The translations under genes were made by a program, and so were the position numbers. Shown piece after piece: positions 1 through 64,000 of a DNA stretch of 64,000 nucleotides (position 1 is its first letter; each line of letters opens with the position of its first letter). The stretch lies in NCBI GenBank assembly GCA_009869945.1, contig WIXG01000344.1, positions 17,525-81,524 of the forward strand. The letters are read 5' to 3'. The stretch is from Mesaphorura yosii (lineage: Eukaryota; Arthropoda; Collembola; Poduromorpha; Tullbergiidae). Under the pieces are notes generated by a model, which had not been told where the DNA came from, did not search any database, and worked only from the letters and a program-made list of their open reading frames with translations.

Positions 1-1228
1 TTGTGGCAGTAGCATCTTATTTTTGCTTCGTGCGACAAACCACAACGTGACAGTGGCACAGCGGCAGCATTCAGCATTAATTGCAGTAGAGAAGGGAGAT
101 ATGGAGCTGAATGCCCACAAATGAAATGAGGATAGTCCATTTAACTTTCCATCTTTAACTTGCTTAGTTGGTGGTAATGCTAATGCTGATGTGTCCTGAA
201 CACAAGCCGCGTGTGATTGTGCTGTGTGGTGGCTGTGCTTTTTGGTGCTGTGGGGTTTAAAGACAATCATTATTCTTATTCTCCCACTGCCACTGCCGCT
301 GATGTTGATAATTTAACTAAACTACTGCTATAATGTAATGTAATGACAATGAGTAGGTGAGCGGGAGGCATGTGGGATGCGGACGAAGGGATTTGAATTC
401 AATCCCTGTCGCTTATGCGTTTGCATTTGCAGAAGAGCATTGTCCCACAGTAGACAAACTTTACACTTCAGACCATCAGACTTTGCAGTAGCACGAAAGA
501 ATCACGATCACGAAGTGTACAGTTGATTATTTGGACTTTATCTCATGCACGAGTTGTTTCGTACTACTGCAGCCCGCAGCACAGCTGCTCTTTTTATGCT
601 CCTCGTGCGAGTTACCGCTAACTGACATTCATTTTTTCATTATCGTTTATACACATACTATATACTAGAATGTAGTATCAGTATCCGTTTTGCTCTTGAA
701 ATTGGTATTGAAATTTGGATACCGGGTGGCAATGTATAAGGTGTATGAAATTTCAAATGCCAAATTATTCTTCGAATGTGCGCTTACTTGGTTTGTTTTC
801 TGCTAAAATTGAAGTGAAATCTTTTCATTTACGGAGCGTAGTTTGCTGTTTTGCACCGGTGTGACATGCGCTTGTCAAAAAACCATGAATTTGATTTTAA
901 CTTCCTCTCTCGTCAGCGCCCAACCTCATGCTTTAATCGCAAGGAGACAGGGTGGCTTCGAATTTGGGCCGAATTTAAGCATTTTAATTGAGCTACTATC
1001 CAACCTGTGTGCTGTGTGTCCCTGCTCTTCGTATCGTTTAACACCCGGGTGTGATATTTTTGTGGTCTGCCGTTCGTTGTTTGTGGGCAGCAGGGGACAA
1101 ATCTATAATATTACACTTAAATCATTTGCTCGTTGGTCAGTTGATATAAATATATCAGGAGGTGACAGTGACAGCTGACAGCTATGGCTGTGACATCATG
1201 CTCATTATATTCAAAGGCAGAGTATTAA

Positions 1229-1235
1229 TATAAAA
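1229..1235 (+). promoter_or_regulatory. Possible TATA box of the IER-like gene
   Basis: A TATAAAA heptamer lies about 420 bp upstream of the start codon of the IER-like gene. An arthropod-type initiator TCAGTC follows at 1283-1288, but its spacing of about 55 bp is longer than the usual 30 bp, so the pairing is uncertain. The 1-1200 stretch upstream holds no gene I can support. Confidence 0.3.
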
Positions 1236-1649
1236 TGCGAGTGATGGTAGGCTGCGCTTTGGGAAAACGTTGCGTTAACGGATCAGTCAGCTTGTAGACT
1301 TGCAGCCAGAGTCATTTCGGTGTTCGGTCACGGATGAGAATCCCCGACACCAAGAGTTTGACTTTTGGTTTCAGTCTTCAGCACCTAATTTTAATTTTTC
1401 TCGCCTTGTGCTTCATTTCAGAACACCTCGACATCCGAATTTTATACTGAAACTTTCACGCGTTCATTCCTGATTTCAGTACATTGAACCTCAACTCGAA
1501 AAAGAATCGAATTTTGGGTAAGTTGTGCAGTTCAAGAAAAAGTGGTGGAAAATGTATCTGGGAAGTGATTTAAAATCTTCAAACATCTTTTTTATTTTTA
1601 TTTGTGCAGCTCACTGTTTGTGCCGGCTGAAGTTTGCAAAGCATCGAGA

Positions 1650-3104
1650 ATGACCGATGAAGCTGCAAAAGTCATTAATCTCTCGATTTGCAAAATGGCC
1701 GAGTCAAGAGGTACTCGCCGTGGGGGAACAAGCCTGCACAAGCACTTGCTGATCGCCTCAGTTCTAACCAAAGCTCGTTCTGCATACATCGAACACTTGT
1801 ACTTCGGTGATAATGAAGCCACAACGCTGACTCCACTTCCAAGTATTAGTACCTTTTCTGGTCAAAGTCAGTCGTTTGAGATGGGCGACTCGTCTGCCTT
1901 GGGAGAAGACTCCAATATTGCCAACCAACCTGTAATCATTGACTCGTCGTTTTTTGTCGAGGGCGAAATTGACTTGCCCTCCGACATTCTCAACTGCGTC
2001 GAGAAGTTCACAACCATCAACGGCGAAGAAATCCATTTCCTGAGCGGAGAGCAGCAGACTATTGACTCAACTGAATTGGCTCAAAATGCGGGGGAAATGA
2101 TTCTGGCAAATCTTAGCAGTATTGGCAGTTCGTCCACGCAAGCAGGAAACTCTCTCATTTACTTGGGCGCAGAAGTCGAAGTTCACTCCGACTCGAACGG
2201 CACACCATCAAGTAGTTCATCCGCTTCAGTAGAAGCAAAAGTATTGGCTGGACCAATATTGGAACCTAAAGGTATTAAACGAAGACGAGTCTGGAGCTTC
2301 GAGGAAGACCATGAGTATCTGAGTTCGAGCTCCAGCGCGGACGAGAATCAAGAGTACGACGACCACGACGAAGGTTACTCCGAGGAGAAATTCAGCTTTG
2401 AGCAGTTCCTACCGCAAGAGCTCAACGACAAACTCAAAAAGAATGGTATTAGTGTAACCAAAAACTTCACTAAACGAAGACGTTTGTCAAAATCAGCTTC
2501 AGACATCGCCACAGGCAATAATGGCAGGGATGATGGCTTAACCATTTCAAAGATTGAAGACGCGAAGACTTCTCAGTTTTCATCCTCCAATTTCCGGACG
2601 CGCCAAGAAATTGACGACGCTGAGGAGAATGACCACGATGAAGAAGACTTGTTTTTGGACGAGGATGACGTGTGGGGCTCCAAATCACAAAATGAAACCA
2701 ACGACGAGGGCCTATCCAGAAACGACCGCCGTGTTCCTTCAGCGTCATCAGGGTCCAGTGGAAGTGGAAGCGATGAAGAGGCGGACTTGAACGATGGAGG
2801 CTGCGCTATGGAAGTTGACCAAATCACTAGTTTAGTACAATACATTTCATTCAAGCAGCAGCAGCAAACTGGTTCAAGCTCACCGGCCTGTCCGCCTTCG
2901 TCGCCAACTTTGCCCCAGTCAGTGGTAAACTCATTGGCAACTGGTAGCGGTAGCGGCAGTGGCCTTACCCGTTCCGTGTCAACTCCAGATTTATGCAGTG
3001 TTCAAAAATCCAGGGAAAACTCTTCACCTTCAAAGACCAACAATGAGCATCATCACATTTACGGTACTTCTTTTGGGAATCGCGTCCTTTCCGTCAAAGT
3101 TTAA
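1650..3104 (+). CDS. Immediate early response (IER2/IER5) family protein
   Basis: Single coding exon giving a protein of about 484 residues. The N-terminal ~40 residues carry the IER2/IER5 signature: a short helix (AAKVINLSICKMAESR), then TRRGGTSLHKHLLIASVL and KARSAYIEHLY. This matches the SxSLxKxxxSRxxRGGxxLHKxLLVxxVLxxAR block of vertebrate IER proteins. The rest is low-complexity, rich in Ser, Asp and Glu, with basic KRRR patches near residues 210 and 280 that could act as nuclear localisation signals. The start at 1650 is chosen because an in-frame ATG at 1602 lies upstream of a splice acceptor at 1608-1609. The 5' UTR appears to hold an intron (donor GTAAGT at 1518). IER proteins are rapidly induced nuclear regulators that work with PP2A; that role is inferred from the family. 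Confidence 0.8.
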   Translation: MTDEAAKVINLSICKMAESRGTRRGGTSLHKHLLIASVLTKARSAYIEHLYFGDNEATTLTPLPSISTFSGQSQSFEMGDSSALGEDSNIANQPVIIDSSFFVEGEIDLPSDILNCVEKFTTINGEEIHFLSGEQQTIDSTELAQNAGEMILANLSSIGSSSTQAGNSLIYLGAEVEVHSDSNGTPSSSSSASVEAKVLAGPILEPKGIKRRRVWSFEEDHEYLSSSSSADENQEYDDHDEGYSEEKFSFEQFLPQELNDKLKKNGISVTKNFTKRRRLSKSASDIATGNNGRDDGLTISKIEDAKTSQFSSSNFRTRQEIDDAEENDHDEEDLFLDEDDVWGSKSQNETNDEGLSRNDRRVPSASSGSSGSGSDEEADLNDGGCAMEVDQITSLVQYISFKQQQQTGSSSPACPPSSPTLPQSVVNSLATGSGSGSGLTRSVSTPDLCSVQKSRENSSPSKTNNEHHHIYGTSFGNRVLSVKV

Positions 3105-5622
3105 TTAGCAATAAGTCCCCTATTCCTACTCTTACAGTCCGTGATCCTGTCGCAATTTGTTACAGAAGTTGTCGAATTCCTATATCTGTATCTCGTTCAC
3201 TGAATTAATTATGTTATTGTTACCTTTTGATTATCTACACGCTAAGTTCTCAGTTTTCAGAAATCCAAAGTCATACCCAACTGTATTTATTTTTACTTTA
3301 AAATAATTTAGTCGATGATGCAGTGCAGAGTGCAGTCCGATTTTCCAGTGGATTGAATTCCTGTTCCTTCTGCATTTTGTAATACAAAATATATACTTTC
3401 GTTTATATTCTTTATCTTCTGTCTCTCTTCCTGGTTTTAGAGAATGACTTGTGACTTTTGTATGACTGGTGTATGAAATGTGAACTAGAAACTGACTTAT
3501 TCGCAAAATCGTACCTAACAAAAATGCAACTTTTCGGCTGGGGAATTTGAAGGCCTTATCACATGCCATATTCGTCTGATTCGTGGGTTAAGGTAAAGCA
3601 AGGTACCTAAGTTGAGAAAATTGAATTCAAAGGGTTACATGCAGCCAATATTTTGTCAAAGCAATGAACGTCTAGCAGACCATGCGAATAATTTTGTAAA
3701 TTAAGTAATTAGTCAGTATTTAATTCTGGTTGCCTGTCCAGACTCTTGTACTTCGTCTTGAAACAAGTACTGATTAATGATGGCACTGTGTGATTGAACT
3801 GGTTGTGTCTTGCGTTAGAATGAGATAGGTATAGTATTAATTACTCTACTCTACTCTACTGCATCGTACTTTAATTACTCGTGTACTGTCGTGTGCCTTT
3901 AAATTGGTGTATTTTAAACGAATCGATGAGAGAAGAGAAAGAAATGGTTTCTTAATAGGAATTACAGGGTGCGTAAAGTAAATAACGTTACTTTCCTTGA
4001 CGCCTGTCAACCCTCACAAATGCAAAGGCAAATTCTCTGCAATCTCCTTTAACAAAAGTTGGTCGAGTGCAGTTAAAGTCAGGGATATTCGTGTTTAGTA
4101 ACTTTATTTAATGTCATGTGCCTTTGACCTTACTCGAACGGATGATACGGTTGATATTTCTGACATTAATTCCTGTTCTTTTCTTTCCTGTCTTGGTTTA
4201 GCAATTGAAACCAAAAACTCATATTTTACTTACCTTAAGTAGTCTGTAATGTGCATATATTCAATTAATTAGCCATTAGCGCAGTTAGTTAGTAAATGCG
4301 ACGTTACAGCAGAAAAAAGGTTTGTTTTGTTTCAGACTTTTACAATTTCAAAATATATCATCAGATGTCTATCTATATTCTATATTTATGACTGTTTGAG
4401 CAAAGGCCAATTTTCTAAAATTGTGCGACAAGAATTTGCAAAATTGACAACAGCTGAAAATATCAATAAAAATTTACAAAATATTATTGTTGCGTCGTGC
4501 CTCTTGCATACAATTCTTTTATGTTGGCTTCATTTATGTTGCGATTGTGTCCGCTGTCCAGAATTATTTATCAATTCAATACATCATTTACACGAAGAAA
4601 ATGCAAGGAATAATTCACAAATTTGCTCAGATCACAAAAGAAGTTGAATTTATTTTAACTCATCGTGTCTCCTCAACTCACCGTAATTAATCAACTCGCG
4701 AACAGCGAATCAATGCATAGTACCATTTAAAACAATTGCCCAAGGTTTTGAAAAACTTTAACCTCGAAAATAATATCTTTCATTCGACGACGCTCTCGCT
4801 TTCACTAAAGTTAGAACTAGAAATGGCTCTAATCCGAAAATATGTGACAGACATTAACAATTTTAGCCGAGTGTTTTAATTTCCGTGAAACGCGCGTTTG
4901 ACCTTTGACGTTTGAACTAATTAATTCTTAATTAATTAATTTTACTTTTCAAGTCTTGCGAGAGTGTAGTCGACTACGTGCTGGTAGGATTTACGGGTTA
5001 CGCTTGATTGACTTCCAAAACTAGCTAGTAAAGTTTGGGCTAAAATTGTTATTTAAAAAGATTGTAATATTGAATGAATGGATGTTGGGACCGTAAATGT
5101 AAATCGGTTAGTTCGTTGGTGTTGGTGAGATTGTACAAAAAGAGAACGAGTGCTAGGTAAAGTTTGCAATTTCTGTGAGGAGTGTGGATGTGGAAACTTC
5201 GGGTTCGGTGTTCTCATTCGCGGAAATCTTCTTTACTGCGGTGTCCTGTGCATTTCGACTCCTAGTTTATCGCAGCGAAGTCCTTAACTTTAACTGTACA
5301 ATATTTCAATTACAGTACTTATAATAATTTACACTTTACACAAATCTGCAAACCTACAATTTGCGTTACGAGTTCATCAGGTTGCTAGAACTAGAGTGGT
5401 GAAAGAAAATGAACCCAAAACAAGAATGCAATAAAACCGTAGCGTCGCCGCTGGCCTTTAAATTAATGGATAAACAGACCCGACCATGACGAGGCTTACG
5501 ATCTAAAACTCGTGAGTAAAAAATCATGTTGAAACCAGGACATTGTTGCTGCTAGTTAATGTGTATTAAGAATCCGAGTCAATGAAAAAGTGGAACTTAA
5601 TGGTATGCATATCCTAAGCCTA
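3105..5622. other. Non-coding stretch between IER-like gene and Rab14
   Basis: This holds the 3' flanks of two convergent genes. It is AT-rich, and the short open frames lack family similarity or codon structure. A short CTACT repeat lies at 3841-3860. Confidence 0.5.
3841..3860. repeat. CTACT pentanucleotide microsatellite
   Basis: About four tandem copies of a CTACT unit in the AT-rich 3' flank of the IER-like gene. Confidence 0.6.
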
Positions 5623-8997
<3,375 letters not shown>

Positions 8998-9904
8998 TTA
9001 GTTGTTGAGCTGGACAGTGCGAAGATATTTCTTTCCTGAAGGCACATCAACTTGATCAACCCCTTGAGGGAAATGCTTTTTAACTTCCTCGTCGGACAAG
9101 ACCGGCAATACCATGCATCGGGTTCCAGGCTAGAATTGTAAAGCAAAACAAAGATTTTAGGATTCCGACTTGCGCCTTTGAAAGTGATAAAATGAAAACG
9201 GATACCTTCCAATCAGCAGGCGTAGCCACCTTTGTAGTCATTGTCAACTGAAGTGAATCGACAACTCGCAGAATTTCGTCGAAACTGCGTCCAGTTGTGG
9301 CTGGATACAAAATGCTAGCCTTGAGTTTCTTCTCCGGTCCAATAAAGAAAGCAGCACGGCACGTCAATGGAAGTCCTGTAGCGTCTTTCTCATCCGGATC
9401 CAGCATTCCAAATAATGTGGCCAAGTCACGACTCGGATCCGCAATAATTGGGTACGGAAATTGGTTGTTCCCGAGTGCAGAGTACGATTTGATGTCCTAA
9501 ACGAAGCAAACAATTCTTGTAAAATATTCTGAGTCATCTGAATACACTTTTAATGGAACTTGTCACTTGTGGAGTCGAACCTCAATCCATCCTTTATGGC
9601 TTTCCACAGAATCACAGGACAGCGCGATCAGCTTCACGCCTCGTTCAGCAAATTTCGGCATTAAATTAGCAGCACGGCCAAGTTCGGTGGTGCACACTGG
9701 AGTGTAATCAGCAGGATGAGAAAACAGTACGGCCCATCTAACATAATAGCAGAACGCAGAGGTTAAGCTTGAAGTACTACAGCACAGTAGAAATTTTTGT
9801 CAAGCCAGAACTTACGAATCTCCAACCCATTCATGAAAATCAATTTCACCAATGGTTGTCTTAGCCTTGAAGTTCGGGAAAATGTCACCCAGTCGAAGAG
9901 CCAT
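8998..9904 (-). CDS. Prdx6: 1-Cys peroxiredoxin (peroxiredoxin-6)
   Basis: Four exons on the minus strand: 9816-9904, 9581-9737, 9206-9496 and 8998-9129. They join in frame to 222 residues (human PRDX6 has 224). The peroxidatic cysteine sits at about residue 45 in PVCTTE, the motif of the 1-Cys class. Downstream are ALSCDS, the conserved [19 protein letters not shown] block and [18 protein letters not shown], followed by the C-terminal PGTRCMV and LSDEE motifs. The enzyme reduces H2O2 and phospholipid hydroperoxides; vertebrate members also have phospholipase A2 activity, which I cannot assess here. A splice acceptor at about 9931 and a matching GTAAGT donor near 10716 suggest a non-coding first exon. 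Confidence 0.96.
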
Positions 9905-11124
9905 ACTTCAATCGTTTCAAATACTGATTTCCTGAAAGATTATAGAACAGAAATAGAGCTCAACACTTGACAATTGACCGACAAAAGCTGCGCACGACTG
10001 ATTAGACTCAAGAAGTATGAAGAGAGGATTTAATAGAGTTGTGAGTCACATAACGTCGCATTGACACAATGGCCCAATTATCCACTTTCATAGCAAAGCT
10101 GGTTCTTTTCATGTGTCACAAGCTAAGGACTTGTAAGTAAAATCTTTCTTGTCTATGCTTCTGGAAACCACCCACTTTAATTCTTGTCAGCAAGATGATT
10201 GCTAGCGTTAAAGGAGGTTCGCGATAGGATTGACTTGTGTACGTGGTTCTTTGCTTCGGATTCAGGGCTCAGGGTTTCCGCCTACTACAACTCCCATTTA
10301 AACTCAACTACGAAATGATTAAACTCTCTCGTTGGCGACAATTAGCCCTATTTACAAAATGATCATTTCCATTTCCTCCTTTTTGTCGCTTAACGCACTT
10401 GACTGATTTGACCTTTCATGCCTTCCGCACAAGAGATGAGACTTCCCACGCTCTTTCATTGGTGACAATGACAAAATTTGAAGCGACGTCATATGTGTGG
10501 TTTCACGAATATCTTATCTTAACCTTCTGAATGTCATTGTCATTGCCTCACAATCAACGAATCAACCTGTTATGGGTTGGACACCATCACTGTCAGGCGG
10601 CCACGGTCGTCCTTCTTCTTATGACATCAATATCATAAGCTGATACGTCAGGCGAATAACAATGCCGAAACGTTGAGTTCGACTTCAAAGCATACAATTA
10701 CTGACTTACTTACTTTCAGCTATTCCAGTCCAGTAGTGGATTATTTGTAGAGCTGAAACTAATTCGGCAACAATGACGATGAAATACTGACGAGCGAGTA
10801 GTGAGCACCAGCACAGCACCGTTTAACTACAACTACAACTTAATCAGCGTTCCAAAAATGTTTATTTACAAGAAACTGCAAAGGTAAGACACTTTCACAA
10901 CTTTGAATGCCGGCTCCTCTTGCTCTGAAACGTGCTCAAATGCAAGAGTTCAATTACGCTGGAGAGCCGCGTGGTTTAAACCCTTCAGAATCAGTGATCT
11001 CCAACAAAATCTCAAAGATCAAGCGTAAAAGATTGAAATTAAGGTCAACCGTGTGACGTGTTGACTTGAATTACTTAACCACTGACGAGTTAATTAGTGG
11101 GAATATCATTCTAATCACCTAATC
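9905..11124. other. Divergent intergenic region, Prdx6 / PTPA
   Basis: About 1.2 kb separates the start codons of peroxiredoxin-6 (-) and PTPA (+). It probably holds both promoters and a peroxiredoxin 5' UTR exon near 10716-10800. No open frame of interest is present. Confidence 0.5.
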
Positions 11125-12549
11125 ATGGTGTTCATGGCTGAGCTCGGTAAGTAGTAATTAAAGTTGAATGCAGCAGTCATATTCTAGGTGTACGTTTTGT
11201 AAACGAATTGACGAATAATTTAATCTTGGAAATAATTTCGCAGCGTCAGATCATAAATACGAGAAGCCCAAGCGTGAGATACTCTCTCCAGATGATTTGG
11301 TAAAGTGGCCCGTTTCGGAAGCGTACAATGTAAGTAGTAGCTTAGTTTGCATTTTAAATGTAATGTTCATAAGCTTGACATTTGACAAGGTATTAACGTA
11401 ACGTTGATTTGGAATTTGGTTCTACAGGAGTACATTGAGTTCATCCTGAAGCTAAATACGGCAGTAATGGGCAAGAAGTTATCTTACGCTGTCACACCGT
11501 CACAGAATCTAACAGCTATTATTGGAGTCATATCTAAGCTAAGTGAATGGGTCGACCAAATTCCACCGATTGACCAGCCCCAGCGATTTGGGAACAAAGC
11601 ATTTAAGACATGGTTTACAAAGGTCACGGACAATGTGCTGGAGTTGCTGCAGTCGGTTCTCGATCCGCGATATCATCCAGCATTAGAAGAAATCACATCT
11701 TACTTAATCGACTCTTTTGGAAACTCTACAAGAATTGACTACGGCTCTGGTCACGAGATGAATTTCGTGTTGTTCATGTACTGCCTGTTTCGAGTGAAGA
11801 TTCTGGATTGGTCAAATCAAAATGATCAAATTGGGAGTGTACTTAAACTCTTCGATTCCTACATAACTCTTGCAAGGAAATTGCAACTCACGTATAGAAT
11901 GGAGCCTGCAGGAAGTCATGGTGAGTGCCAGAGGGTTTAATTTGAATCGCTCCGTTTCTTTGTCTTTCTCATTATTTAATTAATTTGACGAACTTCATAG
12001 GTGCTTGGAGTTTGGATGATTATCAATTTATTCCATTTATTTGGGGAAGTGCACAGCTGATGAGTAAGTTAGCGGCAATTTATATGTAATTTCTTGTATA
12101 GTTGAAAGAGCACATTATGGTTCTGAATTGTAGGAAATGGACAACTTGAGCCGAATAATATGACTGATGTGAAAGTCGTAAATGAAGCGAAATCAGAATT
12201 CATGTTCTTCGGTTGCATTGACTACATTCTCCAGGTAAAGACAGGCCCCTTTCATGAGCATTCAACCCAGCTCTGGAACATTAGCGGTGTGGAGAGTTGG
12301 ACAAAAGTTAATACTGGATTGGTCAAAATGTACAAGGCGGAAATCCTAGCCAAGTACCCCATAATTCAGCACGTGGTGTTTGGTTCACTCCTCAGTATTA
12401 AGAAAATGGACACGGCAGGAAGAGTTCCACAAGTTGGCGCATTTTGTGTTTCCCCAGCCATGAAACCCCCTCCATTGTTTACTCCACAAAGTCCAGCAGC
12501 CACACTCCCTGCAGAGAGTGCCAAGCACGAGGGGAGTGGCGAAAGTTAG
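11125..12549 (+). CDS. Serine/threonine phosphatase 2A activator (PTPA)
   Basis: Five exons: 11125-11146, 11244-11329, 11428-11920, 12001-12063 and 12134-12549. They join in frame to 359 residues. Family blocks in order are KWPVSEAYNEYIEFILKLN, LSEWVDQIPP, FGNKAFKTWF, YGSGHEMNF, GAWSLDDYQFIPFIWGSAQL and the C-terminal KYPIIQHVVFGSLL. PTPA is a peptidyl-prolyl isomerase-like chaperone that loads metal into and activates the PP2A catalytic subunit. The protein continues about 45 residues past the usual end with a Pro/Ala/Ser-rich tail. A polyadenylation signal follows at 12682. Confidence 0.96.
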
Positions 12550-12681
12550 TCGTGTGCGAATACTGATCCAAGTTAACTTCATTCTATATTTTCTAAGTTG
12601 TATTAACTTATTATATACTACGTAGTTGGTATTGGCCACTGTAATCCCGGCGCTATTATTTTCATGGTTCTCATCCTGTTG

Positions 12682-12687
12682 AATAAA
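12682..12687 (+). terminator. Polyadenylation signal, PTPA
   Basis: Canonical AATAAA about 130 bp after the PTPA stop codon. Confidence 0.6.
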
Positions 12688-12879
12688 CTAGAGCAAGATC
12701 AAGACTGCAAGATTTATGTTCGCCAATATACGTAGTACACGAGAAGTGTAAAAATGGCCTTCCTTAATCAAAAACGTGAATCATGCATTTATTGTCAAGG
12801 TTCATTAAGGATAAGAGCGAGGATCTTGGAAAATGGAGATAAAAAAATTAAGGTAATTAAAAACCGTAAATTCGATGTT

Positions 12880-14345
12880 TGTTTACAATTTTATCATCCG
12901 AAAATAACCTGCCGAACGGATTGTTCCGCTTCTTCATCCATGTTCAGTGTTCGCAACTCTGAACTTTGCGAAAAACTTCATCTCGAAAGCAGTGATCATC
13001 TTAAAATTGACACCTTCCTCTTCCATGGCTTCCATCTCGCAATGAGCAATGCTCATTGAGTCCACATCGTCGTATTGCGCAAAGGGAATATCGATGGCAC
13101 CGGATTCCACTGTGGCGTTTCTTCTTTGAAATCATCCAGTGGTTTGGTCAACAAAACACAGGTGGAATGTGACTTTAGAAGGTATTTGGCGCTCAGAGAT
13201 CAGTCCTTGACAAATAAGTTTCTCCATCAGATCTTCGGAAAGGTATTTCGCCTACGACCAAATGTCCATTTCACTGTGAAGTCCATCACCCCAAAAACCT
13301 TCCTACTGAGATCCTACGACCCGTGCTATTTCGCGAACGGTCTCGCTGCACTGTCCCTTCACACATTCTTCAGCCAAATCCAATCGTAATGACGATAAAT
13401 AAAATGCTTGAGGTTACGAATTGTCATACCCTCCTTCTGTAAAAAAAATAGAAAACTCCAATGGTCGACGCCCGAACTATAATGATGTGAGAAATGGAAC
13501 CACTCTAGGCTTATCTTTACCCCAAATCCAAATCCTTAGGCACGGTTTATGGCTCTTCCTTTGACTCCCCCCGAGGCCGGGAAATTGCAAGTTGACCGAG
13601 GAGTCTTTTGAAGCCGGCACGAGTCAAGACGGTAATTCCGCTTGGTTTGTGGAGTCTAATGGCAATCTTCGACAGCAACTTCTTTTCTGCGATACCCTTG
13701 AAGCCAGTTGTCCGTTCAATTGTCCGAACAATTTTCGCAGCAACAAGTGCTCCACAAATCAGTCGAACCTCTTGAAGACAGTGGTCGCGCAGGATCGCAT
13801 ATGCATTGTAGACTGTGTCAAACCTGCGTTTGAGTCCAAGGCCAACGCACTGGAAAGCACTTTCTGAGTGCACATTCGTATTTTCCACCACCTGCCACTC
13901 TGGGATAAAAACAGGGATCGAGTTCGTCGGCCCATTTGGTGCTGTCCAAAAAGAATTTGTCCTTGACCGGGAATTCAAGAATGGTCAGGTCTGAAGGTTC
14001 TGAAGCTCCTTCGCGCACTCCCGCAGCTTCAGGTACCCCTCCAAGGCTGGTCGGTTATTGGCTTTGCCGTATTTCTCGTTTTTACAAATTACTTCGATTC
14101 CGAACTCAGCTTTCACTTGATGCGCTCTCTTGCCAGAGATTTTCGTCTTATTGATGCCAAGGGCACGAGCTTCCGGCGTCACCGACGTAATCCATATGCG
14201 TGAATTGGACAGTAGTAGAAATGAGACAGACTTGACAAATGTCAACTCACACGCCCTGTCTGTTCGCCACGATAAAAGACCGGTCTTTAAGATGGGCATA
14301 CTTCGGCATTTGAGTGAACACTTGGCAGTCTAATGGATAATTACG
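12880..14345 (-). pseudogene. Decayed Y-family DNA polymerase (iota/eta-like)
   Basis: Read on the minus strand, pieces in shifting frames follow the order of a Y-family translesion polymerase. Near 14345 is VIIHLDC, like the palm start VILHIDLDC. Next come EARALGI (14130-14170), KYGKANN, and FPVKDKFFLDS (13930-13970), where active polymerases have a DE acidic pair. Around 13600-13790 is ICGALVAAKIVRTIERTTGF followed by KKLLSKIAIRLHKPSG, matching the helix-hairpin region (IAAEMR, SNKLLAKL, KPN). Between 13400 and 12880 a further frame resembles the little-finger domain but has at least four stop codons. Stops, frameshifts and the changed catalytic acid mark it as dead. It shows no clear introns over about 1.4 kb, so it may be a processed copy. 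Confidence 0.72.
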
Positions 14346-16990
14346 CGTCCCAAGGTCCGCCATCGCAGGTGTGTCCTACAAAAGGCATTAACCATTTCCC
14401 GAGTGTACTTCTACAAATGAAAATAGAACGTACACCGATATCTTGTTACTTGCTCGATTACAAGGGTATTTTAACTTTTGAGGCACAAAGACCTGAATCA
14501 TTGTCAAACTCACCTCCATAATCGGCTCGCTTGCGCTTGTTTCCAGTTGAAGACTACAAAGATCAAAGGATGAATGGAACTCACGTTTTGATTAACTTAT
14601 CCAACAAAATGACTCCACAAACTAAACACATACTGGCAATAGAGAGACGAGGGATGTCCTCATGGCTGATTGAGTGTTTCGTAGAAGATAACGTAGACGG
14701 TAGACGTTTTGAGCGAAGAATCTTATACAAGTAGCAATAACGCCAGCAACAAAGTTGTGTTTCGTTCTTGTACTGTGTACGTGCTTTTGTTCTGGTGATA
14801 TACTCACAGATGAGAAGGACGAAGAAGATGAAGATCATTTCTCAGAATGGTACATGGAATACAACGATACTGTTGAAATTGTGTGTACAACAGACTGAAT
14901 ATTGCGCTACCTTGAGTTTTTTCACAATTTTTTTACAATTTTTACGACCACCTCATATTTTTTGGGGTGCGAGATGGAATTTATTGGCTCCCTGTGCTAG
15001 TCCTGCAACATTTTTAACAGCCACCTGCTCAAATGAAGTCCTTGATTGCTCCATTTGCCTGCAATGATCATGGATCCATCCGTGTATTTACTTGTTTCTT
15101 ATTGACTGTCGCTATAGCTTACCGTTCATGGGCAGTTTGGTAATATCCGTTTGCCGAGTAGGCATAAGCAAGTTAAAATAGAGTTGTTGACAGCTGACAC
15201 TTGTCAGCGTCGGTGTCAGTGTCAAGTCAAGCCATCGAATCAACACTTGCCGTTCGTTCCAGTTCTACTTTGCTACGAAAGTACAGCGGCATCCAAGCTG
15301 TCGCTGTCGCATCTCGCGTGGCGACCTGGCCTTTTATCGAACTTTCTCTGTCAATCCAGGCGCGCAAACGGCTCGTGGAAATGCGAACGTGAGCCAGATG
15401 TTGCTTTTCCTGTGAACTGTGCCCTGTGCAGCAATTTTAAGTTCCACATGTCCCTTTTTTCTTTGCCGTAACCCGTAAAGCGTTTTCCGTTGTTCCCAAA
15501 TGAATTTTCAAATCTTTCTCCCGATTTACGTCGCTTTCACTGTCGCCGTCACGAAATTCTGCCAGCGATCCTTTCTTGACTGACAAATACGTGACTTAGC
15601 TTGGTTTGACGTTGGCATTTGCAGGACCCAAAATACAAATCAAATCGATTTCCTTTTCGTGAAATGTGAAAGCGCGTCACGTGCTTCTGTTTCTGTTTGG
15701 TCTGGCCATGCTGCACTAGAGTGAAGTCGTGAAGCGAGCTGCCTTCGTATTTATTTTTGTTTCGGATCACAGAATTCCATTCCAGAAGCCCTACAATGAC
15801 GATGACAAGGTAATTCGTAGTATTCCGAATACACGCATTATTGCACTGCGCTGTTCAGTTCTATTTTGCGTACATATTTGCCTTTTATTAGGTTGATTCA
15901 TGACTTTGTCAGCTCTACGCTCGAAATTCGCTTATATGTAAAGCCATAAATAAACCTTCATATTAGAGTCAGACGCAGGCGTAGAGTTGACATTCCAATT
16001 TAGGGAACTCGAGAAATTCCATACCATAAATCTACAGTACAATAATAAAGATACTCACAATATAATACGTCATATCGCTTGCTAGCTGCCTTTTTGAATT
16101 TCAGCGTTTTGGTTCCGCATATGGCCAAATTTGTTCCAGTAGCCGGAATTGGTTTGCATGAGAAGAGCTGATCATAAAATACTTCGTTTATTTCATGTGG
16201 AGAAACCTGGTATTCTAACTTGCAAGCCTTACGCGTTCTCCTTAATTCAGTTATCAGAATTTTCAGAATGCGCCGTGACGCAAAGACTCGAGTAGACTAA
16301 ACGAAGACGTGATTGGATTGGATTGTCTCCGTGATTTTTGCTGTGTTGGTGCCGTATGGGCTGGGTATTTCATCATATTCATATTTACTTTGTAGCAGTG
16401 TAACAAAAGAAAAATGAAAATTTATTACATCTCAAGCCAGAGACCAAGGCCAAGAAATATGTCCTTTTCCACTGTGATTTTATGACGCTATGCTATTTTA
16501 TGCTATCCTGTCGTGCTATACGATACTGTTCAGGCGTTGTTTTCTTTGAGACAGTCGTCTCCAGATGTTAGCTGGATTTCTTGACTCGTAAAAATTCATA
16601 AATCATAAAAATTGAAATTCTAAGACGCAAAAACAGAGAATAATCAAGTCAATTTTTTTAATTTTTTGCTCGAAATCAAATTGGGACGGATGAATCCAAG
16701 TCGGTCTGAATTTTCCTGTTGAAATGATTGTGAATTTCTCAGCGTGCTTGAATTTGTCGGAGAAGTCGAGATTTTGCATTTGCGTACTAGAGTCAAAGTG
16801 CAAAGATCCCGAAAGATGAAGCGACAAAAATCATCAAGGGACAAGGCCACGATTAAAGATCTGCGCCACAGAATTAGCGTTGGGATTCGAAGATTGCTTT
16901 CGGAATCACAGAATAGAGGCAAGACGGTTAATTCGGGTTGCAGTGATAGTCCTGCTATGTACTCCTACGTTTGTCTTTAATTAGAATTCA
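14346..16990. other. Non-coding stretch upstream of the gustatory receptors
   Basis: AT-rich sequence with several short open frames on both strands, none with recognisable motifs or splice structure. I see no gene in it. Confidence 0.45.
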
Positions 16991-17204
16991 GCTCACACTC
17001 AATCTCATTTTCTACTGAGATTCCCAACAGCCAGCCGAGCAGCCATAGCCAAGCGTCAACTTAATTCCTGTTCTCACTCAGTGGCAGCTCGAAGCTGTGA
17101 TAAGAACAAATAGGAAATGCGCAGTTTCTTGGCTAAACTGAAATGATTTCGAATTGTAATTATAATCTTAATAAAGAAGTTCCTGCGGCGTGAATTATTT
17201 GGCG
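16991..17204 (+). repeat. Duplicated receptor-flanking segment, copy A
   Basis: Matches 19085-19277 in the same orientation. Shared landmarks in order are CTCACACT(C/T)AATCTCATTTTCT, TAATTATAATCTTAATAAA and GTGAATTATTT, with diverged sequence and indels between them. One copy lies on either side of the first gustatory receptor, as expected if the tandem receptor duplication carried flanking DNA. The AATAAA within it could be an old polyadenylation signal of a receptor gene. Confidence 0.75.
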
Positions 17205-17566
17205 AAAGTGGCTAAAGTTGATCCTCCATCCGCCTTGCGCCAGAAAAGTAAAGGTTTAGAAAAACTACTCGAATGCTTGACGTGACGACTAATCACACAT
17301 TGGAATGGAACTTATTTAACCATATGTGGTTGGAAATTTCTTTCTAGGATTTCCTGTAGAATATTGCGTAGCATTTTGGGTCGTATTGTTTAATTAATCA
17401 ATTAGTGAAATTAAGGTGAAATTGAAATGCTTATCCTTCAATTAACAAATTAAATTATGCAACAGCTCGGCAAATATTGAATATCTTGAAGTACTCGAAG
17501 GAACTTCATTCGGCAGCTCAAGCTTGGAAGGACAACATGTCAAAGTCGAAGTGAGGCTCTCAGATC

Positions 17567-18840
17567 ATGGAGTCTTCATCTTTGTCTTGGCTTATCCTGA
17601 TCTCGAAAGTATTTGGGCAATACCCAGCCGGTATTTTCAGCGGTCACCCCCGGACACGAATTCTTCACGCAATTTGGACCACTCTGGTTCTCGTATTTCA
17701 CGTGGTGTTCATTCAGACTTTGTTTGCAGCACAGTATACACTAAGAGCAACGCTGGAGCCAGAACACAACTTCGTGCTCAATCTGGGCAGTTTTCTGGTG
17801 TTGGTGCGATTCGCCATGTCGGCGCTGATTTATGCCACGTGGTTATACAGTACATGCAAATTTCGACGTGCCTTCGACGCAATGAGTGCGGTAAAAATCG
17901 GTTTTAGTCGTAAACCGCTGTCAGTGACAGCTAGCTTATGGTCAAAATGCCAAAATGTTTGCTGGGTTCTCATATGGGCAGCATACGCGGTTGTGAACTT
18001 GATTGTGGGCGGAACTGTGATTCGTGGCCCTTCGACCAATTACTGCAAAGATTACAGACCCGAATATTTTGCTGGTTTGAAGAACAGATCATGGATCGCG
18101 ATGTACTTGGATCTTAGCCACGAATCCCTACCGAAGTTGGCGACGGGCACAATGCCGCATATTTTCGGGCTTTTTCTGGGAGAAATCTTGGCCATCAATT
18201 TCGTTGTCTTGTTTGCGTACCAGATTAGGAGGCGCCTGTACGAATTGACTGAGGACATGGTCACTGCGAAAGCAAGCACTGCGGAACATATTTACCATCA
18301 GACTTTGCGTGTAAGGCGAGCGTTCTTCGCTTTCCAAGCCGCAGCTGGCCCGTTAATTATTGTCCAAATCAGCACATTCCTTCTGATGAGCACTATTTTG
18401 ACCTTTGTATCGGCATCGTTCTTCTTGAGTTCCACAGTTCGTATTATTTATGCTTTTCTCTTACCTGCTCTCTCGGTGTTCGAGATCCTAAAGGCCTGGG
18501 CACTGGCCAGCTGTGGGGAAAGGCTCACCGTGCAAGCGAAAGCTTTTAAATTCGCCGTTTTGAATGCAAGCATTGGTGGCTCCGGAATTAAATACGGAGC
18601 CGGTCACGAAAGTTTAGGCCGGCTACAAAAAATTGTGGACAGCGACGATATGAAGTTTCAACTGACTGGCAATGGGTACTTTGAACTCAATAAGAAAATG
18701 TTGACTTCTGTAAGTACTTAAGTACACATCTTAAGAAGTGCCAATTACTACACTCTTTAATGATTAACCATTTATTATAGGCTCTAGCAGCAATCGTGTC
18801 ATACAATGTGGTCATTGTTCAGTTTCAACTGGCCAACTAA
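17567..18840 (+). CDS. Gustatory receptor family protein, copy 1
   Basis: Two exons, 17567-18709 and 18781-18840, encode 400 residues. The protein is mostly hydrophobic with about seven likely membrane spans, and length and layout fit the insect gustatory/odorant receptor superfamily (7tm_7). The last exon encodes ALAAIVSYNVVIVQFQLAN, which carries the family signature TYxxxxxQF as SYNVVIVQF. A phase-0 intron sits just before this final exon, a feature conserved in arthropod gustatory receptors. These proteins form ligand-gated cation channels in chemosensory neurons; the ligand cannot be predicted. It is about half to two-thirds identical by eye to the next gene and shares its intron. Confidence 0.88.
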
Positions 18841-19084
18841 ATTCGTGATTTTCGTGCTTATCTTCAGTTCGGTGGAAGAAAAGGATAACTGAAGAAAATG
18901 AAGCCGAGACGAGGCGGCTAGGCCCACCAAGCGTTAAGAATTAAGACCAAACACTACAAAATCCCGGTGGGGCCCGGAAAATGGAGATTGCGGCACACTT
19001 CCCCGAAGACGAATGCAATCAAATCGTGCACAATTTTCCACGTTCTGTGCGCTGTTTCTAATTCCGTCCTTCATCAAGCATTCA

Positions 19085-19277
19085 CCTCACACTTAATCTC
19101 ATTTTCTGCGATTCCCTGCTGCTAAATGTCAAATTCATTCGTGTTTTCCTTCAGTGGGAAGTTCTTATCAGGTCCAGACGCAAAGGAGAAATGAGCGCTT
19201 TCTAACCCAAAATAAAACGAATTGACATTTTAATTATAATCTTAATAAAAATGTCGTGCTGGGTGAATTATTTCGCA
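19085..19277 (+). repeat. Duplicated receptor-flanking segment, copy B
   Basis: Second copy of the segment at 16991-17204. It lies about 245 bp after the first receptor's stop codon and about 490 bp before the second receptor's start. Confidence 0.75.
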
Positions 19278-19763
19278 ATCGCATGTTCTGTCGAAGGCAA
19301 TTAAGGGCTAAAGACTCCAACGGAGAAAATAGCATCTGAAACATTTGCTGAACGGGACCTGAAAAGTGCTTGGAATCGAAAAGATGCGAACCATAATCTG
19401 CAAAGCATTGTTACGGAAAATCCTTTACTCAAATGGCATTCGATCATTCTTGAATGTATACAATTCTGCATTGGTGATTGATTAGGTTGAACGTTTGCCC
19501 AGAAGTTGTATATTTAATCGATTTGCTTGTGGGTAATCCTAATTGCAATTAGAAGATTGACTGATTGACTCCTAACACATTTCATCCTTCGCCCCTCAAT
19601 TAGGAAATTAAAGTTGTGTAACAGCTGAATAAAGCAAACATTGTTCAGTGAATTCGTGAGTTGTGAATTTCGTAATATTGCAGCGGAAGGTTTACTTGAC
19701 AGCTCGCCCAGTCGCTCTTAGACGGCAAACCCGTTAAGTCCAGGCCAGATCAGTCGTCGAATT

Positions 19764-21028
19764 ATGGAGTCTTCGGCTTTATACCAGCTAATCTTAATCG
19801 CGAAGCTGTTTGGGCAATATCCAGCCGGTGTTTTCACCGGAAACCCGCGTACACGATTGTTTCACGCAATTTGGACCATTCTGATGGTGGGGTTTCATGC
19901 AGTATGTGTTCAAACCGTGTATGCAGCAATCTTCTCTCGAAGAGTAGCACTGAAACCAGAAGAGAACTTTTTGACCAATGTCGGCATCATTCTTGGATTC
20001 GTGCGATGCACGAGCTCCATTCTGATTCATGTCACATGGTTGTATGGTACTTTCAAATTTCGCCGTGTCATCAAAGGGTTGAATGATGTCACGTTTAAGG
20101 AAAATTTTAGCTCCAAACCGACAGCCTGCCGAATCTGGCCCACATACAGGAAGCTGTGCTGGGTTCTCACCTGGATTGTCTACGGGATTTTGAACGCGGT
20201 GATTGTCGGAAGTATCGTCCATGGCCCTAGCACCGCTAGTGGCATAAAGTACAGACTCACGTACGTTGCCAAGTTCAAGACCGGATCATGGATCATGGCG
20301 TATTTGGATCTTAGCACCACCACCGAATCCTTATCAAAACTGTTGGCGGTCATAATGTCGCACATATTCATGCTTTTGCTCTCTGAAATATTGACTATCA
20401 ATTGCACTGTGCAGACGGCCGGCCAAATTAGAAGGAAATTGCGGGAATTGACGGGAGATTTGACCACGGCAAAGCCAGACGCTTTGGAACATGTTTATCG
20501 TCAGACTTTGCGCTTGAGGGAAGTGTTCTTCGCACTCCAAGTCGCAGCAGGACCTTCGATTGTTGTCCAGATCGGCTCATTCGTTCTGCTTGGCACTATG
20601 TTTATTTTTGTGTCCGCATCTTTGTTATACACTACCGTAGCGCACCTTCTTTTTGCATTTACCATACCCATTCTGATGGGATTTGAAATGCTCAAGCCTT
20701 GGACGCTAGCACGCTGCGGGGAGGAGCTGACCGTCCAGGCGAAGGCATTCAAATTCGCTGTTTTGAGTGCAAACACCGACGACAGCAGATTTGGACACAA
20801 AAGTTTGGATCGATTGCAGAAAATTGTGCACAGCGATGACATGAAATTTCAGCTGACTGGCAGTGGATACTTTAAACTCAATAAGAGAATGCTGGCTTCA
20901 GTAAGTATACAGCGAGTTAATACGTTGCAATGCTTATAAAAGTTAATGCTCTCGTTTTGAATTAGGCGCTGGCAGCTGTAGTCTCCTACAATGTGGTGAT
21001 TGTTCAGTTTCAACTCTCAAGTCATTAA
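19764..21028 (+). CDS. Gustatory receptor family protein, copy 2
   Basis: Two exons, 19764-20900 and 20966-21028, encode 399 residues. It is a tandem paralogue of the preceding gene: both begin MESS, share FGQYPAG near residue 17, and share ELTVQAKAFKFAVL, DDMKFQLTGxGYF and the C-terminal VSYNVVIVQFQL. The phase-0 intron before the last exon is in the same place. Both copies are open and end normally, so both are probably functional. The N-terminal and extracellular-loop regions differ most, which would suit diverged ligand recognition, though that is inference. A possible polyadenylation signal AATAAA lies at 21248-21253. Confidence 0.88.
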
Positions 21029-23401
21029 ACCGAGTCTTGCCATCAACTTGCCATCAAACCGTGGCCAGAACTCAAACTGAAGCAAGTAAATCGTGTATGT
21101 TGTATCTTACCAAAGTTTCAAATGGTAATTGCGATGACAGGCAGACTCTCAACTGCCTCAACAGCGAAAGTTATATTGAAATAATTTGTGGATCATTTAG
21201 TCGGTAAAATACCTTGTTAAATTAAATTGCCGGTGCGGTATAGCGAGAATAAACGTTACATTACCGAATTACTGTACTGCATTGTTGACGGCTGGATGAT
21301 GATGAGGTGCCCAATTCTGGGCTGTCCGTCCGCAACAAAGTTTATTCTCTTATTATCCGGGTCTTGCCATGACCAACTTTTCTTAACAAGAACAGCCTCA
21401 GGGTATTAAAAGAAAGAGGTAGTAAGTGAGTAACGAAGTTGGGCTGCAAACGCGAATAGGCTGTTGGAGAAAGCAACTTTCTACACGTTTACTCATATGT
21501 GTGTACGAACGTGTTTGCGAAAGTGGAAGCCAGGGCTTCTAGGACGTTTCTGGCCATGAAGCTCGTGTCCAGCGTCCAGCCTCGTCAAATCTTTGCTCTA
21601 AGCGTCTAAGCCCTGCTCAAATCTAGCCTTCATCATTTTGCCCGCTCAACCAACTTCAAATTCGGGGCTTAAGACGAACTGAGACAGGAATTTTGTGCTT
21701 ACTTTCACCATCGCCTCGCCGCTTCAAGACAAGAGTACACAAAGCTTGTGTCTTAAATGTGGATAATCCAATTTGGGGCCCATTCAACCGTGAATACAAC
21801 AGAACAGAGTAGCAGCACAACACTTTAATACTACAACAGCGCCCGCCGTGCTATTGCCATTGCCATTGTTATTTTTGCGGTTCTCCTTTCTTTACTTTTT
21901 CTCGTCCGGTCTCAAAGTCACAGCTACAGCATAACAGCACAGCACGCCAAGCCAAGCCGTGCCAAGTCCGGCATTGTTAATAAAATATGTAATAAATCCA
22001 GCTGGCAGTCTCCACCACAAAGGACGATTCGTCATTTCCCGGTGACTGGACAGGACGTAGTCGCTGGCAGTTCCTGTTCTGTTCTTATTCCTCGTAGAGC
22101 TTCTTTATTCCCAGCCTTCTCAGCAGTCTTCCATCCAGCTTTACCGGTGCCACAAAAGGAAATGTTGAAATGTAATTCCGTATTATAGCCATGGCTATTG
22201 TACTACTACGAATAGAAAAGCCCAAGCCAAGTTCATAATACTTGTAAGAATAGTTATAGTTAGTCAGCGGTAAAAGTGGTTGAGGTTTTAGTACATCAAA
22301 AACCAGACCTTCTCAAGGGTTTGGTTTCAAAATTCCACTTAAAAGCATGGACGCGGACGGGAAATTTGAGACTTTAACCGAACAAAAGCATTGAGAAAGA
22401 GTAGAGTCGAAATGAAAGTTGGCCTGGTCGGTTGAACGATTCTCGAGAGGTGCGTTATGGTAGTGTGAAGCGAGCGAAAGCACTCGCACTCCACATCCCG
22501 CATCCACACAAGCTTCAGCTTCAGCTTCATCTTCAGCGTGATCCATGGTCGTCGTGGCGTGGTCCGGGTTTTGGTTTCAGTCTCGTGCTCGTAGTGAAAC
22601 TTCGGGCTGAGAGAAACGGCGTTCGTATTTGTACACTGCACTTTGCCGGATTCTTCCTCATTCAGCGTACTGAAAGTACCCAGCGAGGATCTGTTCTCAA
22701 ATCTTAACTTTCTCAGCTCTCGTGTCTCATCAAACACCAACAGCGCGTCTTGTACCTCAATTTAACCGAATTTCTCAGTTTAGTGCTGATAAAGGACTTT
22801 ATGTGTGCATTCATTGTGCCATCGCACGTTGTGACATTTAAAAGTTGAAAGACCGGATCAGAGAATTCGTTCTTGTGAGCAAGGAAGTAACAGTGAAACT
22901 GTGAAACATTTTGGACCTGCGAAGAAGGAGTCAGTTCACCAAATCAGAATTTCACACCCAACTAGCTTACCCAAGACTCAAGACTGATGGAGATTCGAGA
23001 CAGTACTAATTAAGCTACAGAGTGACTTAAATAAGCTAACAAAGCAACAGGGAACGGAACGTACCCTGGTTTCGTGGTTTCCATTTTAATCTTCGAAGAT
23101 CTGTTTATTTTCTCTTCTCGACTTGCCCATTCTTTTCACAGCAGTGTGTAAAGGATATAAGTGTACCGTGACTCGCTTCTGTTACACACGCCTCTTATTT
23201 CCAGCCCAGTTCATACGTTTACTATCGGCAACAAAACTGTATCTTCAAATATCAAACAGATCAAACCCTAGAACCTTCTTGCCGTTCGGGTTACATCGTA
23301 AAAGGAACAAAGCGGTGCTAAGTGATACAAATTGAAGACGCACGACGAACAAGACAAGAATTACCAAAGAGAAGAAAGATCCCAGTAAGCAGCAAGAGAA
23401 A
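21029..23401. other. Intergenic region and probable 5' UTR of the two-module secreted protein gene
   Basis: No coding exon supported. It contains a short AGCTTC hexanucleotide repeat at 22511-22536. The portion nearest 23401 is probably the 5' UTR and promoter of the following gene. Confidence 0.45.
22511..22536. repeat. AGCTTC hexanucleotide repeat
   Basis: About four tandem units of AGCTTC with one substitution. Confidence 0.55.
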
Positions 23402-26400
23402 ATGGCACTGTCACCTCAATTAAATCCTCTGCGACCTCGGTCGCCTATGAGCCTAAGATCCCATCCACGGGCAGGCCAACGCCTGAGCTTCGGCGGCTTC
23501 GAGCAGTTCACGTTTCCGCTCTTAATATTAACTTTCGCTGTAGCCACACTGACTTGTCAAGGTGTAGATGTGAACAGTATCGATGTAAATGTGAAGCAAG
23601 TTAATGTGCGTAATTACACGAGCAACAGCATTGCTCGCGGGAAAAATTCAGAGTCACGTAGTGGCAACGACAACGGCAGCACGTTAATGGCTCAGAAGTT
23701 GACTGACGTTTTAATCAAATCCACAGTTACCCCTGAGCCTTCCACAGCAGGGCCAAATCCACCATCACTTCATCCTACGGATTCACCAGCTTCTTCCAGA
23801 CATCAAACCGAATCATTGTCAGCTTCATCGCCGCCGCCGCTGTCAACATCAACAACGACCTCTCCCCCGCAAATCAGATTAACAACACCAGCCTCTTCAT
23901 CTTCACACTCAGGCTTGGGCCCAGTCTCGGGTTCCGATAATGTATCTGCTCAACAAAAACGCAAATATGGCGACGATTCGTCAACATCAACTGCGTCTGA
24001 GACGACGGCAGACAGAAACTTTCCGACACATGAAGAAAAAGAAGAAACTGACCACAGCACACCCACAAACGCTTCTAAGCTTGGCAATGTCAGCGGTAAT
24101 GGCAGCGACATAAATGACGGCGGTGGCTACTACGGCTCGGCCGGCAAATCTAAGCGCCATGCACAAGAGGACACGCTTCAGACAGACGAAGAAAGTTATC
24201 ACAAAACCTATCGTGCATGCAGAAAGGCCGTGCGAAAATGCTTGGATCAACTTCCACGCTCGCCGATTAACGCGATCCCTTCGACGGTGCAGGACCTCGG
24301 TAACTCGTGCAGGTGAGCACTCTAATTGATAGGTCAGGTACATCAACACGAGAACACGAACCCGGAATCGAAATCGGACACAGTTTATTGGCTACTCGGT
24401 CTCTCAGCTTTTGGGTCGGGAGTACAAGATTTTTGTTAGGACTAACAAGTTTCATTGGAACCGTATTCTTAACGTTCTTATTACAGCACAGCACCAATGC
24501 ATGTACTGCACTAAAGTCAACCATTCATTCCTCATAGGAAGGTACAAATTCATGTCATGCTCTTATAACTTGTAATTATGAAGTTGTCAATCCTTGTCTT
24601 GTGGTCCTCGCCTTATTAATTCCCATCCCTTTCTTGCCTTGATGTCAAAATGAAAGTTCCTAATTACTTTTGTAACTTTCCGTGTCAAGTGTCCATCTTT
24701 GCACTTTGGAGATTTTCTTGTGTCAATTCTTTCACTGTTGCGTTTCGCCTTTTCGTGCTGTGTTGTATTATTAAGAATTGAGGATCTTGTCTTTATCATT
24801 GGACTACTTTGTAATTGTGTGGGTTGGTGTTTCGAGTTCTAGAATTTTACAATGACATTGCAGTAATTTGATAATAGAAAACACGTTTTGTAAAAGAATC
24901 TTCTAGAACACTAACACAAGACTCACTGGAAACTGGGATTAAATACCAGAAAATAGTAACAATCAGAAATTACCTACAAGAAAGGCAGAGCATGACATTT
25001 AATTAGCATGCTAATGGTTCCAAAATTGGGGCGAGCCCGTGTACCACCGCATTGTAACATTACAAAATTGGTAACTTTAGACGAGGGTCCTCCGCAATGG
25101 GGAATGTATAAAGCTCCTTACAATTTACGAAGGCATGAACAGGAATTGCGTAATTTGAATGGATGTACGCACACAGTGGCGGTGCAGGTAATTTGATATT
25201 ATTTTACGTCATTGCTTTCTGGCTGATGTCGGTTTCAACGAAATTTCTTTCCCATTCATGTGCCTAACAAAGTTTTAGTTTGCTGAGGAAGAAGACCATT
25301 AAATTGTGGGAGAAGCGAATTAATAGCCTGGAATTTAATACTGAAAAGTTTCAGACAGGTAGGCAGGTAGACGGAAACAACAAGTAGAACGTCCATGTGT
25401 TATAAATTCTCCAGTGAAGCCAAGACAAATATTTGTTTACCGAGATCACTTTAACTTTCAACTTCACTGACGACTGACGACAATTTCTTTTCTGTCAACT
25501 TTTATGACCGAAACGGAAACTGAAACCGCAAAACGAGAAAGAAATTATTGAAAAATGAATCGTGCTTTACGGTCGACATCTTCATAAGCTCCTGTCCACA
25601 TTATTAACATTCATTTTGCTCTTGTTCGCCATTCGTGTTGCGCACGGAGAATGATAATACGGTTGTGCCTTCATTTGTATGCAGCCCAAGTAAATACTTT
25701 GGGACAGAATGCGAATTTTATCACGTCTTTTGCGTCACCATTTGTTATTCAGTATTCGGTGGTCTCCGCGCTGCGACTACGATGTGATAAAATATGGTCC
25801 AACTCGGCCTGGCCAAGTCCAAATATATTAAGAAGTCAGTCGGTTTATTCGAAAGTGGTAAAGCTAATATGAGAATCGTGTTTGCTTCTCGCTTTCGTGC
25901 GCTGTGTGCCTGAATGTAAGCCTTTTAAGTTTCCAGTTTCTACCGTGGCCCAACCAACTTTTAGCATTATTTAGCAATAAAACACCGAGACCTTCGCGTT
26001 TAGGCTTTGCCGGTCTGGATAATGCGGGATTATGTCGTGCGTCGCGGCCTGGTGGGCTGGTTGCTCGGTGTCACAAAGGGAAAATTCAATTTAGATAATC
26101 ATGTGTCTGGGATTTAGATATGAGGCTCGAGCCAGTCGGTAAATTCAGCATACGGTAGCAATGAAGTGATGCTCGGAAGCGGGTTGCGGGCAATTGGAAA
26201 GCAGTCCATTTGTATGCATGACGAAGAATTTGCGACGAAATGTGGCAAAAGGGCGAACCATTTCATTTCTTACTAGTGGAGGGTTGATTGAAATTGAAAA
26301 TTTAGGTCGGTCTGGTTCTGGCATTTCTTGTGCACGTAATTTATTCAATTCCGAGCCAAAATCTTAATCAAATGATGAACTTTTTACACAATGTTCCTGG

Positions 26401-29400
26401 TCTGCGAATTAATTAGCATCGGAATGGTAAAATTATAATTTTTTAGGCGCATGTTTACGAAAGCCCCACGTCACTCTCTTGACATTTCAGGAATTTACGC
26501 TCAAAAGCAGAAAAACTTGTGAAAAAGAAAGTTCAAGCGAATTGTTGTAGTCTAGCTCGCCTTCTGTTTTCTTTGTGATTGTGATGTCTGATGAATGTAC
26601 TTAGATAGTTTTGGTTCACTGCTCTAGATCATTTGAGAACTCGGCTCAAGAGTCTGTAGAAACTTTTTTCTTAACTCCAATTTCTTTCCAGCACTTCGCG
26701 GCCTCAACTTTCTTTTCAATCGAGGTGTGTGTTTAGTTTGTATGGATTAGTTTGATCTCATTTTGTTTTAAAACTCTACCTGCTTGTTTTAAAAGTTCTG
26801 TCAATGAAGTCTCTACTTTTCGACTCGTTATCTCGCTCCACACACTCGACGCCTGCCTTTCAGTGGTAACATAATAGAATCTAGCCCATACCTTCGCTGT
26901 CTTGCACATCTTTTTGACTCGTTCAGGGTCGCACTTGGATAATTGGCTGCAAACTTTTTCATGAATAATTTTCTTCTTTCTTTTGAACCGCGGACCGGAC
27001 TACACTGCTTTTGTTTCCACGGAGATTTTTCAAGTTTGGGAGATTTTTCACGGTAAAAACATCATTCTTTGACGGAATGATGAAAGAATCCTTCCGATCT
27101 TGCCTGAATTAAGCCCTACTTTTATGAAGGGCTCTGAATTTTGCTGAATAAGACGCAAAACACTGGTGCAGAACTATGCATTTTGCAAGACAAACTTTAA
27201 TTGCCTTCTTTACAACTAGTTTCTTGTTCGGCCTCAGTTTTTTGCGTCTCGCTATAAGCAGACTCAGCGGAAGTGACTCGGAGCCTAGATACTGAATACA
27301 GGCAGTCAAGTAAAGTAATTTGCATTAGCGCAAGACACAAGCCAAAAATGCTGGCAAACCATAAAGTAAAGTAGGATGAGACAAATTAATGAAATAGCGC
27401 AGCGCGTGGGTAATTAATTATGTAAGGGTTTAAGACGCACGCACGGCAAGGCAGGGAAAAAGTTTTGCGAGGATTTCTTATTTTTGTGTTCCAAGAAAGT
27501 GAAGCTTCTCATTTGACTTGAAAATTGGCTGACGTTAAAGGCAGATCTGGGAAACTGGGATTTCTGGCAAGAAATACTTCAAGAAGATTATGCTTTAAGC
27601 CTAATTAATTAATTGTTGTATGGAGATATGATGCATGAAGCAGACTTGGACGGAAGTTCATTCGCTTCTCAGGCTTCCAGCAAATTCTTGTACTAGTCGG
27701 TCTCGACTTGTTAATTCTTTTGTCCCACGCAAATTCTGAACTTAAGAAATACTTTTAGAATTAAGCTAAACAATACTCCGAATTTTGAGCTTGCCTTTAC
27801 GTGCATTTGCTTGAAGTATTTACGGACACTTTCTAAAGTTCAATTTAGGATCAGACGAAAATGGAAATATAAATATTTTGTTCCTGCCTTGTCTTGCCCT
27901 GTTTTTTCCCACAACCCCTCCACTGAGAGAAGCAAATGCGGAGTAAACGCGTAGTGTATGAGAGCGATGAACGAATAAACTCTCTCGGGCAAAGTTTATT
28001 TTATGAACGCCGTTTCGCTTTCGAGAAATGCGACGCAAATAATTTAAACATCCAGTTAATATGCAATATGCAAAGGTAAGTGGATACTTGACTACCGTGC
28101 TTGATGCATAAAATATTGCAAATTTGCCTGCGTGGTGCCCAGTGACAGAGTAACTTTGCTTGCTCACCTGCCCGTTTGCGCATCCATTACTTTTCTTGCG
28201 CACGATTCCGCTCTGCACAGTTCTCACATGAATCTTGCTTTCCAAAATATTACTTTTTGGCAAACTTTCCCATTTTTTTGAACATCAGCTTGACTGACTT
28301 TAGTAAGTCTCGCGCAACAAATTAGATTGATGTACAATCAACAACCGAAGCGAAAGGCGAATGCTTTGCTCGGCTCGCTGAAAATAGAAAATATACATTG
28401 TTGAATTCTTCCTTTGTCTTTAATTATAATTGGAACGTGATTACCAGTCAACAGTAATGAGATGTTGATTCAAATGCTAATGAGCGCATTGCGCATGACG
28501 CTTGATTTAACGAGACAAATGAGAGCTCAACGTTATAGATGAGCCATGAACTTCAAAGACTATTTTTAGGCCTGCCGCTTTATCAGTTTTCTTTTGTAAT
28601 TACAGGGCATTCGAGAATGGTGTTAATTGCTTTAACAACGTGTCGTGCTTCGAGGAAGACCACCGCGAGCATCTCATCATGCACATTCATGCGGAGTACG
28701 AAATCCTTAAATTCTTATGCTATAACGACTCGTTTCGAGTCTCGTGTCTACCCATACCCACCACGATGACGCCAACGACCCAGGCCGGGGAGTCCAGGCC
28801 CCGAGAAGAAGTTCGCTACAAAGAAGTAGCTGACCGGTGGAACAATTGCACCAAGACGCAAATGATGCGAGTGAATATGCTTCACGCTTGGAAGAAATCT
28901 GAGGATTTTTGCTGGTAAGCGAAAGCAGTATGCTCAAAGCTCGTTTCGTATTTATTGCATTACATTTTGTGTGCTTGCTCTTCTAGTATCAAAATCACAT
29001 TCACTGAATGCATCTCAGCCGGTAGTAGCGATAAGAATGAGCACAATACTACTCGATACCTGGAATCAATGAGTAGAACTTACGTGGAATTGCTTCGTCG
29101 TGAGAATAATCTGACGAGAACAGACGTGGAGAAGTGTGCGGCCGTAAAATCGGAGGCGTGTGTGCGGGGAAGTGATAATAAACCGAATAATGGTAAGACT
29201 CATTACGAGCTGGCAGGCAATAATGTAAGAAGCTTGCGCTTGGTGGTTCTTGGAAATGGTGTACAAGAAGGAATTTTTGGAAACAGGAAACGAGAACACG
29301 CACGCTTTGACCGACGTTCATCTCAGCGACGATACAAACACTCACGCCGCCGCCCGCGCGTCGCAGAACAAGAGGAAGTCCATGCAGGATCAATATCATT

Positions 29401-32400
29401 ATGAGTTTGAGTATGATGAAGACGAAGATGAAGATGATGATGAAGATAATGATGAAGATAATGACAGTTATCATCGCCATTATCATGATAGAAAAAGTGC
29501 GGGCGACAACGGGAAAGCGATGACAAAGTTGAGCAGTGCCAAGAACGCAGGCGGTACCGACGGGAAAGGCACAACTACCGGAGGAGGAACCAAGAAGAAA
29601 CTGCTGAGCAAGTGCAGCGAAGCCCTGGAAAAGTGTATCGAGCAAATCCCGCCGATGCCCGACGCCGGGATTCCTTCAACACTTCAAAGTGTCAAGAAAG
29701 CTTGCAGGTAAGCAAGCATCACATCATTGTCATTCGTGTGACGCGTCACGCCACAGCTAGGCTCTTGGTAAACAAGACGCAGATAAACCCAGACTCGAAC
29801 ACAGACAAGGCAATTATAGAGATTAGTTTATAATTGCATTAACGTGAAGCAGAAATTGACACAGCAACCCAGTGTCTTCAAGTCATGAGAGATGAAGTTT
29901 ATTCCAAAGCACTCCGTGTGCTCTCGGACGATACGCGCTAAGCAGTAAGCGGCCGCAAAAGTTTCGCGTACACAAAGTAAAGTTTGAGTTTTGAACCTCA
30001 TCTCGGGCGACCGTGTTTACTGAAAACAAAAAAAAAAAGTTTTTCCAATCATGAAGATGTCAACTGCTGGCACGACAAGCTGGTTGCGGAGTCGCGTGGC
30101 ATTTAGCTGTAGGAGTCCCAAGAGTGAGATCTTTTAGTGGACAATCTATTATAAAGTTATTTGAGTTTGTACCTCCACAACTGCTTCACATAAAATACCT
30201 TTATCACTTTAATTTCAATCATTGAAAGCGTAGGAGCGGAAATTGGAGTTGTTATCTGCTATGAAATTCCCTCAGCATTCCAGTGCTCTACTCTACTGGA
30301 GTGCGGATAGAAAGAAAGGACGTGCCACATGCTGTCCTGTTCGTATTTTCGCATTAAAATTTCGAGGAATCTGAACGCAAATACTAATGCTTGTAGTAAA
30401 TTCAGAAATTCTGTGGAATTTGACTTACTTCATTCGCCCTTAAAGTTAGTTCTCTCCATTCTTGTCCGTAAACAAACTATTGTTGGAAAGCATAATTTGC
30501 CTTGAACTTGAATTGTAAAGTTTAAATTAAGCTTTGTGAGTGAGAAGTTTGGCAAAAACAATTTCTAGTTCATGGCTTAAATATTCGCTGGGTGATCTAA
30601 CAACACTACATTGTGCCTAAATTCTTGCTCACCTAATTGCGAGTCATGAGGTTTTCGCTTCACGCTTCCTTAGAATTGAAAGTGTAAATCGCGTTCTCAG
30701 AAAGAATCCACGCTGCACTGGGCTCACAACTTTGTTTCGGCTGAACTTTGGCATGTGTGGAATAACACAAACTGTGAAGAGACGCGAGCAAATGTCGGCT
30801 CACTAATTAATTAACATCTTTTTTCAGTCCAAAGCAGTCCTAAAATCTCATTACTGGCTTGTTTTCAATGAGTCACTGAAACGTTTCGGAGAAAAAGTAC
30901 AAAAACTCCATAAAATGTCTCCAAGACAGGGCACCAGGCACAATAGTTACCACTTTTCGGAGAAGGTAATAACTTGTCAAACTGTACATGCATCTGTTGA
31001 ATTGATGGGTACCAAATTCTCAGAAGTTCTGTCTCACTAATGCTAATTGGCTGTTGGACGCCTTCTCCGCGAAAAGATTCGTGCCTGCGTTCTCAGTTCC
31101 ATTTAATATTTGAATTTATACGACCGTAGGCGTTTTCGTGCTAATGGAGGCGCAATGACAAAGCTCAATTGCATTTGTGACTTACAAAGCCGACAATATC
31201 AGGGAAGAAATTGAAGTTCTTGAAGAAACTTGGAATTTTTGGAATGCAGAAGTTTAGCTTGTCCTTCTTTATTTTAATAGTTTATTAGAAAATTTTACCA
31301 TGCTAGACTTGCACTTCCATTCAACAATCACCTGCAGCTTTGGAGTCTTTTTCCGCCTCTCTGCTGCAGAAATTGAATATTTCATAAGGAGAGACGGGAA
31401 TGAGAGTCTGACCGAGATAAAAAGTCTCATGTCTCATCAATCTTTCAGTTACTCAAGAAAAAGATCCCAAGAAGGCTTCTTCGACGTTTAATCGAAATCT
31501 GCCTTCCATACGGTCGGCTGGTCTGAAACACTTGAACACGTGCTTCCCGAATAAAGCTTCACATCGAAGATATTAAAATTCCAGGAAATCGAAGTCAGCC
31601 GACTAAAAGGGAACAGGACGGCAATTTGAATTGAATTCTTTCTGGGTCGATGAAATTACTACAGATGCAATGCTTGGAGATGTGAATATGTGCAACTGCT
31701 CTAATGCAAATGATAACGAGTAAAACGAGATATTTTATTGGAGTTCTGCTCCTCAAATGAAGTACGTACTTCCCAATCTAGTAATTTTAGGGAGATTTTG
31801 CTTTAGTAATTCGACATCTGTTCTCCTTTACTGAATTAATTCAAATGAATTTTTAAAGTCTAAACTTTAAAAGAAGTCATTCCAGCCAAGCAGATAACTA
31901 TGTCATTTATTAAAAAGCATTTTGCATTGACGCACGTCGGAAGTCAGTACACCGGCTTCTTTGTAAAGATAAAAGGCGTGGAAAGACACGGGAAGAGTTC
32001 ACGTTTTCCGCTCCGCTGAATTCTGTGTTTTAATGAATGTTTTAACGTTAATTAATTGAAAAATGATTAAAATCTGGCCTTCCTCTTAATCAATCATGAG
32101 ACGCTGTTGTGATCGACCTTAATTAAAAGTTCGCCATATAAGAAATTGCATCGATCGAAGCCATGATTACGAATAATTACTTGTCATTCAAATACTTGGA
32201 CGTTATCGTCACTCAACGTCAACAGCAGTGGGCCCATTAATTAGAACGAACGGTATTTTACATATTGTAATTAAATTATGAGTGTGATGAAGAAAATACT
32301 GCAGAGCTCTTCTCATTAGATTTCTTAGAATGCCGCCTCAGAAAAGTTCCAACCGGTTTTGTTTGTGCAGAATGCAGACTTATTTAAATGGTAATGAGAT

Positions 32401-35117
32401 TTGTTTTTAATTGCTAGTGAGCCAGAATTCACTCCTAGAACTTGAGCCAAAGTATAATTTATGAGTCACATGGATTTTCGATTGCATTTTCCGCACCTGC
32501 AAAATTTTAGCTTTATTCACACCGTAAATATTGACATTTTGTTCAGAACGTGTCCTTCTGCACTCATAAATCTTTCTCTTTGAACAAACGAACCAACTAA
32601 TGCCACTTCTGTCCCATTCGTGGGAAATCTCCCAACACAGCGCAGAATTCCAATGAAAGGAAGAAAGCGGTGAAGACTTTCTCTAAGAGTACGGAAAGAG
32701 GTATTTCAGGAATTCACGTTATGAGTAGTTAACAATAATTACAAGAAATCCTTAAGCCACAGTAAGAGTTATTTTCGGGTACGGGTTCCCAAAATATACA
32801 GCCAAGGCCAATTTATTGCAGTACAGTACATATGTGAAGGTAGTAAAGGAATTCCAATATCGGTACTTCCAGAAAGTCCACTTGTACAACTGCTGAGTTG
32901 TAGTTTTAGTGTTTGAACCCAAGTATCACACTCAGAGTAGCATAAACATTCGAAAATTAATTAATCGCATTGTATTTTGTACGCGAATCGTGCAAGAACA
33001 GCGGAAGCATTTGAATGAAAAAAGTTCTCCCGTCGGCGATTGAGCTGGAATTGGAACCTTGTTTCTAAATACTTATTTTCTGTATTTTGTACTTCATTAT
33101 CATTGCAGTGCATTTCACAACGGGACTGAATGCGTGAACAGGGCGACAAAGGACTGCTTGAATGAAAAGGAACGCCAACAAGTCCACAATTCAATTCTTG
33201 GTGCCCATGAAACCTTCACGTTTCTCTGCAATGATGACACATTCCGGTCAGCGTACCTGAAGCACGGCCCCTGCTACAATAAAATTTCAAAGCACTGGGA
33301 TAATTGCGTGAGGAAATTCATCTCTGCACTCAGACAGCTGAAAGACTCGCAAAAGTCCTTGGAAGTTTGCTGGTAAGCGAAAGTACAGCGCAGCATAGAA
33401 TTTTCCTCGCGTCCGCGTCGCATAGATTCCACCAGCTCAAGTTATACTTAAGTAAATTGAATTGAAGATTTGCCAACAAAAACGAGCGAAAACAGACTTC
33501 CGAAGAAAAATGTGGCTGTAATTCTGTGAGGAGACAGAGAGTAAGGCTAATGGCGTAAGGATAGTATAATTCGGTGCATAATACAATAATTTGGGCGATA
33601 TGGCACACTATTAGAATCGCGTGCTGAGGCTGAAGAATCAATTTACGAGATGCGAGATACGATTTAAGAATATATAATTTATCGGATTACGATTATGCCA
33701 AGTCGACCCGAGCCGCCGAAACGGGAAAGTCGTCACCCTTGCAATGCCATTCGACGCTTTCGCACACTAAATCCTGGCGTGGCACGGCACGGCGTAGCGG
33801 TGGCCCTGGCGCTGATTTATGCCAATTGCCTAGAAGCCTATAAAGTACATGCCAAACTAAAAGAAAGTAAAGTCAGAGTCGGATGAAAGTGAACTCAGCG
33901 TCTCCGCCGGCCTGGCCCAGTTTATGGCCCAACTCAGAATCACTGACTTTGCTGGATACGTGCAAGGCCTGAGAAGAGACCCGATATTAATTTTCCAAGT
34001 GAGCGACTTAACATAATGAGGACAAGACGTTCTGTGGTTGTGGCTGTACTAACGACCAGGTTCATGCTCGAGACTCAGGGCAAATCCTGGCGGGGTTTTT
34101 GGGCTTTGCACTTGACAACTGTACTGCGCGTAATCCCATCGTAAGATTCAGAGTCAGAATGCAGTGGTTTATGATTTTTTACAATATGACAAAACCGCTA
34201 CACAAACCACTCCTGTTCGGTTCCTGGCTTCTTCCATTATTTTTAAGGAAAAGGAAAGATTCGATTTATTTCGTTTATACATACTCCTGGTTTCCTCGAA
34301 GAATTTTGGAGAAAGTCGAAACGCCGAACGCCTGAGCGACAGACTTGTAATTGCGACAGTCACGTTTCCGCTTTTCTTCACAGAAATTTTCCTTCTTTTA
34401 CGGTGACTGAGTGACGGTGTTCACTTGATTAAGAATGTCGCACGTCGAAGAACACCGCACCATGATTGAATAACAATGATCCAAAGAAGCGTATCAGTCT
34501 GTATTGCAGAAAGGCGAAGGCCAACGTTTTGTATTGCTCTTTTACGACAGTACCAGAAAAGCGTCGAATCGAACTGTGGATTTTCCATGCGAGCTTACAG
34601 TTACTGTCGTCAATAAAAGTCCGAAGTCAAAGAAGTGACTCTGGTCCAGAATAAATTTACTGCTAATTTAATAGTGCAGGTCTCATCCGTTGTTTTTGTC
34701 CAATATTGATTTTCCGCTGTTTACTTATTCATTACATTACTGAGCCGCGTCTAGCGTCTGGAACTGACCGTCGATCGTGAACGTGTTTTTGTTTGTTTCA
34801 GCTTGCGGATGGCGTTCCTGCACTGCGTCATGGACGTCACGAACCGGTACTGTGATCACAACGCGACACAATTCATGCGACTTCTGAGCGAGACGTTGAT
34901 CCGTTCCACGATGCACAGCCACACGCCAAATCAGTGTCTCACTGTCAAAAGAGACCACTGTCCCATCGTCCAAAACTCTGCCGGCCGCTTCGGTCGCGCA
35001 GTCGGCCACCATGAAGGCTCAAGTCATCGTTTCACGTGGATTCTGGGACGCGTGGTCCTGTCGCTGACAATGATGGACCTCGTAACGGTTTATTACACTC
35101 GGTTTATTATTACTTAA
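23402..35117 (+). CDS. Two-module 27 kDa hemolymph glycoprotein-like (DUF1397-like) secreted protein
   Basis: Six exons: 23402-24312, 28606-28914, 28987-29192, 29287-29707 (its acceptor is the least certain), 33109-33372 and 34802-35117. They join in frame to 808 residues. A hydrophobic stretch near residues 36-52 (FPLLILTFAVATLTC) looks like a signal sequence preceded by a long basic N-region; M16 is an alternative start. About 200 Ser/Thr/Pro-rich residues follow, likely O-glycosylated. Two cysteine-rich modules then appear. Each starts C(x)6CxxQ(x)nIPSTxQ(x)nC, then AFxNGxxC, FLCxxDxFR, WxNC, a CWC at the exon junction, and an N/C-rich helix region. The linker between them holds an acidic Asp/Glu run. 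The module resembles the arthropod 27 kDa hemolymph glycoprotein family of unknown function. The C-terminus is hydrophobic, so membrane attachment is possible. Confidence 0.75.
29410..29466 (+). repeat. GAtGAAGAT simple repeat coding an acidic run
   Basis: An in-frame GAT/GAA/GAC-rich tract encodes about 20 consecutive mostly Asp/Glu residues in the linker between the two cysteine-rich modules. Confidence 0.65.
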
Positions 35118-37390
35118 ACGAAGAGGCATATGTGCACAGAATTTTAGTGCGAGTAAAGTCGGTAAAGTCGAAGGAGCATCGCATCAGGACAATAGACGAT
35201 ACAATCGGAGTATATTTTTATGGAGCATTAAGCAGAATTTTACAAGGCCCGGCCGTAGGAGAAGTGCGGAGTGCGGACCAAGACCAACTTTTACACAGTA
35301 CTAGTACACGTATTATTATGGCATTTGCGATTGCCATTGCGATATTTTGTAATATAAAATTTTACTGCGTGCGGCAGCACCCATTTGGAAGGATTTGATG
35401 AGTTTTATATCCATTTCATGATTCGTGTGCATGCAGCATTCGTGGAATTCAGCAAGCTGAATAACTTACTTAAATGTCTATTTAGACGAACACGTATTTG
35501 TTGTCCTGCCACTATTGCTTTATATTGGCCCGTTTTGAACTTATGACCTGGAAATGAAACTCTGAATGCTTGACTCAGCTGCATCACTAGAAGTAGAATT
35601 CAAATCTGGAGACGCTTATCTCATTTTTATAGCCAGGCATAAATATTTAGGCTGCTTGTTCGTGTTCTGCCGTGCTGTTAATGTCATTTATTAATATTGA
35701 ATTCTTTGCAAGACAGGTGTCATGTGTCGTATTGCGAATGTGCGAGCCAAATGCCATCAGCGTCGTGAGGCGAAGAGCGCCAGATTGAATGAACATTCGC
35801 ATTAGCTTTACTGTAATTCCGAAATTCGGATTATGGCAGGTTGTGCTTCATTGTCATTAAATTTTTCTTTGAAAATCATGGCATGGTGGTGCGGCCACGT
35901 CATAAGCCGCCTGGGCGGTCGCTGCCACTGCCTTCCCAAGAGAGATTTTTGTCATAATTGTTATGGATTCTATCCTGCTTGCCACCCTAGATAATGCCCT
36001 GCTGGCTCGTGGATCACGTATCCTTGCTTTCTCTTTCATCTTGCCTTTTGCGTTGGGTCCTGCTGCAGGTCATTTTTTCCTGAAATTGGGATCTGTCACC
36101 GACATCAATTTGTAATATGAAACACGATGATGATGGCAATGGCCATTAAATGTAATGAGAATTGGGCTTAAAGCTTAAAACCGCCCAGCCAGCATAAGAC
36201 CAAGTGGCTTAATATTATTATGGCTTATTTGGAGCGAACAGCGAAGCAGCTTGTGAGCTTATGTGAGCCTCTAGCAAGCAAGCTAATGCTCTCTGGAGTC
36301 AGGATAGCAGCGAAATCGAATTCTCTTGGGACTCGACCATGTAAACGCAGAAGCGGCAGCAGTGCGTCCTTTTCCCGTCCTGGCCCATTAACATTTCTCG
36401 CACAGAAATGGTCCTCGACCTTGCCCTGCCTGCCTGCTTTCTGCATGCTGCGCCACGCCATTAAGAGCGCACATGTTCTTAAGTACCGTACCAGTAGTCC
36501 AAGAAAAGTGGAAAGAAGGTTGGAAAAACCAATTTACTTGCTTAATTGCGTTAAAAACCAAAAATGAACTGCAAATTTCATTTTGGAGTGTGCATGCATG
36601 AGACACGTTGATGTTCTTGCTTCTTTCTAGGGTAAATATTTTACTCAAGCGTAAATCGTCGGTCCGTCCATTCTAAACATTGTATGCGGGTGTTAAACTG
36701 AAAACAGCACGAATCTGTGTTTTTAACCCATAAATTAAAAAATTGACGTTGTTAGTTCCTAGAATACCTGAATCTTACGTCTAATAAGATCAGTGTTTGA
36801 GAAAATTAGCTCATAATTCATGTTGGCGCTCTTCGACGTTTCCAACTTTTTTTTAGGACAGCACGAACGTAAGCGCCTGACTGAGAGTAGAATGCGCAGG
36901 ATAAAGTTGATGTCCGTTGGCATGGAATATGAATGAGTGAGGCTGCACTTCTTTACTTCAAGAATGGAATAGGAAATTAAATTTATGAGCCACGTGCAAA
37001 GTGCAAATTGGCAAATTCAATTTGGAACTTGTTGACTTTTACTAATGGAATTACGGTTTTGAATTTCCTGTTACATCTTTCATTTAGAGGTGGAGTTTTA
37101 TTTTATTTTTATGAATAAATTTTCAGTGCAAATATGGACGAAATGAGAAGTTGGAAGAGATTCATGTGATCTTTCTACTGATAACTAATTGCGCGCTTCT
37201 TGATTATTTGTACCTACGAGTGCAGAATATGATATTTTAAGTGATAGTACTAACCTGATATGTTATCTAAATTAAGAGTCATAGCAGAAACACATACTAT
37301 AGTAGAATGTACGTAATTGGACAATTATCCCGTTGTGATTAACTTGGTGATGGTGATTACTCTGATTACTGAATAAACTTGTATCTCTTC
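35118..37390. other. Intergenic stretch
   Basis: AT-rich sequence after the two-module gene with no supported coding exon on either strand. Confidence 0.45.
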
Positions 37391-37675
37391 TTACTCGCGT
37401 TTCATAACAAATTCACGCAACTTTTTTCGCGAAAGTTCGGTTTCTAACTTCCGTTTGGTCATAATAGTGGGCTTCTTACCAGAACCAGACTTTCTCTTCA
37501 TTGAAATTCCATTCTCCTGCCTTCTAATGATGTACATTGTGGATTTGGGCACACCTTCCGCTTGGAAGTGTTTGACGACATCTTGTTTGGCCCAGTCTGG
37601 ATGCAGGTCTAGGAGTCGTCCGACGCGCTCACAAAGTGTCTCTTGTCTCGACATTTTGCTTTGATCCACGTTCAC
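37391..37675 (-). mobile_element. Tc1/mariner-type transposase N-terminal fragment
   Basis: An open frame of about 94 codons on the minus strand encodes a helix-turn-helix region: LDLHPDWAKQDVVKHFQAEGVPKSTMY, then NGISMKRKSGSGKKPTIMTKRK. This matches the first DNA-binding domain plus GRP-like hinge of Tc1/mariner/IS630 transposases (HFxxxGxxxSTxYxxI, then KxGSGRP). The frame stops just after the hinge, and the second HTH and catalytic DDE/D domain are missing downstream. No terminal inverted repeats were found. It is a remnant, or possibly a domesticated DNA-binding domain. Confidence 0.65.
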
Positions 37676-39017
37676 GACAAACTCACAGAAAATCGTACTG
37701 CCTTACTCAGAATTAAATGAGGAATGAGAAAAAAATTGCTTCTAATGAAGAAAAATTCATCCCGCGCGAGGAAGTCGAAAATGAAGCCAGTCCGGATTTC
37801 ATGTTGCTACCCGTTACTTCTGATGTGCTCGGCTTTCATTCTGAAAGGCGAAACTATCGAATTCTTTTGCCTTTACATGCATAGAAGAGCAACTGAGTTT
37901 ATACGTTTTTCGTTTGCGTTGGGGGGTGGTAACTGAAACCCTAGACCTCTTCACCGGCATTTGCACTCTTTCATCTCGCCGATTTGCTCTTTATGAAATT
38001 AACATTTTTGCTCTCCGTTTACTTTGAAGTATTTCACCTCCGGCTGACAATTGTGAGAGCTTAGGGCTTAGAAGCCTAAAAAGTGCACAAATCTCCTTTT
38101 GAATTGGATGCAATATACTTTTACCAAGCTCGAGTTCTCACTAACTTTAATCAAGTAAATTTCATTGGGCTGAATTTTAGAAGGGAATGGTACAGAAGGT
38201 TCAAAGGAAAAGAGAAACCTCAGGATTTCAGCAGTTGTTGGAAAAAACATTTTTGATTGTATTCTTCCGCTACCGGAGCGAATGAGCAAAGCCGAAGCTG
38301 ACGCAAGAATGGAAGACCAGAAAATGAGTAGCCTGTAGCCGGAAAGGATTTGTTGACTTGTCAGTGTCCGTACTCCGTGCTCGCACAAATAAAACGACAC
38401 CAAACTTCAAGCGAAACGCGAAAAGCACAGCACAATGAGATAATGACATTGGGTTCCGAATAATTCGTCATCCTTTGACTGTACATATAAATCGTTGATG
38501 CGTGGAGAAGCTACACAAAATACCAGAACATTAAAACTATGGGTAATATTACAGGTGAAAGCGCTCTCTCGAGAATCCTGAAAATTCAGCTCTACGCTAG
38601 CGCTGGTACCTAGCCTCATGGCCAGCTTTATGACTACAACCCATTAAGGATAATTATTTATATGGCGGACGACTGAGCCCTTGTAAGACACCCTCAAGCA
38701 CACCTGCGCCCTGCTGAAAAGAATTGAAATTAAATTAAATTAACATAATACTGGCTTTATTCATACAATTAAACGAACAAACTAAATTCCAGTTGAAGCT
38801 TCTTTGTCTACGAGGGCGCATTGTCAGAAATGTTTTAAATGGCACAGACTAAAATAAATATCCTGAAATTGAAATGATCGAGAGAGTCATTTTCTATTAC
38901 AATTATGGCCAATTTAGCAGTGCAGCGATACTTTCGTCCTTCGTCGTCAGGTACATCCACAATGCACAAGCCCACACTTTCGGCTCTTGCTTCGCTAATT
39001 AATGCAGTATCTCTTGT
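37676..39017. other. Intergenic stretch with polyadenylation signal
   Basis: No gene supported. A minus-strand AATAAA (38756-38761) lies about 257 bp after the stop of the PHB-depolymerase-like gene and probably ends its transcript. Confidence 0.45.
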
Positions 39018-41428
39018 TCATTTCTTCCCATATCTTCTCAGATGATGTGCATAACTGGTAGGTCCGCCCAAAGCATTTGACACTGGTCCGGGATGAATTC
39101 CGTTAAGTACAGGCCCAATTCCATTTGGCGCCGGCAGTGTGTGCGGGCGTACGTGCGGATGTGGCGGAACTCTGCTCGGCCCGGACAGAGGCAGCAGTCC
39201 GTTACCAGGCACCGGGACAAGTCCGTTCGGCACGAGCGATGCCAGCACTTCATCCTCACCAAGTACTCGAGCCAGCATATTGCGCACGGCTGTTATTTGA
39301 GCTCCTCGTTGAGTGGCTGTGTGAAGATGAAACATAAACTTTACCTTAAAGATTTTATTGTGCAAACAAGGCGTGCCAAGTGTCAGGTACCATAAAATCG
39401 TCCTGTGTGTCCATACGTGTCCCAGCAACCGATTTGATTCTGACCGTTGTTGCGCAGCACTTGTGGGAAAACCATGATGATATTATTTAATTCAGCCACT
39501 TCCAGGTATCCACTGTTAATAATGTGATTTGAGCCCACAAATTCTCTGCAATTGCAAAAATGAGGGCCCCATGAGTGTCATGAACATGAGCATAAGCAGC
39601 GCACGTGGGCTGACGGATGGGCGTACCTTCCAGCTGAACATCCGTGAAAATAGAAATGAAGCATGCAACGCTGGCTTCGGCATGACGTCGGAATGTAAAG
39701 GAACCCAAGGTTATCCATTTCATAGCGCTCTTCTGATCCATAAAAGAACTCAGTTTGGTCAAAAGTTTGCAGGGGCTGAAGTGGGACCGCTTCTTTCACT
39801 GGAAAAATGACAGAACATCAAAGTCTGAAATTTCACGACGCAGCAGTGACGAATGACGTAATTACCTTTCGGATATCGGACCACAGCTTCGCCAAGCAGA
39901 AAATGAAGAGATTCAAAAGCTCCGGGAAGGTCACAGTTGGAAACGTAGAACGTCGGAGCTGAATCCGCAGCACAAGGAGCACCGAAGGAATGAGAAGGCT
40001 AACTCGCAAAGCAAACGCGTACAATTATCATGTAGGTATTTAGATGGATTAAGATTTGAGCCAATTGGTCTTGATCTTTGATCGGATAACGAGCGCTTAC
40101 CAGCGTTAAATTGGCTGCCTTCACACGCGTCCGAATCGCCCTATTATTCAAAATGTACGGTTCATAGACGTTGAGCACTGCGAGCGTTTGATCTATAACA
40201 AGTAAAAAAGATCAAAGTATTCTGTAAACTTGTTGACTGATCGTTATGTGTATCGTCTCAGATTTCGGCGAAGTTCATACCATAAAGGATTCGAACTATA
40301 GTATATGTCACAATGGAGAATGATCTTCTAGAAAGACTCTACTTACCCGTTGTGAAAAGAGCGTTTTGTGTTCCAGCAAACACGTAAAGCCGCTTATTTC
40401 TCAGATTCGCCGGGTTTTCAATCAGACCTTGACGAAAGTAGCTTTCGATGTCAACAAGTGCTAAATTTGGATGCCAGAGGCGTTCGCGAGGGAAGTTTCC
40501 AAGCGTCGTGCACACGTTGTCGTAATTCGCTTGGATGCCGTCTCCTGGACCACATCGGTAATAAGCTGGAAGCAATAAGCGACAAATTTACGGCATTGCT
40601 GATTTGATTGATCTTCTGCTTCTACTTTTGTCGAGTAGAGTTACTGCTTACAATGTGAGAAGGTAGCGATCCCGCTAAAAAGAGACGAGTAGGCGAACTG
40701 TAGCTGCTGGGCAAAAGTTCCACCGCTTGAGAATCCGGAAAGTGTGATGTATTCAGGGAATATGTTCAGCTTAACTGTAACAAGCAAGAAAAAGACAATT
40801 CAGGGCCATTCAACAGCATTAATTTCCGAAGTATTTTAATTAGGCAGGAGTTATGCACTCGTGCATCGTGTTAGCGCATGGCCAGGCCCCGCCGTTATAC
40901 GAAGTATAAATTATAATTTCACGGTCTTTAACTTTAATTCATGTCTATGGTCAGTTTTGGCTGATTTTGGCTTGGGAGACCGGTAGCGACCAGCGAGCAA
41001 GTAAGTAATACGTTCTTAGCCTACCCAGTCAGCACGCAATTAGGGATCAGTGACCACTAAAAGACTTGAACACTGTATACAACTTGAACCATGCAATAAA
41101 ATTCGACTCAATGATTTTCCCATTTCTCTCGTGTTCGTGGTCGCATTGCGTAACTTGACCGTGAAGAACGCGAATTTTTAATGCAGCACGAGAATTACAT
41201 ACTGTAACTCGCACGAATTCGCTTTCAGGCAAGCACTTAACTCTTAATGCACTTACCTAATCTCGTGTCCGCCAATTCGGTGGAACCTGGGGCTGCGAAG
41301 AAGGAAATTTGGCCTGCCCTCGGCCTGCCCAGCTTCTGACAGGAGGCGAAGAGGTGAAGGTGAGTGATGGCCGTGAATAAAATGCAAAAACTGGCACAAA
41401 ATCGGGTTAATTTGGTAGGGAAAAACAT
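39018..41428 (-). CDS. Secreted PHB-depolymerase-like esterase
   Basis: Eight minus-strand exons: 41257-41428, 40652-40774, 40347-40565, 40101-40192, 39866-39998, 39627-39798, 39391-39545 and 39018-39316. All junctions keep frame, giving 454 residues. The N-terminus MFFPTKLTRFCASFCILFTA is a likely signal peptide; an upstream ATG at 41509 is in frame but would bury it. The lipase box GFSSG (central Ser ~73) lies in EYITLSGFSSGGTFAQQLQFAYS. Further family blocks are YRCGPGDGIQ, LYVFAGTQN, SHSFGAPC, FYVSNCDLPGA, LHFYFHGC, GYLEVAELNNIIMVFPQV and CWDTYGHTGRFYATQ. These match poly(3-hydroxybutyrate) depolymerase-type alpha/beta hydrolases. The usual GTxD aspartate appears as Asn (GTQN), so activity is uncertain. 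The last ~70 residues are a Pro/Gly/His-rich tail. Natural substrate unknown. Confidence 0.88.
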
Positions 41429-44400
41429 TTTTTGGACGAGAATGCGTGCGACGCGAAACGGGAGATGAAAAGGAGAGCAAAATGAAGCTGCTGTATCACT
41501 CTGCCTCAATTAAATCAAATAGCAGGTAATTATGGTAGGTGCCCGTGCCACTCAGCTGCTGCCCTGCACTTGCACTTTTAAGTTAATTGTGACTCAGCAC
41601 AAAAAATCACGAGTAATTTACGTCCGTGAGTTCACGGCACAACAAGCCACGCCACTGTCACGATGAACATCACAAAAATCACAATTCACAGCAATGCGAA
41701 TGCGTCTGGTATCCTGTCCCGCACTGAACTGAGACAATAATTTCAAGAGTGCAGCCTTAAATTAAATTATAGCGTCGTCCGTCGTAGCGTCGATGAGAAT
41801 CGAGACGAATTAAGTTAATGAGTTTGACACACTGCACTGCAGAAAGTAAAAATTATTCGCGTACACGTACGAGGCAAAGGCAAAGAAGAAGTACGCATAG
41901 TACTCCGCTTGCAATTATGTAATATTTTGCTCTACATTGTTGTAGATGAGTAGCACGGTGCAAAAAACTTGTGCAGTAGTAAAAACCAAAGTATAAGACT
42001 GCTTGGGGAATTTTTATTACGAACAGATTCGCAAGTGCAAGTGAAAGGGTACATTCGTGCTGTAATGCATTCTGCAGAGCACGAGCACGAACGCGAACTC
42101 GCCCTCACAACGGTAATAATGCACCAATTCACGTTAATTATAAATATTAATATTTCTCGACCGCTGCAGTATTGTTATGATTAGAGTCGTATTGCTGCAG
42201 TCATAATAAATGAAAGCGACAGTGGCAAGTAATACGTTAATTTAATACGTACGTATGAAATGTGAAAGTTATAATTTTTTCGAATCGCGATGCGATTTGC
42301 GATGATTTTTTGTGCTTAACAAGCCTGCAATTGCAATCGCATTGCACTGGCAATAACTATAAACAAGACTACTCAGCAAGTACAAATGAGAATTCTGATG
42401 CGTCGGGCCGTAATGCCAGTCATGTGCTGTGCCGTAATCGTAACATATCCTGGGTCACAATGGCATGGCAGGCGGCAGCCGATGGGCAGTTGACGTATTG
42501 GTGTACACAACGATTAATGTAACCTTCTAAGGCAATTAAAGTGGAAGTGGCCTAATTAATTATGATTTGTGATTTTAGTGGTGTACAGGCAATCGTGCCG
42601 CGCATCGCGTATTGTCGAGATACCATCTTTCCGACACAAATCACACGGAAGGATTAATTACCATATTACCACCTACCTATCAGTTAACACGCCGATGCTT
42701 CAGGCTGAGGCTACCGCAGGTGTGACGTATGTAAACAAATATTACATAATCGACACGCGCGCTCGATAAAGAGGAAGTAAGTCAGATCGCCAGAATCTTC
42801 CTTCGGAAAAGGTTTTGGGTGCTTCTTGTATCTCATTTCTCATACGGCCCTGTGGGAGAAACTCGGATTACTTCCATTTCATTGCGAACGCGGCTTTGAC
42901 GAGGCTGAGGTTTACTTTCAGTTTCATTTCAGGCTCAGCGTCCCCACGATTCCAAACCACGCCACGCCACGCCACGCGTTGTTTATCTGGGGCATGCTGA
43001 GATTTGAGACCATTTTCATGCGTCATGAATGAGTCTCAGCCATGCGAATCCGTAATTATGCCTCCGTATCTCTTTTATCTCGTCCATCATTGCTGCTGGT
43101 GGCTGCTGTCTTTGTATCGTCAAATCGCTGGGCTGATTGCTATCTATGGAAGCCGTTGTTTTATGTTTTGATGTTTTTAGGACAATTCTCAGTGCATTTA
43201 CGTAAATGACTGGTAAATAATGTCAAATTCGTGTCAAATATTAATTTACACGTCGTGCCGAGTCAATTTTGCCAAGCTTTGTCAGGTAATTCCGGCTGGT
43301 GGCTGCAACTGCGGCGACGCCAGGCAGATGCTAAATTTTCTGCGAAATTCTGTGAATGAACAAACGATTAAGAGGCCTTGCAACCAGGAAACTGACTAAG
43401 TCCAAAAATGTTGCTATTTATTGCTTACCGTGATAATGACAGCTATTTGGGCTTGGCTTGGCTTTGGCGCTGGCTGTCTAAACTTAAATCACGTTTAATT
43501 GCAGTCAGAGCACACGCCTTTTAATGATAATCACATTTAATAGCGTTCATAAAATTGATTATGCATAACAAACTTGCATTACACTTGCACTTGCGCTGGG
43601 AGAGATTTTGCCGAAATTCAAGAAAAACTCGTTTCGAGGCGTAATGGGTAATAATAAGTTAACTTAAGTGCTAAATTATAAAGAAATAAAATCAATTTAT
43701 TCACCGCAGTTGAAGAGAGTAATTATACTTATTATAGTGGATTATCAACGACTCCCTCCTAAAAGAAATTTGAAGCTTGTGGTCGTCCTCATTGCTGCGT
43801 ATTACGGATTACGATAACTGAGTGCATGACTATACATTCGCCATTCGCACTTCGCATGTCCAACGTCCTTGATGACGATGACTGCATGACAAATTCTAGC
43901 CTGCAGAGATGAAAGTGCAAGTTCGTTCGTACCACGCTACGCACCTGTCTGGCGTAATTAAAAGTTGTCTCGATTCTAAGTAAAATCGACTCATTCATCA
44001 GCTCGATTAAAATGTGAAAAATTAGCACAGACTTTGTTTTGCAGTGCGAAAAGGTTCAAAATTCAGGAAATTGAAACCACGTTTAATTAAGTTTTCAAGT
44101 TCAAGCACAAATTTGCTATGTGAATGTCATTTCCCATTCATTGCGCTACAGCACTGAAACCGAAGCTCATCTGATGGATGAATGGACTGTGTGGGCTCGA
44201 TTTCAAAGGAATCTGTTCCAATGCAGACACCCACTGACCTATTCCTCTTTCCGCTTGTACCCCGTGCTCTCCATTCGACATCAATTACGGACGAGCATCG
44301 GCTATGATGCAAATTTTGCAATTTGCATTTGCAAACAAAATCTGTTCCACATCACCTTTACGTCACTTGTGCTGCATTTCTCATGTTGTGATGTTACGAA

Positions 44401-47400
44401 GATTTAAAAGAAAATGTCATATGTATGAAATGAAAGGAACTCGTTAATAGAAACATCGAATATCAAGTGCAGAGAGAGTAGAAAAGATGCGCTGGGCGTT
44501 GACAAGAGACAGAGACACATGAAACGAAATGAAATGCACTTTGATCATCATCGCTTGGTAACTGCCCACACGTCCACGTCCCTCATTTCGGTCATTTTGC
44601 GGGAAGAGTCCAGATGCTTGGCAACTCTCCGTGTATTACTTTGAGATCTTAATTTAGATTTTCCTGAATAGAACGCATACTACGACTACGCAATGACATG
44701 TGAAAGATCAATTTGACACAGCGTAATGTACTTTGTGTAAAGACGACAAAGAGATAAATGAAATAACGACGACAACGGCAACGACGTGAATGAATGTGAA
44801 ATTGAAACTGAAAGGTGTTAAAAGAAGTTGTCGTTCATCATATCATTTCGCGAAACAGTACAAAAGAACACAAAAACCTTTCTGATGTGATGCATTTAAG
44901 AATGTAAGAATTTACGACTCAAGATCCTGTGGTGCTATATGTGATTGTGGTTCAGTAAAACGGGAGTGACAGGCAAGGCAAGCATGCCATCGCCAGCATC
45001 TCGTCAGGATTAAAATCTCGTGAAACTTGAGAACTGAGGGCCTGAGACTGCGACGCACTCAGACGGAATTGACAAGAGAAAGACGTACGCACGCCACAGC
45101 ACGGCACTGCTCGCGCTTGGCCGCTGGTACAATAGAAATATGAAAATGAATTTGCATCAATCAACAATGGGAGTGGATTCGCCTCATATTTGAGCAGGAG
45201 CAGGAAGAGAATTGCTGCCATTGTTCGGGTCCCATTGAAAAATGACATTTTAATGCAGCCTCCATTGTATCTGCTAATAAATTATAATAAATTCATAGTT
45301 GCCTACATTTATCGCCAGCGCTGCCACTACCAATCTCCTCAAAAAGGTTTTAGTGGTTCTTGCCAGTTGCAAATGTGATTAATATTGCTTTGAGTCTTGC
45401 AGGCATAATTTATTATCTGTTGCAAAAACCCCAATTGAAATTCCAATCCATCATTCGTAATTTGATCATTAGACCCCTGTAATAAGAACGAAATTGATCG
45501 GGGGATCGTCGACTGACTGATTAGTAACTCATTAACTCGTTAAATTCACGATACGATAACCGTTTTAACCTTGTGCCATGTCTTGCTTGTTTATGCAAGG
45601 CAATAAAACTTTACCGCGGCGGTACGCGGATGATTGACTGCCAATGCCTCAAAGCATTTCACCATTTCACGTCGGCTCGTGTCTGCGTCGGCTTTGTTTT
45701 TTATGGCTGATTGTGATTGAGAAATAACCTTTTTGCAAGAAAACCAAAGCAAATCATATAATAACCGTAATAATAATGATGGCAATGACTTATTCTCTTG
45801 CGTGATGGGTCCTTGAGGCTGAGACACGCGAGACGCAAGACGCGAAAAGTGAAGACAAGACATGAGATGCAGTGCGAATTACAGTGATACAAGATCATGT
45901 AATAGTAATAGGTTTTGTTCTCTTTACCAGATTGCGATCCTGTAACACGCGCTGGTATTAAAAGCGGCATGCGGCGGCTTGTCGCATTGAATTTTGAAAT
46001 GACTGAAATCTTGAAGTATAAATTACGCTTAAAGTTTGAGATGCAAGGCCATAATTTCTCTTGATACTTGATGCTTGATACTTGATGCTTGATACTTGAT
46101 ACGAGATTCATGGATGAAGAGTTCACAATAATTGACTGACGACGACGAGACTACGGGGATCGTAAACTTGACATGAATCTCGCTTATCGCTGTCTATTTG
46201 TTTCAGTAACACCAAAACGGGCTTAAAAAGAAATCAAATGTCATGTTTTTAATTTTCATTGTGTAGTCTTTATGCAAGTCAATAAGTATTACTATATACT
46301 ACAATTAAATGTGGTGAATATCACGGTTGAAGAATTCAGAACTTCGTTTATGAGTTATTTGCAATTTGCATGCCGGCGACAATGGAAAATGCGCAGAAGT
46401 GAAACGACACGAGAACAAATACAAAGCAAAAGTGTCGCAGTCATAAAATCCATAAATTGTCATTATGACATATGCAATATGGGACATTGTGGCTTCTTTG
46501 CCAAAAACTGGCTATTCACTAGTTTATTGCTGGTGTGAGTAACGAACCATTTTGACAATTGCTCCCATTGTTAATACACACGCCATAATGCCATGCCAGA
46601 CGCATAAGGAGAAAGATTCAAGCATTCCGAGCTGGCTGCACTAATTAACTTTATTCGCGATTTTCCCATGCGTAATGCACGTCCCCATTTCATGCGTACA
46701 TTGCTTTGTGCGTTTATCAAAACCGGAAATACGTAGCAATATATTGATCTGGCAAGTCCACAAGTCACAAACTTATGAAGCTTCGATTGTTATTACCTTT
46801 TAATGATCTGGCAAGCATGTAATCAAGAACAATTTGCGACAAACAAGTGATTGATTGTTACTGAATATGCTTCTCCCGTGTTTGTCAAAAAATGTTGTAC
46901 TTTTGTACATATCAACGAATTTCTGAAGAAAATGGTCACGTATGTTAGTTGCATTTACCTTACTCCTGTCCTTTAATCAGTAAATGAATTCAGAGAATTG
47001 CTGACGTGTTTACTTAACGCACCTGTCGTCATCAAAGGTCAATAATTCAATGGAAAGTGCCATTCATTGTGCGTCGCGCCGCTGACTGATAACGTGACAA
47101 CCCTTCCTTTCTACAGTCTCTTCATAAGTAAGAAATCAGGAGCCATGATGCTTGATACTGGATGCAGGTAGCAACTTTGTCAGGCGCATTGCGACTGTTA
47201 ATTTGGCTATTGAATCTTATGAAAATTGCTCTTCCGTTAATGATTCAACTAATGACGCACTGTCCAAAGTGACATCGACGTTTGAACTCTTTGAACAAAG
47301 TATGAACCGATTCATCCATTAATTTGAAAAAATTCCGAGAATTGAACTCACTGAAATTCCTGAAACCGGCGCCAATTATGCATCTCTTCGTAGCCCGTGC

Positions 47401-48302
47401 CCTTTGACGTTTCATTTTCATGTGGACAGTTTCTTGATAATTTGTCACGTATAACCTACGCACGTAACTGAAGCTTCAGTTTATGGATGACAAGTTCTTG
47501 AATTTCTAATCAATAACTTCTGCTGCTAATAACACAACCACGTGTGTGTATGTACGCGATTGTCTCATCGAATGACCTTCCAGCTGCGACGACTGGCTCG
47601 GCCGCCAAAACGAAGTCAAGCGCAAGGTTTCAGTAAAGCAGCAATGCCGACAGTTGCGGCAACTGATGACTCAGTTCGTCGGCTTTGAGCTGAATGAAGG
47701 CTAGACTGTATCAGCAGTATCGGGTTTAAAGCGCTGAGCCAATAAATCCCCGGCTAATTTTTATGTTCTCACTCATTAAATGTGTCATGTAATTATGTTT
47801 ATGTATATGTGTGCCATTAGTCACTCTTCATTCGTGTTCAGCATTATTTTCAGCTAGTTTGCTTAGCAGTAGTGCTGTGCTACTAGTTACCAGTGACAAG
47901 AATTTGCTTTGTTACACACGACCCGGGTCTCGGTCTATTCAAACCACGGCCTTGCTGTGAATCCAGTCCTTTAACGCAGGTACCTCCACCTTCCAGTTGT
48001 GCTGTTTACAAGTAATTCTAATCCTGCTGTTATCTTATCTGTACTTTTACCTCAGTTCTTCGTACGTAAGTAAAGGATTTGGACGTGTGAAGCGGAATTA
48101 AGTTACTTAAGCAGACACGACTTGGCCCTCATTTCACTATCATTCGTCCATGCATGCGGTAAACATGTGCCTACACCTGACCGAGTTTGGTTTCTAACTG
48201 AAGAAGTTACTGATTCTGCTCTGCCTTCAATTCAGCCGATCAGCATTTGACACTGATACCTAGATTTAAATCTGTAACTCCAAACTACCGTGCTCTTTCA
48301 CA
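41429..48302. other. Long intergenic region
   Basis: Nearly 7 kb of AT-rich DNA between two divergent genes. It contains short simple repeats (CCACG units at 42957-42979 and a 14-bp minisatellite at 46060-46103) but no open frame with motifs or splice structure. Regulatory elements of both flanking genes may lie here. Confidence 0.45.
46060..46103. repeat. 14-bp minisatellite
   Basis: About three copies of CTTGATACTTGATG in tandem, itself made of two near-identical 7-mers. A related single copy GATGCTTGATACTGGATGC lies near 47148. Confidence 0.8.
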
Positions 48303-51300
48303 ATGTCAAGTCTTCTTAAAACGGTGCAACTCTCCAATGCACTTCGCCAATGTGTCCTTCTCCGCCGTGGATTGAGTTACACACAACAAATGCTTCAGAA
48401 TGACCATGAACACTTGCTCCAGAGAAGATATCAGCAAAAGCAGCAAGGCCTACTGCTGCAGACGCAGCAAGCGCAAGGTTCAAGGTGCTTCTCCAGTTCA
48501 AGCAAGACTCCGACGCAACAGGAGGTAATGTACATACATTGCAGCGTTTCTTGCTTATTTAATGTGGGTAGCTTGTCTGGGTCTGGTTAGTCTGGTGAAA
48601 TTTTCGATAAGATAACCGAGTTGAACTTTGATGTATTTAAGATCACGACTGCCAGTAAGACCAAAATCCAATCCACTTAACATGTCATAAACGCGCGCGT
48701 TCTTAATATATGAGTTTTTAGTTTGATTTTAATTAGAAAAAGTTCTTAAGAGTTAACGTGCCACACGCAGCGCAACGAATTGTTCTTCCATCGAGTCAAG
48801 GAAATGATTGGAATTAATTAAACCTCGTCAGTTATGAAAAATTCATTACGAATTCCCCTTTAAGCAGTCAACAGCTAGCAGGGGGTCAAAGCCACCTGAC
48901 ACACAAGCATGCTATGTCGGTTCACAAAATAACATGAGTATGACGTGGGCAGGATTGAATTGTTACCTGAGCCGATCCTACTTTACTAGCATAGAATACA
49001 ATTACGGCTACTTGTGAAAAACGCCGCGCTGGCTCATTGACTCAGATATTTACTGTTTACTCAACACGAGTGCAGTTTCGTATTCGCATGTTTCTTGGCA
49101 AGTTGACTTCCTCCTACGCCCTACACTTATATACTCATTCATCCGAATTTATTTGACAAAACAAAGTCACACATTAAGAAATGAAACGATACGCAAACAC
49201 TTCTGAGATCTGAGAGCCTGAGAACTTTAGGATTCAAACGAAGAAGGAATGTTGCAGTTCCTCCGACTTGATTTTGATTCAGTTTACATTGCTTACAGCC
49301 TTCGCTCTTTTTTTAAAGGACAATCCGCAAGCTAGTCCCGATTCACGCATGCTACGCTCAATTGTGAGCACAGTTTATCAAAATCCATTGAAAACTTGAA
49401 CAATTACAACTTAATTGTCTCAAAAATGCCAGCACAATGCTAATTGAAGGTTGTATAACACGCTACACGCACAGACTGCAGACGCATGAACAAGAATTTG
49501 TTATAATCATCAAAGGCGTGGCGAGACAATAAGCTCATCAAGAATGTAAACAAGTATTGCAAATAGCTAAATTCATTCAGCATTCCCCATTTCTTGCAGT
49601 TTTGCTGAAACTTTGCTAATTCAGCATTAAAAATCCCGGATAAAGACAAAATCTGATTCTGAGCGACTGAGGCTTGCGGCAAGGTCTTTCTTCCTTTTGT
49701 GTTGTGCTCTGCTGTGCTGATATGCTGTTCATTCATGAGTTGGCTTCCTAGCCATTCGCTTTTCGCGAGACAAGTGTGACGAATTTGATCCATTAATTAT
49801 AATTTGTCGCTTCCGTAGTCTACGTAGTCTTGGACCTTTTGTATTTATGCTGAGTTCATGCTGACTCGCTAGCTAACTTGACTTTACAATGCTTTGCCTA
49901 TTTGCTTTGAATTTCAGCAATACAAGGAACAGCAACAGCGGAATGAAGAAGCCGGTGTCCTGACTGAACTGGTTCGTGACTTTTTGGACCCCGCAGGATT
50001 CTACGAAGCTGTGCGACATATTGGAATCGATTTCTTCACCGGTGTTCCCGATTCACTCTTGAAAGGTCACCTTAATAGTGAATAGTTAACAATGCTTACA
50101 TGCAAAAATTAGTAGACTATTCTGGGACGATTCATGAACGATTTCATTACAAGCGCCAAAACATATTAAATGAAGAGGGGTCGAAAACATCGACTTTTAA
50201 TGTTTTAATTGGCTGACACTCGACAGACGTCAAAAGAAGTGGAAAAGGAAAAGCGCTTAACCTTTCACGTCATCATTTCCTTTAACGCGTCAGCTGAAAA
50301 TGTTCGAATCAATTATTCATCCTTTCAGTTAACGATTTGCCGTTGCCCACGAACAAGTCATTTCCCTTTTGGCTGGAGATCTTGGAAACTTTTTACTTCT
50401 CACATTAACACAACATAACGTAGTAAACATTAATTTAAGACAAGACAGTCGGAGTGCTCGAGAAAGCAAACAAACATCGCAAAGTTAGCGAGCAGCGTGA
50501 GCGTTCTGTGTGATTCTTCCAACCGAAAGCAAGCAAAATAGCGAAATAGCAGCCACAAAGAAAGGAAATAAATTGAGAAGATTCGATGAAGTGATCTGTA
50601 CAAATTACAAGGCACTTTACGGCTCACAAGAAGTTGTTGGTTGTTGTTGTCGGTGGGAGTTGACGTTGACGCTCTGACGTGCTTTCGTTTTCGCTCAGCG
50701 AAGCAACCTCAATCAAGAATCAAGACTCTTCGTGTTGTCGAAATTCAATCTTTGCGAGTCGCTTCAAAGGAAGCAGAAACTTACAAATTGCCAGAGCTCG
50801 TTTTTCATAGCAGAAGCCCAGATTTTCGTTTTTCTAATTGATGAGAAGCAAAGCGAGAACGAAATGCGGAGGTGGGCAGATGAGTTTTAGGTTTCCTTTC
50901 ATTTTATTCGCATCAAAGTTACGGTCCCTTGAAGATCGAGTTTCTTAGCGCTACGTTATTTACTAGTCTCCATCCTATCGATGTCCTCGTTAATGAAATT
51001 CCACTTAAAATCGTCAGATTTTTGCGGTTACGTGAATGACATGGTCCCAGCTTCGAACCACGTCATCACCTGCAACGAAGGAGCGGCCGTGGCGTTGGCT
51101 GCGGGCTACCACCTGGCAACGGGAAAGGCGTCGATGGTGTACATGCAGAATTCTGGACTTGGAAACGCAGTGAATCCGCTGGTCAGCCTGTGCGCGCCTG
51201 AAGTATACGCCATTCCGATGCTGGTGCTCGTCGGCTGGCGTGGAGAGCCTGGAAAGCGCGATGAACCGCAGCACCGCGTTCAAGGACAAGTCACACCAGG

Positions 51301-54300
51301 ACTTTTGGGTAAGAAATACCCGACTCGTGGCGCGGCCGCGGGCTGAAGTTTATGGACCGGAAAAATTATAACCTGTGCGTATCAGGATGACAGCGGGCCA
51401 TAACTTAATTTCTGTAACATGAATTTTAATAATGATCGAATGAGAAAGTTCTCATGAATATTAGATTAAAGCTCTGCTCGTGTCGCTGCTATGTGTAATG
51501 TAATGTAATGGAATTTAAGCCTCAGAGTAATGCAATGCGTTGCCTTTTGGCTTTCCATCCTGCGAAGTTTGGGAAGTATTGTTCCAAGAAGGCAGAAGAA
51601 GTCATTCAAAATCACATTATCACCGCAGACCGGGCCGGGCTCGCCGTCGCGTTGTTATCTCGGCACAATCTCGACAATTCAATTTGTTATGCTCAACTTT
51701 AACTTTATTTTACAGCCAAGACAAGAGACAAGAGCAGAAAAGTTTTACTCAAGCATAAAGAAATGGCTACTTAGGTCCATTATGGCTTTGGTACAGCACT
51801 TTCACTGTTTTGCCGTTTTATGTCTATGACTTGTGATGTGAATGAAGAAGTCCGGTCAACAGTCGACGGCCCATTTGAATTTCCACGATTGTTGTTCCAA
51901 ATGAAGGCAGATAAGGCTAAGATTCGTGTAGTTCTCAGTTATGGTCCGGAAAGGGCAAAACACTAAAACCGTATGAACTACAATGGCTCGGGAGAAGTGT
52001 AAGTAGAGTAAAAGGAAGGAAAACGTACGCAGCGGCCAAGATTTCCTTTCCGGTCCCGCCAGCCAGCTTTAGTCCTAGTCAAATGCAGAGTACATAAAAA
52101 CAGTTGTTACTTTGTTACTTTCTGCAGTTGGACAATAGCGAGGAGAGTTTTTGGAATTTTGCCCAAATTACTCTATCAAGACGTTAATCTATCATTCTCA
52201 GTCTCCTTAAATGATGTTTTTGATGTATGAAGTCAAGAAAGATCAAACACACAAGTGGCACAACAGAGTGATCTTTGAAGTACGAGATTACATGCTAGAT
52301 TTTGTTGTCAGAAGCGTAGATATGTTTTGCGTAGTTCATTAGCTTTTATCCAGAATTTGAAAATTTGAAAACATGTAGGCATTTGGCCTTTCCAAGTTCG
52401 TAAACACTAGAAATGAATGAAAAAAGTTCAGATTCTCATTTCATGCGCAATTGATTCTGAAGTTGAGTCTCTAGAAATATGGCGCGTTGGACAACAAAAA
52501 CAAAACAAGTGACGACAACTCGAACTGAATTCCTTTGACGTATTATTTTTGCGAATAAACATTAACCGTTCACGCGCTTTTGACACTCCCTCAATTCGGA
52601 ACATAATTAAGATGAATTTGCCACCGTTTGCCATATTTTTAGCCGCACTTGGAATCCCGTTCCAACCACTTCCCGACTACATCGAAGGAGCACAACAGGC
52701 ACTCTACACGGCGAAGAAACACTTGGAGAAAACTGGAACCCCGTACGCCCTGCTCGTCAAGCGACAGACATTCACTCCGTATAAGATGAAAAAGTCAAGC
52801 GCCCTCGACTTTGGCGAAGAGTTGAAAATCGGCCGGGAAGTTGCCATCAACGCCGTCATTGATGCGGCACATGACCGCGACGTGATTGTTGGCACGACGG
52901 GAATGTTGTCCAGGTTTGTTCGTTTGTCCAGCCTCTTAACAGACAGGTTGACATGTATCGAGATCGTGGTTATCTTGGAACTCTCCTGACTGGTTGACAT
53001 TTTGCAGGGAATTGTTTGAGCTCCGCAGAATGCGAGAAGAGGGACACGAGCGTGACTTCTTGACGGTTGGCTGCATGGGACATGCTTCGTCCATCGCACT
53101 GGGTATAGCCACCCAAAAGAAGAAGAGGCGTGTCATCTGCTTGGACGGCGACGGAGCCGTTCTCATGCACATGGGCTCACTGGCTACAATTGCTCAGTAA
53201 GTTTGTATTCAGATTACGCACTTATGCAAAATATGCGGTCGAATTCTAACTATCTTTAACTTTTGGGCACGGATAGAGCACCAAGGCATAATTAATTTCT
53301 TTGCTTTTACTGCTGCGCGCGTCATCATCACATCTTCTAATAGACCCCAGAATTTTCTCGAAAGTATAATGAAATTCAGCGCTGCTTTCTGAAGCAGAGA
53401 ATAACAAGCGGCATGCATTATTCCTGGAAAGAATAGCTTTCACTTGTCATTGTCAACGGCCTGTAAGACGTCTGTCTTTGTTGACTTGATGTTATTCTTC
53501 AGGGATATATTAGGAATTCAAAACCTTCCAGATTTCTGACACAAAAATGCTTGAAGAGAGAAGAAAATCGAATCCACAAGTACGAGTACATTTACGCTCT
53601 AATGACTATACAATGAATGACATGACGTGTTTTGTGTTGTACTTCTCTTCTGGCTTCGGTTCACCAATTTCCAACACATCCATCCCAAAATATCTGGAAA
53701 TTTTCCATTGCTGCGTCTTCCAGGCGAAGAAACTTTTTCCACGGTGATCGCGAATCTCGACCGCCACCGCGACCACAAAAATAAGCTGCTTCCTACCACC
53801 GGTTTGCTATTTTGTACTACGAAAATATTTTCTTTCCATCGTTGGCGTGTTTGCATGTGTGGGATTACGAAAATTGCATTATCTTACCACGAAATGATCG
53901 AGCGGCTTGTCAAGCCGAGATTCACATCTAACTCAGGAACGGGTGCTATGAAATACTACGAATGAACAAACCCAAGGCCGAAATAAGGACTGCATAATGC
54001 AATTGTGCCGAAATCCAGTCCAGATACCAGTTCGAGGAATCAAAGCCAAACTTCTAGACGCAACGCGAAGTTAGAAGCTGCATTGCACCTGCTTTGCTTG
54101 AGAGATATCACAAGCATATTTTCTATTTTCACCCAAATGCGAATTTACTTACCAAAATGATGATGAAGCGCTAGCTCCGTCTTCCCCAGTAAAATATTCA
54201 TGAAATTCATGTTTGAAAGAAGGAAGAGGCAGTTGTTACTTTGTGACAACATAGAAATGAAAATGAATGAGGCTTTCTGCGATTCTATGCAATCCTGCTT

Positions 54301-55725
54301 TAACATTTTGACTTTCTTTCGCTTTAGTTTGTGACGTTACCGGAAAAAGGTAAGAATTTCATGCGAACGACTGCAAATGTTTGTGCTTACTCGCACTCGC
54401 ATGGGTGGTGTTCAGGATGTTTTCCTGTTCCAGAATTATTTTGTCACTCCTGCGTTCGTGCATAACTGCGCTGTATGAATGTTGTGCCTTGCGAGTGAGA
54501 AACCTGCTTTAATAATGCCTGCGAGAGGAGAACGAATGACAATCCGGAAATTGGTTTCAAGATGTTTTCCCCGATTCTTAACACCTGCAGGTCTAACTCC
54601 CTGTGATTATTTGTGTTTCCGCTTCTCTACGATCGCATTGGTATTTTTTTGCATGCATGTAGCATCTCAGAAAGATTTACCACACTAAAGATCGGTTATA
54701 TGTATAGAATATTGATCGTGATTATTACGTGATACGACACGAGCGTGAAGGATGGACAGGGCGTAGTACATGCTTTTTACGTTGGATGACAATTTCTCGG
54801 CGTGGGCCATTCTTGTGGAAGCAGGCAGAGCAGAATTTTATCCTTCTGAGATTCAAGCGAGGCTGTGTTAACGATAGAGGCGGCGAGCCTTACCGCTTGC
54901 TTGACAGTTGAAGGCGTTCAGCGTTCGATCAGCTGTCAGGATTCATTTGAAGATATTATTATTAATGCATCTTTTATAACCTCGTGAGTCGCAGCATAGC
55001 ATAGCATAACGCACATCACCCAGCCGCTGTCAGTATCGTGCATCCGAAGACTTGATGAAATGCACAATTTGCGGACCTGATACTTGCATGTACATTTTAA
55101 GAGAAAATATTTTTGGGGCAATGAGTTCTGAAATTATGCAAACCATTAATCTTGTGTCCAGCGAGTCCAGCAGCTTATGATTAAGTAGAGAATTGAATTT
55201 CCGGTTTCCCATATTTCTCAAATATTTTGTCCCTAGCTGTATGTCCACGGGATCATAAATAAGACGTCAGGTGTCAGGCCATAAATTAACTCAAACAAAT
55301 GCCCGCCGTTCCGCGTTTAATCAGCCCATCAGCCCAGACAGATCCAGTCCATCAATCAATATCTTACAAACCTGCTTCACTGCTCTTTTTGTTTCAGGCT
55401 CTCGCCGCCGAACTTCCTCCACATCGTTTTCAACAACGGCGCACATGACTCTGTCGGTGGACAGCCCAGCGCAGCTGCAAACGACTTCTTCTCCATTCCA
55501 CAACTCGCTCTGGCGTCCGGCTACCGCTCTGCGATCACAACCAATACCATTGAAGAAACACAAGTCGCAGTCCGCAATATCGTTCAGAATAATGTCGTCG
55601 GACCTAACTTGATTGAAGTGAAGATTTCGCGAGGCTCCAGGAAGAATCTTGGACGACCGAGCCGCACTCCGATTCAGAACAAGATTGATTTCATGCACTT
55701 CTTGGCTATTAACGGGGATTCTTAA
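48303..55725 (+). CDS. Phosphonopyruvate decarboxylase, mitochondrial-type leader
   Basis: Six exons: 48303-48524, 49918-50065, 51018-51308, 52643-52913, 53008-53196 and 55398-55725, joining in frame to 482 residues. The first exon encodes an Arg/Ser/Leu/Gln-rich, acid-poor leader (MSSLLKTVQLSNALRQ...RCFSSSSK) typical of mitochondrial import. The enzyme starts near residue 100: FYEAVRHIGIDFFTGVPDSLLKDF, then the catalytic Glu of the ThDP fold in TCNEGAAVALAAGYHLATGK (E144), QNSGLGNAVNPL and GWRGEPGKRDEPQH. The ThDP/Mg site runs from GDG (358-360) to NN (386-387), followed by GAHDSVGGQ, diagnostic of phosphonopyruvate decarboxylase rather than acetolactate synthase or sulfopyruvate decarboxylase. 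It converts phosphonopyruvate to phosphonoacetaldehyde and CO2, the committing step of aminoethylphosphonate synthesis. The exon 2 donor is a weak GTCACC. No mutase or transaminase gene is seen nearby. Confidence 0.93.
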
Positions 55726-55765
55726 GCTTTCTATTAATTTTGAAGATTTAACTTTTTTAATTCAC

Positions 55766-55771
55766 AATAAA
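55766..55771 (+). terminator. Polyadenylation signal, phosphonopyruvate decarboxylase
   Basis: AATAAA 40 bp after the stop codon and 38 bp before the last codon of the convergent TFIIIC gene. Confidence 0.65.
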
Positions 55772-55808
55772 AATAGCAAAATGTAATAAAAATACTTCAA
55801 CTTGTAAC

Positions 55809-58431
55809 TCAGTCTTCTTCTGCGTCTGGATCCACCATTTCCCACTCCACCGCATTCATGTCAACTTCAAAATCCTCCTCTTCATCATCAAATACCATTT
55901 CATCCTCGCTGTACTCGCTCTCTGCCTTGCCAAACTCGTCTCGGTCAATTTCTAAGTCGTTAACTGAACTGCTGCCGGAATTTCGTCGACCTCGGCTTCT
56001 CTGCATAAACTCGGCTGTGCGTCCTTTCGAAGGTGCGGTTCTTTTGTGCCTTCGGTTCGGGATCTGCAGCTTGCGGGCGGCAATGTTTGCCCGCATTATT
56101 TCTTTGGGAACTTGACCGCCGGGCAGCAATTCAATTGGAGCTAGTGTGAGATTGGAAATTTTTCCTGTAAGTTAAAAACAAAGTCATTTAAATTGAAGCA
56201 TAAAAGAAACCGGTGCAATTTGCCATTTATTCCTACCTTGCTCTTTTAACACTTCTTCCACACGTCGACTGATGCAATAACGACAAAACTCCAGCGTTTC
56301 CTCGTCCAAGAATCCAAATTTTGGAGAGTATGCTATTTCGCCGGCAGTTGCTTGAGATGCCAGCTTGGTCCTTATTGCGGTCCTCAGTTCCTCCACTTCC
56401 TCAATGTGCACATCGCAAAGTTGATAAAACATTTGTAATTTTGGAGGAACCATGTGTGACTTATATCTGCTATTGCGCTCGTCCACTCTGGAACAGGGCT
56501 GTACATAATTGCGATAGGTGTCTGTAAACATTGGATAAAAACAAATGAGGTAGCTTCAGTAGCGGGAGTTGAGTATTTGTCCATTTTGCAGTAACAAGTG
56601 AAATATGGGGGCTTACAAGGTAATCGATAGTCCAGTATCTGATATTCAAACGAGTCTTTGTGATTCCTTGGATCGTAGCCAAGCCGGATCCAAAATGTCC
56701 TCCATGGTCCATTTACAGCAAAGTAGGACACACCAGGAAGTACGTATTTCAACATTTCATGCTCCTTTTTCGTCTCAAATTCAAGGGCCTGTCTTGACCA
56801 AATAGGTCGTACTTCGAACAGTGCTCGAAGTGAGTCCAGCAGTCCTCCCGTGTCAAGACCCCTTCTTTCAATGTCCTGCATTGCTCCGGTCATGACTTCT
56901 TGGGGAACGTGCGCGCCAGTTGGGTCTGTCAACCATTCCGCGTCATTATCTCTAAAGTTGCAGAAGTGGGAGAAGATTATTCGTTTGGAACGCAACGGCA
57001 CGACAATGAAGTCTGAGTCCTTTTTGCTGGAAGACGGAGTTGGCTTTAAAAATCCCTCGGCATCAATCAGTTCATCAAAATTGACCTCGTTCTCCATACA
57101 GGAAAGTGTTAGCAGACGCTGTCCTTCTTCAGTTAATGGGACAGTTGTCATCTGAGTAGAAAGTAAGAAAGGTACAGTTACAGTATGAACTGGTCAGTCA
57201 TTGCATGCCAGAATCATTGAAAGTGTTTTACTCACCACAGGCCGATCAATTCGAGAAAAGAATGATGGTATCAAAAATAGAGGTGTCTTTGTTTGTGTTT
57301 CTAGGTCCAGGTTCATATTCTGCGACAAGAACTGGATGTTCTTGTCTGGCTCATTGAAGACGGGGAAGATCTTGTTTAGAATCGATACCTGCTTTCCTTT
57401 CACGAGTCTTGTTGGCAGATACTGGTAATCGCACAGTTGACCTCTTCGGAAAGTATACGCCATATTGACGCATCCTAACACCTGAATCTGGAAATCTGAG
57501 ATGTCGGAGAGTTCCCGTTCTTGTACCTTCCGAGAAGCTGGGTCGCTTGATATAGGCTTAAGAAACTTTTTCTTGGGACTGCTCAAACTGGAAGGATATG
57601 ATTTCCTTAGATCTTCGGCTGTGATTCGATCTTCTTCTCTCAGCTTGTTTCTTATCTGAACTTCTACTTCGTTAGCGCCTGATTCTGTTTCTGAGCGAGG
57701 CTCACACAACCCCATGATGGTGTATGGAATTTCTGTTTCCGTTTCAGTTCCCGACACTCGAATTGCACATTCAAGGGAATCCAGATTGATCGTACACTTG
57801 ACAGAAGATTGGCTGGACTCCGTTTCAGATTTATTTCTCTTTTTTCGACGAATGCGAAACAAATACCCACCAACCATTGTTCTTTCAGCAAAGATTTGAC
57901 TGCAGTATGGATCATTCGGGCGAAACTTTATTTCCAGTTTATCGCTTTGACTAGCAATGGCCTGAAAAGTAATCGGAAATTGCGTCTATTTATTTATTCA
58001 GGTACTCAATTGGAAATGAATTTGAGAACACTTACCTTCGAGAGTTTCCCAGTTCCTCCCAAGGAAATGATAGCATTATCATAGTTTACAACCATTCCTG
58101 GATACTCCAGATATGTTAGAACAGGGGTGGCATCCGAGAACGAAGCCATTGCTATCGGGACTGTTCCATGTTCACGTGCTTCAGAGGCTGACTGACTGAA
58201 TACAGTTGATGGTGCAGTATCATGAGTTTGTTCCCAGATCATATCTTCTTCGTCATCGCTGGTCTCGGTGCCAAGTACACTTGGCCCCTCTTCAGAAGAA
58301 TCGAGGGTTGACGATTCAAGGTCTGCAAACGGTTTAAGGTCGGTAAACGTTTTCGTATCTGTCTCTTCTTCCTCCATCGGTATTGAGTTCAAGTTCTTGG
58401 GTAGTAGAGACGAACTTATTCTGTCATCCAA
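55809..58431 (-). CDS. General transcription factor 3C polypeptide 5 (TFIIIC subunit)
   Basis: Five minus-strand exons: 58036-58431, 57236-57961, 56617-57151, 56237-56521 and 55809-56164. Phases agree throughout, giving 765 residues. After an acidic Ser-rich N-terminus come LTYLEYPGMVVN, LGGTGKLSK, LEIKFRPNDPYC and GGYLFRIRRKK, the N-terminal barrel that pairs with the GTF3C6 partner. The central DNA-binding domain follows: LRALFEVRPIWSRQAL, then VLPGVSYFAVNGPWRTFWIRLGYDPRNHKDSFEYQILDYRLP, a close match to human GTF3C5. The C-terminus is Asp/Glu-rich. The protein binds the A-box of tRNA-type promoters and helps recruit TFIIIB for RNA polymerase III. It is longer than human GTF3C5 (about 519), mostly from the N-terminal and middle linkers. 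It is convergent with phosphonopyruvate decarboxylase, with 83 bp between stop codons. Confidence 0.93.
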
Positions 58432-59687
58432 TTCCGACCCGTCAGATTTTTCAAATATTTAATTCGATCGCTTAGCATTCAACCTGATGATTTAAGAGAC
58501 CTATTTTATTTTCCAACGAAGAGTCCTTACCAATTTTAAACGGTCGACAATAAATTCTTGACGAGATGTGATTGATTTAATGATTAAACGCGTTTTAATT
58601 AGTCCGATCAAACTGAAAGCCCAAGTTTTAGGTATCAACAAACAGAACTTCCATTCCATTCCTTCGGACATCGGGCTTTTAAAACGGACTCGGTCCCGCA
58701 CAAGGCCTTCATGACTCCAATCCATTGAGACCAAACTCCCGCTCGCGCATCAAATAAGTTGACAAAGACTGAACTGCTGAGCTTTGCTTTAAGTCCTTGC
58801 AATTGTAACCACTATTGGTGATAACTTGCAATATTTAGGATAAAAATTGTTTATTACTTGTAGGCTGCGCTGCAGTTAAAATTAATAGATTGGAAGCTAA
58901 GATTCCAGGCGACTTCATTTTGATGAGCATTCGTATTCCTGCATGTAGTTAAGTTCAAACCATCTTCAAGAACTTCATGAAGATTTTGCAAATCGCAATT
59001 GCTGGCTTCCCACTTGCTGAATGCCTTGCCTTGTTACAGCTAATCATCGCATCAACTTAACAAACAACTTATCGTGTCAAATGTCAGGCAAAGAAGCAAG
59101 ATGACCCTGAAACATAAAGCTCGCGTACTAGTAAAAACTTGATTAGCAGAAAACTCGTGGGCTATTTACGCTTGAATAAATAAGACAAGCGTGTATCTAT
59201 CTTCATGGAGTGAAATCTGAAAGCGGTTCGTGTGCCAACGGTCACCAATATAGCGGCTGATGTAAGAAGCGATTCGATAACCTTTGACCTCTTCTTTAGC
59301 ATGATTTCATTGCTCTTGCTTTCCCTTCGCTAACGAGTGATGAAGCTTATCTGCATGGCTTGTCTTATCAAGTGAAACCGTCACCATCAGCAGCTCGCTT
59401 ATTTGGTCCGTTAAATATGGAGCACACTGGAAAATTCCCGTACGTCAATAGTTGAACCAATAAACTTGTTGTGAGATGCAAATGTGAGCCTTCTAAATTG
59501 CCATCATGACCCCTTCGCGGTCGAGATCAGCATTCAGCACTGGTAAGAGGAAATTAAAGACGGTCGACAACAGTTTTATCGTTTCTTCACTCTTGTGGAC
59601 GTCTTCTTCGAGACAGCTTCAGCTTCTGACAGCCAGCCCACTGCTTTTCAGTATCTTTGTAAATACAAAAACAAGTTACAATTCGAA
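58432..59687. other. Divergent intergenic region, TFIIIC subunit / uricase
   Basis: About 1.2 kb between two divergent start codons. Likely holds both promoters, and a possible 5' UTR exon of uricase ending at a GTAAGA near 59541. Confidence 0.45.
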
Positions 59688-62122
59688 ATGGCATTCCAAC
59701 TGAAAAACACGTCCACTGGCAACAACACCGGCCACCACCTTCCAAGTTTAATTGGCTCCAGCTCCATCGCAAATTCCAACATCGCGACCGCGTCTCACGA
59801 CCCTCATCACCCGACAAACAGTGAATTCTGCTTCGTCGACACTGGCTACGGTAAGAATCACATCAAGCTGCTCCACATTCGTCGAGATGGGCCGACACAT
59901 CACATTAAAGAGTTTGAGATCAACACTCAGCTGACGCTGGACTCGAAGAAGGACTACTACGTCGGTGACAACAGTGACATCGTGGCGACCGACTCACAGA
60001 AGAACACTGTGTACATCCTGGCCAAGAATCATGGAGTCAAGTCACCAGAGGAGTTTGGCCTGCTGCTTTGCAGCCATTTTCTCAGCAAATACCCTCACGT
60101 CAGCAAGGCGCGTATCTGCATTGAAGAACACCCGTGGGATCGACTTAGCTCGGATGGAGTACCACATAATCACGCGTTTATTTCGACACCAGTGGCTTAT
60201 CGCTTCTCGACTGTAACATTTACTCGTGGAGGTAAGAGCATTGAGCTTTGATGATAAATTCTAGAAGTTCTGGATTGGTCAATAAGGGCACGCAGGTTAA
60301 TGTGCTTCTTACTTGCATTTGTAACCTCTGATTTCTTGCAAAATGATAAATGATTCGTGGGCTCTTTCTGACCATGTGAGTCATATGATACATAATGGCT
60401 AGAATTTCGTAATTAAGCACTTCGCAAGTGCTTTGCCTTATGCTTCTTTGCCTTCAGCTATGAAGTAAAGATAAGGTTATATTTAGAAATCGGTTTATTA
60501 CATGTTTTGCACACTGCTTAAAGCCGCATTTCCACCGACTGCAACGCAGTGAATGCGCTGCTCTGACTGCGACCACCACATAGCGTTGACGAGTCCCCAC
60601 CAAAATTAAATGCGAAGCTGCGCCGGCGATTCACGTATCGACTGCGACGCACTGTCAAATGTGAATGAGCGTCGCATTGAGTGAGGACGTGCAAGGCGCC
60701 TTGCAGGAAGTTTTTAAAGAAGTTGGCTGTCAGTCCAGCTCTCAATTTTAATTGTTGTCATTTTCAACACAAAATTTTCAAAATTTAAACTCTTAGTTGG
60801 GCTTTGCTGCTTCCAATCAACTCAGAGCTGAGCTACCGCAATGCGCTGACTAGATTTCACTGAAAAAATTATTACTATTACTGTTTTTGAATGACCCTAT
60901 CGTTAAACCGGGTAAAAAATATCAAACTGAGAAAAGACTGATTTTTGAAGTAATAACCGTTTATGGGTCTCCTAGATAAGCACTTGTGGGGCATCCCACA
61001 TAATTTGTGACTTTTAATGAGTTCAAACAAACTTTAAAGTATTCCATAGCTTAAAATTTTCAATTAAATTAGCTCGAAACACAAGATTCGAAATAAGGAA
61101 ATTTGAACTGTGATTGTTTCAAAACCTTCCCAGACCCAGGGAAGTTCAACCAGTTGAATCACAGTGGGAGTAGAATTTTACATTGAGATTTTATGCGCCG
61201 CAGTCGTTACATTGCACTGTGTCGCTCTGTGAGGACGGGTCTGTTTTTCTCTGCGCCGCAGTGGGCGCGGTGAAAGTTGTGCGGCGCAGTGTCTGCAGCT
61301 GACAAAGTTTTAGTAGGGACGCTGCGTGACTGTAAAACTCGTCGATCGCAGCGACGCACCACTGTGACGCAGTCGGTGGAAATGCGGCTTAACTAGAACC
61401 AGACAGACTGTTTCAGATCTGGAGGATCTTTGTACCACCTTGGCACTTGGCCTTGAACAACTTTCTATTTCTACACGTTGCCGTTAAACCCGAGACTATC
61501 TATCTTCGTCGACTCGTGTAATAAATTGCCTTTGATGTTTCTGTGCATTTGTAGCGCTTCCAGAAATCGAATCTGGACTCAAAGATCTTCGTGTCATCAA
61601 AACCACGCAGTCAGCGTTCGAGCATTTCATCCATGATGAGTTCACAACACTTCTTGACCATCATGAACGTATTTTTAGCACCATCGTATATGCAAGATGG
61701 CATTATGCGTCGACGGCTGGTGTTGACTACGATTTAGCATGGTGAGTTTCATTATTCTTCGACCTTCGACCTCGATTCCCTGAACGTTGCAATAAACAAA
61801 CTTGTTTTCATCGTACGGCAGGAATACCGTCAAAGACTGCATTCTGGACGCGTTCGCTGGACCTCCTGACACTGGTATCTTCTCGCCATCCGTGCAAAAC
61901 ACGCTGTACTTGGCTCAGAAGAAAGTGCTCGAGCGAATTCCGCAAATGTCCAAGATCGAAGTGCGTCTGCCCAACAAACATTACTATTCGATAGACTTTG
62001 GCCAGTTTCCTAATATGGACAAGCAGAATGACGAAGTGTTTCTGCCCGGAGACAAGCCTGCTGGAATCATCACTGCGATTCTTGGTCGTAAATCGCATAT
62101 GCAATTGCAATCTAAGATTTAA
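59688..62122 (+). CDS. Urate oxidase (uricase)
   Basis: Three exons, 59688-60231, 61555-61741 and 61822-62122, join in frame to 343 residues. Uricase blocks in order are FVDTGYGKNHIKLLHIRRDG, EFEINTQLTLDSKKDY, IVATDSQKNTVYILAK (active-site Thr and Lys region), PHVSKARICIEEHPWDRL, GLKDLRVIKTTQSAFEHF, VKDCILDAFAGPPDTGIFSPSVQNTLY and MSKIEVRLPNKHYYSIDF. The chain ends in SKI, a variant of the peroxisomal signal SKL. The enzyme oxidises urate to 5-hydroxyisourate. The start is a choice: an in-frame ATG at 59595 would add 31 residues unlike the family, and a pyrimidine tract with possible acceptors precedes the chosen one. Intron 1 hosts a mobile element. Confidence 0.94.
60518..61392. mobile_element. 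Non-autonomous TIR element flanked by TTAA
   Basis: A unit of about 870 bp lies inside uricase intron 1. The left end at 60523 reads GCCGCATTTCCACCGACTGC and the right end, ending at 61388, is its exact reverse complement. TTAA borders both sides (60518-60521 and 61389-61392), although the left side has one extra A. GC-rich subterminal sequence full of GCGNCGCAGTG-like motifs extends about 200 bp inwards at each end as an imperfect inverted repeat, with AT-rich DNA in the middle. No transposase frame is present. TTAA targeting suggests mobilisation by a piggyBac-like transposase; this is inference. Confidence 0.88.
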
Positions 62123-62216
62123 TGAAGAATGATGTTGATGTCGGATGTACGAGTACTTTTGAACTACTACAAGGCGTATGGATTAAATAATTATGACAGC
62201 TTGAGCTCAAGTAGTA

Positions 62217-62222
62217 AATAAA
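62217..62222 (+). terminator. Polyadenylation signal, uricase
   Basis: AATAAA 95 bp after the uricase stop codon. Confidence 0.65.
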
Positions 62223-62235
62223 TAGCATTTGCATG

Positions 62236-62241
62236 TTTATT
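62236..62241 (-). terminator. Polyadenylation signal, small orphan gene
   Basis: TTTATT on the plus strand (AATAAA on the minus strand), 40 bp after the stop of the convergent small gene. Confidence 0.6.
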
Positions 62242-62280
62242 GCACATTAGACACTCAGCACTCTGGCATGGTCAAAATAA

Positions 62281-62715
62281 TTATGTAAGCATCATCCTCA
62301 CTTCGGTCTCGCTGGGCTTCTCTCCGTACTTGGTCTTCAGCTTCTTCATTGTCAGCTCGACGCATTTCTTGTCCACGCTGTACTTCTCAAGGGCATGCTG
62401 CAAATTCTCCCACACGTCGACGGAATCCTCTGCGATGACACGCCAAAATAAATTAATCATTTGCTCTTCAGAGTTCCATTGTTCGTGATAAAACTTACTC
62501 CACTGATCACTCAATCCTTTCTCGGCCAACTTCATGGGCTGCGATTTCTTGAATTGATCCCAAATTGAAGTAATTGTCTGAAATTTTAACAGAGTAATTA
62601 GCGTATGCGTTGAAATTATGCAATATGTACTTACTTTGTCAATCATTGGTGGCAGGCCTTGCTTCTTGTGCGATTCGGCGAGGGCTTTTTTCAACTCAAC
62701 CTTCAAGTCAGCCAT
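62281..62715 (-). CDS. Small protein of unknown function, 125 residues
   Basis: Two exons on the minus strand, 62635-62715 and 62281-62577, split by a 57-bp intron with clean GTAAGT and TTTCAG sites; phase 0. The joined product has 125 residues, is Lys/Glu-rich and appears fully alpha-helical, starting MADLKVELKKALAESHKK and ending ETEVRMMLT. It has conserved-looking aromatic positions (WDQFKK, WSKFYHEQW, LFWRVIAEDSVDVWENL). There is no signal peptide, membrane span or known motif, so it is probably cytosolic. I do not recognise the family. The good splice sites, the intron boundary that trims a non-helical read-through, and the nearby polyadenylation signal support a real gene. It is convergent with uricase. 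Confidence 0.7.
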   Translation of the reverse strand: MADLKVELKKALAESHKKQGLPPMIDKVSTYCIISTHTLITLLKFQTITSIWDQFKKSQPMKLAEKGLSDQWSKFYHEQWNSEEQMINLFWRVIAEDSVDVWENLQHALEKYSVDKKCVELTMKKLKTKYGEKPSETEVRMMLT

Positions 62716-64000
62716 TTTTGTGTCAACGAATATGGAAAAGGGCGAGTGAATGAGAAAGAACAGAAAGGTGTGAAAGAGTTTCCAATATCAACTTCTCCAA
62801 ACAACTGAAGAAGAATCCCGCATCTATCTGGTCAGAGACTGAGATTTTTCGAGCCGGAATGAAAAAATTTCCCCACCCACCCAAAAGTGCAGAGCAGAAA
62901 CAGAAATTATGTCAAGTTTATATTTAGCATTCCTTTATATCATTCACGTTGCTGTTGCTGGCCAGGTTCCAATAAATGAAGCCAGGAATCGGATTCAGAA
63001 TTCAGATACCGGAGATTTATTCCGTGTAATCTGCATGCATCACTTTGTACTTAGGGCTTTTCTCATACAGTTTTTCCTGTACTCAAATCAAATAATTTTC
63101 CCACGCACTCCTGTACTCGAAATGATCGTGATCATGATCTTTATAATGCAGTACGTAACACTCCTACTTCGTTCTCTTGCCACTTGCCGCGCCTTGAAAT
63201 TTATGGAACGGTCCATATAAGCTGAGAGTGCAAATTAATGGATAATTAAAACTCAATTATTTGGGCAGCAAAGACAAAAATGGCCATTCCCCCCGCTGGA
63301 GACGGCCCAAATGGAATCGTGAACTTCACCGTTGGAAGCCATGAGCCAAAGGCCAAGACAAGTCAAGAAATGCAATCTGCAATAAATTCACCTTCACGAA
63401 GAGCAGTGCACAAAGACGAAACGAGGCGAGACCGTAATCAAAAATTGAATGCGCCTCGTGCGAGTAATTTATTGCAGGTTTCCGCCCAAAGTTTATTAAC
63501 TTTTCATTCTCCAAAGTCAACTCACAGTTTAAGTTTCAGGCCAGGCTTTGTCCCAGGCGCGAGCGCACGCGCTAAGCAGCAATAAAAAAAATGCGAGACG
63601 CGTAACTCGTTTACAGTTTGTACTACACTTTACGCGTGGCTCGATCGAGTCTACATACTCACGTCAGTGTTTACTTTTGAGAAACTCGATTTTGGCTTTG
63701 GTCATGAATGAGAAAGGTGCGAAGACGAAGGCGAAGGCAAAAGGTGCTAACTTATTAACCACACGCGTCTAGCATTAAAAGCTTTTGCTGGTTGGCACCT
63801 GTAAAATTTTATTGGGTGACAAGCAAACAATCACGCATCGCTACAATCTATGAAATATGAAATCCAAATCTACCATTGCAGTGTTGTGTTGCAACAATGC
63901 CACAGTGGGGTATTCACGAGAATTTGGTGCGCTGTGCATTTTAGCATATGAAAAAGTTTCAACTTTGGAAGCCAATAACTGCCTTCCGGATGGACATGGA
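62716..64000. other. Right-edge non-coding stretch
   Basis: Promoter side of the small minus-strand gene, then AT-rich DNA with several short open frames (for example 63280-63585, +) that lack motifs or splice support. A gene continuing past the edge cannot be excluded. Confidence 0.4.

Follow-up and report, generated by a model that had tools for sequence, protein, structure and literature searches.

Does an animal whose genome carries a gene for phosphonopyruvate decarboxylase (PPD) make carbon–phosphorus (C–P) bonds of its own? The question is raised by a gene in the window, the whole stretch of 64,000 nucleotides of Mesaphorura yosii DNA analysed here, in which the first-pass annotation had recognised a spliced PPD and from which it had argued for endogenous C–P bond synthesis. 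Our analyses suggest that a complete pathway for the synthesis of 2-aminoethylphosphonate (AEP), with PPD as the second of three steps, is very probably encoded in the nuclear genome of this arthropod. This reading draws on three spliced gene models, the families to which they belong and their conserved residues, from which we infer the expression, activity and direction of the pathway as well as the final acceptor of AEP.

The intact six-exon PPD gene at 48303–55725 is confirmed, with the coordinates as originally given (Table 1). It lies on the plus strand and runs from an ATG at 48303, preceded by an in-frame TAA at 48267, to a stop codon ending at 55725; the 482 aa reading frame is free of internal stops, and the five introns, of 1393, 952, 1334, 94 and 2201 bases, are all of the GT-AG type (5/5). 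Four stop-free splicing combinations exist, yielding proteins of 477, 479, 480 and 482 aa. The donor at 52913 was preferred because the resulting junction, TGMLSRELFE, matches the prokaryotic PPDs, which leaves the 479 and 482 aa forms. The choice between these two is arbitrary and depends on whether exon 2 begins at 49918 or 49927, both of which lie outside the conserved domain. Exon 1 is less certain than the rest of the model: the case for it consists of an open frame preceded by a stop, together with the splice sites, and the exon falls beyond the region common to the prokaryotic PPDs.

Table 1. Elements of the PPD gene, in positions of the window
Feature	Position	Strand	Remarks
PPD exon 1	48303..48524	+	start codon, basic leader; open frame, upstream in-frame stop, GT donor
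PPD exon 2	49918..50065	+	conserved domain begins, TGVPDSLLK; start at 49927 equally possible
PPD exon 3	51018..51308	+	catalytic-Glu motif NEG, QNSGLGN, WRGEPG, DEPQH
PPD exon 4	52643..52913	+	donor after 52907 also open; 52913 chosen by fit to homologues
PPD exon 5	53008..53196	+	SRELFE, VGCMGHASSIALG, ThDP-binding GDGA; Pfam TPP_enzyme_C match
PPD exon 6	55398..55725	+	FNNGAHDSVGGQ, LGRP, stop codon
Polyadenylation-type signal AATAAA	55766..55771	+	

Against TIGR03297, an NCBIfam equivalog model with a cut-off of 312.5 bits, the encoded protein reaches 462.6 bits (E 8e-139), and the match, far beyond chance, extends over positions 1–360 of the 360 in the model. The motifs of the family are intact, including the catalytic-Glu motif CNEG (E144), GDG...NN, NNGAHDSVGGQ, DEPQH and GGQ, which bears out the earlier description of preserved thiamine diphosphate (ThDP) motifs and GAHDSVGGQ signature. 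A set of 87 PPDs, taken from loci of prokaryotes, plasmids, phages and viral contigs, served to define 73 near-invariant columns, each conserved in 95% or more of the sequences; the arthropod protein retains 72 of them, the sole exception being S398 in place of T. The leader is basic, with no acidic residue among its first 28 aa, and could be a mitochondrial presequence.

The assignment of the contig to an arthropod also held up. The PPD gene has eukaryotic neighbours: frames on its left match PTPA (a phosphatase activator), the IER family and a chemoreceptor of the 7tm_7 family, and frames on its right match the TFIIIC subunit Tau95 and uricase. The assembly as a whole (93.0 Mb in 1127 contigs) contains 61 matches to 7tm_7, the gustatory-receptor family, and 66 to the cuticle family Chitin_bind_4, both counted as exon-level matches and not as genes, while none of the 14 prokaryotic control genomes gave any. 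We take these two families to be restricted to arthropods or their near kin, and the host was therefore read as an arthropod. The insect odorant receptors (PF02949) had no match in the genome and none in the controls either, so that this result carries little weight. A search for COX1 found no match, nor did an rRNA probe, the latter a result of no weight.

The inference of C–P bond synthesis from PPD was strengthened by the two partner enzymes that had been proposed as a check, since the genes of both are present in the same genome. PEP mutase is encoded on the minus strand of contig C27 (L016) by six exons separated by five introns. The 327 aa protein scores 388.9 bits against TIGR02320 (cut-off 319.55) and contains the EDKxxPK motif in the form EDKVFPKTNS. 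It is identical at 205 of 266 residues (77%) to PDB chain 1m1b/1pym, which we understand to be the PEP mutase of the blue mussel (Mytilus edulis), and the two proteins share EDKxFPKTNS and 10 of the 10 further positions compared, presumably those of the active site. The arthropod enzyme differs from the mussel chain in carrying 34 residues ahead of the aligned part, and its leader is basic and devoid of acidic residues over the 39 aa examined. Two other matches to the PEP mutase family were discarded: a gene on contig C534, despite having the highest single Pfam score (244.5 bits), reaches only 23.3 bits against TIGR02320, compared with the cut-off of 319.55, and a match on contig C91 resembles, by eye, isocitrate lyase.

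The AEP transaminase gene is located on the minus strand of contig C284 (L027), with three exons and two introns, and encodes 387 aa without an evident leader. Its product exceeds the cut-offs of NF010006 (413.8 vs 296 bits) and TIGR03301 (384.8 vs 360.8 bits) and falls just below that of TIGR02326 (392.7 vs 400.8 bits). The frames beside the PEP mutase and AEP transaminase genes, judged by eye, appear to be ordinary animal genes, beta-glucuronidase-like and SREBP-like. The three genes of the set lie on three contigs and are not clustered.

In the pathway that these genes would constitute, PEP mutase would convert phosphoenolpyruvate to phosphonopyruvate, an unfavourable step. The ThDP-dependent PPD would then remove CO2 irreversibly to give phosphonoacetaldehyde, pulling the PEP mutase step forward, and AEP transaminase would convert phosphonoacetaldehyde to AEP. 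That PPD in effect prevents the uphill PEP mutase reaction from running back is established enzymology, which makes AEP synthesis the natural reading of the gene set. Mitochondria may be the site of the first two steps, because the leaders of PEP mutase and PPD are both basic without acidic residues and might direct import. The AEP would then probably be put on glycans and/or lipids, in the manner of phosphoethanolamine. A lipid acceptor is disfavoured, because a passage of PMC9174665 describes arthropods with ceramide phosphoethanolamine, and molluscs and cnidarians with the AEP analogue lipid. As for glycans, the routes of AEP transfer were given as not known in a passage of a 2019 review (PMC6994554).

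How the animal came by these genes can be considered separately for PEP mutase and PPD. A tree of 25 rows joins the PEP mutases of the arthropod and the mussel with a support of 97/96; the path between them is 0.38, compared with 0.92 to the nearest other row. The remaining rows are 23 of the 119 hits that reach 240 aa: each of the 11 with an identity of 50% or higher, among which one viral contig is counted twice, and 12 out of the other 108. Prokaryotes are sparsely sampled in it, through plasmid records and the loci collected. Across plasmid records and the loci retrieved for PPD or taken from viral contigs, the best prokaryotic identity is 62%, and the nearest prokaryotic kin in the tree are Burkholderia and Nitrospira. 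A search of the viral contigs with PEP mutase alone confirmed nothing. Given the grouping with the mussel and a best prokaryotic identity of only 62% in this sample, the favoured origin of PEP mutase appears to be descent within animals that goes back at least to the ancestor shared by molluscs and arthropods. The AEP pathway is thus most likely old in animals, PEP mutase being the one enzyme that supplies the evidence.

The history of PPD is less clear. A profile search of bacterial and archaeal genome contigs matched 596 sequences, of which 591 were confirmed; the best 80 of these 591, together with plasmid, phage and viral loci, gave 87 rows with a length of 330 aa or more, thinned to 55, or 56 with the query. 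A search of the viral contigs with PPD alone gave no match. Within this sample of prokaryotic, plasmid, phage and viral relatives, identity to the arthropod protein does not exceed 54–55%. In the resulting tree of 56 rows, in which the arthropod is the one animal, its branch is long (0.93) and lies inside no starred clade. A transfer in recent times from any of the groups sampled is thereby disfavoured, but the placement would fit old inheritance and old transfer alike. The tree puts a Nomurabacteria sequence loosely beside the arthropod one (90/46), and the nearest by path is from Woesearchaeota, again among the best 80 of 591 and the loci from plasmids, phages and viral contigs. Among the rows sampled, PPD and PEP mutase therefore differ in their closest prokaryotic kin, so that one common history of the two genes is not required.

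It is accordingly worth considering that PPD passed from a prokaryote to an animal ancestor or to the arthropod lineage long ago, then gained introns and joined a vertically inherited PEP mutase. We regard such an old transfer as less likely than not, although it has some points in its favour: among the loci sampled, the relatives found all stem from records of prokaryotes, plasmids, phages or viral contigs, at the identity given above, and the loose Nomurabacteria grouping points the same way. The long branch outside every starred clade speaks against it, as do the passages of the coral paper on Acropora, whose PPD gene is described with six introns, and on a counterpart in Nematostella, which fit an older animal gene (PMC3640398). 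This alternative concerns the origin of PPD only, and is compatible with a function in AEP synthesis.

A different function has to be weighed as well, namely that the genes serve salvage, dismantling dietary AEP or phosphonopyruvate for phosphorus. Transaminases of the PhnW type also run in the degradative direction and are often catabolic. Salvage has been proposed for bdelloid rotifers, microscopic animals that have PPD and AEP transaminase in common with the arthropod set; the relevant passage of PMC3499245 lists foreign AEP transaminase or PPD and phosphonoacetaldehyde hydrolase transcripts, and reads them as phosphonate use. Unlike these rotifers, with their foreign genes and hydrolase, the arthropod possesses PEP mutase, the enzyme that makes the C–P bond, whereas the degradative hydrolase PhnX (TIGR01422) had no match in its genome, which was searched once, exon by exon. 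Of the 14 control genomes, 13 showed matches in this search, 0 of them over the cut-off. On this evidence we consider salvage quite improbable, and retain AEP synthesis as the function of the set.

There is only a slim chance that the PPD candidate is a ThDP decarboxylase of another kind, for example sulfopyruvate decarboxylase. That enzyme belongs to the same superfamily, and its beta and alpha models do match the protein, but at scores far under their cut-offs (TIGR03846, 107.8 vs 221.5 bits; TIGR03845, 84.2 vs 147.95 bits), while TIGR03297 is far exceeded; the pathway partners, moreover, are phosphonate enzymes, and we rejected this assignment. Bacterial contamination of the assembly, to which the prokaryotic nature of the closest sequences compared might point, is ruled out by the PPD introns and the eukaryotic genes on both sides, as had been anticipated, and is further opposed by the difference in G+C between exons (52.9%) and introns (40.5%) and by the spliced PEP mutase and AEP transaminase genes on other contigs.

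The set therefore stands as a candidate AEP synthesis pathway, and its novelty is narrower than had been claimed. The first-pass annotation knew of no description of phosphonate biosynthesis in terrestrial arthropods; AEP, however, has already been reported from this phylum. According to a passage of PMC1940318, it was identified by NMR in male blue crabs, and its occurrence in other crabs is cited there; the N-glycans of locust apolipophorin III carry AEP, in statements cited from 1993 (PMC6994554, PMC6935376). These compounds are the likely product of the arthropod pathway, seen chemically in crabs and locusts and predicted here from the genes, and the passages on AEP in the locust and the blue crab name no genes (PMC6994554, PMC1940318).

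Nor is an animal gene set of this kind without precedent. In 2013, the coral Acropora digitifera was reported to possess the same three enzymes, each encoded by an intron-bearing gene in its nuclear genome (PMC3640398). The introns of PPD, PEP mutase and AEP transaminase number 6, 7 and 4 in the coral, as described in that paper, compared with 5, 5 and 2 in the arthropod. The passages on the coral decarboxylase describe it as orthologous to the Bacteroides fragilis enzyme and mention, apart from the Nematostella counterpart, that it was not found in other metazoan genomes, with Nematostella, Hydra, Drosophila, human and Arabidopsis being the genomes named (PMC3640398). Our survey of the open literature, which did not extend to subscription papers or sequence databases, found no report of the AEP gene set (PPD and PEP mutase) in an arthropod, and unreported annotations are likely. 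AEP chemistry and the animal genes are already known, so that the possible novelty lies in the occurrence of this gene set in an arthropod.

Taken together with the crab and locust data, the genes invite a broader proposal, which we offer tentatively, as one that has rather less than an even chance of holding as a whole. An ancestral animal AEP pathway would have been kept in some arthropods, partly in mitochondria through the import of PEP mutase and PPD, and would account for the AEP found in the tissues of crabs and on the glycoproteins of locusts; in the present lineage, phosphonate might take the place of phosphoethanolamine on glycans or lipids. The gene set may in that way explain how some arthropods make AEP. 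It also raises the question of which arthropods make phosphonates, and whether the trait dates from early animals and was then repeatedly lost, given that Drosophila was among the genomes surveyed in the coral paper and that the decarboxylase is not reported for it in the passages concerned (PMC3640398). The role of AEP in membranes and glycoproteins is a further question that the set opens, and knockouts of single genes would be possible.

Among the bacterial counterparts, the Bacteroidota PPD (AepY) on the Segatella copri plasmid NZ_CP085933.1 is 50.1% identical over 99% of the query domain. There, PPD adjoins PEP mutase and is followed by phosphonoacetaldehyde reductase, with polysaccharide-type genes around. 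In contrast to the arthropod PPD, the S. copri enzyme is encoded in a bacterial gene cluster, by a gene without introns, and has no leader.

At the IMG/VR locus L113, five adjoining open reading frames make up an apparent phosphonate cassette. They encode a PEP mutase, a phosphonopyruvate decarboxylase (PPD), a methyltransferase-like protein, a nucleotidyltransferase-like protein and a 2-aminoethylphosphonate (AEP)-transaminase-like protein, of which the methyltransferase-like and nucleotidyltransferase-like frames were named by eye. The transaminase-like product is 36% identical to the arthropod transaminase. In the PEP mutase tree (25 rows), the L113 enzyme is placed, on a long branch, as the sister of the animal pair formed by the arthropod and mussel PEP mutases (90/94).

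The search of IMG/VR with the PPD alignment gave partial matches to the 384-residue PPD query in 37 of the 38 viral-collection loci (L114-L150), mostly running from query residues 3-22 to 300-335, within about 700 bases. Because only part of the query was matched, these loci look like shortened relatives of the ThDP enzymes. PEP-mutase-like frames are also present in at least eight of them.

A further PPD relative, with 43.9% identity over 95% of the query, lies in a gut phage record (L031). The PPD tree (56 rows) places it among Bacteroidota on a long branch, and it may be bacterial DNA inside a phage record.

Coordinates of the features, each numbered within its own locus or the window
Feature	Source	Positions	Strand	Remark
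PEP mutase-to-transaminase cluster	L113, IMGVR_UViG_3300046004_001116	3077-7586		contig of 85,919 bases
PPD relative	L031, MT836947.1, 'Bacteriophage sp.'	1501-2571	+	
PEP-mutase/isocitrate-lyase-superfamily protein	L017, arthropod contig C534	3309-4148	-	single frame, 279 aa
Isocitrate-lyase-like frames	L018, arthropod contig C91	2288-3975	-	named by eye
Oxalyl-CoA-decarboxylase-like frame	L019, arthropod contig C302	2532-4049	+	505 aa
Two chemoreceptor-like genes, tandem	window	17555-20936	+	long single frames

Elsewhere in the arthropod assembly, the superfamily protein on C534 exceeded the cut-off of none of the NCBIfam models (best 56.4 bits, cut-off 353). The frames on C91 look like a spliced isocitrate lyase, a glyoxylate-cycle enzyme that is not known from most animals. 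The 505-aa frame on C302 comes near the oxalyl-CoA decarboxylase models but stays under the cut-off (best 509.4 bits versus 557); it may encode a genuine oxalate enzyme, or else a 2-hydroxyacyl-CoA lyase of the animal type.

In the window itself, the two chemoreceptor-like genes have similar C-terminal ends. The first is without a Pfam match at 0.001, and the second exceeds the Pfam 7tm_7 cut-off (34.2 versus 26.6 bits).
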